DNA of 37,145 nt, taken from assembly GCA_017512905.1 (NCBI GenBank), contig JAFWEL010000123.1, positions 1-37,145 on the forward strand, read 5' to 3'. The stretch comes from Clostridia bacterium. GTDB taxonomy: Bacteria; Bacillota; Clostridia; Christensenellales; Aristaeellaceae. The stretch's first letter is position 1; the number at the start of each line of letters is the position of its first letter. This document shows positions 1 through 37,145 of this stretch, piece after piece. Position numbers and translations under genes: made by a program. Under the pieces are notes generated by a model. It did not search any database and was not told the DNA's origin. It saw only the letters and a program-made list of their open reading frames with translations.

Positions 1-2076
1 GGCGGCGCGCCCGGTCAGCGCCCCGCCGGCGGCTTTGGCGGACAGCGCGGCGGCGGCTTCGGCGGCGGTGCGCGCCCCGGCTTTGGCCGCAGGGGACCCG
101 ATCTGACACCCTCCGTGGAGAAGGAGCGGGTGTCCAATTACGATCCCAACAAGAAGCAGTATGTGCGCCAGAACGATCCGGAGCGCAGCCGCAATACCGG
201 TCGCACCGCCCAGAAACAGCGCGGCGGCGCGGGCAGCGGCATGAATTATGACGACGAGTTCGTCCGGGGCCGCAAGAAGAAGAAGGCCGCGGCGCAGAAG
301 GCGTTCATCGAGCCCATCAAGATCGAGAAGGCCTTCATGACCGCCGAGACCATCACCGTGCGCGACCTGTCCGAGCGCATCGGCAAGCCTGCCGGCGAGA
401 TCATCAAGCGGCTGATGATGCTGGGCATCATCGCCACCATCAACAATGACCTGGACTTCGACACCGCCTCGCTGGTGGCCCAGGAGTTCGGCGTCGAACT
501 GGAGATGAAGCTGGCTCAGACCGCCGAGGACGTCCTGGAGAAGGAGGACGTGGAGGATTCCGAGGAGGAGCTCCAGTCCCGTCCGCCGGTCGTCACCATC
601 ATGGGCCACGTCGACCACGGCAAGACCTCGCTGCTGGACTACATCCGCAAGACCCGGGTCACCGCGGGCGAGGCGGGCGGCATCACCCAGCACATCGGCG
701 CCTATACCGTCGACCTGGACGGCAGGAAGATCACCTTCCTGGATACCCCCGGCCACGAGGCCTTCACCTCGATGCGCCTGCGCGGCGCTCAGGCGACGGA
801 CATCGCGGTGCTGGTGGTCGCCGCCGACGACGGCGTGATGCCCCAGACCATCGAGGCGATCAACCACGCCAAGTCCGCCGGGGTCGAGATCATCGTCGCC
901 ATCAACAAGATGGACAAGCCCCACGCCAACCCCGAGCACGTCAAGCAGCAGCTGACCGAGTACGAGCTGATCACCACCGAGTGGGGCGGCAGCACCGAGA
1001 TGGTGCCCGTATCCGCCGTCACCGGCCAGGGCGTGGACGACCTGCTGGAGACCATACTGCTTACCGCCGACGTGAACGACTATCGCGCCAACCCCAATCG
1101 CAAGGCCCGCGGCATCATCATCGAGGCCAAGCTGGACAAGGGCCGCGGCCCGGTGGCCACCGTGCTGGTGAAGAACGGCACGTTGAACGTGGGCGACGCC
1201 ATCGTCGCGGGCACGGCCTACGGTCGTGTGCGCGCCATGGTGAACGACCGCGGCGAACGCGTGAAGAGCGCCGGTCCCTCCGAGCCTGTGGAGGTCATCG
1301 GCTTCAACGACGTGCCCGACGCCGGCGACCAGATCACCGCCGTAGACGACGAGAAGCTCAGCCGCCAGGTGGCCGAGGAGCGCAAGGACAAGCTGCGCGC
1401 CGCCCTGGTCAAGACCCAGACCAAGACAACGCTGGACGACCTGTTCAACCAGATTTCCGCCGGCGAGATCAAGGACCTGAACATCATCATCAAGGCCGAC
1501 GTGCAGGGCTCCGTCGAAGCCGTGCGCCAGTCGCTGGAAAAGCTGTCCAACGAAGAGGTCCGCGTGCGCTGCATCCACGGCGCGGTGGGCGCGATCAACG
1601 AATCCGACACGCTGCTGGCCTCCACGGCCAACGCCATCATCATCGGCTTCAACGTGCGCCCCGACAACAACGCCAGGGACATGGCCGAGCGCGAAAAGAT
1701 CGACATCCGGCTGTATCGCGTGATCTACCAGGCCATCGAGGACGTCGAGGCCGCCATGAAGGGCATGCTGGCTCCGAAGTTCAGGGAGGTCCTGCTGGGC
1801 CACGCCACCGTGCGCCAGCCCTTCAAGGTCTCCGGCGTGGGCACCATCGCGGGCTCCTATGTCACCGACGGCAAGATCGCCCGCAACGCCCAGATTCGCC
1901 TGCTGCGCGACAACATCGTCATCCACGAGGGCAAGATCGATTCCCTCAAGCGCTTCAAGGACGATGCCAAGGAGGTCAACACAGGCTACGAGTGCGGCAT
2001 CGGCATCGAGAATTACAACGACATCAAGGAGAACGACGTCATCGAGTGCTTCGTGATGGAGGAAATCGAGCGGTAA
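1..2076 (+). CDS. infB: Translation initiation factor IF-2 (5' end outside window)
   Basis: IF-2 is the GTPase that brings fMet-tRNA to the 30S subunit and promotes 70S formation. The reading frame is open from base 1, so the gene starts upstream; the GTG at 115 is an internal Val codon, not a start. Bases 1-105 encode a Gly/Arg/Pro/Phe-rich linker, as in many clostridial and actinobacterial IF-2 proteins. An IF2_N domain follows (about 325-520). The G domain then shows G1 GHVDHGKT (near 604), G3 DTPGHEAF (near 745) and G4 NKMD (near 904). The beta-barrel and fMet-tRNA-binding C-terminal domains run to the TAA stop at 2074. Gene order with rbfA, nrnA and truB downstream supports the call. Confidence 0.97.
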
Positions 2077-2101
2077 ATGCAAACTGAATAAGCTGTATTT
2101 G

Positions 2102-2130
2102 GCGGGCGTTCAATTTTGGACGCCCGCCAT
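2102..2130 (+). terminator. Hairpin after infB without U-tract
   Basis: GGCGGGCGT and ACGCCCGCC form a perfect 9-bp stem around a 10-nt loop, starting about 25 nt after the infB stop. No T-run follows, so it may be a 3'-stabilising or leaky terminator hairpin rather than a full intrinsic terminator. It marks the left junction of the AT-richer toxin-antitoxin insert. Confidence 0.4.
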
Positions 2131-2160
2131 GAAATAGGTGTGGATGGATGCATAATGCGC

Positions 2161-2189
2161 TTGTATTATTTCGGATTGTCGAGTATAAT
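2161..2189 (+). promoter_or_regulatory. Sigma-A-type promoter of the toxin-antitoxin pair
   Basis: TTGTAT (2161-2166) and TATAAT (2184-2189) are separated by exactly 17 nt. Transcription would start near 2196, about 50 nt before the antitoxin start. This gives the inserted pair its own promoter inside the infB-rbfA operon, and the promoter could also feed rbfA. Confidence 0.65.
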
Positions 2190-2246
2190 ACATAGGGGGT
2201 ATTGTGGGCGATATGGATTTCTGCAATTAGGAATGGAGGTGTCGAT

Positions 2247-2471
2247 ATGGCATTTGAATTGCTGGTAGCAGAGGCCAGTGACCTCTCTGAGGATTCGATC
2301 ATGGAGGTTGTTCGCTATATTCGGAAGATCAAGGAAAAGACTCAGCGTACCGCTGGAGATATGTCTGAGAGAAGCCGTCCTGTTGTTCGCGAAGCGGGAA
2401 AATATCGTGGGCAAATCGTAATGACAGATGACTTCGATGAACCGCTGGATGCTTTTAAGGAGTATATGTAA
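2247..2471 (+). CDS. VapB-type antitoxin (DUF2281-like)
   Basis: A 74-aa protein that looks like the antitoxin of a VapBC pair: it would bind and neutralise a PIN-domain ribonuclease and repress its own promoter. The C-terminal segment GKYRGQIVMTDDFDEPLDAF is typical of DUF2281/VapB-like antitoxins, where this tail contacts the toxin. The start is the ATG at 2247, because GGAGG at 2235-2239 lies 7 nt upstream; the frame is also open further upstream without a ribosome site. The stop codon overlaps the toxin start by one base (TAATG). The pair is AT-richer than infB and rbfA, which suggests horizontal acquisition. I am confident of the family and less so of which PIN subfamily it pairs with. 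Confidence 0.8.
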   Translation: MAFELLVAEASDLSEDSIMEVVRYIRKIKEKTQRTAGDMSERSRPVVREAGKYRGQIVMTDDFDEPLDAFKEYM

Positions 2472-2851
2472 TGTATCTGTTGGATACCCATGCATTTATT
2501 TGGTTTCTCAATGATGATGCATAAATGCCTGAAGCGGTTAAAGAAACCATCATGCGCTCGGAGCAGCTGTACATCAGCATAGGCTCTTTCTGGGAGATGA
2601 CGATAAAGGTCAGTTTAGGGAAACTGAAACTGCCTGCGCCTATATCTGTCTTGATGAATGAGTGCATAGAGATGAATATCACGATTCTACCGATAACCGG
2701 GAGTCACCTGGAATGCTTAGAAGGCTTACCTGCTTTCCATGGTGATCCATTTGATCGATTGATCATCAGTCAGGCGATAACGGAAAAGCTTTCTTTGATT
2801 TCTGCTGATTCCAAGTTTTCTGCATATAACGTTAGCTTATTCTGGCGTTGA
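2471..2851 (+). pseudogene. PIN-domain (VapC-type) toxin, interrupted by a stop codon
   Basis: VapC toxins are PIN-fold endoribonucleases. Reading from the ATG at 2471 gives MYLLDTHAFIWFLNDDA, then an in-frame TAA at 2522-2524. The same frame then continues to 2851 with the rest of the domain. All four acidic PIN positions can be recognised: D5 in LLDTHAF, E in SFWEM, D in DPFDRLI and D in SADSKF. D5 lies on the wrong side of the stop. An ATG directly abuts the stop (TAAATG), so termination-reinitiation could still produce a 108-aa fragment, but it would lack the first catalytic Asp. Normal TAA stops elsewhere argue against recoding. The simplest reading is a single nonsense substitution in an acquired toxin. 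Confidence 0.85.
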
Positions 2852-2893
2852 CCATAACGGCCAAAGCAATCATTAAACATTGGAGGACAAATC

Positions 2894-3259
2894 ATGCCAT
2901 CTTTTGACCGCATAGACCGCATCTCCCAGGAGGTGCACAAGGCCGTTGACAGCATCATACGCGACGACCTGAACGACCCGCGCATCGGCGGCACCTGGTC
3001 CATCGTGCGCTGTGAGGTGACCCGGGACCTGCGCTACTGCAAGGTTAGGGTCAGCATTCTTGAGCAGGAGAAGCGCAAGGACATGATGGCGGCGCTGAAG
3101 AAGGCCGCCGGCTTTATTCGCCGGGAGCTGGGCCGCCGGGTGGACCTGCGCTACGTGCCGGAGATCCTGTTCGAGCTGGATACCAACATCGAATACGCCG
3201 CCCACATCAACCAGCTATTGAAGGAGCAGCATGTCAATGAGCCAGAGAGTGACGATTGA
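2894..3259 (+). CDS. rbfA: 30S ribosome-binding factor A
   Basis: RbfA binds the 30S subunit during late 16S rRNA maturation and cold adaptation. The 121-aa length and the KH-like pattern fit the family (FDRIDRISQEVHKAV start, NDPRIGG, then VRVSILEQEKRKDM). GGAGG at 2882-2886 precedes the ATG by 7 nt. In most Firmicutes this gene directly follows infB; here about 800 bp carrying a toxin-antitoxin pair separates them. The 3' end overlaps the nrnA start region by about 29 nt, indicating translational coupling. Confidence 0.96.
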   Translation: MPSFDRIDRISQEVHKAVDSIIRDDLNDPRIGGTWSIVRCEVTRDLRYCKVRVSILEQEKRKDMMAALKKAAGFIRRELGRRVDLRYVPEILFELDTNIEYAAHINQLLKEQHVNEPESDD

Positions 3260-4244
3260 ACAGCTGGCTGACTGGCTGCGGGACCGGGATGACATCGTGG
3301 TGATGGGCCATGTATCGCCGGATGGGGACGCGACCGGCTCCACGCTGGCGCTGTGGCACGCCCTGCGGGCCATGGGCAAGCGGGCCGTGGTGTGCCTGCC
3401 CGGGGGGATGCCCCTGCTGTATGCGTGGCTGTCCGGCGCGGATCAGATTCTCGACACCGAGACGGATACACTGCCCTTTGAGCCCAAAACCGCTCTGGCG
3501 GTGGATGTTTCAGAGTACGATCGCCTGGGGGAAGCGGGCATGAAGCGGTTCGACAGCTGCCTCTACCAGGGCGTGCTGGATCACCACAAGACCAACGAGG
3601 GCTTTGGACAGCTGTTTGTGCTGGACGGCGAGGCTGCGGCGGTGGGAGAGCTGGCGGTGGATCTGATCACCGCGCTGGGCGTCGGGATGGACGCGAATAT
3701 GGCGGAGTGCCTGTTCGTCGCCATTTCTACCGACTGCGGCAACTTCAATTACTCCAACACCCGTCCCCAAACCTTCATAGCGGCGGCCCGATGCGTGGAG
3801 GCCGGCGCGAGTGCGGACCGGATCACCGAGAAGTTGTACCGCACCCGGACTCTGGGTCGCACCAGGCTGTTGGGCGCGGTGCTGGCCGGGCTGGAGGTTT
3901 CCCCGGATGGCAAGGTGGCCTGGGCGCGGTTGACAGATGAGATGCTGCGTTGCTGTGACGCGGACAAAGAGGACAGCGAGGGCATCATCAATTACCTGAT
4001 TGAAATGATCGGCGTGAAGGTGGCGGTGCTGGCCATCGAGCGGCAAGAGGGCACGAAGCTGTCCCTGCGATCGAAGACGCCCTTTAATGTCGCCCGGGAC
4101 GTGGCGGTTCCCCTGGGCGGCGGCGGCCATGACTGCGCCGCCGGGGTCCTCCTGGCCATGCCGCTGGAGGAGGCGCTGCAAAAGACGCTGGCGATGGCCC
4201 GGGAGGCCGTCGACAAAACGACCGCGGAAATGATTAATGCATGA
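3231..4244 (+). CDS. nrnA: Bifunctional oligoribonuclease / PAP phosphatase (DHH family)
   Basis: NrnA degrades nanoRNAs (2-5 nt) and dephosphorylates 3'-phosphoadenosine 5'-phosphate, using Mn2+ in a DHH active site. Visible motifs: HVSPDGDATGS with D31 and D33, the AVDVSEYDR segment, DHH at residues 117-119, and a DHHA1 substrate-binding end with GGGGHDCAAG near residues 290-300. The length of 337 aa is normal. AAGGAG at 3221-3226 lies only 4 nt before the ATG at 3231 and 10 nt before a second in-frame ATG at 3237, so the start could be either. It is sandwiched between rbfA (overlap) and truB (ATGA overlap), the standard order. Confidence 0.93.
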   Translation: MSMSQRVTIEQLADWLRDRDDIVVMGHVSPDGDATGSTLALWHALRAMGKRAVVCLPGGMPLLYAWLSGADQILDTETDTLPFEPKTALAVDVSEYDRLGEAGMKRFDSCLYQGVLDHHKTNEGFGQLFVLDGEAAAVGELAVDLITALGVGMDANMAECLFVAISTDCGNFNYSNTRPQTFIAAARCVEAGASADRITEKLYRTRTLGRTRLLGAVLAGLEVSPDGKVAWARLTDEMLRCCDADKEDSEGIINYLIEMIGVKVAVLAIERQEGTKLSLRSKTPFNVARDVAVPLGGGGHDCAAGVLLAMPLEEALQKTLAMAREAVDKTTAEMINA

Positions 4245-5146
4245 ACGGATTTCTGAACCTGAACAAGCCCACGGGCCGCACGTCCTCCGACGTGGTGGTG
4301 TTCGTGCGCAAGCGCCTGCCCCGGGGCACGGCGGTGGGCCACGGCGGCACACTGGACCCCGAGGCCTCCGGTGTGCTGCCGGTGTGCGTGGGCTCGGCCA
4401 CACGCCTGTTCGACTACATCATCGACAAGCAGAAGGTCTACGTGGCCCGCATTCGGCTGGGTGTGGAGACCGACACCCAGGACGCCACCGGCCAGGTGGT
4501 CGCCGAGCGTCCCGTGAATGCCGGCGAGGACGGGATTCGCGAGGTGCTGCCCCGGTTTACCGGGCGGATATTGCAGGTGCCGCCGATGTACTCCGCCCTG
4601 AAGCGGGACGGCAAGCGGCTGTACCAGCTGGCGCGGAAGGGCCAGTCAGTGACGCTGGAGCCTCGGCCCTGCCAGGTGGACGCCATCGAATACCTGGGCG
4701 ACGAGGGCGGTGACGTGCATAAGCTGAGGATCCGCTGCGGCAAGGGAGTCTACATCCGGACCCTCTGCCACGACATCGGCCAGGCGCTGGGCTGCGGCGC
4801 GCACATGCAGACGCTGGAGCGGGTGGCCGCGGGAATCTTTGACATCGAAAGCGCCCTGACCCTGGAGCAGGTGGACGCCCTCGCCGCGGAGGGACGGCTC
4901 GCGGAAGCGCTGCTGCCGCTGGACGCGCCCCTTGCCCATCTGCCCGAGGTGCGGGTGGGGGAGCGCAGCCGCCACGCCGTGCTCAACGGCAATCCGTTGC
5001 GCGCGGCCTGGCTGGATCGTCCGGCCCCGGAGGCGGAGGCCGTGCGGGTCTATCTCAACGATGAATTCGCGGGCATCGGCGCGCCCCAGCCCAACGGGGA
5101 TGTGAAGTTTCGCGCCATGCTGTACAGACCGGGAGACGACGAATGA
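4241..5146 (+). CDS. truB: tRNA pseudouridine-55 synthase
   Basis: TruB isomerises U55 to pseudouridine in the T-loop of tRNAs. The N-terminus MNGFLNLNKPTGRTSSD and the catalytic motif GHGGTLDPEASGVLPV, with nucleophile D39, are diagnostic. KGVYIRTLCHDIG further on is the conserved RNA-binding motif. A PUA-like C-terminal region ends the 301-aa protein, of normal size. The start overlaps the nrnA stop by 4 nt (ATGA), and the stop overlaps ribF in the same way, so translation is coupled along the operon. Confidence 0.97.
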   Translation: MNGFLNLNKPTGRTSSDVVVFVRKRLPRGTAVGHGGTLDPEASGVLPVCVGSATRLFDYIIDKQKVYVARIRLGVETDTQDATGQVVAERPVNAGEDGIREVLPRFTGRILQVPPMYSALKRDGKRLYQLARKGQSVTLEPRPCQVDAIEYLGDEGGDVHKLRIRCGKGVYIRTLCHDIGQALGCGAHMQTLERVAAGIFDIESALTLEQVDALAAEGRLAEALLPLDAPLAHLPEVRVGERSRHAVLNGNPLRAAWLDRPAPEAEAVRVYLNDEFAGIGAPQPNGDVKFRAMLYRPGDDE

Positions 5147-5703
5147 AGATCATCCACGACACGACGGAATTTACGGGCCATCGGGCGGTGGTGGCCCTGG
5201 GCATGTTCGACGGGGTCCACATCGGGCACCAGGCGCTGATTCGCCGTACGGTGGCCCTGGCCGCCGAGCTGGAGGCCCAGAGCGTGGTCTGTACCTTTGA
5301 CCGGCATCCCCTCTCGGTGCTCTGCCCCGAAAAAGCGCCGCCAGCCTTGCTGCCGCTGACCGAAAACCTGAAAAAGTTCGAGCGCCTCGGCGCGGAGTGG
5401 GCGCTGGTACAGGCGTTTACCCCGGAATACGGCGCCACGGACCCGCTGGCGTTCCTGCGCGGCCTGGTAAGACAGATGCGGGTCGCGGCCATCGTTGCGG
5501 GAGAAAACTATACCTTCGGCGCGAAGGGCCGGGGCGACGCGACGCTGATCCGGCGCATGGCCGGCGAGCTTGGCTACAGGGCCGAGATCGTGCCCCCGGT
5601 GATGGACGGCGACGTGATGTGCTCGTCCACCCGAATCCGGCAGCTGCTTCAGGCGGGGGAGACCGAACACGCCCAGTGGCTGCTGCATATTGAGCAACGA
5701 TGA
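5143..5703 (+). CDS. ribF: FAD synthetase (FMN adenylyltransferase domain only)
   Basis: Typical bacterial RibF is about 310 aa, with an N-terminal FMN adenylyltransferase domain and a C-terminal riboflavin kinase domain. Here only 186 aa are present. The nucleotidyl-transferase motifs are intact: ALGMFDGVHIGHQ near residues 18-30, CTFDRHP, VAGENYTFGAKGRGD, and the SSTRIRQLL motif near residue 165. The protein stops right after this domain. None of the kinase hallmarks (such as GRxxGFPTAN) appear downstream in any frame before rpsO. Either this lineage encodes the kinase separately or the gene was trimmed. It is coupled to truB by an ATGA overlap. Confidence 0.9.
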   Translation: MKIIHDTTEFTGHRAVVALGMFDGVHIGHQALIRRTVALAAELEAQSVVCTFDRHPLSVLCPEKAPPALLPLTENLKKFERLGAEWALVQAFTPEYGATDPLAFLRGLVRQMRVAAIVAGENYTFGAKGRGDATLIRRMAGELGYRAEIVPPVMDGDVMCSSTRIRQLLQAGETEHAQWLLHIEQR

Positions 5704-5778
5704 ACGAACTTTGATCCGGATGATCGATCACCGGGTAAGGGCATTCCTTAAGTTTTGGATAAATCGGGCGTCGCGGCG

Positions 5779-5807
5779 TTTACAAAGGCCCGTGCCTGTG
5801 CTAAAAT
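5779..5807 (+). promoter_or_regulatory. Sigma-A-type promoter of rpsO
   Basis: TTTACA (5779-5784) and TAAAAT (5802-5807) are spaced by 17 nt. The start near 5814 gives an rpsO leader of about 100 nt. That leader contains short self-complementary GC segments (for example GTCC...GGAC near 5851-5863), which could be the kind of S15-binding leader known to autoregulate rpsO in other bacteria; no known S15 leader class could be assigned by eye. Confidence 0.6.
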
Positions 5808-5912
5808 GGATTTTGTGGCAATGTACATTGACCACGTCACCGTTTGCCTGGTCCGCCGAGGACTCCGACGGCTCACCCGGCTTGCGGCGTATAGTATGAG
5901 GAGGAAAGAAAC

Positions 5913-6173
5913 ATGGAAATCAACAAGAAGGAAATCATGGAGACCTATGCCCGCCACGAAGGCGACACCGGCTCCCCCGAGGTTCAGATCGCGCTGCTGA
6001 CCGCGCGCATCAACCACCTGAACGAGCACCTGAAGGTGCATAAGAAGGACCACCATTCCCGTCGCGGCCTGCTGCTGATGGTCGGCCAGCGCCGTGGTCT
6101 GCTGGACTATCTGAAGAGCACCGACATCGAGGCCTATCGTGCCTTGATCGCCAAGCTGGGCCTGCGCAAGTAA
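5913..6173 (+). CDS. rpsO: 30S ribosomal protein S15
   Basis: S15 is a primary 16S rRNA-binding protein of the 30S platform. The 86-aa sequence has the invariant [26 protein letters not shown] and RRGLLDYL motifs. GAGGAGGA at 5898-5905 gives an ideal ribosome site for the ATG at 5913. It has its own promoter upstream and precedes pnp, the conserved rpsO-pnp pairing. Confidence 0.98.
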
Positions 6174-6203
6174 TCCCGGCAAGGCTCCATCATCTGACTC
6201 TTC

Positions 6204-6236
6204 GCGCCGTCGCTTCGGCCTGCCGAGCGGCGGCGC
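6204..6236 (+). terminator. GC-rich hairpin between rpsO and pnp
   Basis: GCGCCGTCGC (6204-6213) pairs with GCGGCGGCGC (6227-6236) over 10 bp with one G-U, and an inner TCGGC/GCCGA stem extends it. No T-run follows, so this may be a processing or stabilising stem rather than a true terminator. A second small stem, ATATCTG/CAGATAT (6398-6418), lies about 50 nt before the pnp start. The 293-nt spacer shows no convincing promoter. Confidence 0.4.
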
Positions 6237-6466
6237 TGTGCGAATAATCGGACTGGAGTCGCCGGTTGTTCGCCGCGGGGTTAGCGGTGTGCGGACGCCA
6301 GGATGCGGGAAAACCGCCCGCAGGCGCGCGTCTGTACACCGCGGAATCAAGGAACAGGATGGGCTGATCGCGGCGTTCTGTTGCCGCTGTCACCTGCATA
6401 TCTGTTCCGCGCAGATATCAATATCACCCGAACTGTCATTTACAAACCCAAGGAGGGTTATTCACT

Positions 6467-8653
6467 ATGTTCAAGAGTTATAGCATGGAACTGGGTGGGC
6501 GGACGCTCACCCTCGAATTCGGCAAGTACGCCGAGCAGGCCAGCGGCGCGACCTTCGTGCGCTACGGCGACACCTGCATCCTGGTCACCGCCACGGTGGC
6601 CGACACCCCTCGCCCGGGCATCGATTTCTTCCCCCTGAGCGTGGATTTTGAAGAGAAGCTGTATTCCGTGGGCCACATTCCCGGCTCCTGGAACCGCCGC
6701 GAGGGCCGTCCCGCGGAGAAGGCCATACTGACCTGCCGCCTGATCGACCGTCCCCTGCGCCCCCTGTTCCCCAAGGGCATGCGCCACGACGTCTCCGTCG
6801 TGTGCACCGTGATGTCCGTAGAGCAGGACAACATCCCCGACATCCCCGCGATGATCGGCGCTTCCGCCGCCCTGGCCACCAGCCAGATCCCGTGGGCGGG
6901 CCCCATCGGCGCGGTGAACATCGGCTATGTGGATGGCGAGTACATCGTCAACCCCACCGTTGAGCAGCGCGAGGTTTCCCTGATGAACCTGACCGTCGCC
7001 GGCACCAGTGAGGCCGTGCTGATGGTCGAGGCCGGCGCGAAGGAGGTCTCCGAGGAGGTCATGCTGGGCGCGATCCTGTTCGCCCACGAGGAGATCAAGA
7101 AGATCGTCGCCTTCATCAACGGCATCGTGGAAGAGATCGGCAAGGAAAAGAAGGAATTCCCGCTGGCCCTGCCCACCGAGGACGTGAAGGCCGCCGTGCG
7201 CGAGTACGCCCTTCCCTTCGTGGAGTGGATTTTCGAGACCTATGACCGCAACGAGCGCAACGCCCGCGAGGAGGAAGTCAATACCAAGGTTCTCGAGTAC
7301 TTTGCCGGCCTGTTCGAAGGCCGCGAGCAGGAGGTCGCCGATGCCCTGTACGGCGTGCTGAAGGAAGTCATGCGCCGGCGCATCATCGACAAGGGCATCC
7401 GCCCCGACGGCCGCAAGCTGACCGAGGTTCGCCCCATCTGGTGCGAGGTCGGCGTGCTGCCCCGTCCCCACGGCTCCGGCGTGTTCACCCGCGGCCAGAC
7501 CCAGGTCATGACCGTGGCCACCCTGGCCCCCGTGTCCGAGCAGCAGATCATCGACGGCATCGGCACCGAGGACCGCAAGCGCTATATGCACCACTACAAC
7601 TTCCCGGGCTATTCCACCGGCGAGGCCAAGCCCTCCCGCAGCCCCGGACGCCGGGAGATCGGCCACGGCGCGCTGGCTGAGCGCGCGTTGCTGCCCATGA
7701 TCCCCCCCGTCGAGGAGTTCCCCTACTGCCTGCGCTTGGTCTCCGAGGTCATGAGCTCCAACGGCTCCACCTCCCAGGCCTCCGTCTGCGGCAGCACCCT
7801 GGCCCTGATGGACGCGGGTGTGCCGATCAAGCGCCCCGTGGCCGGCGTGGCCATGGGCCTGATCAAGGATGAGCAAACCGGCAAGGTGGCCGTGCTGACC
7901 GATATCCAGGGCCTGGAGGATTTCCTGGGCGACATGGATTTCAAGGTGGCCGGCACCGCCCAGGGCATCACCGCCATCCAGATGGACATCAAGATCAAGG
8001 GCATCGACGAGCAGATCCTGCGCCAGGCGCTGGCCCAGGCCTACGACGGCCGCATGCACATCCTGGGCAAGATGCTGGAGGTGCTGCCCGCGCCCCGCGA
8101 GCATCTGTCCAAGTACGCGCCCAAGATCGTCCACTTCTTCATCAACCCCGAGAAGATCGGCGAGGTGGTCGGCCCCCGCGGCAAGACCATCAACAAGATC
8201 ATCGAGGAGACCGGCGTCAAGATCGACATCGAGGACGACGGCAGCGTGTTCATCGCCACCGAGGACGACGAGGCGGCGAAGAAGGCCCGCAGGATCATCG
8301 AAGGCATCGCCAAGGACCTGCAGGTGGGCGACGTGTTCACCGGCAAGGTGGTGCGCATCATGAGCTTCGGCGCGTTTGTCGAGTACGCTCCCGGCAAGGA
8401 CGGCATGATCCACATCTCCAAGCTGGCCAACGAGCGGGTCGAGAAGGTCGAGGACGTGGTCAACATCGGCGACGAGCTGGAGGTCCGCGTGGCTGAGATC
8501 GACAGCCAGGGCCGCGTGAACCTGGTCCGCAACGATATCGTCTACGACGACGACTCCATGCCCGTGCGCCGGCCCCCGCGCCGCGACGGCGACCGGGGTG
8601 ACCGCCGGGGCGGCGATCGCGGTGGCGACCGCAGGCCGCGCCGCAGGGACTGA
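6467..8653 (+). CDS. pnp: Polyribonucleotide nucleotidyltransferase (PNPase)
   Basis: PNPase is a trimeric phosphorolytic 3'-to-5' exoribonuclease of mRNA decay. The 728-aa protein has the full layout: a first RNase PH domain (RPLRPLFPKGM near residue 100), an alpha-helical linker, a second RNase PH domain with active-site acids in LGDMDFKVAGT (D489 and D491), a KH domain (VVGPRGKTINKIIEETG, about 560-620) and an S1 domain (VGDVFTGKVVRIMSFGAFVE, about 620-690). A basic Arg/Gly/Asp-rich tail of about 30 residues ends it. AAGGAGGG at 6449-6456 supports the start. Neighbouring rpsO and the M16 peptidase match the Bacillus order. Confidence 0.98.
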   Translation: MFKSYSMELGGRTLTLEFGKYAEQASGATFVRYGDTCILVTATVADTPRPGIDFFPLSVDFEEKLYSVGHIPGSWNRREGRPAEKAILTCRLIDRPLRPLFPKGMRHDVSVVCTVMSVEQDNIPDIPAMIGASAALATSQIPWAGPIGAVNIGYVDGEYIVNPTVEQREVSLMNLTVAGTSEAVLMVEAGAKEVSEEVMLGAILFAHEEIKKIVAFINGIVEEIGKEKKEFPLALPTEDVKAAVREYALPFVEWIFETYDRNERNAREEEVNTKVLEYFAGLFEGREQEVADALYGVLKEVMRRRIIDKGIRPDGRKLTEVRPIWCEVGVLPRPHGSGVFTRGQTQVMTVATLAPVSEQQIIDGIGTEDRKRYMHHYNFPGYSTGEAKPSRSPGRREIGHGALAERALLPMIPPVEEFPYCLRLVSEVMSSNGSTSQASVCGSTLALMDAGVPIKRPVAGVAMGLIKDEQTGKVAVLTDIQGLEDFLGDMDFKVAGTAQGITAIQMDIKIKGIDEQILRQALAQAYDGRMHILGKMLEVLPAPREHLSKYAPKIVHFFINPEKIGEVVGPRGKTINKIIEETGVKIDIEDDGSVFIATEDDEAAKKARRIIEGIAKDLQVGDVFTGKVVRIMSFGAFVEYAPGKDGMIHISKLANERVEKVEDVVNIGDELEVRVAEIDSQGRVNLVRNDIVYDDDSMPVRRPPRRDGDRGDRRGGDRGGDRRPRRRD

Positions 8654-8672
8654 TTGCTATAGGAATTGATGA

Positions 8673-8699
8673 GGATGGGCATACTTTGTATGCCCATCC
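8673..8699 (+). terminator. Perfect 11-bp hairpin after pnp
   Basis: GGATGGGCATA and TATGCCCATCC form an 11-bp perfect stem with a 5-nt loop (CTTTG), 20 nt after the pnp stop. No U-tract follows. It could limit read-through or protect the pnp 3' end. The next gene starts 25 nt later, so some read-through is likely. Confidence 0.5.
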
Positions 8700-8724
8700 G
8701 TTCGCTATGGAGGGGAACGCGGCC

Positions 8725-9636
8725 ATGATCGCCTGTTACGTTCAAGATATCCGGCGCTGCCTGAAGAGCAAGTGTTGGTTTGCGGCGCTGTCCCTGGCCC
8801 TGGCGTTGCCGGACATCTGCGGCATGGCTGAGTTTCCCGACGGAACGGTGACAGAACGCTACATCACCTGGTACGACCGACATGTCGGACAGGGCCTTTG
8901 CTTGGACGGCATGGCAGAACGGACACCCTATCTCAGCGGCGAGGTGGTGTACAACCTGCGCAACACCTTCCTGCACCAGGGCTCGCCCACGATCAACAGC
9001 GACAAGGTGAAGGCGCCCCGGAACCAGGTGGATCGCTTCATACTGATGCTGGGAGACGGCACAAAAATCCATACGATGGCCATGGCGGTCGAGGCATTGG
9101 ACGCGGCTGTCCGGACGCTGCTGGTGGACGTGTCTTTCCTGTGCCGTGCGCTGTGCGACGCCGCAGAAAGCTACAGTCGCGATCATCGGGAGGCCTTTCA
9201 TTCTGAATACAACGTCCTGCCCCAGTCGACATTGTTCGGGGAAAAGAGCCCCTTGGATTTCTTCGTGGGCCGGGGCGATCCCATCGGCGATCTGCTGGAG
9301 GAGAAGCTCAAGACCGGGGATAGAGATGTTCACATTCAGAGCAATGTTACAGAAATGATAGTGAACGGCCTGAAGAAGCCTCAGGCGCGCGTCTCAAAGG
9401 AGAAAAAACAACCCGTCGAGGCGGCTGCGAGCGAACACAAACTGCGCTGCTTCTTCGGCCAGCATTTCAAGGAAAAGAAGTATACTCAGAAAAAGGAAGA
9501 TATCATCGCGGCGGTGCAGGCATCCCATACGAAGACGCAGCTGAATGACAAACTCACCAGGCTGTTTCCCGGAGAGGATGTAAAGGTCATACTCAGCCGC
9601 CTGAAGCCCCTGACCCGTGACTGGCCGGGGAGATAG
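8725..9636 (+). CDS. HEPN-like protein of unknown function
   Basis: A 303-aa soluble protein. I recognise its N-terminal half as a recurring family of bacterial hypothetical proteins (AALSLALALPDICGMAEFP, then a YxxWYD segment, then SGEVVYNLRNTFLHQGSP). R79-x4-H84 in LRNTFLH matches the R-phi-x(4-6)-H motif of HEPN nucleases, in a mainly helical context; that is my inference, not an established assignment. The C-terminal third (after about residue 215) is Lys-rich and may be a separate nucleic-acid-binding segment. GGAGGGG at 8709-8715 fixes the start at ATG 8725 rather than the upstream in-frame ATGs, one of which lies in the hairpin loop region. It sits between pnp and an M16 peptidase where no gene is usual, so it is probably a lineage-specific insertion. 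Confidence 0.75.
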   Translation: MIACYVQDIRRCLKSKCWFAALSLALALPDICGMAEFPDGTVTERYITWYDRHVGQGLCLDGMAERTPYLSGEVVYNLRNTFLHQGSPTINSDKVKAPRNQVDRFILMLGDGTKIHTMAMAVEALDAAVRTLLVDVSFLCRALCDAAESYSRDHREAFHSEYNVLPQSTLFGEKSPLDFFVGRGDPIGDLLEEKLKTGDRDVHIQSNVTEMIVNGLKKPQARVSKEKKQPVEAAASEHKLRCFFGQHFKEKKYTQKKEDIIAAVQASHTKTQLNDKLTRLFPGEDVKVILSRLKPLTRDWPGR

Positions 9637-9657
9637 CTATATAAAGGAGCAAACCAA

Positions 9658-10908
9658 ATGACATTTGATCAAATCACCCTGCCCAACGGCCTGCGCATCA
9701 TCGGGGAGCGGATTCCCCACTTTCGGTCGGTGTCCGTGGGCCTGTGGCTGGGCTCGGGTTCCCAGTTCGAGACGGTGGAGGAGGCGGGCGTCAGCCACTT
9801 CCTGGAGCACATGGTGTTCAAGGGCACCGAGAAGCGCACGGCCCGGCAGATCGCCGAGGAGATGGACGCCGTGGGCGGCCAGCTCAACGCCTTTACCGCC
9901 AAGGAGTGCACCTGCTTTTATGCCAAGGTGGTGGACGAGCACCTGCCCCTGGCCATGGACGTGATCTGCGACCTGGCCACCCATCCGGCCTTCGATCCGG
10001 CGGAGATGGCCAAGGAGAAGGGCGTGGTGATCGAGGAGATCGCCATGGCCGAGGACACCCCAGAGGACCTGGTGCACGAGCTGATCATGCTGGCCCACTA
10101 CGGCGACCAGCAGATCTCCCGGCCCATACTGGGCACCGAGCAGAGCGTATCCGGCTGCACGAGGGAATGCCTGCACGGCTACTGGCACAGGATGTACCGG
10201 CCCCAGAACGCGGTGCTCTCCATCGCTGGAAACTATGACTGGAACGCCGTGCTGGACATGGTGAACAGGCTGCTGGGCGACTGGGAAGCAGGCGGGCTGG
10301 ACAAGCTGCCCTGCATCACCGCCACCGCGACGCCCACCATCCTGACGAAGGAAAAGGACATCGAGCAGGTGCACATCTGCCTGGGCTATCCGGCGCTGCC
10401 CATGGGGGACGAGCGCAACTACGACATCTCCATATTCAACAGCGTGTTCGGCGGGGCCATGTCCTCGAGGCTCTTCCAGAAGATCCGGGAGGACAGCGGC
10501 ATGGCCTACACCGTGTACAGCTATCCCAACGCCTATACCGACACGGGCATGCTGTCCGTCTACGCCGCCACGAACCCCGAGACGGCGGTGCAGGTGTATG
10601 AGATGATCGTGGCCGAGGCGAAGGCCATCGCCGAGGGCGGCATGACGGAAAAGGAGTTCGCCATGGCCCGGGAGCAGCTGAAGTCCGGCTACATCCTGGG
10701 GCTGGAGTCCACCTCGGCGCGGATGCAGTCCAACGGCCGGCGGCTGCTGCTGATGAACACCACCCGCACCGAGTCCGAGACCATCGACCGCATCAACGCC
10801 GTTTCCTGCGACGCGGCCAACGCCCTGATGCGGCAGATGCTCACCGCGCCCCACTCCGTGGCCCTGGTGGGCAAGGGCGTGGAAAAGCTCGCCGGGAGGC
10901 TCGGCTGA
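9658..10908 (+). CDS. M16 family zinc metallopeptidase (MlpA/YmxG-like)
   Basis: M16 peptidases are clamshell zinc proteases related to the mitochondrial processing peptidase. The inverted zinc motif HFLEH is at residues 47-51 (H47, E50, H51), with the downstream Glu ligand in VIEEIAMAEDTPED (about 126-127). The 416-aa length matches the Bacillus YmxG/MlpA group encoded after pnp. The C-terminal half has the typical SSRLFQKIREDSGMAYTVYS motif. AAAGGAG about 8 nt upstream gives the start at 9658. A hydrolase gene begins one base after its stop codon. Confidence 0.93.
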   Translation: MTFDQITLPNGLRIIGERIPHFRSVSVGLWLGSGSQFETVEEAGVSHFLEHMVFKGTEKRTARQIAEEMDAVGGQLNAFTAKECTCFYAKVVDEHLPLAMDVICDLATHPAFDPAEMAKEKGVVIEEIAMAEDTPEDLVHELIMLAHYGDQQISRPILGTEQSVSGCTRECLHGYWHRMYRPQNAVLSIAGNYDWNAVLDMVNRLLGDWEAGGLDKLPCITATATPTILTKEKDIEQVHICLGYPALPMGDERNYDISIFNSVFGGAMSSRLFQKIREDSGMAYTVYSYPNAYTDTGMLSVYAATNPETAVQVYEMIVAEAKAIAEGGMTEKEFAMAREQLKSGYILGLESTSARMQSNGRRLLLMNTTRTESETIDRINAVSCDAANALMRQMLTAPHSVALVGKGVEKLAGRLG

Positions 10909-10909
10909 G

Positions 10910-11575
10910 ATGGTCATCGAGGGAAAGATGGTCGAGCTGTTCCCGTCCCGAAATCCCGGCGCGCCGCTGGTGCTGCTGAACGGGGAGGCGGGGGAGGGCG
11001 CGGCGGTGGCTGAAGCCCTGAGGCGCACGACAAAGTCCGACTTTGCCCTGGCTGCCGTGAGCGGCCTGCGCTGGGAGGACGACCTGACGCCCTGGCCCAT
11101 CCCGCCCATCATGAAGGGCGCGGCGCCCTGCGCGGGACAGGCCGACGCCTATATCGACCTGCTGACCGGCCACATGCTCCCGCAGATCCTGGCCGGACTT
11201 CCGGCGACGCCCGCCTACCTGGTCCTGGCGGGGTACTCGCTGGCCGGCCTCTTCGCGCTGTACGCCATGTACCGCACCGATCGGTTTGCCCGCGTCGCCA
11301 GTGCCTCGGGCTCGCTGTGGTATCCGGACATCGTCGATTACATTAAGAACCACGCGCCCATCAGGCAGCCGGATTGCCTCTATCTGTCCCTGGGGGACAA
11401 GGAGGGCAGGACGCGGAACCCCCTGATGCGTTCCGTGGAGGATAACACCCGCCTGCTGGCGGACTTCTATCGGGACGTCGGCATCCCCACCGCCCTTGAA
11501 ATGAACCCGGGCGGTCACTTCGACGACCCCACCGGAAGGATGGCCCGCGCCATCGCATGGGTTTTGGAGGCGTAA
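10910..11575 (+). CDS. Alpha/beta-hydrolase, esterase-D-like
   Basis: A 221-aa cytoplasmic hydrolase with no signal peptide. The nucleophile elbow GYSLAG places the catalytic Ser at residue 110, and NPGGHFDD places the His at residue 203. The sequence around ALYAMYRTDRFARVASASGSLWYP resembles the enterochelin esterase/esterase D group, but it is shorter and the substrate cannot be told. The start is one base after the M16 peptidase stop, so the two are translationally coupled and probably form the end of this operon. The ATG at 10910 lacks a strong ribosome site of its own, which fits coupling. Confidence 0.75.
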   Translation: MVIEGKMVELFPSRNPGAPLVLLNGEAGEGAAVAEALRRTTKSDFALAAVSGLRWEDDLTPWPIPPIMKGAAPCAGQADAYIDLLTGHMLPQILAGLPATPAYLVLAGYSLAGLFALYAMYRTDRFARVASASGSLWYPDIVDYIKNHAPIRQPDCLYLSLGDKEGRTRNPLMRSVEDNTRLLADFYRDVGIPTALEMNPGGHFDDPTGRMARAIAWVLEA

Positions 11576-11700
11576 AAAGTGCTCCCTGAGGGAACCTCCC
11601 CCAAAACGCGCATCACCGTCAGGGTGATGAATTTCGACGTGAAGCCAGTCCTTTAGTGCCCATTTTCGACCTGAAAAAAACCTTGGCTTTGACATGGATA

Positions 11701-11732
11701 AGGGTCCGAAGCCCTGCCGGGCTTCGGACCCT
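11701..11732. terminator. Hairpin between convergent genes (14-bp stem)
   Basis: AGGGTCCGAAGCCC (11701-11714) and GGGCTTCGGACCCT (11719-11732) pair perfectly around a 4-nt loop. It lies between the plus-strand hydrolase and the minus-strand cysteine-rich gene, so it could end transcription from both sides. T-runs are weak on both strands. A smaller CATCACC/GGTGATG stem lies at 11611-11629. Confidence 0.6.
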
Positions 11733-11736
11733 GTTG

Positions 11737-12735
11737 TCAATTCAGATTGGTCATCGCGCTGCCACACCGGGGGCAGAGAGTGCTGCTGCCGGAGCAGGTG
11801 GTGCCACAGTTGGAGCACTGGCGCACATGGTTGGGCCGCACCGGGTTCACCGGACCGCAGGCATAGCACCCGCCAGTGGCACTGCTGGCCGTGCCGCTTC
11901 CAGCGTTCGACGTCGCCTCGCCCACGCTCTCCAGAGCGCAGGATGACTGAGGGAAGAGGGGAAGGGAGAAGAATTCATCGCATACATTCTCGGCGAATTC
12001 TTCGCAGGGGGGAACTTGGCAGAAGCCGTAGGTGGGAATCAGGATGTCCACCTCGGCCAGCACCTTCAGCACGACGGTGACGCAGACGGTGATGTCGAAG
12101 GTGCAATTGCCGATGTAAGTGCCGGATACGCAAATCGCGCTCACGAGGCTCTCCAGGGTGAAGGGGATGATGGAATCGTCGGGGATGCACAGTAATATGT
12201 CCTTGTTGACCTTGATGACGGTCTGGCCCATCCACTCCTGGCAACGCTGGTCCAGGAACAGCACGTCCAGGGGCACGTCCACGGTGCAGCGCACACGGGC
12301 GAATTGGGGCCGGTCGGTCATGCGCTCTACGGTGAGGTTCGATATGCGGCCCGCCGTGGTGGAGGAGCGGCAGCTCTCGAAGGTCCATGCACCGTAGGGA
12401 CGGGGCAGGGGACCGGGGTTGTTTTCGGCGTTCTGTACGGCTTCGTCGTGGGTGATGGGGATGCTGGCTGGCGGGCATTCGCAGTTGCAGCGGTTGCCGT
12501 CGCAATCGCAGGCGCAGGGACGGCCGCTGTTGCCGAGGCAGTCCGGACCGGGCAGCACCGGAACGATGTTCTCGATGGTGATGCGCTGGTCGTCCAGCTG
12601 CTCCTGCTGCATACAGCTGTCGTAGACGTTCTTGACCTGTACGCAAACGCGCTGATTCAGGCCGGAGAGGATGTTCCCGTTGACCACGCCGGGACAGGTG
12701 TCGGAATGGGCGTTTTTGTAGGAATAGAAGCTCAT
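11737..12735 (-). CDS. Cysteine-rich protein with C-terminal zinc ribbon, spore-associated by context
   Basis: A 332-aa protein with no signal peptide. The N-terminal part (about residues 8-90) has SGLNQRVCVQVKNVYDSCMQ, a Cys/Asp-rich stretch CACDCDGNRCNCECPP, and then beta-rich segments. The last 30 residues hold two CxxC pairs (CSNCG ... CPRCG), typical of a zinc ribbon. I recognise it only as a recurring clostridial hypothetical protein. The start is set at 12735, because AGGAGG (12743-12748) is 7 nt upstream; an ATG two codons earlier is too close. Its place downstream of CotF-like and spoVA genes suggests a role in the spore. A possible sigma-K-like -10 (CATAGGAT, 12786-12793, minus) with AC 16 nt upstream fits late mother-cell expression, but this is weak. 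Confidence 0.7.
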   Translation of the reverse strand: MSFYSYKNAHSDTCPGVVNGNILSGLNQRVCVQVKNVYDSCMQQEQLDDQRITIENIVPVLPGPDCLGNSGRPCACDCDGNRCNCECPPASIPITHDEAVQNAENNPGPLPRPYGAWTFESCRSSTTAGRISNLTVERMTDRPQFARVRCTVDVPLDVLFLDQRCQEWMGQTVIKVNKDILLCIPDDSIIPFTLESLVSAICVSGTYIGNCTFDITVCVTVVLKVLAEVDILIPTYGFCQVPPCEEFAENVCDEFFSLPLFPQSSCALESVGEATSNAGSGTASSATGGCYACGPVNPVRPNHVRQCSNCGTTCSGSSTLCPRCGSAMTNLN

Positions 12736-12821
12736 TTTCATTCCTCCTTGCGGGTTTGGGCGGCGGGATTGCCGGCCCACAGTGCATCCTATGCCCGGGA
12801 CGCAAAAGGGTGCCCCGAATA

Positions 12822-12852
12822 CAAAAAAGCCCCGCAACCGGATCGGTCGCGG
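12822..12852 (-). terminator. Intrinsic terminator of the CotF-like operon
   Basis: On the minus strand CCGCGACC and GGTTGCGG form an 8-bp stem (with one G-U), followed by GGCTTTTTTGT. The T6 run makes this the best-formed terminator of the sporulation block. It separates the CotF-like genes from the cysteine-rich gene, which then needs its own promoter. Confidence 0.75.
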
Positions 12853-12867
12853 AGCGGGAAGACCCTT

Positions 12868-13116
12868 TCAGCCCTTGGCGGCGTATTTCTGCCGCACCTG
12901 GTTGATCTGCTGCTGGTCGGCCTGCTGGGCGGGATACCAGCCCTTCTGGGACATCTTCTGGTAGATGTCGCTCTGCATGCACAGGCTGTCGTTCAGCGCG
13001 GTATCGAAGGTCTGCTGCACATTCTGGGTGGCGGACTCAATCGTGCCGTGCATATACAGGTCGCACACGCCCTTCGTGGTCAGCAGGATGTTTTCCATGA
13101 TCGACTGATCGTTCAT
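12868..13116 (-). CDS. CotF-like spore coat protein (C-terminal-half type)
   Basis: An 82-aa protein beginning MNDQSIMENILLTTKGVCDL, with YMHGTIESATQNVQQTF, the pattern of the second half of CotF-family coat proteins. In Bacillus CotF is one precursor; in many Clostridia the two helical halves are separate adjacent genes, as here. GGGAGG (13125-13130) lies 8 nt before the ATG at 13116, so the longer open frame upstream is not used. The gene ends 15 nt before the terminator region and follows the partner gene by 14 nt. Expected location is the spore coat or forespore, by family. Confidence 0.85.
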   Translation of the reverse strand: MNDQSIMENILLTTKGVCDLYMHGTIESATQNVQQTFDTALNDSLCMQSDIYQKMSQKGWYPAQQADQQQINQVRQKYAAKG

Positions 13117-13130
13117 TGCGCTCGCCTCCC

Positions 13131-13304
13131 TTACACCAATTGATAGAATTTGCCGAAGAGCTCGCGATGCTTGGCCAGCATCTGGTTCACGCAGTTCTTC
13201 AGCTCGGGGTCGCTCAACTGGCTCACCGCCTGCTGGCACTGGCTGGTCAGAAATTGTTCATGCCCGAGGGCATCTTCGATATACTGCAATTCCTTGGGAC
13301 TCAT
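13131..13304 (-). CDS. CotF-like spore coat protein (N-terminal-half type)
   Basis: A 57-aa protein, MSPKELQYIEDALGHEQFLT..., matching the first helical half of CotF-family proteins. AGGAGG (13313-13318) is 8 nt upstream of the ATG at 13304. An alternative GTG three codons earlier would overlap the ribosome site and is rejected. It is the first gene of a two-gene operon with the next CotF-like gene. It is small and highly helical, with one Cys in each half (QCQQ, NCVN). Confidence 0.82.
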   Translation of the reverse strand: MSPKELQYIEDALGHEQFLTSQCQQAVSQLSDPELKNCVNQMLAKHRELFGKFYQLV

Positions 13305-13323
13305 GCTCCTCACCTCCTGGGGT

Positions 13324-13353
13324 TAGTATGGCCGGATGCAGGGGAGGATATAC
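13324..13353 (-). promoter_or_regulatory. Candidate sigma-G/sigma-F promoter for the CotF-like pair
   Basis: On the minus strand GTATA (13349-13353) and CATACTA (13324-13330) are 18 nt apart, an exact fit to the known sigma-G pattern (GYATR, then CATWHTA). The weak point is distance: the predicted start would fall at the edge of the AGGAGG site, giving an almost leaderless 5' end. Confidence 0.4.
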
Positions 13354-13357
13354 GGAC

Positions 13358-13392
13358 AATTCTGATTTGTCGCGGAGCGACAAATCAGAATT
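13358..13392 (-). terminator. 16-bp hairpin at the end of the spoVA operon
   Basis: AATTCTGATTTGTCGC (13358-13373) and GCGACAAATCAGAATT (13377-13392) are perfectly complementary around a 3-nt loop. The arm touches the spoVAE stop codon. No long T-run follows, but the stability and position suggest a transcript end. The core TGATTTGTCG also recurs near 26560. Confidence 0.6.
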
Positions 13393-13760
13393 TACGGTTT
13401 CGCGTGCGGCTTGAACAGCAGGGCGTTCAGCAGGCCGAACACTACGGCGGCGGTGATGCCCGCGGCGGTGCGGGTGATGCCGCCCACGAATGCGCCGATC
13501 AGGCCGTACCGGTTCACCGCCTCGATGGCGCCCATGGCCAGGGAATAGCCGAAGCCCGTCAGCGGCACCGTCGCCCCGGCCCCGGCGAAATCCGCCAGGG
13601 GCTTGTAAATGCCCAGCGCGGTCAATACCACCCCGGATACCACGAACAGCACCAGTATACGGGCGTTGGTCAGCTTGGTGCGCATCACCAGCAGCTGGCC
13701 GATGTCGCAGATCAGCCCGCCGACCACAAAGGCTTTGACAAACATCCAAAGTGTATTCAT
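13392..13760 (-). CDS. spoVAE: Stage V sporulation protein AE
   Basis: SpoVAE is one of the membrane proteins of the SpoVA channel that loads Ca-dipicolinate into the forespore and releases it in germination. The 122-aa product starts MNTLWMFVKAFVVGGLICDIGQLLV, and ALADFAGAGATVPLTGFGYSLA-type motifs are characteristic (LADFAGAGATVPLTGFG). About four membrane segments are visible. AGGAG (13767-13771) is 6 nt before the ATG at 13760. The start overlaps the spoVAD stop by 4 nt (ATGA). It is homologous to SpoVAC upstream; both share the GAG(A/S)xxPxTGF signature. Confidence 0.93.
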   Translation of the reverse strand: MNTLWMFVKAFVVGGLICDIGQLLVMRTKLTNARILVLFVVSGVVLTALGIYKPLADFAGAGATVPLTGFGYSLAMGAIEAVNRYGLIGAFVGGITRTAAGITAAVVFGLLNALLFKPHAKP

Positions 13761-14776
13761 GCTCCGCTCCTCTCGATGCAGGCGGCATAGGCGATGCCCG
13801 GCACGCTCTGCCCCTGTTGGCTGCTGGTGGGGGACAGCATGGCCCCGGAACCCACCAGCAGCAGCCGGTTCAGATCTCCGGCTTCGATGCGCTTCATCAG
13901 CCAGCCGCAGCTGACGGCGGCCACGCAGCCGCACCCGCTGCCGCCGGCGTGGGTGTCCTGGCGCTGGGCATACAGGCTCGCGCCGCAGTCGATCAGCCTG
14001 TCCGGGGGCAGCGATACCTCGGCGGCCTCGGCCAGGGCCAGCAGCAGCTCTCGCCCGATCCAGCCCAGGTCGCCGGTGGCGATCAGGTCATAGTCCTCCG
14101 CCGTGCGGCCCGTGTCCGACAGATGGGCGGCGATGGTATCGAATACCGCCGGAGCCATGGCCGCGCCCATGTGGTTGGCGTCGGTGATGTTCAGGTCGAT
14201 CACCCGGCCGATCGTGCCGGAGGTGATGCGCAGGCCGTATTCGTCACAATCGGCGGTGAGCAGCGCCGCGCCGCAGGCCGTGGCCGTACGGGAGGCCTGG
14301 GGCGGTCGCTGGGTGCCCAGCTCCAGGGGAAAGCGGAACTGGCGCTCCGCCGTACAGAAGTGGCTGGAGGCGACGCACAGCGCGTTTTCCAGGAACCCAC
14401 CGGAGATCAGGGCGGAGGCCGTCACCAGCGCCTGCACGAAGGTGGAGCAGGCCCCATAGAGGCCGATGAAGGGAACGCCCAGTGTGCGGGCCGCGAAGGA
14501 TGAGGCGATGATCTGATTGTTCAGGTCGCCGCCCAGCATGGCCTGTACGTCCTCGTCCGACAGCCGGCTGCGGTTCATGGCGTCCTTCGCGCATCGGCGC
14601 ACCATCTCCATCTCCGCCAGCTCCCAGCTCTTCTGGCCGAGGATGTCGTCCTCCAGGATCGTGTCGAACCAGTCGGCCAGTGGACCGCGTCCCTCCTTCG
14701 GCCCAACGATGCTGGCGTGGGCGCGGATGACGGGGGGATGGTCATAGATAAAGGTCTGCTCTCCGGCGCGGCTCAC
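13757..14776 (-). CDS. spoVAD: Stage V sporulation protein AD
   Basis: SpoVAD is the peripheral, dipicolinate-binding component of the SpoVA complex and has a thiolase-like fold. The sequence shows the family pattern: VGPKEGRGPLADWFD near the N-terminus, LGGDLNNQII, the GLYGACSTFVQAL segment around the degenerate active-site Cys, SSHFCTAERQFRFPLE and a GGSGCGC motif. The start is taken at the GTG of 14776, which overlaps the spoVAC stop by 4 nt (GTGA) and has AGGGGG about 8 nt upstream. A GTG three codons earlier is possible. The product is 339 aa, the usual size. Confidence 0.93.
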   Translation of the reverse strand: MSRAGEQTFIYDHPPVIRAHASIVGPKEGRGPLADWFDTILEDDILGQKSWELAEMEMVRRCAKDAMNRSRLSDEDVQAMLGGDLNNQIIASSFAARTLGVPFIGLYGACSTFVQALVTASALISGGFLENALCVASSHFCTAERQFRFPLELGTQRPPQASRTATACGAALLTADCDEYGLRITSGTIGRVIDLNITDANHMGAAMAPAVFDTIAAHLSDTGRTAEDYDLIATGDLGWIGRELLLALAEAAEVSLPPDRLIDCGASLYAQRQDTHAGGSGCGCVAAVSCGWLMKRIEAGDLNRLLLVGSGAMLSPTSSQQGQSVPGIAYAACIERSGA

Positions 14777-15231
14777 ATCACCCACCCCCTGACCAGCCAG
14801 TAAATCACGCCTACCACCACCGACGACGCGATGCCGTAGGCCAGCACCGGTCCGGCCAGCGTAAACAGCCGCGCGCCGACGCCCATGACCGCGCCCTCCC
14901 GCTGAAATTCGATGGCCGGGGCGGCTACCGAGTTGGCGAAGCCCGTTACCGGTATGGCCGAGCCCGCCCCGGCATACTTGCCAATCTGGTCATAGACGCC
15001 AAAGCCGGTCAGCGTGGTGCCCAAGAGGATCAGGCAGCCGGTGGTGAACATCGGCGCTGTGACCTCGCCCAGGTTCAGCCCCTGGGCCCATAGCGTCAGC
15101 GCCTGGCCCAGGCAGCAGATCAGCCCGCCCACCCAGAAGGCGCGCCAGTAGCCCCGCAGCATCCGGGAGGGCGGCGTCAGCCTGGAGACCAGTTCGTGGT
15201 ATTCGGCCGGCGTGAAGGGCTGGCGGCTCAT
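14773..15231 (-). CDS. spoVAC: Stage V sporulation protein AC
   Basis: SpoVAC is a membrane channel subunit of SpoVA, reported in Bacillus to be mechanosensitive during dipicolinate release. The 152-aa product has a soluble N-terminal segment (MSRQPFTPAEYHELVSRLTP), then about four membrane helices. YDQIGKYAGAGSAIPVTGFA is the family signature. GGGAGGT (15238-15244) lies 6 nt before the ATG at 15231, so the longer open frame is not the gene. Its start overlaps the stop of a 41-codon upstream ORF by 4 nt. Confidence 0.93.
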   Translation of the reverse strand: MSRQPFTPAEYHELVSRLTPPSRMLRGYWRAFWVGGLICCLGQALTLWAQGLNLGEVTAPMFTTGCLILLGTTLTGFGVYDQIGKYAGAGSAIPVTGFANSVAAPAIEFQREGAVMGVGARLFTLAGPVLAYGIASSVVVGVIYWLVRGWVM

Positions 15232-15353
15232 AGGCACACCTCCCGTCCGTTGCGAAGGTTGTGCCGGCCGGAGCGCATGGGCAGGCGAATCTCGGTGACC
15301 TGAATGGGCATGTCCGCATCGGCGGTCAATGGGGGGATATTCTGTCGTTTCAT
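15228..15353 (-). CDS. 41-aa ORF translationally coupled to spoVAC
   Basis: A small open frame starting MKRQNIPPLTADADMPIQV and ending NLRNGREVCL. Three signs support translation: AAAGGA (15362-15367) sits 8 nt before its ATG, its stop overlaps the spoVAC start as ATGA like every other junction of this operon, and it begins about 30 nt after a candidate forespore promoter. It is not recognisable as any SpoVA subunit and has no membrane segment. It could be a small spore protein or a leader ORF that couples translation of spoVAC. Codon content is GC-rich like its neighbours. Confidence 0.5.
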   Translation of the reverse strand: MKRQNIPPLTADADMPIQVTEIRLPMRSGRHNLRNGREVCL

Positions 15354-15391
15354 AATGGTTGTCCTTTCCCGACAATGATTCTTTCACCGGA

Positions 15392-15421
15392 TAGTATGCG
15401 TCGATCATCGGCGGATTATGA
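15392..15421 (-). promoter_or_regulatory. Candidate sigma-G/sigma-F promoter of the spoVA operon
   Basis: On the minus strand TCATA (15417-15421) is followed after 18 nt by CATACTA (15392-15398). The -10 matches the sigma-G pattern exactly and the -35 matches at 4 of 5 positions. The predicted start near 15385 is about 30 nt before the 41-aa ORF. The spoVA operon is a known sigma-G target in Bacillus, which fits. Confidence 0.55.
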
Positions 15422-15681
15422 ATCAAGGGCAACCGTTGACATATGGGCGTTGTGAAGGGATGTGATGAATTGATAAATTAATATGGGGAATGGGTTTTGT
15501 TTTGTCAAGGGGGATTCTGATTTATCGAGCTGACGGTCCCAAAATAGCCTTTTCCCTTGGGTGCGCGGAGCCTTGCCCAACGGGGGAAGACCTTTGGAAG
15601 ACACTCGTCACACCATCAAATCAGCGATTATACAGTAGTGAAAAACGTATAAATATGCAAGAAGCGAAGCCCGTACGGCTG

Positions 15682-16125
15682 CTATTCCACTGCCAGCAAT
15701 CGCACCTGCTCCACGCCGTCGATGCCGCTGAGCGCATCCACCATCTCGTCGATGCCCCGGCTGAGCTGGGACAGGTCGATGGACAGCATGATGCTGGCCT
15801 TGCCGTGTATGGGCAGGCTTTGGGTGATGGTGAGTATATTCGCGTTGCAGCCGGAGAGGGTGTTGATGACCTTGGAGAGCATGCCTGCCCGGTGGTTCAG
15901 CTGGAGCATCAGCGAGGCCTTTCGGCCGACGGTCAGCTGGCTGGTTTCCAGGATCTTATCCTTGTATTTGTAATAGGTGCTCCTGGAGATGCCCGCGGCG
16001 TGAACGGCGTCGATCACCTGGGTATACACGCCGGACTGCAACAGTCGCCGGGCCTCCACTACTTTGATGAAGTAATCCGGCAGCGCGGATTTTTCCACGA
16101 TCAGGTAGTCGTTCAGCATGTTCAT
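15682..16125 (-). CDS. PheB-type ACT domain protein (UPF0735)
   Basis: A 147-aa protein with an N-terminal helical, HTH-like part (VIDAVHAAGISRSTYYKYKDKI, about residues 37-60) and a C-terminal ACT domain (about 68-147: LMLQLNHRAGMLSKVINTLSGCNANILTITQS). ACT domains usually bind amino acids. The family is often called PheB from its location in Bacillus, but its function is unresolved. The HTH-like segment suggests DNA binding with amino-acid control; this is inference. CCTCC (16133-16137) gives a GGAGG site 7 nt before the ATG at 16125. It is transcribed divergently from smpB. Confidence 0.88.
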   Translation of the reverse strand: MNMLNDYLIVEKSALPDYFIKVVEARRLLQSGVYTQVIDAVHAAGISRSTYYKYKDKILETSQLTVGRKASLMLQLNHRAGMLSKVINTLSGCNANILTITQSLPIHGKASIMLSIDLSQLSRGIDEMVDALSGIDGVEQVRLLAVE

Positions 16126-16154
16126 CCCAAAACCTCCAAAACCATTCTGATTCC

Positions 16155-16183
16155 ATTATAGCCCGCCCACCGGAGTCCGTCAA
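16155..16183 (-). promoter_or_regulatory. Sigma-A-type promoter of the ACT protein gene
   Basis: On the minus strand TTGACG (16178-16183) and TATAAT (16155-16160) are 17 nt apart. Transcription would start near 16148, about 23 nt before the ATG. The divergent smpB promoter begins 32 bp to the right. Confidence 0.8.
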
Positions 16184-16214
16184 TGCCGGACACAAAAAAA
16201 TGAGCCGGGAGAGG

Positions 16215-16243
16215 TTTACAAACCCGGCCCACCGTGGTATAAT
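16215..16243 (+). promoter_or_regulatory. Sigma-A-type promoter of smpB-ssrA
   Basis: TTTACA (16215-16220) and TATAAT (16238-16243) are 17 nt apart. The start near 16250 leaves a leader of about 44 nt before the smpB ATG, which also rules out the earlier in-frame ATG at 16249. Confidence 0.85.
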
Positions 16244-16293
16244 ACAACGTGCGAATCGCTGGTCGGTTTGTAAAGCAGGGGAGGGAAGCTGTT

Positions 16294-16755
16294 ATGCCGC
16301 ATAAGGGCGTCAAGGTCGTTGCGCAGAACCGTCGCGCCCGGCATGATTACTTCGTCCTGGAAACCTGGGAAGCGGGCATCGAGCTAAAGGGCACGGAGGT
16401 CAAGTCCATTCGCTTGGGCAAGTGTAGCCTGAAGGACTGCTATGCTGCGGTGAAGAATGGCGAGATGCTCGTGTACGGCATGCACATCAGCCCCTACGAA
16501 AAGGGCAGCTACTTCAACACCGATCCACTGCGCCCCAAGCGCCTGCTGATGCACAAGGCCGAGATTCGCAAGGCCCATCAGAGCGTGATGCAGCAGGGCC
16601 TGGCGCTGATTCCGCTGAGCGTGTATTTGAAGGACGGACGCATGAAGCTGGAGCTGGCGCTGTGCAAGGGCAAGAAGCTGTACGACAAGCGCGACGACAT
16701 GGCCAAAAGGGACGCCCAGCGCGACATCGAGCGCACGATGCGCGCCAGGGGATAA
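16294..16755 (+). CDS. smpB: SsrA-binding protein
   Basis: SmpB binds tmRNA and delivers it to stalled ribosomes for trans-translation. The 153-aa sequence carries the conserved [25 protein letters not shown], the [15 protein letters not shown] segment and [14 protein letters not shown], plus the basic C-terminal tail ([16 protein letters not shown]) that probes the empty mRNA channel. GGGGAGGG near 16278-16285 is about 8 nt before the ATG at 16294. The tmRNA gene starts 38 nt after its stop, so the two partners are probably co-transcribed. Confidence 0.97.
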
Positions 16756-16793
16756 TCTATCGGAAGGAGTCACAGTTCGCCTTCCCGCCATTC

Positions 16794-17144
16794 GGGGCCG
16801 TATTTTGGTTTCGACGGGGATGCGGAGGGACAGAGAAGCGAGCGGCGGCCCTGTACCGCCTGACAACGGGAAACAAATTGAACTGACAACTACGATAACG
16901 TAGCTTTCGCCGCCTAATCGGCGATCGTCGACCCTAAGCCTCCTGCGGCGTAGGCCATCGGCGTCGTAAAAGCAGGGAACCAGCCGCCTCAAGCTTTGCG
17001 GACGGTGGGATTTTATGAAGCTACTGAAGCCGGAATCCTGTCTGGGGGAGTCCGGCGGAGGGAATGTCAATACACAGACTGCGCTCGGAGATGCTCTGGT
17101 CTTCTGGTCTTCGGACAGGGGTTCGACCCCCCTCGGCTCCACCA
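16794..17144 (+). ncRNA. ssrA: Transfer-messenger RNA (tmRNA)
   Basis: tmRNA rescues stalled ribosomes and tags the unfinished protein. The 5' GGGGCCG pairs with CGGCTCC near the 3' end to form the acceptor stem, followed by encoded ACCA (17141-17144). TTTCGACGGGG is the conserved 5' domain, and AGGGG-TTCGACC-CCCCT is the T-arm. The tag ORF ends at TAA 16915-16917. Placing the resume codon at GAC 16885, by comparison with the Bacillus context AACTG, gives the tag (A)DNYDNVAFAA. Its end, AFAA, differs from the common ALAA. Length is 351 nt. Confidence 0.96.
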
Positions 17145-17145
17145 T

Positions 17146-17197
17146 AACTGCACGGCAATTTTGATACAAAGTGTGTCAGGGTTGCGGTGCAGTTTTT
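17146..17197 (+). terminator. First terminator after tmRNA
   Basis: AACTGCAC (17146-17153) pairs with GTGCAGTT (17187-17194), with an inner GCAA/TTGC stem past one mismatch, and T residues follow. It starts immediately after the encoded CCA end. Confidence 0.7.
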
Positions 17198-17204
17198 CTA
17201 TGCT

Positions 17205-17231
17205 GAAAAGCCCGTAACTACGGGCTTTTTC
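17205..17231 (+). terminator. Second terminator after tmRNA
   Basis: GAAAAGCCCG and CGGGCTTTTTC form a stem around TAACTA, with the T-run in the 3' arm. It stands 8 nt after the first, giving tandem termination behind a highly expressed stable RNA. It is symmetrical enough to work on both strands. Confidence 0.8.
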
Positions 17232-17746
17232 AGACACTATAACACGAAAGCCCTTCTCTCCATCCCCTCCGAGACCTACGCAAAATGGACCCGACAGGCG
17301 TTGAACCCTCCACACTCTTACACGATTGCTTTTTGAAAGGTGCACTATTACACGATTGCTCAGAGCTTTCGTGTAATAGTGGGAGACGGATTTTTGTCAT
17401 GTTTCCTTCTGGAGGAAACAAAAGCGGTTGAAAAGGACTCATGCATCTGTAAAACGGTTCAGAGACCTTGCTCTATCGATTTATCACGACCAAGCCGCTG
17501 ACGCAGTGGCTGCCTCGATTTAGTTTACGTCAAGGTCACGCCTATGGCTCCGGGACTCTCGACTGTTCACCATTTTGGAAGTTCGTTGACTGCGCAAAAC
17601 ATGAGGGGTTTATATTCGGCAAAGGCTTGAATGATGTGTAGTGGAAGCCTGGCGATCACGTCCTGCGACGGCGGCGGAACTGTGGCGACGGTGACGGTCC
17701 CGTTCAGGTAACCAGAATAATAACATGACAATCTGGAACATCGCCT
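17232..17746. other. Gene-poor stretch with short repeats downstream of tmRNA
   Basis: About 500 nt without a convincing gene. TTACACGATTGCT occurs twice (17318-17330 and 17348-17360). CACTATTACACG (17343-17354) and CGTGTAATAGTG (17370-17381) form a 12-bp inverted repeat. CACTATAACACGAAAGC (17236-17252) is an imperfect inverted copy of 17365-17381. GTTTCCT/AGGAAAC (17401-17419) is another small stem. On the minus strand, 17307-17283 resembles a degraded copy of the tmRNA 3' end (17 of 25 positions by my alignment). Short open frames here show no family features. It looks like decayed mobile or integration-site DNA. Confidence 0.45.
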
Positions 17747-17775
17747 TGAAAGCATTCCTGGTTATTAATATAATC
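17747..17775 (+). promoter_or_regulatory. Sigma-A-type promoter of the partner-switching cassette
   Basis: TTGAAA (17747-17752) and TATAAT (17770-17775) are 17 nt apart. Transcription would start near 17782, about 67 nt before the first codon of the decayed kinase gene, and could continue through the phosphatase and STAS genes, which show no other clear promoter. Confidence 0.7.
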
Positions 17776-17848
17776 ATATTGGGAGAGTACAAATCTCCGC
17801 GATCAATTCTCTGACCACCGTCAACACAAACACAGTGGGGGACGCGCT

Positions 17849-18261
17849 GTGAAGGAATAGACAATCGCGGCAAACCTTGAAAACACCGCGCCCGTCACGG
17901 CATTTATCTACGGGGAGCCGGACCGGAGACGTTGGACTGTTCAAAAAAGGCCCCGATGCAGATCGATGTGGCCATCAACGAGCTGTTCGGCAGCATGGCG
18001 CACTGTGCTTATCCGGAAGGGACGGGCTAAGCGACTGTGCGGTTTGACTTCGACGAGGCCACGCATATGGCGGGCATCACATTGGTCGACGGTGACGTAT
18101 CCCTCAATCCCCTGAGGAGGACCGACCTGGACGTGACCCATCCGCCCAGAGCAGGGGAGATGGGCGGTCTCGGGATACTCATGGCCCAAAAGACGATGGG
18201 CATGCTGAAATACGGCCATGAAAACGGCTTCAACATCCTGACCATACACAAGCGCATTTGA
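17849..18261 (+). pseudogene. RsbW-like anti-sigma serine kinase, decayed
   Basis: RsbW/SpoIIAB-type proteins are GHKL-fold kinases that phosphorylate STAS partners and hold sigma factors. Reading from GTG 17849 gives VKE, a TAG stop (17858-17860), then TIAANLENTAPVTAFIYGE in the same frame. A frameshift between about 17915 and 17931 is needed to continue with LDCSKKAPMQIDVAINELFG. A further TAA (18028-18030) splits PEGTG from ATVRFDFDEATH. The remainder reaches GGLGILMAQKTM and FNILTIHKRI before the true stop at 18259. Three independent lesions make it a clear pseudogene. The remaining order (N-box helix, G1-like DGDVSLNPL, G2-like GGLGIL) matches the family. The next gene begins 22 nt later. 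Confidence 0.88.
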
Positions 18262-18283
18262 AGTACAGGAGGGAAGATCCACA

Positions 18284-21200
18284 GTGGGAAAGAGGACAAA
18301 TCATAGAGGAAGATGGATTTACGGTTTGGTTCTGTTTCTGGCGCTTATCATGTTGTTGGACATGGGCGTGGCGAGCGCGGACGGGACAAGCACCGTGGAT
18401 CCGGTGAACCAGCCCGAAAACTTCTCTGCGGTGCTGTATGACAACACCAACGGTCTGCCCACATCGGAGGCCAACGCCATCGTACAGACTTCGGAGGGCT
18501 TCATCTGGATCGGCAGCTATGGCGGACTGATTCGCTACGACGGCAATACCTTCGTGCGTATAGATTCCACCAGCGGCATCACCAGCATCAAGTGCCTGTA
18601 TGTGGACAATCAGGACCGCCTGTGGATCGGCACCAACGACAACGGCGTTGCGGTGCTGGAGAAAGGCGAGCTGCGCAAGTGGGGCAAGCTGGACGGCATG
18701 CTGTCGGCCCACATCCGCGCCATCACGGGAGATGATGGCGGCACCATCTACGTCGCCACGACCTGCGGCATCGCGATGATCGATCCGGACGGAAACCTGC
18801 GGATGATGGCGGATGAAGCCATTGCCGAGGCGAATATGCGCGATCTGCGGATGGGCAGCGACGGGATCATCTATGGCCTGACCAATTTCGGCGACCTGAT
18901 GAAGATCAGGGATGGCACGCTGATCAACTTCCTCAGTGCGGATGAAACCTCCGTGCAGGGCGTGGCCTCCATGCTCCCCGATCCGGTTGAGCCGGGCAAG
19001 CTCTGGTTTGAAGGCGGCGACTTCGGATTCTATCACGCGACTTACGGGGAAAAACTCACCGACCTGGAGTCGATCGACATTCAGCCCCTGAGCTCTGTGC
19101 AGCAGATGGAATACATCGAAGGCAGGTTGTGGATATGCGCCTCCCATGGCATCGGCGTGCTGACGGACGGCGGCATCCAGGTCCTGGAGGATTTGCCGAT
19201 GAACAACTCCATAGGCCACGTGATGCGGGATTACCTGGGCAACCTGTGGTTCACTTCCACCCGCCAGGGCGTGATGAAGGTGGTGCCCAACCAGTTTTCC
19301 GACTTGTTTGAGCGCTATGGCATGCCGACCCAGGTGGTGAATTCCACCTGTATGTGCGAAGACAAGCTGTTCGTCGCGACGGACGCCGGACTGATCGTGC
19401 TCGACGAAAACGGCCCGGTCTCCAGCCTCCCGCTGACAAAGGTCATGACCAACACCGGCGCGGCGTTTGAAGCGGATGTGGAGGCGGACGACCTGATCAG
19501 GCTGCTGGACGGCTGCCGGATCCGCTCCATCATCCGCGACAGCCAGGATCGGCTGTGGATTTCCACCTGGCGCAAGTACGGGCTGCTGCGCTACGCAAAG
19601 GGCGAGCTGACCGTGTTTGCCCAGGGAGACGGCCCGCTGTCCAACAGCATGCGCGCCGTCTGCGAGCGCAAGGACGGCACGATCCTCGTGGCGCTCACCG
19701 GCGGCGTGAACGTCATCGACGGCGACAGCATCGTCGCCTCCTACGGCGAGGCGGACGGCATCGTCAATACTGAGAGCCTCACCGTCGCGGAGGGCACGAA
19801 TGGCGACATCCTCCTCGGCTCCAACGGCGGCGGACTCTACATCATCAATGAATCCGGCGTGCGGAACATCAACGTCGAGGACGGGCTGCCCTCCGACATT
19901 GTGATGCGCCTCAAGCGCGACCCAAAGCGGGATCTGATCTGGATCGTCACCAGCAGCGCCATCGCCTACATGACGCCTGATTACCAGGTGACGACAGTTC
20001 AGAAGTTCCCCTACAGCAACAACTTCGATCTCTTCGAGAACAGCAAGGGCGACGTGTGGGTGCTTTCGAGCAACGGCATCTATGTGACACCGGCGGAGGA
20101 GCTTATCGCCAACGGTGAGATCAACCCCGTCTACTACAGCATCGCCAACGGCCTGCCCTGCATCACCACGGCAAATTCCTACAGCGAGTTGACCGGCGAG
20201 GGTGATCTGTACATCGCCGGAACCACCGGCATCTGCAAGGTCAACATCGACAAGCCCTTTGAGAATGTGGACGACCTGAAGGCGACGGTTCCCTTTGTGG
20301 AGGTGGACGGCCGGACGCTTTACCCCGAGGCGGACGGCGGGTTCACGATCCCCTCGAACACGCAGAAGCTGACTGTTTACAGCTATGTATTCAACTATGC
20401 GCTGAGCGACCCCCAGGTGAGCTACCGGCTGGAGGGCTTCGAGCGCGGCGACACGACGGTCAACCGCAGCGATATGGTGCCCGTGGATTACACCAACCTG
20501 CGCGGCGGCACCTATCATTATACGATGCAGCTGAAGGACTCCATGGGCCGGGGCGACCGGGAGGTGTCGGTACAGATCGTCAAGGAGAAGGCGTTCTACG
20601 AGCGGGCGTGGTTCTACATACTCGTGGGACTTGCGCTGATATTGCTGACCGCCCTGCTGGTGAAGCTGTATGTCGCCAGGAGAATGCGCGAACTGGAGGC
20701 CAAGCACCGCGAGGAGGCAAAGCGGGAGCGGCTCGAGAATGAACTGCAGCTGGCGACGAACATCCAGGCATCCGTGCTGCCCCACACCTTCCCGGCCTTC
20801 CCGGATCGGGACGAATTCGACATCTACGCCAGCATGACGCCCGCCAAGGAGGTCGGCGGCGATTTCTACGACTTCTTCCTGATCGATGACGATCACCTCG
20901 GCCTGGTCATGGCCGATGTCTCCGGCAAGGGCGTGCCCGCCGCGCTGTTCATGATGGTCTCCCGGGCGCTGATCCGGGCCCACCTGCAGAACGGTGAGAG
21001 CCCCGCCAAGGCGCTGGAGAACGCCAACGAACAGCTGTGCGAGGGGAATGAGGCGGAGCTGTTCGTCACCGTGTGGGCGGCCGTGCTGGACATCAGCACG
21101 GGCAAGGGCGTCGCCGCCAACGCCGGTCACGAGCATCCCGCGCTGCGCAGAGCGGATGGGGGATACGAGCTTCAGATCTACCGCCATTCGCCGGCCGTCG

Positions 21201-21487
21201 CCACGATGGAGGGCATGCGGTTCCGGGAGCACAGCTTCCAGCTCAATCCCGGCGACAGCCTGTTCGTCTACACGGACGGCGTGGCAGAGGCCACCAACGC
21301 CGAAAACGAGCTGTTTGGAAACGAACGGATGATCAAGGCCCTGAACTTCAATCCGGATGCGAAGCCGGAAGCGGTGCTGTCGAATGTCATGCATGGCATC
21401 GACGTCTTCGTCTCGAATGCGGAGCAGTTTGATGACATCACCATGCTGTGCCTGAAATACAACGGCCCCGCTGATCGCCGGGCATGA
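18284..21487 (+). CDS. Membrane sensor phosphatase: beta-propeller, Y_Y_Y and SpoIIE-type PP2C domains
   Basis: A 1067-aa RsbU/SpoIIE-like protein phosphatase expected to dephosphorylate a STAS partner. Order: signal peptide or anchor (about 11-32); an extracellular two-component-regulator propeller with many WIG/WFTS/WISTW blades (about 46-670); a Y_Y_Y domain (about 690-765, RLEGFERGDTT...); one membrane helix (about 772-797); a short charged coiled coil; and a PP2C domain (about 815-1060). Metal-binding acids are present: GGDFYDF D860, DVSGKG D878, YTDG D998 and FDD D1050/D1051. GTG 18284 is the start, with AGGAGGG (18267-18273) 10 nt upstream. The propeller outside and phosphatase inside imply sensing of an extracellular ligand, possibly a glycan as in Bacteroides hybrid sensors; the ligand is unknown. 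Confidence 0.92.
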   Translation: MGKRTNHRGRWIYGLVLFLALIMLLDMGVASADGTSTVDPVNQPENFSAVLYDNTNGLPTSEANAIVQTSEGFIWIGSYGGLIRYDGNTFVRIDSTSGITSIKCLYVDNQDRLWIGTNDNGVAVLEKGELRKWGKLDGMLSAHIRAITGDDGGTIYVATTCGIAMIDPDGNLRMMADEAIAEANMRDLRMGSDGIIYGLTNFGDLMKIRDGTLINFLSADETSVQGVASMLPDPVEPGKLWFEGGDFGFYHATYGEKLTDLESIDIQPLSSVQQMEYIEGRLWICASHGIGVLTDGGIQVLEDLPMNNSIGHVMRDYLGNLWFTSTRQGVMKVVPNQFSDLFERYGMPTQVVNSTCMCEDKLFVATDAGLIVLDENGPVSSLPLTKVMTNTGAAFEADVEADDLIRLLDGCRIRSIIRDSQDRLWISTWRKYGLLRYAKGELTVFAQGDGPLSNSMRAVCERKDGTILVALTGGVNVIDGDSIVASYGEADGIVNTESLTVAEGTNGDILLGSNGGGLYIINESGVRNINVEDGLPSDIVMRLKRDPKRDLIWIVTSSAIAYMTPDYQVTTVQKFPYSNNFDLFENSKGDVWVLSSNGIYVTPAEELIANGEINPVYYSIANGLPCITTANSYSELTGEGDLYIAGTTGICKVNIDKPFENVDDLKATVPFVEVDGRTLYPEADGGFTIPSNTQKLTVYSYVFNYALSDPQVSYRLEGFERGDTTVNRSDMVPVDYTNLRGGTYHYTMQLKDSMGRGDREVSVQIVKEKAFYERAWFYILVGLALILLTALLVKLYVARRMRELEAKHREEAKRERLENELQLATNIQASVLPHTFPAFPDRDEFDIYASMTPAKEVGGDFYDFFLIDDDHLGLVMADVSGKGVPAALFMMVSRALIRAHLQNGESPAKALENANEQLCEGNEAELFVTVWAAVLDISTGKGVAANAGHEHPALRRADGGYELQIYRHSPAVATMEGMRFREHSFQLNPGDSLFVYTDGVAEATNAENELFGNERMIKALNFNPDAKPEAVLSNVMHGIDVFVSNAEQFDDITMLCLKYNGPADRRA

Positions 21488-21571
21488 ACGGAACGCGGAT
21501 AACAGGCACTGAAGCGGTATAAAAATAACAGGATTATACATCAAAAAAACCATCAAGAGGAGGGAAAGAAC

Positions 21572-21886
21572 TTGACCATCACCAAGAACCTGAACGGAAG
21601 TACTCTGACAGTCGCTCTGGAGGGCCGCCTGGACACCACCACCGCGCCGGAACTGGAGCAGGCGCTGAAGGAGAGCATGGATGGCGTGAACGAACTGACG
21701 CTGGACTTTGCCAAACTGGACTACATCTCCTCGGCAGGCCTGCGCGTGTTGCTCTCGGCGCATAAGGCCATGAGCAAGAAGGGCGGAGGGTCCGCTCCCG
21801 GTGGCATGAAGGTCGTGAACGTCAACGAAACGGTCAAAGAAGTATTCGAGGTCACCGGCTTCGCCGACATCCTGAACATCGAATGA
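21572..21886 (+). CDS. STAS-domain anti-sigma factor antagonist (RsbV/SpoIIAA-like)
   Basis: A 104-aa single STAS domain. GRLDTTTAPELEQAL and DYISSAGLRVLLSAHKAM are diagnostic; Ser54 (or Ser53) in ISSAG is the expected phosphorylation site. Dephosphorylated forms bind RsbW-type kinases. A short Gly/Ser-rich insertion (SKKGGGSAPGG) precedes the last strand and helix. The start is TTG 21572, with AGGAGGG (21558-21564) 7 nt upstream. It follows the sensor phosphatase by 84 nt and is its likely substrate. The expected kinase, encoded upstream, is a pseudogene. Confidence 0.93.
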   Translation: MTITKNLNGSTLTVALEGRLDTTTAPELEQALKESMDGVNELTLDFAKLDYISSAGLRVLLSAHKAMSKKGGGSAPGGMKVVNVNETVKEVFEVTGFADILNIE

Positions 21887-21948
21887 CCTCATGCCAGTCC
21901 CGACCCGAACCTGTACAATCCTTCGGGATGTATAGGGAGGTTTAACAA

Positions 21949-22005
21949 TTGGCCTTGTCGTATCTGGCGGGAAAGACGAAATACCCGCTGACGGTGTATC
22001 ATTAA
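21949..22005 (+). other. Possible 18-codon leader ORF
   Basis: TTG 21949 has GGGAGG (21935-21940) 8 nt upstream and opens an 18-codon frame, MALSYLAGKTKYPLTVYH, ending 19 nt before the triple-phosphatase gene. It may be a coupling leader, a remnant or chance. No attenuator structure was seen beside it. Confidence 0.2.
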
Positions 22006-22024
22006 GATTGAGGAGGATTGACTG

Positions 22025-25000
22025 ATGAAGCTGAACAAGCTGCTGGCCGTGCTGCTGTGCGCGGCATTGATGATGATGAGTCTGACCGGTTTTGCTTTTG
22101 CGGAAGCCGTGCCGGTTGAAGAACCATTTTCCCAATGGAACGCTGACGCCCCGGCATTGAACGCACTGACTGAATATGTGGAAGCTGTGACCGATCCCGA
22201 TTCGCCGGACTTCATCCCCGCGGCGGACCGCGTCGCCACCTTCGACATGGATGGCACATTGATTGGCGAGCTTTTTCCGACCTATCTGGAGGTCGTCCTG
22301 CTGACCGAGCGCATCCTGGGCGATCCCTCCTGGCAGCCGGACGAGGAGATGCTGGAATTTGGCCGTATGCTCCGCGACCATGCACTGGACAAATCCTTCC
22401 CGGATGATATGGACTACCAGTTTTCCCATCATCAGGCCAGGGCCTTCGCGGGCATGACGCTTCAGGAGTACACCGACTTCATCACCCGTGTGCTGGTGCG
22501 TGAGGTGGACGGCTTTACGGGCATGACCTATGCGGACGCCTACTACCAGCCGATGGCCGAGGTGGTGGAATACCTGCGGGACAACGGCTTCAAGTGCTAC
22601 ATCGTATCCGGCAGCGACCGCTTTATCGTTCGCACGTTCATGGAGGGCGCCTTGGACATTCCCGCCGACAACATCATCGGCTCCGATACCGCGCTGGCGG
22701 CCCGGAACCAGGGCGACGCGGATGGCATCGAGTACGTGTTCACCGGCGAGGACGAACTGGTGCGCACGGACAGGCTGCTCATCAAGGACCTCAAGACCAA
22801 CAAGGTCGTGCAGATTGCCCAGGAGATCGGCAAAAAGCCGGTGCTGTCCTTCGGCAACAGCTCCGGCGACGTGAGCATGAACAATTACGCCTTGTTGAAC
22901 AACCCCTATCGCAGCGCGGCCTTCATGCTGGTGGCGGACGACAATGCGCGCGATTACGGCAACCCGGACAACCACGACGGGCTGACCGAAAAATGGCAGG
23001 GCATGGGCTACAACGTGATTTCCATGCGGGACGACTGGAAGACGATCTATGGCGAGGATGTCGTCAAGACAGGCGAATTCCACTGGCTCTCGGATTACGC
23101 GGACAAGCCCGATGACGAAAGCGCCTCCACCGACTATACCCTCGAGCAGGTGGTCGTGCTGAGCCGCCACAACCTGCGTGCGCCGCTGTCCAGCAATGGC
23201 TCCGTGCCGAGCGACCTGACGCCCCACGAATGGATCAAATGGTCGGCGGGCTCCAGCGAGTTGACCCTGAAGGGCGGCATCGAGGAGACCTGCATGGGCC
23301 AGTACTTCCGCAAGTGGCTGGATCAGGAGGGGCTGATTCCCGAGAACACGGTTCCGGCTGAGGGCGAAATGCGCTTCAACGCCCGGGACAAGCAGCGCTG
23401 CCGCGCCACCGCCCGCTATTTTGCCGGGGGCATGCTGCCGCTGGCGGACATTGAAGTGGAGTACCCCGGCGATGCCAAAGGAACCGAGGACTTCATGCAG
23501 CCCGTACTGCACTTTTACAGCGACGACTATGCCGCCGACGCCATCGCCCAGGTCGCGGCCATGGGCGGCGACGCGGGCTTTGACGGCCTTGCCCGGCAGA
23601 ATCGGGATGTCATCGAGCTGATCATGGACACCGTCGATATGCAGGACAGCGAGATCTACCGGAGTGGCAAGTACGGCGATATACTGGCCAGCGACTATGG
23701 CTATGCGATGGAGCCGGACAAGGAGCCTGATCTCACCGGCGCGATCCGACCGGCCTATTCGGTGGCCGACGCGCTGCTGCTGCAATACTACGAGGAGCCT
23801 GACGCCGTCAAGGCCGCCTTCGGCCACGAGCTGACGGACGCGGACTGGGCGCGGCTGGGCGCGTTCATGACCACCTGCCTGGAGATAAAGCACGGCGCGC
23901 CCCTGGTGGCCGCCAACATCACCAACCCGCTGCTTCGGGAGCTGGAGAGCGAGCTTCGGAACGAGGATCGGAAGTTCAGCTTCTTCTGCGCCCACGATTG
24001 CACCGTACTCGGCGTCCTCTCCGCCCTGGGCGCGGAGGATTATTCCCTGCCGGAGAGCATCGAGACCAGGACGCCCATAGGCGTGAAGCTGGTGTTCGAG
24101 CGGCGGCGGGATGCCGAGGGTAAGGCGTGGTATCGCGTGAGCTTGATCTACCGCAGCACGGAGCAGATTCGCAGCGGCGAGATGCTGACGCTTCAAAATC
24201 CGCCCCTGCGCTACGACCTGCGCTTCGAGGGCGTGGAGACAAACGCGGATGGACTGATCGTCGAGGCGGACCTGTTTGCCCTGTTCGACCGCACCATCGC
24301 GGTGTTGGGTGAACTGGAGAAAAACTACGCGCCCAAGGAGGCCGCCGGGGAAGCGCTTTCCCAGTGGAACGCGGACGCCCCGGCGCTGAACGCGCTGATC
24401 GACTATGTGGGCGATGTGACCGATCCCGATTCCCCGGACTTCATTCCGCAGAAGGATCGTATAGCCGTTTTCGACCTGGATGGCACGCTGATGTGCGAGA
24501 CTGATCCCTTCTGCTTCGAATACATGGTCTTCGCGGATTACGCGCTGAATCACGCGGACGCGATGCCCGAGGATGTGCTGGCGGTCGCCCGGGAGATCGA
24601 GGATGCCGCCGGCAACGCCAAGCCGAGCGGCATGAGCACGCGCCAGGCCGCCGCGGCAGCCATCGCCTATAAGGGCATGACAATGGATGAAATGGCCCAG
24701 GTCGTCTCCGACTTCAAGGACAGCGAAGCCTGGGGCTTTACGGGTATGACGCGGGGCGAAGCCTGGTTCAGGCCGATGGTGGAGCTGGTTGAGATGTTGC
24801 AGGATAACGGCTTCGAGGTCTACGTCGTCACGGCGACCGAGCGCAATATCGTTCGGGAAATCGTCAACGGGACCCTGGATATTCCGCCGTCTCATGTCAT
24901 CGGTACGGAATACGGCTATGTAGCTACGAATCAGGGCGACGCGGCGGACGCGGATTATACGTTCCAAACCGAGGATCAGATCGTCTTCGATGGCAATTAC

Positions 25001-25303
25001 TACGGTGAGAACGCCAAGACCAGCAAGGTGGACGCCATTGTACGCGAGATTGGACAACAGCCGGTGCTGGCGTTCGGCAATTCCTCTGGCGATCTGGCCA
25101 TGGAAATCTATACCATTTCCAACAATCCTTACAGGAGCGCGGCATATATGGTGGTCGCGGACGATGGGGAGCGGGAGTACGGAAACGCGGACGGCGCCGC
25201 CGAAAAGAAATCAGACTACGAGAGCATGGGCATCGGCGTCATCTCCATGCGGGATGATTTCGCGACCATCTTCGGCGACGGCGTGGAAAAGGCGGAACAC
25301 TGA
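22025..25303 (+). CDS. Secreted triple phosphatase: HAD, histidine acid phosphatase, HAD
   Basis: A 1092-aa exported protein. A signal peptide (residues 1-26, ending FAFA) is followed by three phosphatase domains. HAD 1 (about 36-355) has the nucleophile motif FDMDGT (D74, D76), the motif-II segment YIVSGSD and SFGNSSGD. A histidine-type acid phosphatase (about 370-765) has RHNLRAP (R381, H382) and the proton-donor motif AHD (H657, D658), as in phytase/glucose-1-phosphatase enzymes. HAD 2 (about 779-1090) has FDLDGT (D817, D819) and AFGNSSGD. The two HAD copies share the lead-in SQWNADAPALNAL at 36 and 779, exactly 743 residues apart, showing an internal duplication. All catalytic residues look intact. 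GAGGAGG is about 8 nt before the ATG. Likely role: scavenging phosphate from extracellular phosphoesters. It lies downstream of the STAS gene. Confidence 0.9.
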   Translation: MKLNKLLAVLLCAALMMMSLTGFAFAEAVPVEEPFSQWNADAPALNALTEYVEAVTDPDSPDFIPAADRVATFDMDGTLIGELFPTYLEVVLLTERILGDPSWQPDEEMLEFGRMLRDHALDKSFPDDMDYQFSHHQARAFAGMTLQEYTDFITRVLVREVDGFTGMTYADAYYQPMAEVVEYLRDNGFKCYIVSGSDRFIVRTFMEGALDIPADNIIGSDTALAARNQGDADGIEYVFTGEDELVRTDRLLIKDLKTNKVVQIAQEIGKKPVLSFGNSSGDVSMNNYALLNNPYRSAAFMLVADDNARDYGNPDNHDGLTEKWQGMGYNVISMRDDWKTIYGEDVVKTGEFHWLSDYADKPDDESASTDYTLEQVVVLSRHNLRAPLSSNGSVPSDLTPHEWIKWSAGSSELTLKGGIEETCMGQYFRKWLDQEGLIPENTVPAEGEMRFNARDKQRCRATARYFAGGMLPLADIEVEYPGDAKGTEDFMQPVLHFYSDDYAADAIAQVAAMGGDAGFDGLARQNRDVIELIMDTVDMQDSEIYRSGKYGDILASDYGYAMEPDKEPDLTGAIRPAYSVADALLLQYYEEPDAVKAAFGHELTDADWARLGAFMTTCLEIKHGAPLVAANITNPLLRELESELRNEDRKFSFFCAHDCTVLGVLSALGAEDYSLPESIETRTPIGVKLVFERRRDAEGKAWYRVSLIYRSTEQIRSGEMLTLQNPPLRYDLRFEGVETNADGLIVEADLFALFDRTIAVLGELEKNYAPKEAAGEALSQWNADAPALNALIDYVGDVTDPDSPDFIPQKDRIAVFDLDGTLMCETDPFCFEYMVFADYALNHADAMPEDVLAVAREIEDAAGNAKPSGMSTRQAAAAAIAYKGMTMDEMAQVVSDFKDSEAWGFTGMTRGEAWFRPMVELVEMLQDNGFEVYVVTATERNIVREIVNGTLDIPPSHVIGTEYGYVATNQGDAADADYTFQTEDQIVFDGNYYGENAKTSKVDAIVREIGQQPVLAFGNSSGDLAMEIYTISNNPYRSAAYMVVADDGEREYGNADGAAEKKSDYESMGIGVISMRDDFATIFGDGVEKAEH

Positions 25304-25386
25304 CCGACAAGCTGATTTTCCCGTCGATCGATGAATGGCTTGCGGAGCCTTTGAACTGAGTTTGATATTGTTCTCAATTTATACTG

Positions 25387-25420
25387 ATCCACATGCCGGC
25401 GCGGCGACCGGCATGTGGAT
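25387..25420 (+). terminator. 13-bp hairpin after the triple phosphatase
   Basis: ATCCACATGCCGG (25387-25399) and CCGGCATGTGGAT (25408-25420) pair perfectly around an 8-nt loop. There is no T-run; the canonical terminator follows 33 nt later. Confidence 0.45.
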
Positions 25421-25452
25421 TATGCGTGTGCGCCATGCCCGGCACACGTATA

Positions 25453-25504
25453 AAAAGGGCCGTCCCCATATGACCTTTCCAAGCCATTTGGGGACGGCCC
25501 TTTT
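25453..25504. terminator. Bidirectional intrinsic terminator
   Basis: AAAAGGGCCGTCCCC (25453-25467) and GGGGACGGCCCTTTT (25490-25504) form a 15-bp stem, with T-rich tails on both strands and a 22-nt loop. It separates the plus-strand phosphatase cluster from the minus-strand transporter operon. The rest of 25304-25629 holds the 13-bp hairpin and no gene. Confidence 0.85.
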
Positions 25505-25629
25505 CTATTCAGGAGACACAGGGGACACCTTGCGGATTATAATCCGATTACGTCGCCATGTCTTTGAAGGTGGTCACACCCATGCCGCATTCCCTCTGTT
25601 CAAGGGGATTGCAGGGTGTGCTGACGCCA

Positions 25630-26505
25630 TCATTTATCCCGGTACACATTCACCACGGGGGAATCCTTGAGGACGGCCCACCACAGGGGAACGGACATAT
25701 AGGGCTCTGTCACAACGGTGTTTTCAGGCTGATCCTCGAAATCGGCGCCTTCCCAGTTCTCGAAATCGCCGACCTCCATCCAGAAGACGATGTCGCAGAC
25801 GCCGGTGGCGAGCGCTATGCCCCTGGCCGCGCAGGTCACGTTGACCAATTCGATGTTCATCTCCAGCCGCTTCGCGACCTCCGCGATCAGGGCCGTGTTA
25901 AAGCCCAGAGGTTCTCCGCCGGCAGAGACGTAGTCCATGGGAGGACGGTCTCCCGTCACAGCCACTTTGATCGTCTTTGCACCCTGGAAGACCTGGGGTT
26001 CAATGGCCTCGGGATCTTCTCCAGCGATGACATCCTCGATGTAGGTCTGCTTCATCGCTTCGATGGTGCCGTCTTCATTCATTCCGGCGATGCATTCGGA
26101 AATCTGATCGCGCAATTCGGTATCCTCTCCCCGCAGGAGCATACAGAAGATCAGCATATTGGGGTTCATGTAAGGCGGGCGATCCACGATATTGTCGTTC
26201 CTGGACGCGATGTACCTGACGGTATTCTGGTCGGTCTCGAGTACGACAATATCGCCTCTGTTCAGGGCCATGAGCATATCGTTCATCGTGTCATAGAAGA
26301 CATACCTGTTGCAGATGCTGTCGACCATGATATCCTTGAGCACGTCATTCAGTTCGTCTTCGGTGATATTCAGCTTGGACAAGCGGCCGATGTCACCATA
26401 TTTCTGGACGGCGCCGGTATTACCGGCCTCCTCGGCGACACACGCAGACAGGCCAGCGCAAAGGGCCATCATCAGCGCAAGAATCAATGCTACAGTCCTC
26501 TTCAC
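25630..26505 (-). CDS. Family 3 substrate-binding lipoprotein with permuted-looking lobes
   Basis: A 291-aa extracellular solute-binding protein. The leader ends in a lipobox, LSAC (Cys22), so it should be a lipoprotein. Residues about 30-170 resemble lobe 2 of a family-3 binding protein (MLMALNRGDIVVLETDQNTV, then LLRGEDTELRDQI...MNEDGTIEAMKQTY). Residues about 177-285 resemble lobe 1 (IKVAVTGDRPPMDYV, GFNTALIAEVAKRLEMNIEL, CDIVFW). The order is thus reversed compared with a standard protein; I recall similar clostridial homologues but cannot confirm it. GTG 26505 is the start, with GGAGG (26515-26519) 9 nt upstream. It is the last gene of the transporter operon, after a 115-nt gap with an imperfect TCGTG palindrome. 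Confidence 0.85.
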   Translation of the reverse strand: MKRTVALILALMMALCAGLSACVAEEAGNTGAVQKYGDIGRLSKLNITEDELNDVLKDIMVDSICNRYVFYDTMNDMLMALNRGDIVVLETDQNTVRYIASRNDNIVDRPPYMNPNMLIFCMLLRGEDTELRDQISECIAGMNEDGTIEAMKQTYIEDVIAGEDPEAIEPQVFQGAKTIKVAVTGDRPPMDYVSAGGEPLGFNTALIAEVAKRLEMNIELVNVTCAARGIALATGVCDIVFWMEVGDFENWEGADFEDQPENTVVTEPYMSVPLWWAVLKDSPVVNVYRDK

Positions 26506-26620
26506 AGGAGTGCACCTCCATAAAATAAAAACGTTATCTCTGTTCGGTCATATACTGATTTGTCGTGACACGATATATCGGTATTTGCACGACTGAACAG
26601 CTACAAATCACTTAACACCA

Positions 26621-27715
26621 TCACAGCTTGATGGTGATACGATTCCGGCTGTCTGTGTAGTGATAATCCAACTGTCTGGACGTGTTTTTCAGGATCGTCA
26701 CGCTCAGGCTGTCCTCCTCCTGCTCAAAGGGGTTGTAGCTCGCGCCGCCGCAGTCGACGTCGATCTGTGTCGTGCCATCCAATTCTGCGTGAGATATCGA
26801 CACGTTCATGTTGACGTCCTTCCGGTTGGGATAGCAGTGGTCCAGCATTTCATAGATCAACTCCTCGCAGCACATCTGTAGACGGTAGGTGTGCCTCTGA
26901 TCCAGGCCGTATTTCTCGCCGAAGTTCTGTATGCCGCCCTGGAGCTGCATCAGGTCGAAATCCCGATGGGTGATCTCATAGCTGAAATACTTGATCTTGT
27001 GGATGAAGGACACGGTCTTTTCCCGCTTTGGCGCGTCGAAGATCTCCTTGGGCGTACCCTGCTCATAGATGCCACCGTCGGCGAAGAAAAGCACGCGCTG
27101 TGCGACCTCGCGGGCGAAGTTCATCTCGTGGGTTACGATCAGCATGCCCAGATCCCGCTTGGCCAGCATCCGGATCACGGCCAGCACCTCGCCCACCATC
27201 GTGGGGTCGAGGGCGCTGGTGGGCTCATCGAACAGCAGCACCTTCGGTTCCATCATCAGGCAGCGGCAGATCGCGATGCGCTGCTGCTGGCCGCCGGAGA
27301 GCACTGTGGGCCAGGCATGTGCGCGGGATGAGAGGCCCACCTGGCGAAGCAGCTCCATGGCTTTCTCTTCCGCCTGTTCCCGGGGCATTTTGAGGATGCG
27401 CGTCGGCGCCAGGCACAGGTTGTCCATCACGTCCATCTCGGAAAACAGGTGGAACTTCTGGAACACCATGCCCGTGCTGCGGCGAATCTCGTCCACCCTG
27501 GCGCCCTTCGCGGTGATCTCCTTTCCGTCGATGAACACCTGACCCGCGTCCGGCTTTTCCAGCAGGCACAGCGAACGCAGGAACACGCTTTTGCCGCAGC
27601 CTGACCCGCCGATGATGGCAATGCGTTCGCCCTGTTCCACCGTCAGATCAATGCCCTTCAACACATCCAGCGAACCGAAGGACTTCTTCAGGCCCTTCAC
27701 TTCGATCAGGCTCAT
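26621..27715 (-). CDS. Amino-acid ABC transporter ATPase fused to an RsbW-like domain
   Basis: Residues 1-240 are a GlnQ/HisP-type ATPase: Walker A GGSGCGKS (36-43), signature LSGGQ (139-143), Walker B with D163/E164, and switch His196. Family members normally end near residue 240-245; this one continues to 364. The extra 120 residues resemble the GHKL fold of RsbW/SpoIIAB: a helix EELIYEMLDHCYP (284-296) in the N-box position and DCGGASYNPF (321-330) as the G1 box, then a last strand NRITIKL. The N-box Asn is replaced by Glu289 and no G2 glycine loop is seen, so the domain may bind a partner without being an active kinase. It overlaps the permease stop by 4 nt (ATGA) and is co-transcribed with it. 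Confidence 0.88.
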   Translation of the reverse strand: MSLIEVKGLKKSFGSLDVLKGIDLTVEQGERIAIIGGSGCGKSVFLRSLCLLEKPDAGQVFIDGKEITAKGARVDEIRRSTGMVFQKFHLFSEMDVMDNLCLAPTRILKMPREQAEEKAMELLRQVGLSSRAHAWPTVLSGGQQQRIAICRCLMMEPKVLLFDEPTSALDPTMVGEVLAVIRMLAKRDLGMLIVTHEMNFAREVAQRVLFFADGGIYEQGTPKEIFDAPKREKTVSFIHKIKYFSYEITHRDFDLMQLQGGIQNFGEKYGLDQRHTYRLQMCCEELIYEMLDHCYPNRKDVNMNVSISHAELDGTTQIDVDCGGASYNPFEQEEDSLSVTILKNTSRQLDYHYTDSRNRITIKL

Positions 27716-28392
27716 GCCGCTTCACCCCGCTTTCTCTGCTTGAGCCTGTCCGACAGCGCGAACAGGCCGAACACGATGTAGGACAGGGCGAGGTAAATCA
27801 GCATGCCAATGATGATGGTCAACAGCGGCTGCATGGTCCTGGAGGCGGTGTTATTGATGACCCGGGTTAAATCTGTGATGGTCACGTAGCCCACCACGCT
27901 GGTCCACTGGATGAGGTTCACGATGGTGGACTGGTAAACCGGCTTGGCGATGCGCAACACCTGGGGCAGCGTGACGAGGCGGAAGGTGTCCCAGGCGGAA
28001 AACCCCAGCGTTCGCGCGGCCTCGGCCTGTCCGTGGTCGGCGGCATCCAGTGCCGAGCGCAACAGCTCGGCCACGTGGGCGGAGACGTTCAGTGAAAAGG
28101 TGATTACCGCCACCATGACCGGCGCGATCTTCACCCGCGCGAGCACGCCGTAGTACAGCAAAAGCAGCAGCATCAATACCGGCGTACCCCGCAGCACTGC
28201 GATGTATACCGAGGCGATGCCCCGAATGACGGGATTCTTCCTCGTGCGCAAAAAACAGATCAAAGCTCCGAGTAAAGTGCCAAACAGCAGAGACAGAGCG
28301 GAAATCTGAAGGGTGACCCAAAGGCCGCCCAGGATGGTCTTCCAGGAGTCGCCCTTTATGAGAATTGTGTAAAGCTTGTCTGATAGCGTCAT
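27712..28392 (-). CDS. Amino-acid ABC transporter permease (HisM/GlnP type)
   Basis: A 226-aa polar-amino-acid permease with about five membrane helices. The EAA loop that docks on the ATPase is clear (EAARTLGFSAWDTFRLVTLPQ, residues about 123-143). GTPVLMLLLLLYYG and SLNVSAHVAELLRSAL are typical of the His/Glu/Gln/Arg group. AAGGAG (28400-28405) is 7 nt before the ATG at 28392. It is the first gene of the permease-ATPase-binding protein operon. Only one permease is present, so the channel is probably a homodimer. Confidence 0.93.
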   Translation of the reverse strand: MTLSDKLYTILIKGDSWKTILGGLWVTLQISALSLLFGTLLGALICFLRTRKNPVIRGIASVYIAVLRGTPVLMLLLLLYYGVLARVKIAPVMVAVITFSLNVSAHVAELLRSALDAADHGQAEAARTLGFSAWDTFRLVTLPQVLRIAKPVYQSTIVNLIQWTSVVGYVTITDLTRVINNTASRTMQPLLTIIIGMLIYLALSYIVFGLFALSDRLKQRKRGEAA

Positions 28393-28514
28393 TCCATAGC
28401 TCCTTCTCGTACCGTGAAAAACTCCCCGCTTCTGCGGCGTGGCGGCAGTTGGTCGATGGCATTACATCAGCTTGCGGAATATGAGCGCCTTCAACATCGA
28501 CGGTGTCCTTCGCG
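28393..28514 (-). other. Spacer between lysS and the transporter operon
   Basis: 122 nt. On the minus strand a short frame (MLKALIFRKLM) with a weak AAGGAC site is the only open feature; it could be chance. No convincing promoter or terminator is visible, so the transporter may be partly read through from lysS. Confidence 0.2.
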
Positions 28515-29999
28515 TCAGTCCAAAGGTTTCATCGTCGGGAACAGCAGCACATCGCGGATGCTGTCCGAATTGGTGAGCAGCATCACCAGCCGGTCCACGC
28601 CGAAGCCGAGGCCGCCGGTGGGGGGCATGCCGTACTCGAGGGCGTTGACGTAGTCGTAATCCACCTGGGCGCCGCTGTTGGGATCGAGGCTCTTGCGCTC
28701 GGCCACCTGCTTTTCAAAGCGCGTGCGCTGGTCCAGCGGGTCGTTCAGCTCGGAGAAGGCGTTGCCGAACTCGGTGGCGTTGATGAAGTATTCAAAGCGC
28801 TCGGTGAACATCGGGTCATCGGGCTTGCGCTTGGCCAGAGGGCTGATCTCCACCGGGTAATCGTAGATGAAGGTGGGCTGGATCAGCTTGTCCTCGACGA
28901 AGGCGTCGAAGAACTCGGCCAGTATGGAGCCCTTCGTGGGGATCTCCGGCAGCTCCACATGGTGGGCCTTGGCGGCGGAGATGGCGTCCTCGTCCGTCTT
29001 CCAGTCATTGAAGTCCACGCCGCTGTACTTCTTCACGGCCTCCACCATGGTCAGACGCTCCCAGTGGCCGATGTCGATGTCGTTGCCCTGGTAAGGGATC
29101 ACCAGGCTGCCGCAAACCTTCTGGGTCACGGTCTTCATCATGTCCTCCACCAGGTCCATCATGCCGTGGAAGTCGGTGTAGGCCTCGTACAGCTCGATGG
29201 TGGTGAATTCAGGGTTGTGCTTGGTGTCCATGCCCTCGTTGCGGAAGATGCGGCCCACCTCGTACACCCGGTCCAGGCCGCCCACGATCAGCCGCTTCAG
29301 ATAGAGCTCCGTCTCGATGCGCAGCACCATGTCCATGTCCAGAGTGTTGTGGTGGGTGTAGAAGGGCTTGGCCGCCGCGCCGATCTCAAAGGGCGTGAGG
29401 ATGGGGGTGTCCACCTCCAGGTAGCCCCGGCCGTCCAGGAAGGCCCGCAGCTCCCGCAGGATCAGGCTGCGCTTGATGAACGTGTCCTTCACCTCGGGGT
29501 TCACGATCAGGTCGACGTAGCGCTGGCGGTAGCGGGTGTCGGTATCGGTCAGGCCGTGAAACTTCTCCGGCAGCGGGTGCAGGCTCTTGGTCAGCAGCGT
29601 CAGCCCGGTGGTGTGCACGGAGATTTCACCGGTCTTGGTCTTGAACACGGTGCCCTCGACGCCGATGATGTCGCCGATGTCCAGCGCCTTGAAGTCCTTG
29701 TATACATCCTCGCCCACGTCGTCGCGCTTGACGTAGATCTGCATGGTGCCGTCCGGGTCCTGGATGCGGGCGAAGCTGGCCTTGCCCATGATGTGCTTGC
29801 CGAGGATGCGTCCCGCGATGCGCACGGCCTTGCCCTCCAGCGCGTCGTAGTTGTCCCGGATCAGGCCGGAGGTGTGGGTGCGGTCATAGGTGGTGATCTC
29901 GTAGGGGTTCCTGCCCTGTTCGATCAGCGCGTTCAGCTTGCCCAAGCGAATGGTGTCCTGTTCGGTGAAGCTCGACGGCGCCTGGTAGGTCTGGGCCAT
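28515..29999 (-). CDS. lysS: Lysyl-tRNA synthetase, class II
   Basis: LysRS charges tRNA-Lys. The 494-aa protein has an N-terminal OB-fold anticodon-binding domain (about 55-150: VRIAGRILGKHIMGKASFARIQD) and a class II catalytic core. Motif 1 is around RYVDLIVNPEVKDTF, motif 2 is RIFRNEGMDTKHNPEFT (about 261-277), and motif 3 is GGLGFGVDRLVMLLT (about 467-481). AGGAG (30009-30013) is 9 nt before the ATG at 29999. It follows greA by 37 nt in one operon, an arrangement common in Firmicutes. Confidence 0.97.
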   Translation of the reverse strand: MAQTYQAPSSFTEQDTIRLGKLNALIEQGRNPYEITTYDRTHTSGLIRDNYDALEGKAVRIAGRILGKHIMGKASFARIQDPDGTMQIYVKRDDVGEDVYKDFKALDIGDIIGVEGTVFKTKTGEISVHTTGLTLLTKSLHPLPEKFHGLTDTDTRYRQRYVDLIVNPEVKDTFIKRSLILRELRAFLDGRGYLEVDTPILTPFEIGAAAKPFYTHHNTLDMDMVLRIETELYLKRLIVGGLDRVYEVGRIFRNEGMDTKHNPEFTTIELYEAYTDFHGMMDLVEDMMKTVTQKVCGSLVIPYQGNDIDIGHWERLTMVEAVKKYSGVDFNDWKTDEDAISAAKAHHVELPEIPTKGSILAEFFDAFVEDKLIQPTFIYDYPVEISPLAKRKPDDPMFTERFEYFINATEFGNAFSELNDPLDQRTRFEKQVAERKSLDPNSGAQVDYDYVNALEYGMPPTGGLGFGVDRLVMLLTNSDSIRDVLLFPTMKPLD

Positions 30000-30036
30000 G
30001 TTATTGCTCTCCTCTCGGTGGATGTAGATGGGGTGA

Positions 30037-30546
30037 TCAGCGCTTGCGGATGGAAAGCACCTTCATTTTGACGATGCCGCCGGGGGTGTTGGCCTCGACA
30101 ATGTCGCCGACCCGGGCCGGGGGGATGTAGTCGCTCTTGCCGGGTTCGCTGCGGCCGATCAGCGCCATGCCGATGGGGGATTCGTTGGAGATGAACAGCT
30201 TCGCCGGGTCGGCCTCGGTGAAGCCTACGAGGGTGTATTCGTCCTCCTCGTCGTATTCCATGTCCAGCACGCGCACGACGGTGCCCAGCGCGGCGGTGGT
30301 GGAATCGGCGGAGCTGTCGTCCACGAAGGTGGCGGTGCGCAGCTCATTCTCAATGCGGGCGATGTTGCCGTAGACCTCGGCCTCCTTGGCCTTGGCGGCG
30401 TCATACTCGGCGTTCTCGCTGAGGTCGCCAAAGCCGCGGGCCACCTGGATCTCCTCGGCAACGCGCTTCTTTTCCTCGTTCAACTGGGCCAGCTGTTCCT
30501 CCAGCTTTTTCTTATCTGTAAATGTGAGTATGCGGTTTTCTGCCAT
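30037..30546 (-). CDS. greA: Transcription elongation factor GreA
   Basis: GreA reactivates backtracked RNA polymerase by stimulating transcript cleavage. The 169-aa protein has the N-terminal coiled coil with the catalytic tip acids in ARGFGDLSENAEYDAAK (D41 and E44 region). A FKBP-like C-terminal domain ends in SPIGMALIGRSEPGKSDY. AGGAGG (30554-30559) is 7 nt before the ATG at 30546; a longer in-frame upstream extension is rejected. It leads the greA-lysS operon. Confidence 0.96.
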   Translation of the reverse strand: MAENRILTFTDKKKLEEQLAQLNEEKKRVAEEIQVARGFGDLSENAEYDAAKAKEAEVYGNIARIENELRTATFVDDSSADSTTAALGTVVRVLDMEYDEEDEYTLVGFTEADPAKLFISNESPIGMALIGRSEPGKSDYIPPARVGDIVEANTPGGIVKMKVLSIRKR

Positions 30547-30592
30547 GGTGAAACCTCCTGGGTGATGGTCCTGTTCCTTCACATGAATTTAG

Positions 30593-30642
30593 CCGAATAA
30601 GAATCGACACTGCGATAACCTACGCAGTGCCTGCTTATTCGG
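30593..30642 (-). promoter_or_regulatory. Long hairpin at the 5' end of the greA-lysS mRNA
   Basis: CCGAATAAG/CTTATTCGG (30593-30601 and 30634-30642) and CACTGCG/CGCAGTG (30608-30614 and 30623-30629) fold into one two-part stem. It begins almost at the predicted transcription start, so it may stabilise the mRNA 5' end or be a regulated leader. It does not resemble a lysine riboswitch or T-box by eye. Confidence 0.5.
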
Positions 30643-30651
30643 ACCGCAATG

Positions 30652-30680
30652 ATTATACAACAATTGGATTCCATTGTCAA
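30652..30680 (-). promoter_or_regulatory. Sigma-A consensus promoter of greA-lysS
   Basis: On the minus strand TTGACA (30675-30680) and TATAAT (30652-30657) are 17 nt apart, a perfect consensus. Transcription would start near 30645, leaving a leader of about 100 nt. The divergent 333-nt region to 30879 holds this promoter, its hairpin and the plus-strand LCP promoter. Confidence 0.9.
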
Positions 30681-30806
30681 CCGCGCGGCGGCTTTTTATC
30701 CGGCCCGACGCTGCCTTCCGGCTTTCCGGCGGACAGGATGATCTGAAATAACCCCACATTGTCAGGATTTTGTCACATTTAAGGCGGAATATAAAGTGGT
30801 TTGCGG

Positions 30807-30835
30807 TTGCAGAGCAAAAGTAAACCCATTATAAT
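30807..30835 (+). promoter_or_regulatory. Sigma-A-type promoter of the LCP gene
   Basis: TTGCAG (30807-30812) and TATAAT (30830-30835) are 17 nt apart, placing the start about 38 nt before the TTG start codon of the LCP gene. Confidence 0.7.
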
Positions 30836-30879
30836 GACTCTATCTGTATGTATAACGACAGGAAGGAGAACATTGTAAA

Positions 30880-32265
30880 TTGGCAACGAGATATCCTTCG
30901 GACTATGATAACCGCAGTCGCGTGGAGCCGGGCATCAGCCGTTCAAACCGCAGCGGCAGCTATTCGGGCCAGCGTCCCTCCGCCAGGAGCGGCGCTTCCC
31001 GTCCGTCCTATTCCGGCAGCCAGCGGCCGCCCCAGCGCAGGCCCCAGGGCCAGCGCCCTGCGGGGAGCCAGAGGCCTCCCCAGCGCCCGGGCAATCCGCC
31101 TCGCCGCAGCCCCAGGCGTCGCAAGCCCAATCGCACGCCCCTGTTTGCCGCGCTGGCGGCGGTGCTGGTGGTGGTGTTGGTGCTGGTGATCGTGAAGCCC
31201 TTCGGCAGGCGCGGCACGGATGCGACGACGAATCCGGTCGCGGTGCCGGCCTCCAACCCGGTGTCCGCCGAAGCGCCCGCCACAGCCTCCGATCCGCTGC
31301 TCAGCGGCGATGACGGCGGGGAAGCCGCGCCGCAGTACGACAACATCGGCGACAAGCTGGCCGACGCCGACTACAACGTGGGCAGCCTGTCTGCGGACCA
31401 GATGGCCCAGGTGTCGGACCTGCACATGAACACCAGCCTGCCCGAGGAGTGGCTGAACGTGCTGCTGCTGGGCACTGACGAACGCACCCTCAGCGAGAGC
31501 GCCCGCACCGACGCCATGCTGATCTGTTCCATCAACCGCAACAGCGGCGAGGTGAAGCTGTCCTCCATCATGCGCGACCTGGCCATCGAGTATACCGACA
31601 TCGGCGAGTACAACGGTACATACCGCATCAACGCCGCCAACTACTTCGGTGGCCCGAATCTGGCCATGCGCACCGTCAACGAGAAATTCGGCATGAACAT
31701 CCAGTATTACGTGCTGGTGAACTTCTTCGGCTTCCAGAAGATCGCTCAGCGCCTGGGTGGCGTGGACATTGACATTACCGAGGCCGAGAAGGACAAGATC
31801 AACAAGATGATCGTGCAGCAGGCCAAGTTCGCCTATCGCGAGGGCATCGATGAGTCCGACCAGGAGAATGTCTACCTGGAAACCTACGGCGAAAACACCC
31901 ACCTGAACGGTCGTCAGACGCTGGCCTATGCCCGCATCAGGAAGCTGACCGGCGGCGATGCCATGCGCACCGAGCGCCAGCGCATCGTGCTGGAGAAGCT
32001 GCTGCAGAAGGTCAAGGGGCTGGACGCGATGCAGCTGGCCACGCTGGCCGCGGACATGCTCGACCAGGTGCGAACGAATCTGCCCCTGGACGACCTGCTA
32101 AAGATCGCCCTGCAGGTTTGCGGCAATGGCATGAGCAACCTGTCCTCCATGCATCTGCCTGTCAGCGGCACCTATAAGGAAGAAACGCGCAACAACCAGT
32201 CTATGCTCTACGATTGCGATTTTGCTGCCAACGCCCTCCAGCTGTACAATTTCATCTACGAATAA
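30880..32265 (+). CDS. LytR-CpsA-Psr (LCP) family cell-wall glycopolymer ligase
   Basis: LCP enzymes transfer lipid-linked polymers onto peptidoglycan outside the membrane. The 461-aa protein has an Arg/Pro/Ser-rich cytoplasmic tail (1-85), one membrane helix (about 87-104), an acidic/Ala spacer, and the LCP domain (about 190-370: WLNVLLLGTDERTLSESARTD, MLICSINRNSGEVKLSSIMRDL, NGRQTLAYARIRK, with RTERQR). The conserved Arg and Asp for pyrophosphate binding are present. The start is TTG 30880, with AAGGAG (30863-30868) 11 nt upstream; no in-frame ATG fits. The long basic tail is AT-poor and repetitive (QRPPQR). Confidence 0.92.
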   Translation: MATRYPSDYDNRSRVEPGISRSNRSGSYSGQRPSARSGASRPSYSGSQRPPQRRPQGQRPAGSQRPPQRPGNPPRRSPRRRKPNRTPLFAALAAVLVVVLVLVIVKPFGRRGTDATTNPVAVPASNPVSAEAPATASDPLLSGDDGGEAAPQYDNIGDKLADADYNVGSLSADQMAQVSDLHMNTSLPEEWLNVLLLGTDERTLSESARTDAMLICSINRNSGEVKLSSIMRDLAIEYTDIGEYNGTYRINAANYFGGPNLAMRTVNEKFGMNIQYYVLVNFFGFQKIAQRLGGVDIDITEAEKDKINKMIVQQAKFAYREGIDESDQENVYLETYGENTHLNGRQTLAYARIRKLTGGDAMRTERQRIVLEKLLQKVKGLDAMQLATLAADMLDQVRTNLPLDDLLKIALQVCGNGMSNLSSMHLPVSGTYKEETRNNQSMLYDCDFAANALQLYNFIYE

Positions 32266-32287
32266 AGCGCCCCTTCCCGGGTGATAC

Positions 32288-32405
32288 AAAACGGGGCTGC
32301 CACAAAGCGCATAAACATGCGAATGACATGCAATTGCAGGGGCGACGTAATGTCGCCCCTGCAGCTGTTAAGTGCAGCGATGTTTGTTTTGAGACAGCCC
32401 CGTTT
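32288..32405. repeat. Nested inverted repeat between convergent genes, MITE-like or terminator
   Basis: AAACGGGGCTG (32289-32299) and CAGCCCCGTTT (32395-32405) are outer inverted repeats. Inside, TGCAGGGGCGAC (32335-32346) and GTCGCCCCTGCA (32352-32363) form a perfect 12-bp stem with a 5-nt loop. The element fills the space between the LCP gene and the acyltransferase. The right end TTTTGAGACAGCCCC resembles ends of small elements I associate with clostridial genomes. It could also act as a terminator on both strands. Confidence 0.55.
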
Positions 32406-32412
32406 CAACGGG

Positions 32413-33408
32413 CTACAGCCCTACAGCCAGCCGCAGGGGCCGGGGCAGGGGATGACGGGCTTCCCAGGCGCAAAAGCACCAGGGCAGGGCGAGACCGAGG
32501 ATCAGCATCGCCAGCGCGGTGATCGCCCAGGGGACGTGACAGAGGGCACCCAAGACCTCCACCATGTTTTGCACACACATGGAGAGCACATAGATGTTGA
32601 AGGTCCTGCCCCTGAAGGCGGCGGCGAGGGCGTCTGTTCCACGCGAGGGCACACAGGCTGCCAGCAGCGCCAGCAGTCCACTTACAGTGGTCGAGAAGAG
32701 GGTCAGAGGCAGCTCAGGCCAGGCGACCTGGGCTGCAAAAAGCATAGAGCCCGTGACGCCCAAAGCCATTGCACACGAGTTTGTCAATAAAAACCGCCGG
32801 ATATCCCACGTCTTCCCAACCGCCAGGCCCAGGGCAAACCAGAACAGGTACAGTTTCAATTCATCCAGGCACAGCAACGTGGGCAGCGTAAGGGGCAGCA
32901 GCGACAGCGTGAGCAGCACCGCAAGCGTTGCAAGGCGCGGGGCCCGTTTGCCGCAAACGAGGACGTCCAGCACCGGCAGCATCGTCGACATAATCATCAG
33001 CGTCGGCAGGAACCACAGGTGGGGCGCGATGCCCTCCTCGTGGGGATCCAGCAGGGAAAGCACCAGCCATTCCAGTGACAGATCGGGCTGGACACCCATC
33101 AGAACAGAGGCTCCGTAGCGGGGCGCCAGCATCAGCAGGTTGATACAGAAGTAGGGTGTCATCAACCGCAGGAAGCGCTTTTTCAGATAAACCCGCCAGC
33201 CATCCTGCCGCCACTTTCCTGCAAAGAGCCCGCTGGCCAGGAAAAAGCCGGCCAAAGCAGGGTAATGCAAGGTGTCCAGGAGCCTTTCAAGCACTTCCGG
33301 GCCGCTATAGCTGTTGGGAACACAGTGATGCACCACTACCAACAGCATACACAGCACTTGCAGCCGTTCCACCCAAGGGATTCGGCCCTTTTCAGAATAC
33401 GATGCCAT
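32413..33408 (-). CDS. Acyltransferase 3 family membrane protein
   Basis: A 331-aa integral membrane protein with about ten helices. The N-terminus has the family pattern RLQVLCMLLVVVHHC, with the conserved His pair (H27 and H28 region), and GFFLASGLFAG. YLKKRFLRLMTPYF is the typical Arg-rich loop after it. Such enzymes O-acetylate or O-succinylate surface sugars; the substrate is unknown here. GGAG (33415-33418) is 6 nt before the ATG at 33408. The gene faces the LCP gene and sits beside envelope genes. Confidence 0.85.
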   Translation of the reverse strand: MASYSEKGRIPWVERLQVLCMLLVVVHHCVPNSYSGPEVLERLLDTLHYPALAGFFLASGLFAGKWRQDGWRVYLKKRFLRLMTPYFCINLLMLAPRYGASVLMGVQPDLSLEWLVLSLLDPHEEGIAPHLWFLPTLMIMSTMLPVLDVLVCGKRAPRLATLAVLLTLSLLPLTLPTLLCLDELKLYLFWFALGLAVGKTWDIRRFLLTNSCAMALGVTGSMLFAAQVAWPELPLTLFSTTVSGLLALLAACVPSRGTDALAAAFRGRTFNIYVLSMCVQNMVEVLGALCHVPWAITALAMLILGLALPWCFCAWEARHPLPRPLRLAVGL

Positions 33409-33443
33409 TTTTTACTCCATATTATACGAGATTAACCAAGACT

Positions 33444-33472
33444 ATTATAATCTATTGATCTGACAATTGCAA
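33444..33472 (-). promoter_or_regulatory. Sigma-A-type promoter of the acyltransferase gene
   Basis: On the minus strand TTGCAA (33467-33472) and TATAAT (33444-33449) are 17 nt apart. Another TATAAT lies at 33421-33426 without a matched -35. Confidence 0.65.
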
Positions 33473-33479
33473 TACTTAA

Positions 33480-33508
33480 TTGAACCATGACGCCGCATGT
33501 GGTATAAT
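33480..33508 (+). promoter_or_regulatory. Sigma-A-type promoter left from a lost sugar transferase gene
   Basis: TTGAAC (33480-33485) and TATAAT (33503-33508) are 17 nt apart. The start near 33515 is just before GGAGG (33515-33519) and the ATG at 33527. It now most likely drives the deacetylase operon about 390 nt downstream. Confidence 0.7.
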
Positions 33509-33526
33509 TACATTGGAGGTGGATGT

Positions 33527-33618
33527 ATGTATGCCCATGTGAGGCGCATACTGGACTTTCCACTGTCGCCGAAGGCCGCTGCCTTTGTCTCCCGGGACAC
33601 GTATCCTTCCGGCGTTAG
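33527..33618 (+). pseudogene. N-terminal remnant of a membrane sugar transferase
   Basis: With GGAGG 7 nt upstream, the ATG at 33527 opens MYAHVRRILDFPLSPKAAAF. This matches the start of undecaprenyl-phosphate sugar transferases of the EpsL/WcaJ type (MYxxVKRxLDFxLSLxAL). The resemblance ends after about 20 codons and no catalytic region follows. A MITE-like element begins at 33619. The first codons with promoter and ribosome site survive, so the gene was truncated recently. The family assignment rests on a short stretch. Confidence 0.5.
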
Positions 33619-33776
33619 GGCACCTCTAAAAACCCTCATCACAGGCGGGCAGCTGAATTATACCCATCTTCAACCTGCAAAAACCTTGACGGCCATTCGG
33701 GCAGCTTGCGTCTTTTGTAGGCCGAAACAGGATAAAACACATCACGCCGGCCGTTGCGATAGTTTTTAGAGATACC
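33619..33776. mobile_element. MITE-like element with terminal inverted repeats
   Basis: GGCACCTCTAAAAAC (33619-33633) and GTTTTTAGAGATACC (33762-33776) are inverted repeats matching at 13 of 15 positions, extendable outward to TTA on both sides (TTAGG / CCTATAA). The 158-bp interior has no transposase. A minus-strand frame inside (KNYRNGRRDVFYPVSAYKRR) resembles repeat-derived hypothetical proteins I have seen in gut Firmicutes. The stretch 33777-33900 after it holds no clear gene. Confidence 0.55.
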
Positions 33777-33900
33777 TATAAGCGGATGAGCCGAATCCTC
33801 GTTGCCCGGCGCATAACGGACACGGGGCTCAAGGCGACCCGCCCCGAAGGCGTCTTGGAGGGTGTGCAGGCCGAAACTCAAACCCAGAGGGAAATAACAG

Positions 33901-34809
33901 ATGCAGAATCAGAACAAGAACAATGCCCTTTCCTGTCAGTGCGGGACCGCTCCGGGGCGCATGAACCGCGCCTTTTTAACCGTGGACCTGGAGGAGTGGT
34001 ATCATCTGGACTACCTGAAGGGCTACAATTGCCGGGAAAGCGGGGTGCGGGTGCTGCCCCGGATCTTCGACTTCCTGGACATGCTGGACGAGGAGGGCGT
34101 GAAGGTCACCTTCTTCTGCGTGGCCGAGATCGCCGATGAAAATGCCGGCATCCTCCGGGAGATCCTGCGCCGGGGCCACGCCCTGGGCTGTCACGGCCTG
34201 GACCACGAGCTGCTGACCAACAAGAGCCTGGACCGGTTTGTGGACGAGACGCGCCGGGCCAAGGGGATGATCGAGAGCGCTGCCGGTCGTGAGATCACCG
34301 GTTACCGGGCCAGCTGCTTTACCATGGAGCGGGACAAGCTGGACGCGATCCGGGAACTTGGCTTTACCTACGACAGCAGCAGGATCCGCTTCGCCCAGCA
34401 CCCGCTGTACCGCAACCTCGACCTCACCGGCTTCACCCAGGCCGAGGACCTGGTGTACATTCAGGACGGCTTTTCGGAATACGAGATCCCCACGCTGGAG
34501 ATCATGGGCTATTCCATCCCCATCTCCGGCGGCGGCTACATGCGGCTGTTCCCGTTCTGGCTGCTGCGCCTGCTGCTGGACATCTATGCCCGCGGGCACG
34601 AGAACTTCACGATCTACGTGCATCCCTTTGAGCTGACCAACCTGCCGCTGCCGCTGCCGAAGGGCCTGGGGAAGGCCACGACCTTCCGCTGCCTGGTGGG
34701 CCGCAGGGGCAACCTGAAGAAGCTGCGCAAGGTCATCCGCTGGCTGAAGGGACGGGGCGCGCGGTTCATCACCCTCGAGGAGGATCGAAGGGAGCGTGGC
34801 CTGGCATGA
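33901..34809 (+). CDS. Polysaccharide deacetylase (NodB-like)
   Basis: A 302-aa carbohydrate esterase family 4-type enzyme that removes acetyl groups from polysaccharide or its lipid-linked precursor. Motifs: catalytic/metal Asp in LTVDLEEWYH (D29), metal motif H98-x3-H102 in CHGLDHELL, GYRASCFTME and ending VHPFEL. It resembles the DUF3473-containing deacetylases of exopolysaccharide loci (FRCLVGRRGNLKKLRKVIRWL). There is no signal peptide, so it is likely to act in the cytoplasm on precursors. AGAGGGA (33886-33892) supports ATG 33901; an ATG at 33961 is a weaker choice. It overlaps the next gene by ATGA. Confidence 0.88.
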   Translation: MQNQNKNNALSCQCGTAPGRMNRAFLTVDLEEWYHLDYLKGYNCRESGVRVLPRIFDFLDMLDEEGVKVTFFCVAEIADENAGILREILRRGHALGCHGLDHELLTNKSLDRFVDETRRAKGMIESAAGREITGYRASCFTMERDKLDAIRELGFTYDSSRIRFAQHPLYRNLDLTGFTQAEDLVYIQDGFSEYEIPTLEIMGYSIPISGGGYMRLFPFWLLRLLLDIYARGHENFTIYVHPFELTNLPLPLPKGLGKATTFRCLVGRRGNLKKLRKVIRWLKGRGARFITLEEDRRERGLA

Positions 34810-36881
34810 CCCATACGATACTGCTCACCGGCGCGTCGGGCATGCTGGGCAGCCGGGTGGCCCTGGCGCTGTGCGACCGGGGACACCGGGTGGTGGGCGT
34901 GGACATCGCCGGCGCGAAGGTGGTCCATGAGCGCTACACCCACGCCGTCTGCGACCTGACCCGGCCCGATGACGTGGCCGAATTGTTCACCGCCCATCCG
35001 GTGGATCGGGTGATCCACCTGGCCGCGCTGGCCCACGTTACGGGCGAGAAGGACCTGAGCTGGAGCCGCTATTTCATGCTGAATGTGCTGGCCAGCCAGC
35101 ATGTGTTCGAGCAGGCGGCCAGGGCGCGCATTCCCGTGTTCTTCGCCAGCACGGTGGACGTGTACGGCCTGCAACGGGACGCGATTACCGAGGCCACGCC
35201 CCCCGCGCCGGTGGGCGGCTACGCCAAGTCAAAATATGAGGCCGAGCAGCGCCTCCTGAAGCTGATGGGGGATACCCCGGCCTTCGTCGCCCGGTTCACG
35301 CCGGTGTATACCGCCGAGGATATGCACGACGTGCAGAAGCGCTATTATATAAAATATCCCTCCGTCGCCTTTACAGTGGGCGGGGGCACCGACTACGCCT
35401 TCTTGAACCTGGACCGGGTGGTGGAGGTCATCTGCGCCTGGGCCGACCGGGAGGTCGCGCCCTCCGGCCTGGTGAACTTCTGCGACGACGCCCCCTTCAA
35501 TTCCGCGGCGATGGTGGCGGCTGAGAAGCGCGCGGGCAGGGCGAAGCGGACGCTGCGCCTGCCGGGGTGGGTGGGTCGTATGGGCCTGGGGGTGTCCCGG
35601 GTCTGCCCGCCGAAGCTTCGGCTGAACGTCAGCAAGGTGCTCAGGCCTTACCGCTTCGACACCGCCGGGATGAAGCGCTTCTTCGAGGGCGGCGATGGCG
35701 CGGACCACCGCCGGGAAAAGCCCGACCTGCGGGGGGTGCGGGTGCTGCTGCTGGAGGGCTTTGCCCGCCAGAACATGGCCCTGATGCCCGCGCTGAAGGC
35801 CCTGGGCTGCCATCTGACCACCTACAACAGCAGCAGGCTGGACGTGGGCTACGCCTCCCGCTGGCCGGACGTGAAGCTCATCCGGCACTGGGACCGGGAG
35901 AATCCGGAGAGCTCCTTCGCCGCGCTGATGGAGGTGCTGCGGGAAGGCCACTACGACATCGTCATCCCGATGACCGACTTCTCCGCATCGCTGCTTTGCG
36001 CCCACATCGACGAGGTGAAGCCCCTGGCATGGCCGGCGGTGAACGAGCCGGAGGTGTTCTGGCGGGCGGCGGACAAGCAGCGGACCATGCAGGCCTGCGA
36101 CGAGGCCGGTGTGCCATGCCCGAGGACGCTGTACGACATGCGCACCGCCGACGAGATCCTGGCCGCCGGGCTGCCCTTCCCGTTCATCATCAAGCCCCGG
36201 GTGGGCTACGGCTCCATCGGCTTCCACGTGATCCGGGACGAGAAGCAGCTGCGGGAGGTGTTCCCGAAGGCGCTGGAGCGGTTCGGCGGCATGGTGGTGC
36301 AGGAGTACATCCCCCAGACCGGCACCCAGTACAAGTGCGAGGTGTTCCTGGACGGGGACGGCAACCCGAAGAGCGCGGTGGTGTTCGACAAGACCCGCTG
36401 GTATCCCATCGACGGCGGCTCCACCTGCTGCAGCTGCAGCGTCCACCGACCGGACATCGCGGCGGATTCCATCAAATTGCTGCGGCACATTGGCTGGAGG
36501 GGCTACGGCGACGTGGATCTGATCGAGGACCCCCGGGACGGCGTGGCGAAGGTGATGGAGATCAATCCCCGCATCACCGCCAGCGTGAAGGTCTGCTTCG
36601 CCGCCGGGGTGGACTTCGCCCGCCAGATTGTGGAGCTGGGCATGGGCCTGCCCGTGACCGACTACACGGATTACCGGGACGGCGTGCGCCTGCGCTACAT
36701 GCACACCGACGTGCTGTGGTTCCTGCAATCCCCGAATCGGTTCAAGGTCAAACCGGGCTGGTTCGACTTCCGCCACACCACCGACCAGATCTTCAACCCC
36801 AGGGACCCCTGGCCCTGGTTTACCTACACCGTTCAGGGCCTGCGCAAGCGCAAAAGTGAGATGGCGAAGCGGAAACGGTAG
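34806..36881 (+). CDS. NAD-dependent epimerase/dehydratase fused to ATP-grasp ligase
   Basis: A 691-aa two-domain enzyme. Residues 1-290 are an extended SDR: NAD motif GASGMLGS (9-16), catalytic Ser in FFASTVDVYG, and Y139-x3-K143 in YAKSK. Residues about 315-691 are an ATP-grasp enzyme: a pre-ATP-grasp Rossmann-like part (VRVLLLEGFARQNMALMPAL), the ATP-binding Lys463 in IKPRVGYGSIGF, and metal ligands E585 and N587 in MEINPRI. One domain would modify a nucleotide sugar, and the other would join a carboxylate to an amine or similar nucleophile. Partner genes are separate in the loci I know of. The start overlaps the deacetylase stop by 4 nt (ATGA), so both belong to one envelope pathway. Confidence 0.88.
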   Translation: MTHTILLTGASGMLGSRVALALCDRGHRVVGVDIAGAKVVHERYTHAVCDLTRPDDVAELFTAHPVDRVIHLAALAHVTGEKDLSWSRYFMLNVLASQHVFEQAARARIPVFFASTVDVYGLQRDAITEATPPAPVGGYAKSKYEAEQRLLKLMGDTPAFVARFTPVYTAEDMHDVQKRYYIKYPSVAFTVGGGTDYAFLNLDRVVEVICAWADREVAPSGLVNFCDDAPFNSAAMVAAEKRAGRAKRTLRLPGWVGRMGLGVSRVCPPKLRLNVSKVLRPYRFDTAGMKRFFEGGDGADHRREKPDLRGVRVLLLEGFARQNMALMPALKALGCHLTTYNSSRLDVGYASRWPDVKLIRHWDRENPESSFAALMEVLREGHYDIVIPMTDFSASLLCAHIDEVKPLAWPAVNEPEVFWRAADKQRTMQACDEAGVPCPRTLYDMRTADEILAAGLPFPFIIKPRVGYGSIGFHVIRDEKQLREVFPKALERFGGMVVQEYIPQTGTQYKCEVFLDGDGNPKSAVVFDKTRWYPIDGGSTCCSCSVHRPDIAADSIKLLRHIGWRGYGDVDLIEDPRDGVAKVMEINPRITASVKVCFAAGVDFARQIVELGMGLPVTDYTDYRDGVRLRYMHTDVLWFLQSPNRFKVKPGWFDFRHTTDQIFNPRDPWPWFTYTVQGLRKRKSEMAKRKR

Positions 36882-37145
36882 GGCGTGAGCCGTTGGGAGG
36901 ATGCTTCAGCCCAATACATGGGACCAAACGTATCTGTTCAGCCAGTTATATTTATTGCGCTGATGCTGATCAGACGGAACCCTTCCGACCCCGTCTGCGA
37001 CGGGGCCACCTCCCCACTAGCTTCGCGTCGCAGGGGAGGCTTTTGGCTAACTTACCGGGGGTATCGGGGGCGGAGCGCCCCGATCTTCAATCGTACGCGG
37101 CGGCGTGTACGCCGCGGGCGGGGCCTTTTTTGCGACGCGAAGCTA
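36882..37145. repeat. Intergenic inverted-repeat region at the window end
   Basis: TAGCTTCGCGTCGCA (37018-37032) and TGCGACGCGAAGCTA (37131-37145) are perfect 15-bp inverted repeats enclosing about 98 bp. Inside are several GC-rich stems (GCGGCG/CGCCGC near 37098-37113) and a T6 run (37125-37130), which could act as a terminator for the epimerase fusion. CCCCGTC/GACGGGG (37000-37015 area) is another stem. No gene is visible. The segment may be a small non-autonomous element that continues beyond the window. Confidence 0.5.

Follow-up and report, generated by a model that had tools for sequence, protein, structure and literature searches.

The transporter locus and its neighbours

The window analysed here is a stretch of 37,145 nucleotides from a member of the Clostridia. 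A 364-residue open reading frame on its minus strand (27715-26621) encodes an ABC transporter ATPase with an RsbW-derived C-terminal domain that looks pseudokinase-like, an assignment based on the reading frame, Pfam, relatives and profile comparison; stop codons interrupt the plus-strand frame of the same span. The GlnQ-type ATPase domain occupies residues 1-240 (26996..27715, minus strand). ABC_tran matches residues 19-167 (E = 1.6e-36, Pfam scan), and pattern searches located the Walker A motif (residue 36), LSGGQ (139), the D-loop (167) and the H-switch (195); the Walker B motif, VLLFDEP, gave no match in the pattern search and was recognised by eye. All five motifs, together with the neighbouring permease and solute-binding protein, characterise the ATPase of an amino-acid-type ABC importer. 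As expected for GlnQ/TcyN-type importers, residues 1-241 match the NCBIfam models for these ATPases and a permease and a family-3 binding protein lie alongside the gene. In contrast to such importers, the matches stay below the model cut-offs (among 25 of 196 models listed), the ATPase carries a tail of 120 residues and the adjoining binding protein is circularly permuted. The first-pass annotation of this DNA had described a complete GlnQ-type ATPase followed by about 120 extra residues, and the domain match and motif set agree with both points; the tail corresponds approximately to residues 241-364 (26624..26995, minus strand).

The permease of the same importer (BPD_transp_1 in Pfam; 27712..28392, minus strand) is encoded directly before the ATPase in most relatives, as it is here. 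The window operon runs on the minus strand from the permease (28392-27712) through the tailed ABC ATPase (27715-26621) to a circularly permuted family-3 solute-binding protein (26505-25630), identified from Pfam and from its order relative to solved binding proteins. Genes of the partner-switch type are located on the plus strand. A STAS protein of the anti-sigma-antagonist type (21572..21886; STAS 7.5e-16, TIGR00377 4.5e-20), a candidate partner of the tail, is encoded about 4.7 kb from the ATPase gene, on the opposite strand and outside the transporter operon. A SpoIIE phosphatase with a Reg_prop sensor region (18284..21487; SpoIIE 7.6e-48, Reg_prop 2.2e-22) is directly preceded by a stand-alone RsbW-type gene, recognised by sequence comparison, that is broken by an in-frame stop (17935..18249). 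An unbroken STAS-RsbW-SpoIIE trio is found elsewhere in the same genome (contig C117, locus L120), and the whole genome holds six SpoIIE and seven STAS matches. The plus strand also encodes a protein of 1092 residues with HAD and histidine-phosphatase domains (22025-25303), relatives of which are present at 3 of the 80 group A loci introduced below.

Homology of the tail and the state of its nucleotide site

Taken by itself, the window tail makes a weak case for HATPase_c_2 (PF13581), because its Pfam match (E = 0.0019, 18.6 bits) lies below the curated cut-off of 27.4; its relatives decide the question. Sixty-six tails were aligned, that of the window plus 65 taken from the 80 group A loci (the remaining 15 were omitted untested); HATPase_c_2 matches 64 of these tails at E up to 0.1, the best at 4.1e-8. 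The tail profile was compared with 12 RsbW, SpoIIAB and MATE-fused domains using hhalign, scoring 98.9% over 104 columns (E = 1.3e-17 for this single comparison) and 98.5% in a rerun. Against the seven stand-alone or SpoIIE-fused RsbW/SpoIIAB rows only, the score was 97.5%, and against the five MATE tails 97.2%. The controls gave 0.3% for the reversed profile, at most 2.1% for 20 column shuffles and at most 2.6% for unrelated STAS, SpoIIE, permease and solute-binding protein profiles. On the strength of these sequence comparisons, the tail is a descendant of an RsbW/SpoIIAB (HATPase_c_2) domain, as the first-pass annotation had supposed from the order of the motifs.

Importer ATPases of the ABC type can likewise end in a regulatory domain of the NIL or ACT family, both of which the first-pass annotation had named as examples of a known alternative. 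The present tail differs from them: neither family appears in Pfam scans of the window tail (E up to 1) or of the 66 tails (E up to 0.1), and this identity is rejected. NCBIfam gave nothing for the tail, and searches of the sequences of solved structures with the tail returned no meaningful match, the chance-level ones including dihydroneopterin aldolase and Eyes absent. A defence-system reading was also rejected; the best stretches of the PADLOC matches all fall within the ATPase region.

The profile alignment of the 66 tails shows which residues of the nucleotide site are lost and which are kept. In the N-box helix (residues 284-296; 26828..26866, minus strand) the catalytic-type Glu285 is present in 66/66 tails. 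The N-box Asn is absent from all of them, its position being taken by Glu in 56, Asp in six, Ala in two and Val in two; the replacement by Glu289 proposed for the window copy stands in the register of the hhalign alignment. In the G1 remnant (residues 321-330; 26726..26755, minus strand) Gly324 is retained in every tail and, once the register is corrected, the Asp position is Cys322 in the window, with Asp in 0/66. In the G1-like DCGGASYNPF of the first pass, the Asp position is at Cys322 and not at Asp321. Its claim that the G2 loop is missing does not hold for the family: 56 of the 66 tails retain the Gly of LGVTI in the G2 remnant (residues 336-343; 26687..26710, minus strand), where the window copy has Ser338. 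In the hhalign alignment the ATP lid is shortened, and G1 and G2 are separated by a short stretch. Across group A the motif FDLM..QGG..F.EKYG is nearly invariant, and 11 columns are invariant across the 66 tails, which come from several phyla. The more diverged tails of group B (n = 20) have the Glu in 20/20, the Asn in 1/20 and the Asp in 1/20; both of the latter occur in L184, the first branch within group B, weakly supported and long (87/31).

Compared with the RsbW/SpoIIAB anti-sigma kinases (PF13581), the tail is thus a homologous domain that retains the Glu and Gly of the pocket. It differs from them in the missing N-box Asn and G1 Asp, in the short ATP lid and in its fusion to an ABC ATPase; in addition, no sigma-factor family was listed among 30 proteins scanned in and around four tail-bearing loci (L186, L202, L096, L093). 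With both residues lost and the lid short, nucleotide binding by the tail appears unlikely, and the domain looks like a pseudokinase. The earlier suggestion of a binding domain or pseudokinase fits these data, as the nucleotide-site residues are lost within a tail of RsbW-like descent. The invariant columns indicate purifying selection, and the fixed loss of the Asn and Asp, while Glu285, Gly324 and FDLM..QGG persist, is the pattern expected of a domain retained for protein binding.

Relatives of the tail and adjoining partner-switch genes

The first-pass annotation had proposed a search for further ABC ATPases bearing such a tail, and these exist in numbers. A tail search gave matches in 39 of 200 genomes of the family (the genome of the window included), MATE-type and other fusions among them, and a survey of the phylum with the tail profile gave matches in 13 of 398 genomes (again including its own), some in frames other than ABC-size. 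Group A consists of the best 80 of 97 loci from a scan of named genomes, with records from Butyrivibrio strains, Candidatus Formimonas warabiya strain DCMF (complete genome) and Selenomonadaceae, and further ones from Synergistota, Treponema and Chloroflexota MAGs (MAG labels as given). Group B is a second, more diverged set of tails; 19 of its 20 loci, all but L184, encode the permease and the binding proteins as a single chain. Among the matches listed in 42 genomes, selected because they contain a tail, each of the 44 ATPases sharing 69% identity or more with that of the window is encoded by a frame of 364 residues or longer, and the closest ATPase of tail-less size is 56% identical.

A tree was built from 89 ATPase domains, with 28 of the 80 group A loci represented; in it, groups A and B fall on one side of a branch with support of 96/70, below the firm-support mark of the programme. 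Group A itself is recovered at 100/99, and the 40 tail-less controls form one group at 71/20. L194, a group B row in which no tail was detected, falls inside group B; L196_Bno is a mis-picked long-branch outlier. The tree is compatible with a single fusion event without proving one, and on this sequence evidence the tail and the ATPase were probably joined once.

Several loci depart from the usual arrangement. Permease, ABC ATPase and RsbW-like tail form one chain in L020, L022, L024 and L034, of which L024 alone had its ABC and permease domains confirmed by Pfam. In L045 (11388-11729) a second, detached tail-like fragment, with no Pfam match, lies among binding-protein genes downstream of the ABC-tail gene. 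In L097 (9420-13497) the order is STAS, a short permease piece, a tail with most of the ATPase missing, a solute-binding protein, RsbW and SpoIIE; here the ATPase core seems to have been deleted, the frame of the tail still being open.

Circular permutation, with the C-half before the N-half, predominates among the solute-binding proteins of tail-bearing loci and is also seen in the window protein when set against solved binding proteins. Of 130 such proteins in group A, a set that includes some genes outside the operon, 77 are clearly permuted, three are colinear, five have one half only and 45 were scored as 'other'; four examples of the last class show the C-half before the N-half after a short N-terminal match. 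In group B 19/21 are clearly permuted. The control proteins are colinear in 31/34 cases, partly by construction since the profile was built from control proteins; one was scored as permuted and two as 'other' with the same order (L153, L154, L176), so permutation extends beyond the tail-bearing systems. Group B permeases carry stacks of such permuted units as fusions, up to four of them in L196. In several of the loci L088-L117 (Selenomonadaceae, Synergistota), binding-protein genes stand in a row before one permease and one tail-bearing ATPase, with up to seven binding-protein pieces in L113.

The first pass had also suggested looking for STAS genes near other ABC ATPases with this tail, and STAS, RsbW or SpoIIE genes do lie near some of them. 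Neighbours were counted with profiles built from matches pooled over all loci and seeded with the proteins of the window itself. The 80 group A loci (27 of them under 11 kb; 1.130 Mb in total) contain 8 STAS, 12 SpoIIE and 5 RsbW genes, at least one of these being present in 14 loci. The 20 group B loci (0.347 Mb) contain 5, 2 and 3, respectively, spread over 6 loci, and 40 tail-less control loci (0.720 Mb) contain 1, 1 and 0, in 2 loci. The controls come from the same genome set as the tail-bearing loci; controls and group B were chosen by frame length from the upper part of the ATPase match list, not at random. At the level of loci the comparison is 20/100 tail-bearing against 2/40 tail-less (Fisher p = 0.038); group A by itself, at 14/80 against 2/40, is not significant (p = 0.086). 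Splits chosen afterwards gave 18/71 against 2/39 for loci of at least 11 kb (p = 0.009) and 15/55 against 1/31 for loci of at least 15 kb (p = 0.008). Counted as genes, the rates are 35 in 1.478 Mb and 2 in 0.720 Mb (p = 1.4e-4), or 33 against 2 when fused genes are counted once (p = 2.1e-4). When genes on one strand were joined into runs across gaps of no more than 300 bp, the run included a partner-switch gene at 9/100 tail-bearing loci (L041, L057, L077, L079, L092, L093, L096, L104 and L186) and at 0/40 controls (p = 0.060).

A background density was taken from 42 genomes, with 279 SpoIIE and 266 STAS matches in 131.3 Mb. A count on 44 loci (12 SpoIIE against 1.76 expected, 8 STAS against 1.67) used loci picked after their neighbours had been seen, all ten SpoIIE-bearing ones included, and for this reason the density was recounted on all 80 group A loci. 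In that recount there are 12 SpoIIE against 2.40 expected (p = 8.5e-6) and 8 STAS against 2.29 (p = 0.0025); the controls have 1 SpoIIE against 1.53 expected and 1 STAS against 1.46. As the loci are related, all of these p values are optimistic and overstate independence. The excess of partner-switch genes at tail-bearing loci is moderate, and 80 of the 100 loci have no such gene within the available stretch.

Two layouts bring the genes closest together. Strain DCMF of Candidatus Formimonas warabiya, whose genome is complete, has STAS, RsbW, a fused solute-binding protein-permease and the ABC-tail gene in direct succession on the same strand (L186). In L104/L202 one strand carries two STAS genes, some unrelated genes, SpoIIE-RsbW, STAS-APH, three solute-binding protein genes, the permease and the ABC-tail gene. 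Each of the 13 STAS proteins detected in the two groups has the motif SSAG, which holds the phosphorylated Ser.

A possible docking domain for STAS proteins

As the best joint explanation we propose that the tail is a STAS docking domain which makes the importer a target of a partner switch, a reading to which we give about an even chance. An RsbW/SpoIIAB-type domain, fused C-terminally to an amino-acid-type importer ATPase, has by the evidence of the sequences lost its Mg-ATP-binding residues, and the tail would now most likely act as a docking site for STAS proteins. A sensor-bearing SpoIIE phosphatase would dephosphorylate the STAS protein, the unphosphorylated form would bind the tail and alter the ATPase or the ATPase dimer, and a true RsbW kinase would phosphorylate the STAS protein and thereby release it from the tail. 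If so, the importer itself would be the output of the switch, and no sigma factor would be required. As importer genes adjoin the remaining switch genes in some bacteria, uptake may be under partner-switch control there. In the window itself, the position of the switch genes on the other strand and the broken state of their kinase gene count against docking. We put forward more tentatively a wider scheme in which a membrane importer, and not a sigma factor, is the direct output of the switch. RsbW-derived pseudokinase domains on the ATPase would sense whether STAS proteins are phosphorylated, and stacked, circularly permuted binding proteins would supply the same complex, making import and signalling one device in several phyla.

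The closest precedent is the STAS protein MlaB, which binds the ABC ATPase MlaF (PMC7367683). There, as is proposed here, an ABC ATPase is controlled by a STAS-fold protein and a C-terminal extension of the ATPase matters; in contrast, MlaB contacts the body of the ATPase, and the extension of MlaF is only about 25 residues long (PMC7367683). The present tail is a whole RsbW-type domain on an amino-acid-type importer, to which a STAS protein would bind.

Other roles of the tail have to be weighed against STAS docking. RsbW-type domains pair up, and a pair of tails could stabilise the ATPase dimer; in other importers, C-terminal domains sense intracellular ligands. The tail could accordingly serve self-dimerisation or stability of the ATPase, or sense a ligand in the old nucleotide pocket, with STAS proteins unneeded. 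The 80 loci free of partner-switch genes, the occurrence of the tail on permease-ATPase fusions and the invariance of the pocket residues Glu285 and Gly324 in group A all suit this reading. We nevertheless consider it rather unlikely: it leaves the SpoIIE/STAS excess and the layouts of L186 and L104/L202 unexplained, and the pocket has lost its G1 Asp and N-box Asn. It is also conceivable that the tail and a true RsbW kinase form a heterodimer of pseudokinase and kinase, which would place the kinase at the transporter; the state of transport would then alter STAS phosphorylation, the importer being input and not output. RsbW genes at 5/80 group A, 3/20 group B and 0/40 control loci point this way, as does the sensor-like look of several binding-protein genes (up to seven pieces) ahead of one permease, whereas L092 and L079 have STAS and no RsbW in the available stretch (for L092 about 1 kb upstream only); we regard this arrangement as improbable.

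The remaining two alternatives address the state of the domain itself. That the tail is an active serine kinase phosphorylating STAS proteins would accord with the catalytic-type Glu285 in 66/66 tails; the N-box Asn and G1 Asp, at 0/66 each in group A and 1/20 each in group B, and the shortened lid make this highly improbable, and we reject it. Decay of a functionless fusion remnant, to which the departure of the window copy from most of its kin at the G2 Gly (Ser338) might be attributed, is if anything less credible still, given the 11 invariant columns of the 66 tails from several phyla and the full-length frames of all 44 listed ATPases at 69% identity or more, albeit from genomes chosen for the tail.

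Post-translational regulation of ABC transporters is poorly known according to the authors of PMC7367683, to whom the structure archive yielded no further pair of STAS protein and ABC ATPase. Should STAS proteins bind the tail, nutrient uptake would be gated directly by a switch known from the control of sigma factors. Even without this mechanism, it is unusual for an importer ATPase to be joined to a conserved, RsbW-derived and pseudokinase-like domain. We did not find an RsbW-tailed importer ATPase in the open-licence PMC literature, searched mostly with narrow term combinations, and an earlier description elsewhere is possible.

HATPase_c_2 domains also end transporters of another class. 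L029, L030, L031, L033 and L036 encode transporters of the MATE type whose C-terminal part is a HATPase_c_2 domain; Pfam confirmed both MatE and HATPase_c_2 in all three that were tested out of these five. Unlike the ABC tails, the MATE-fused domains retain the N-box Asn in 5/5 aligned sequences, and may for this reason still bind nucleotide.
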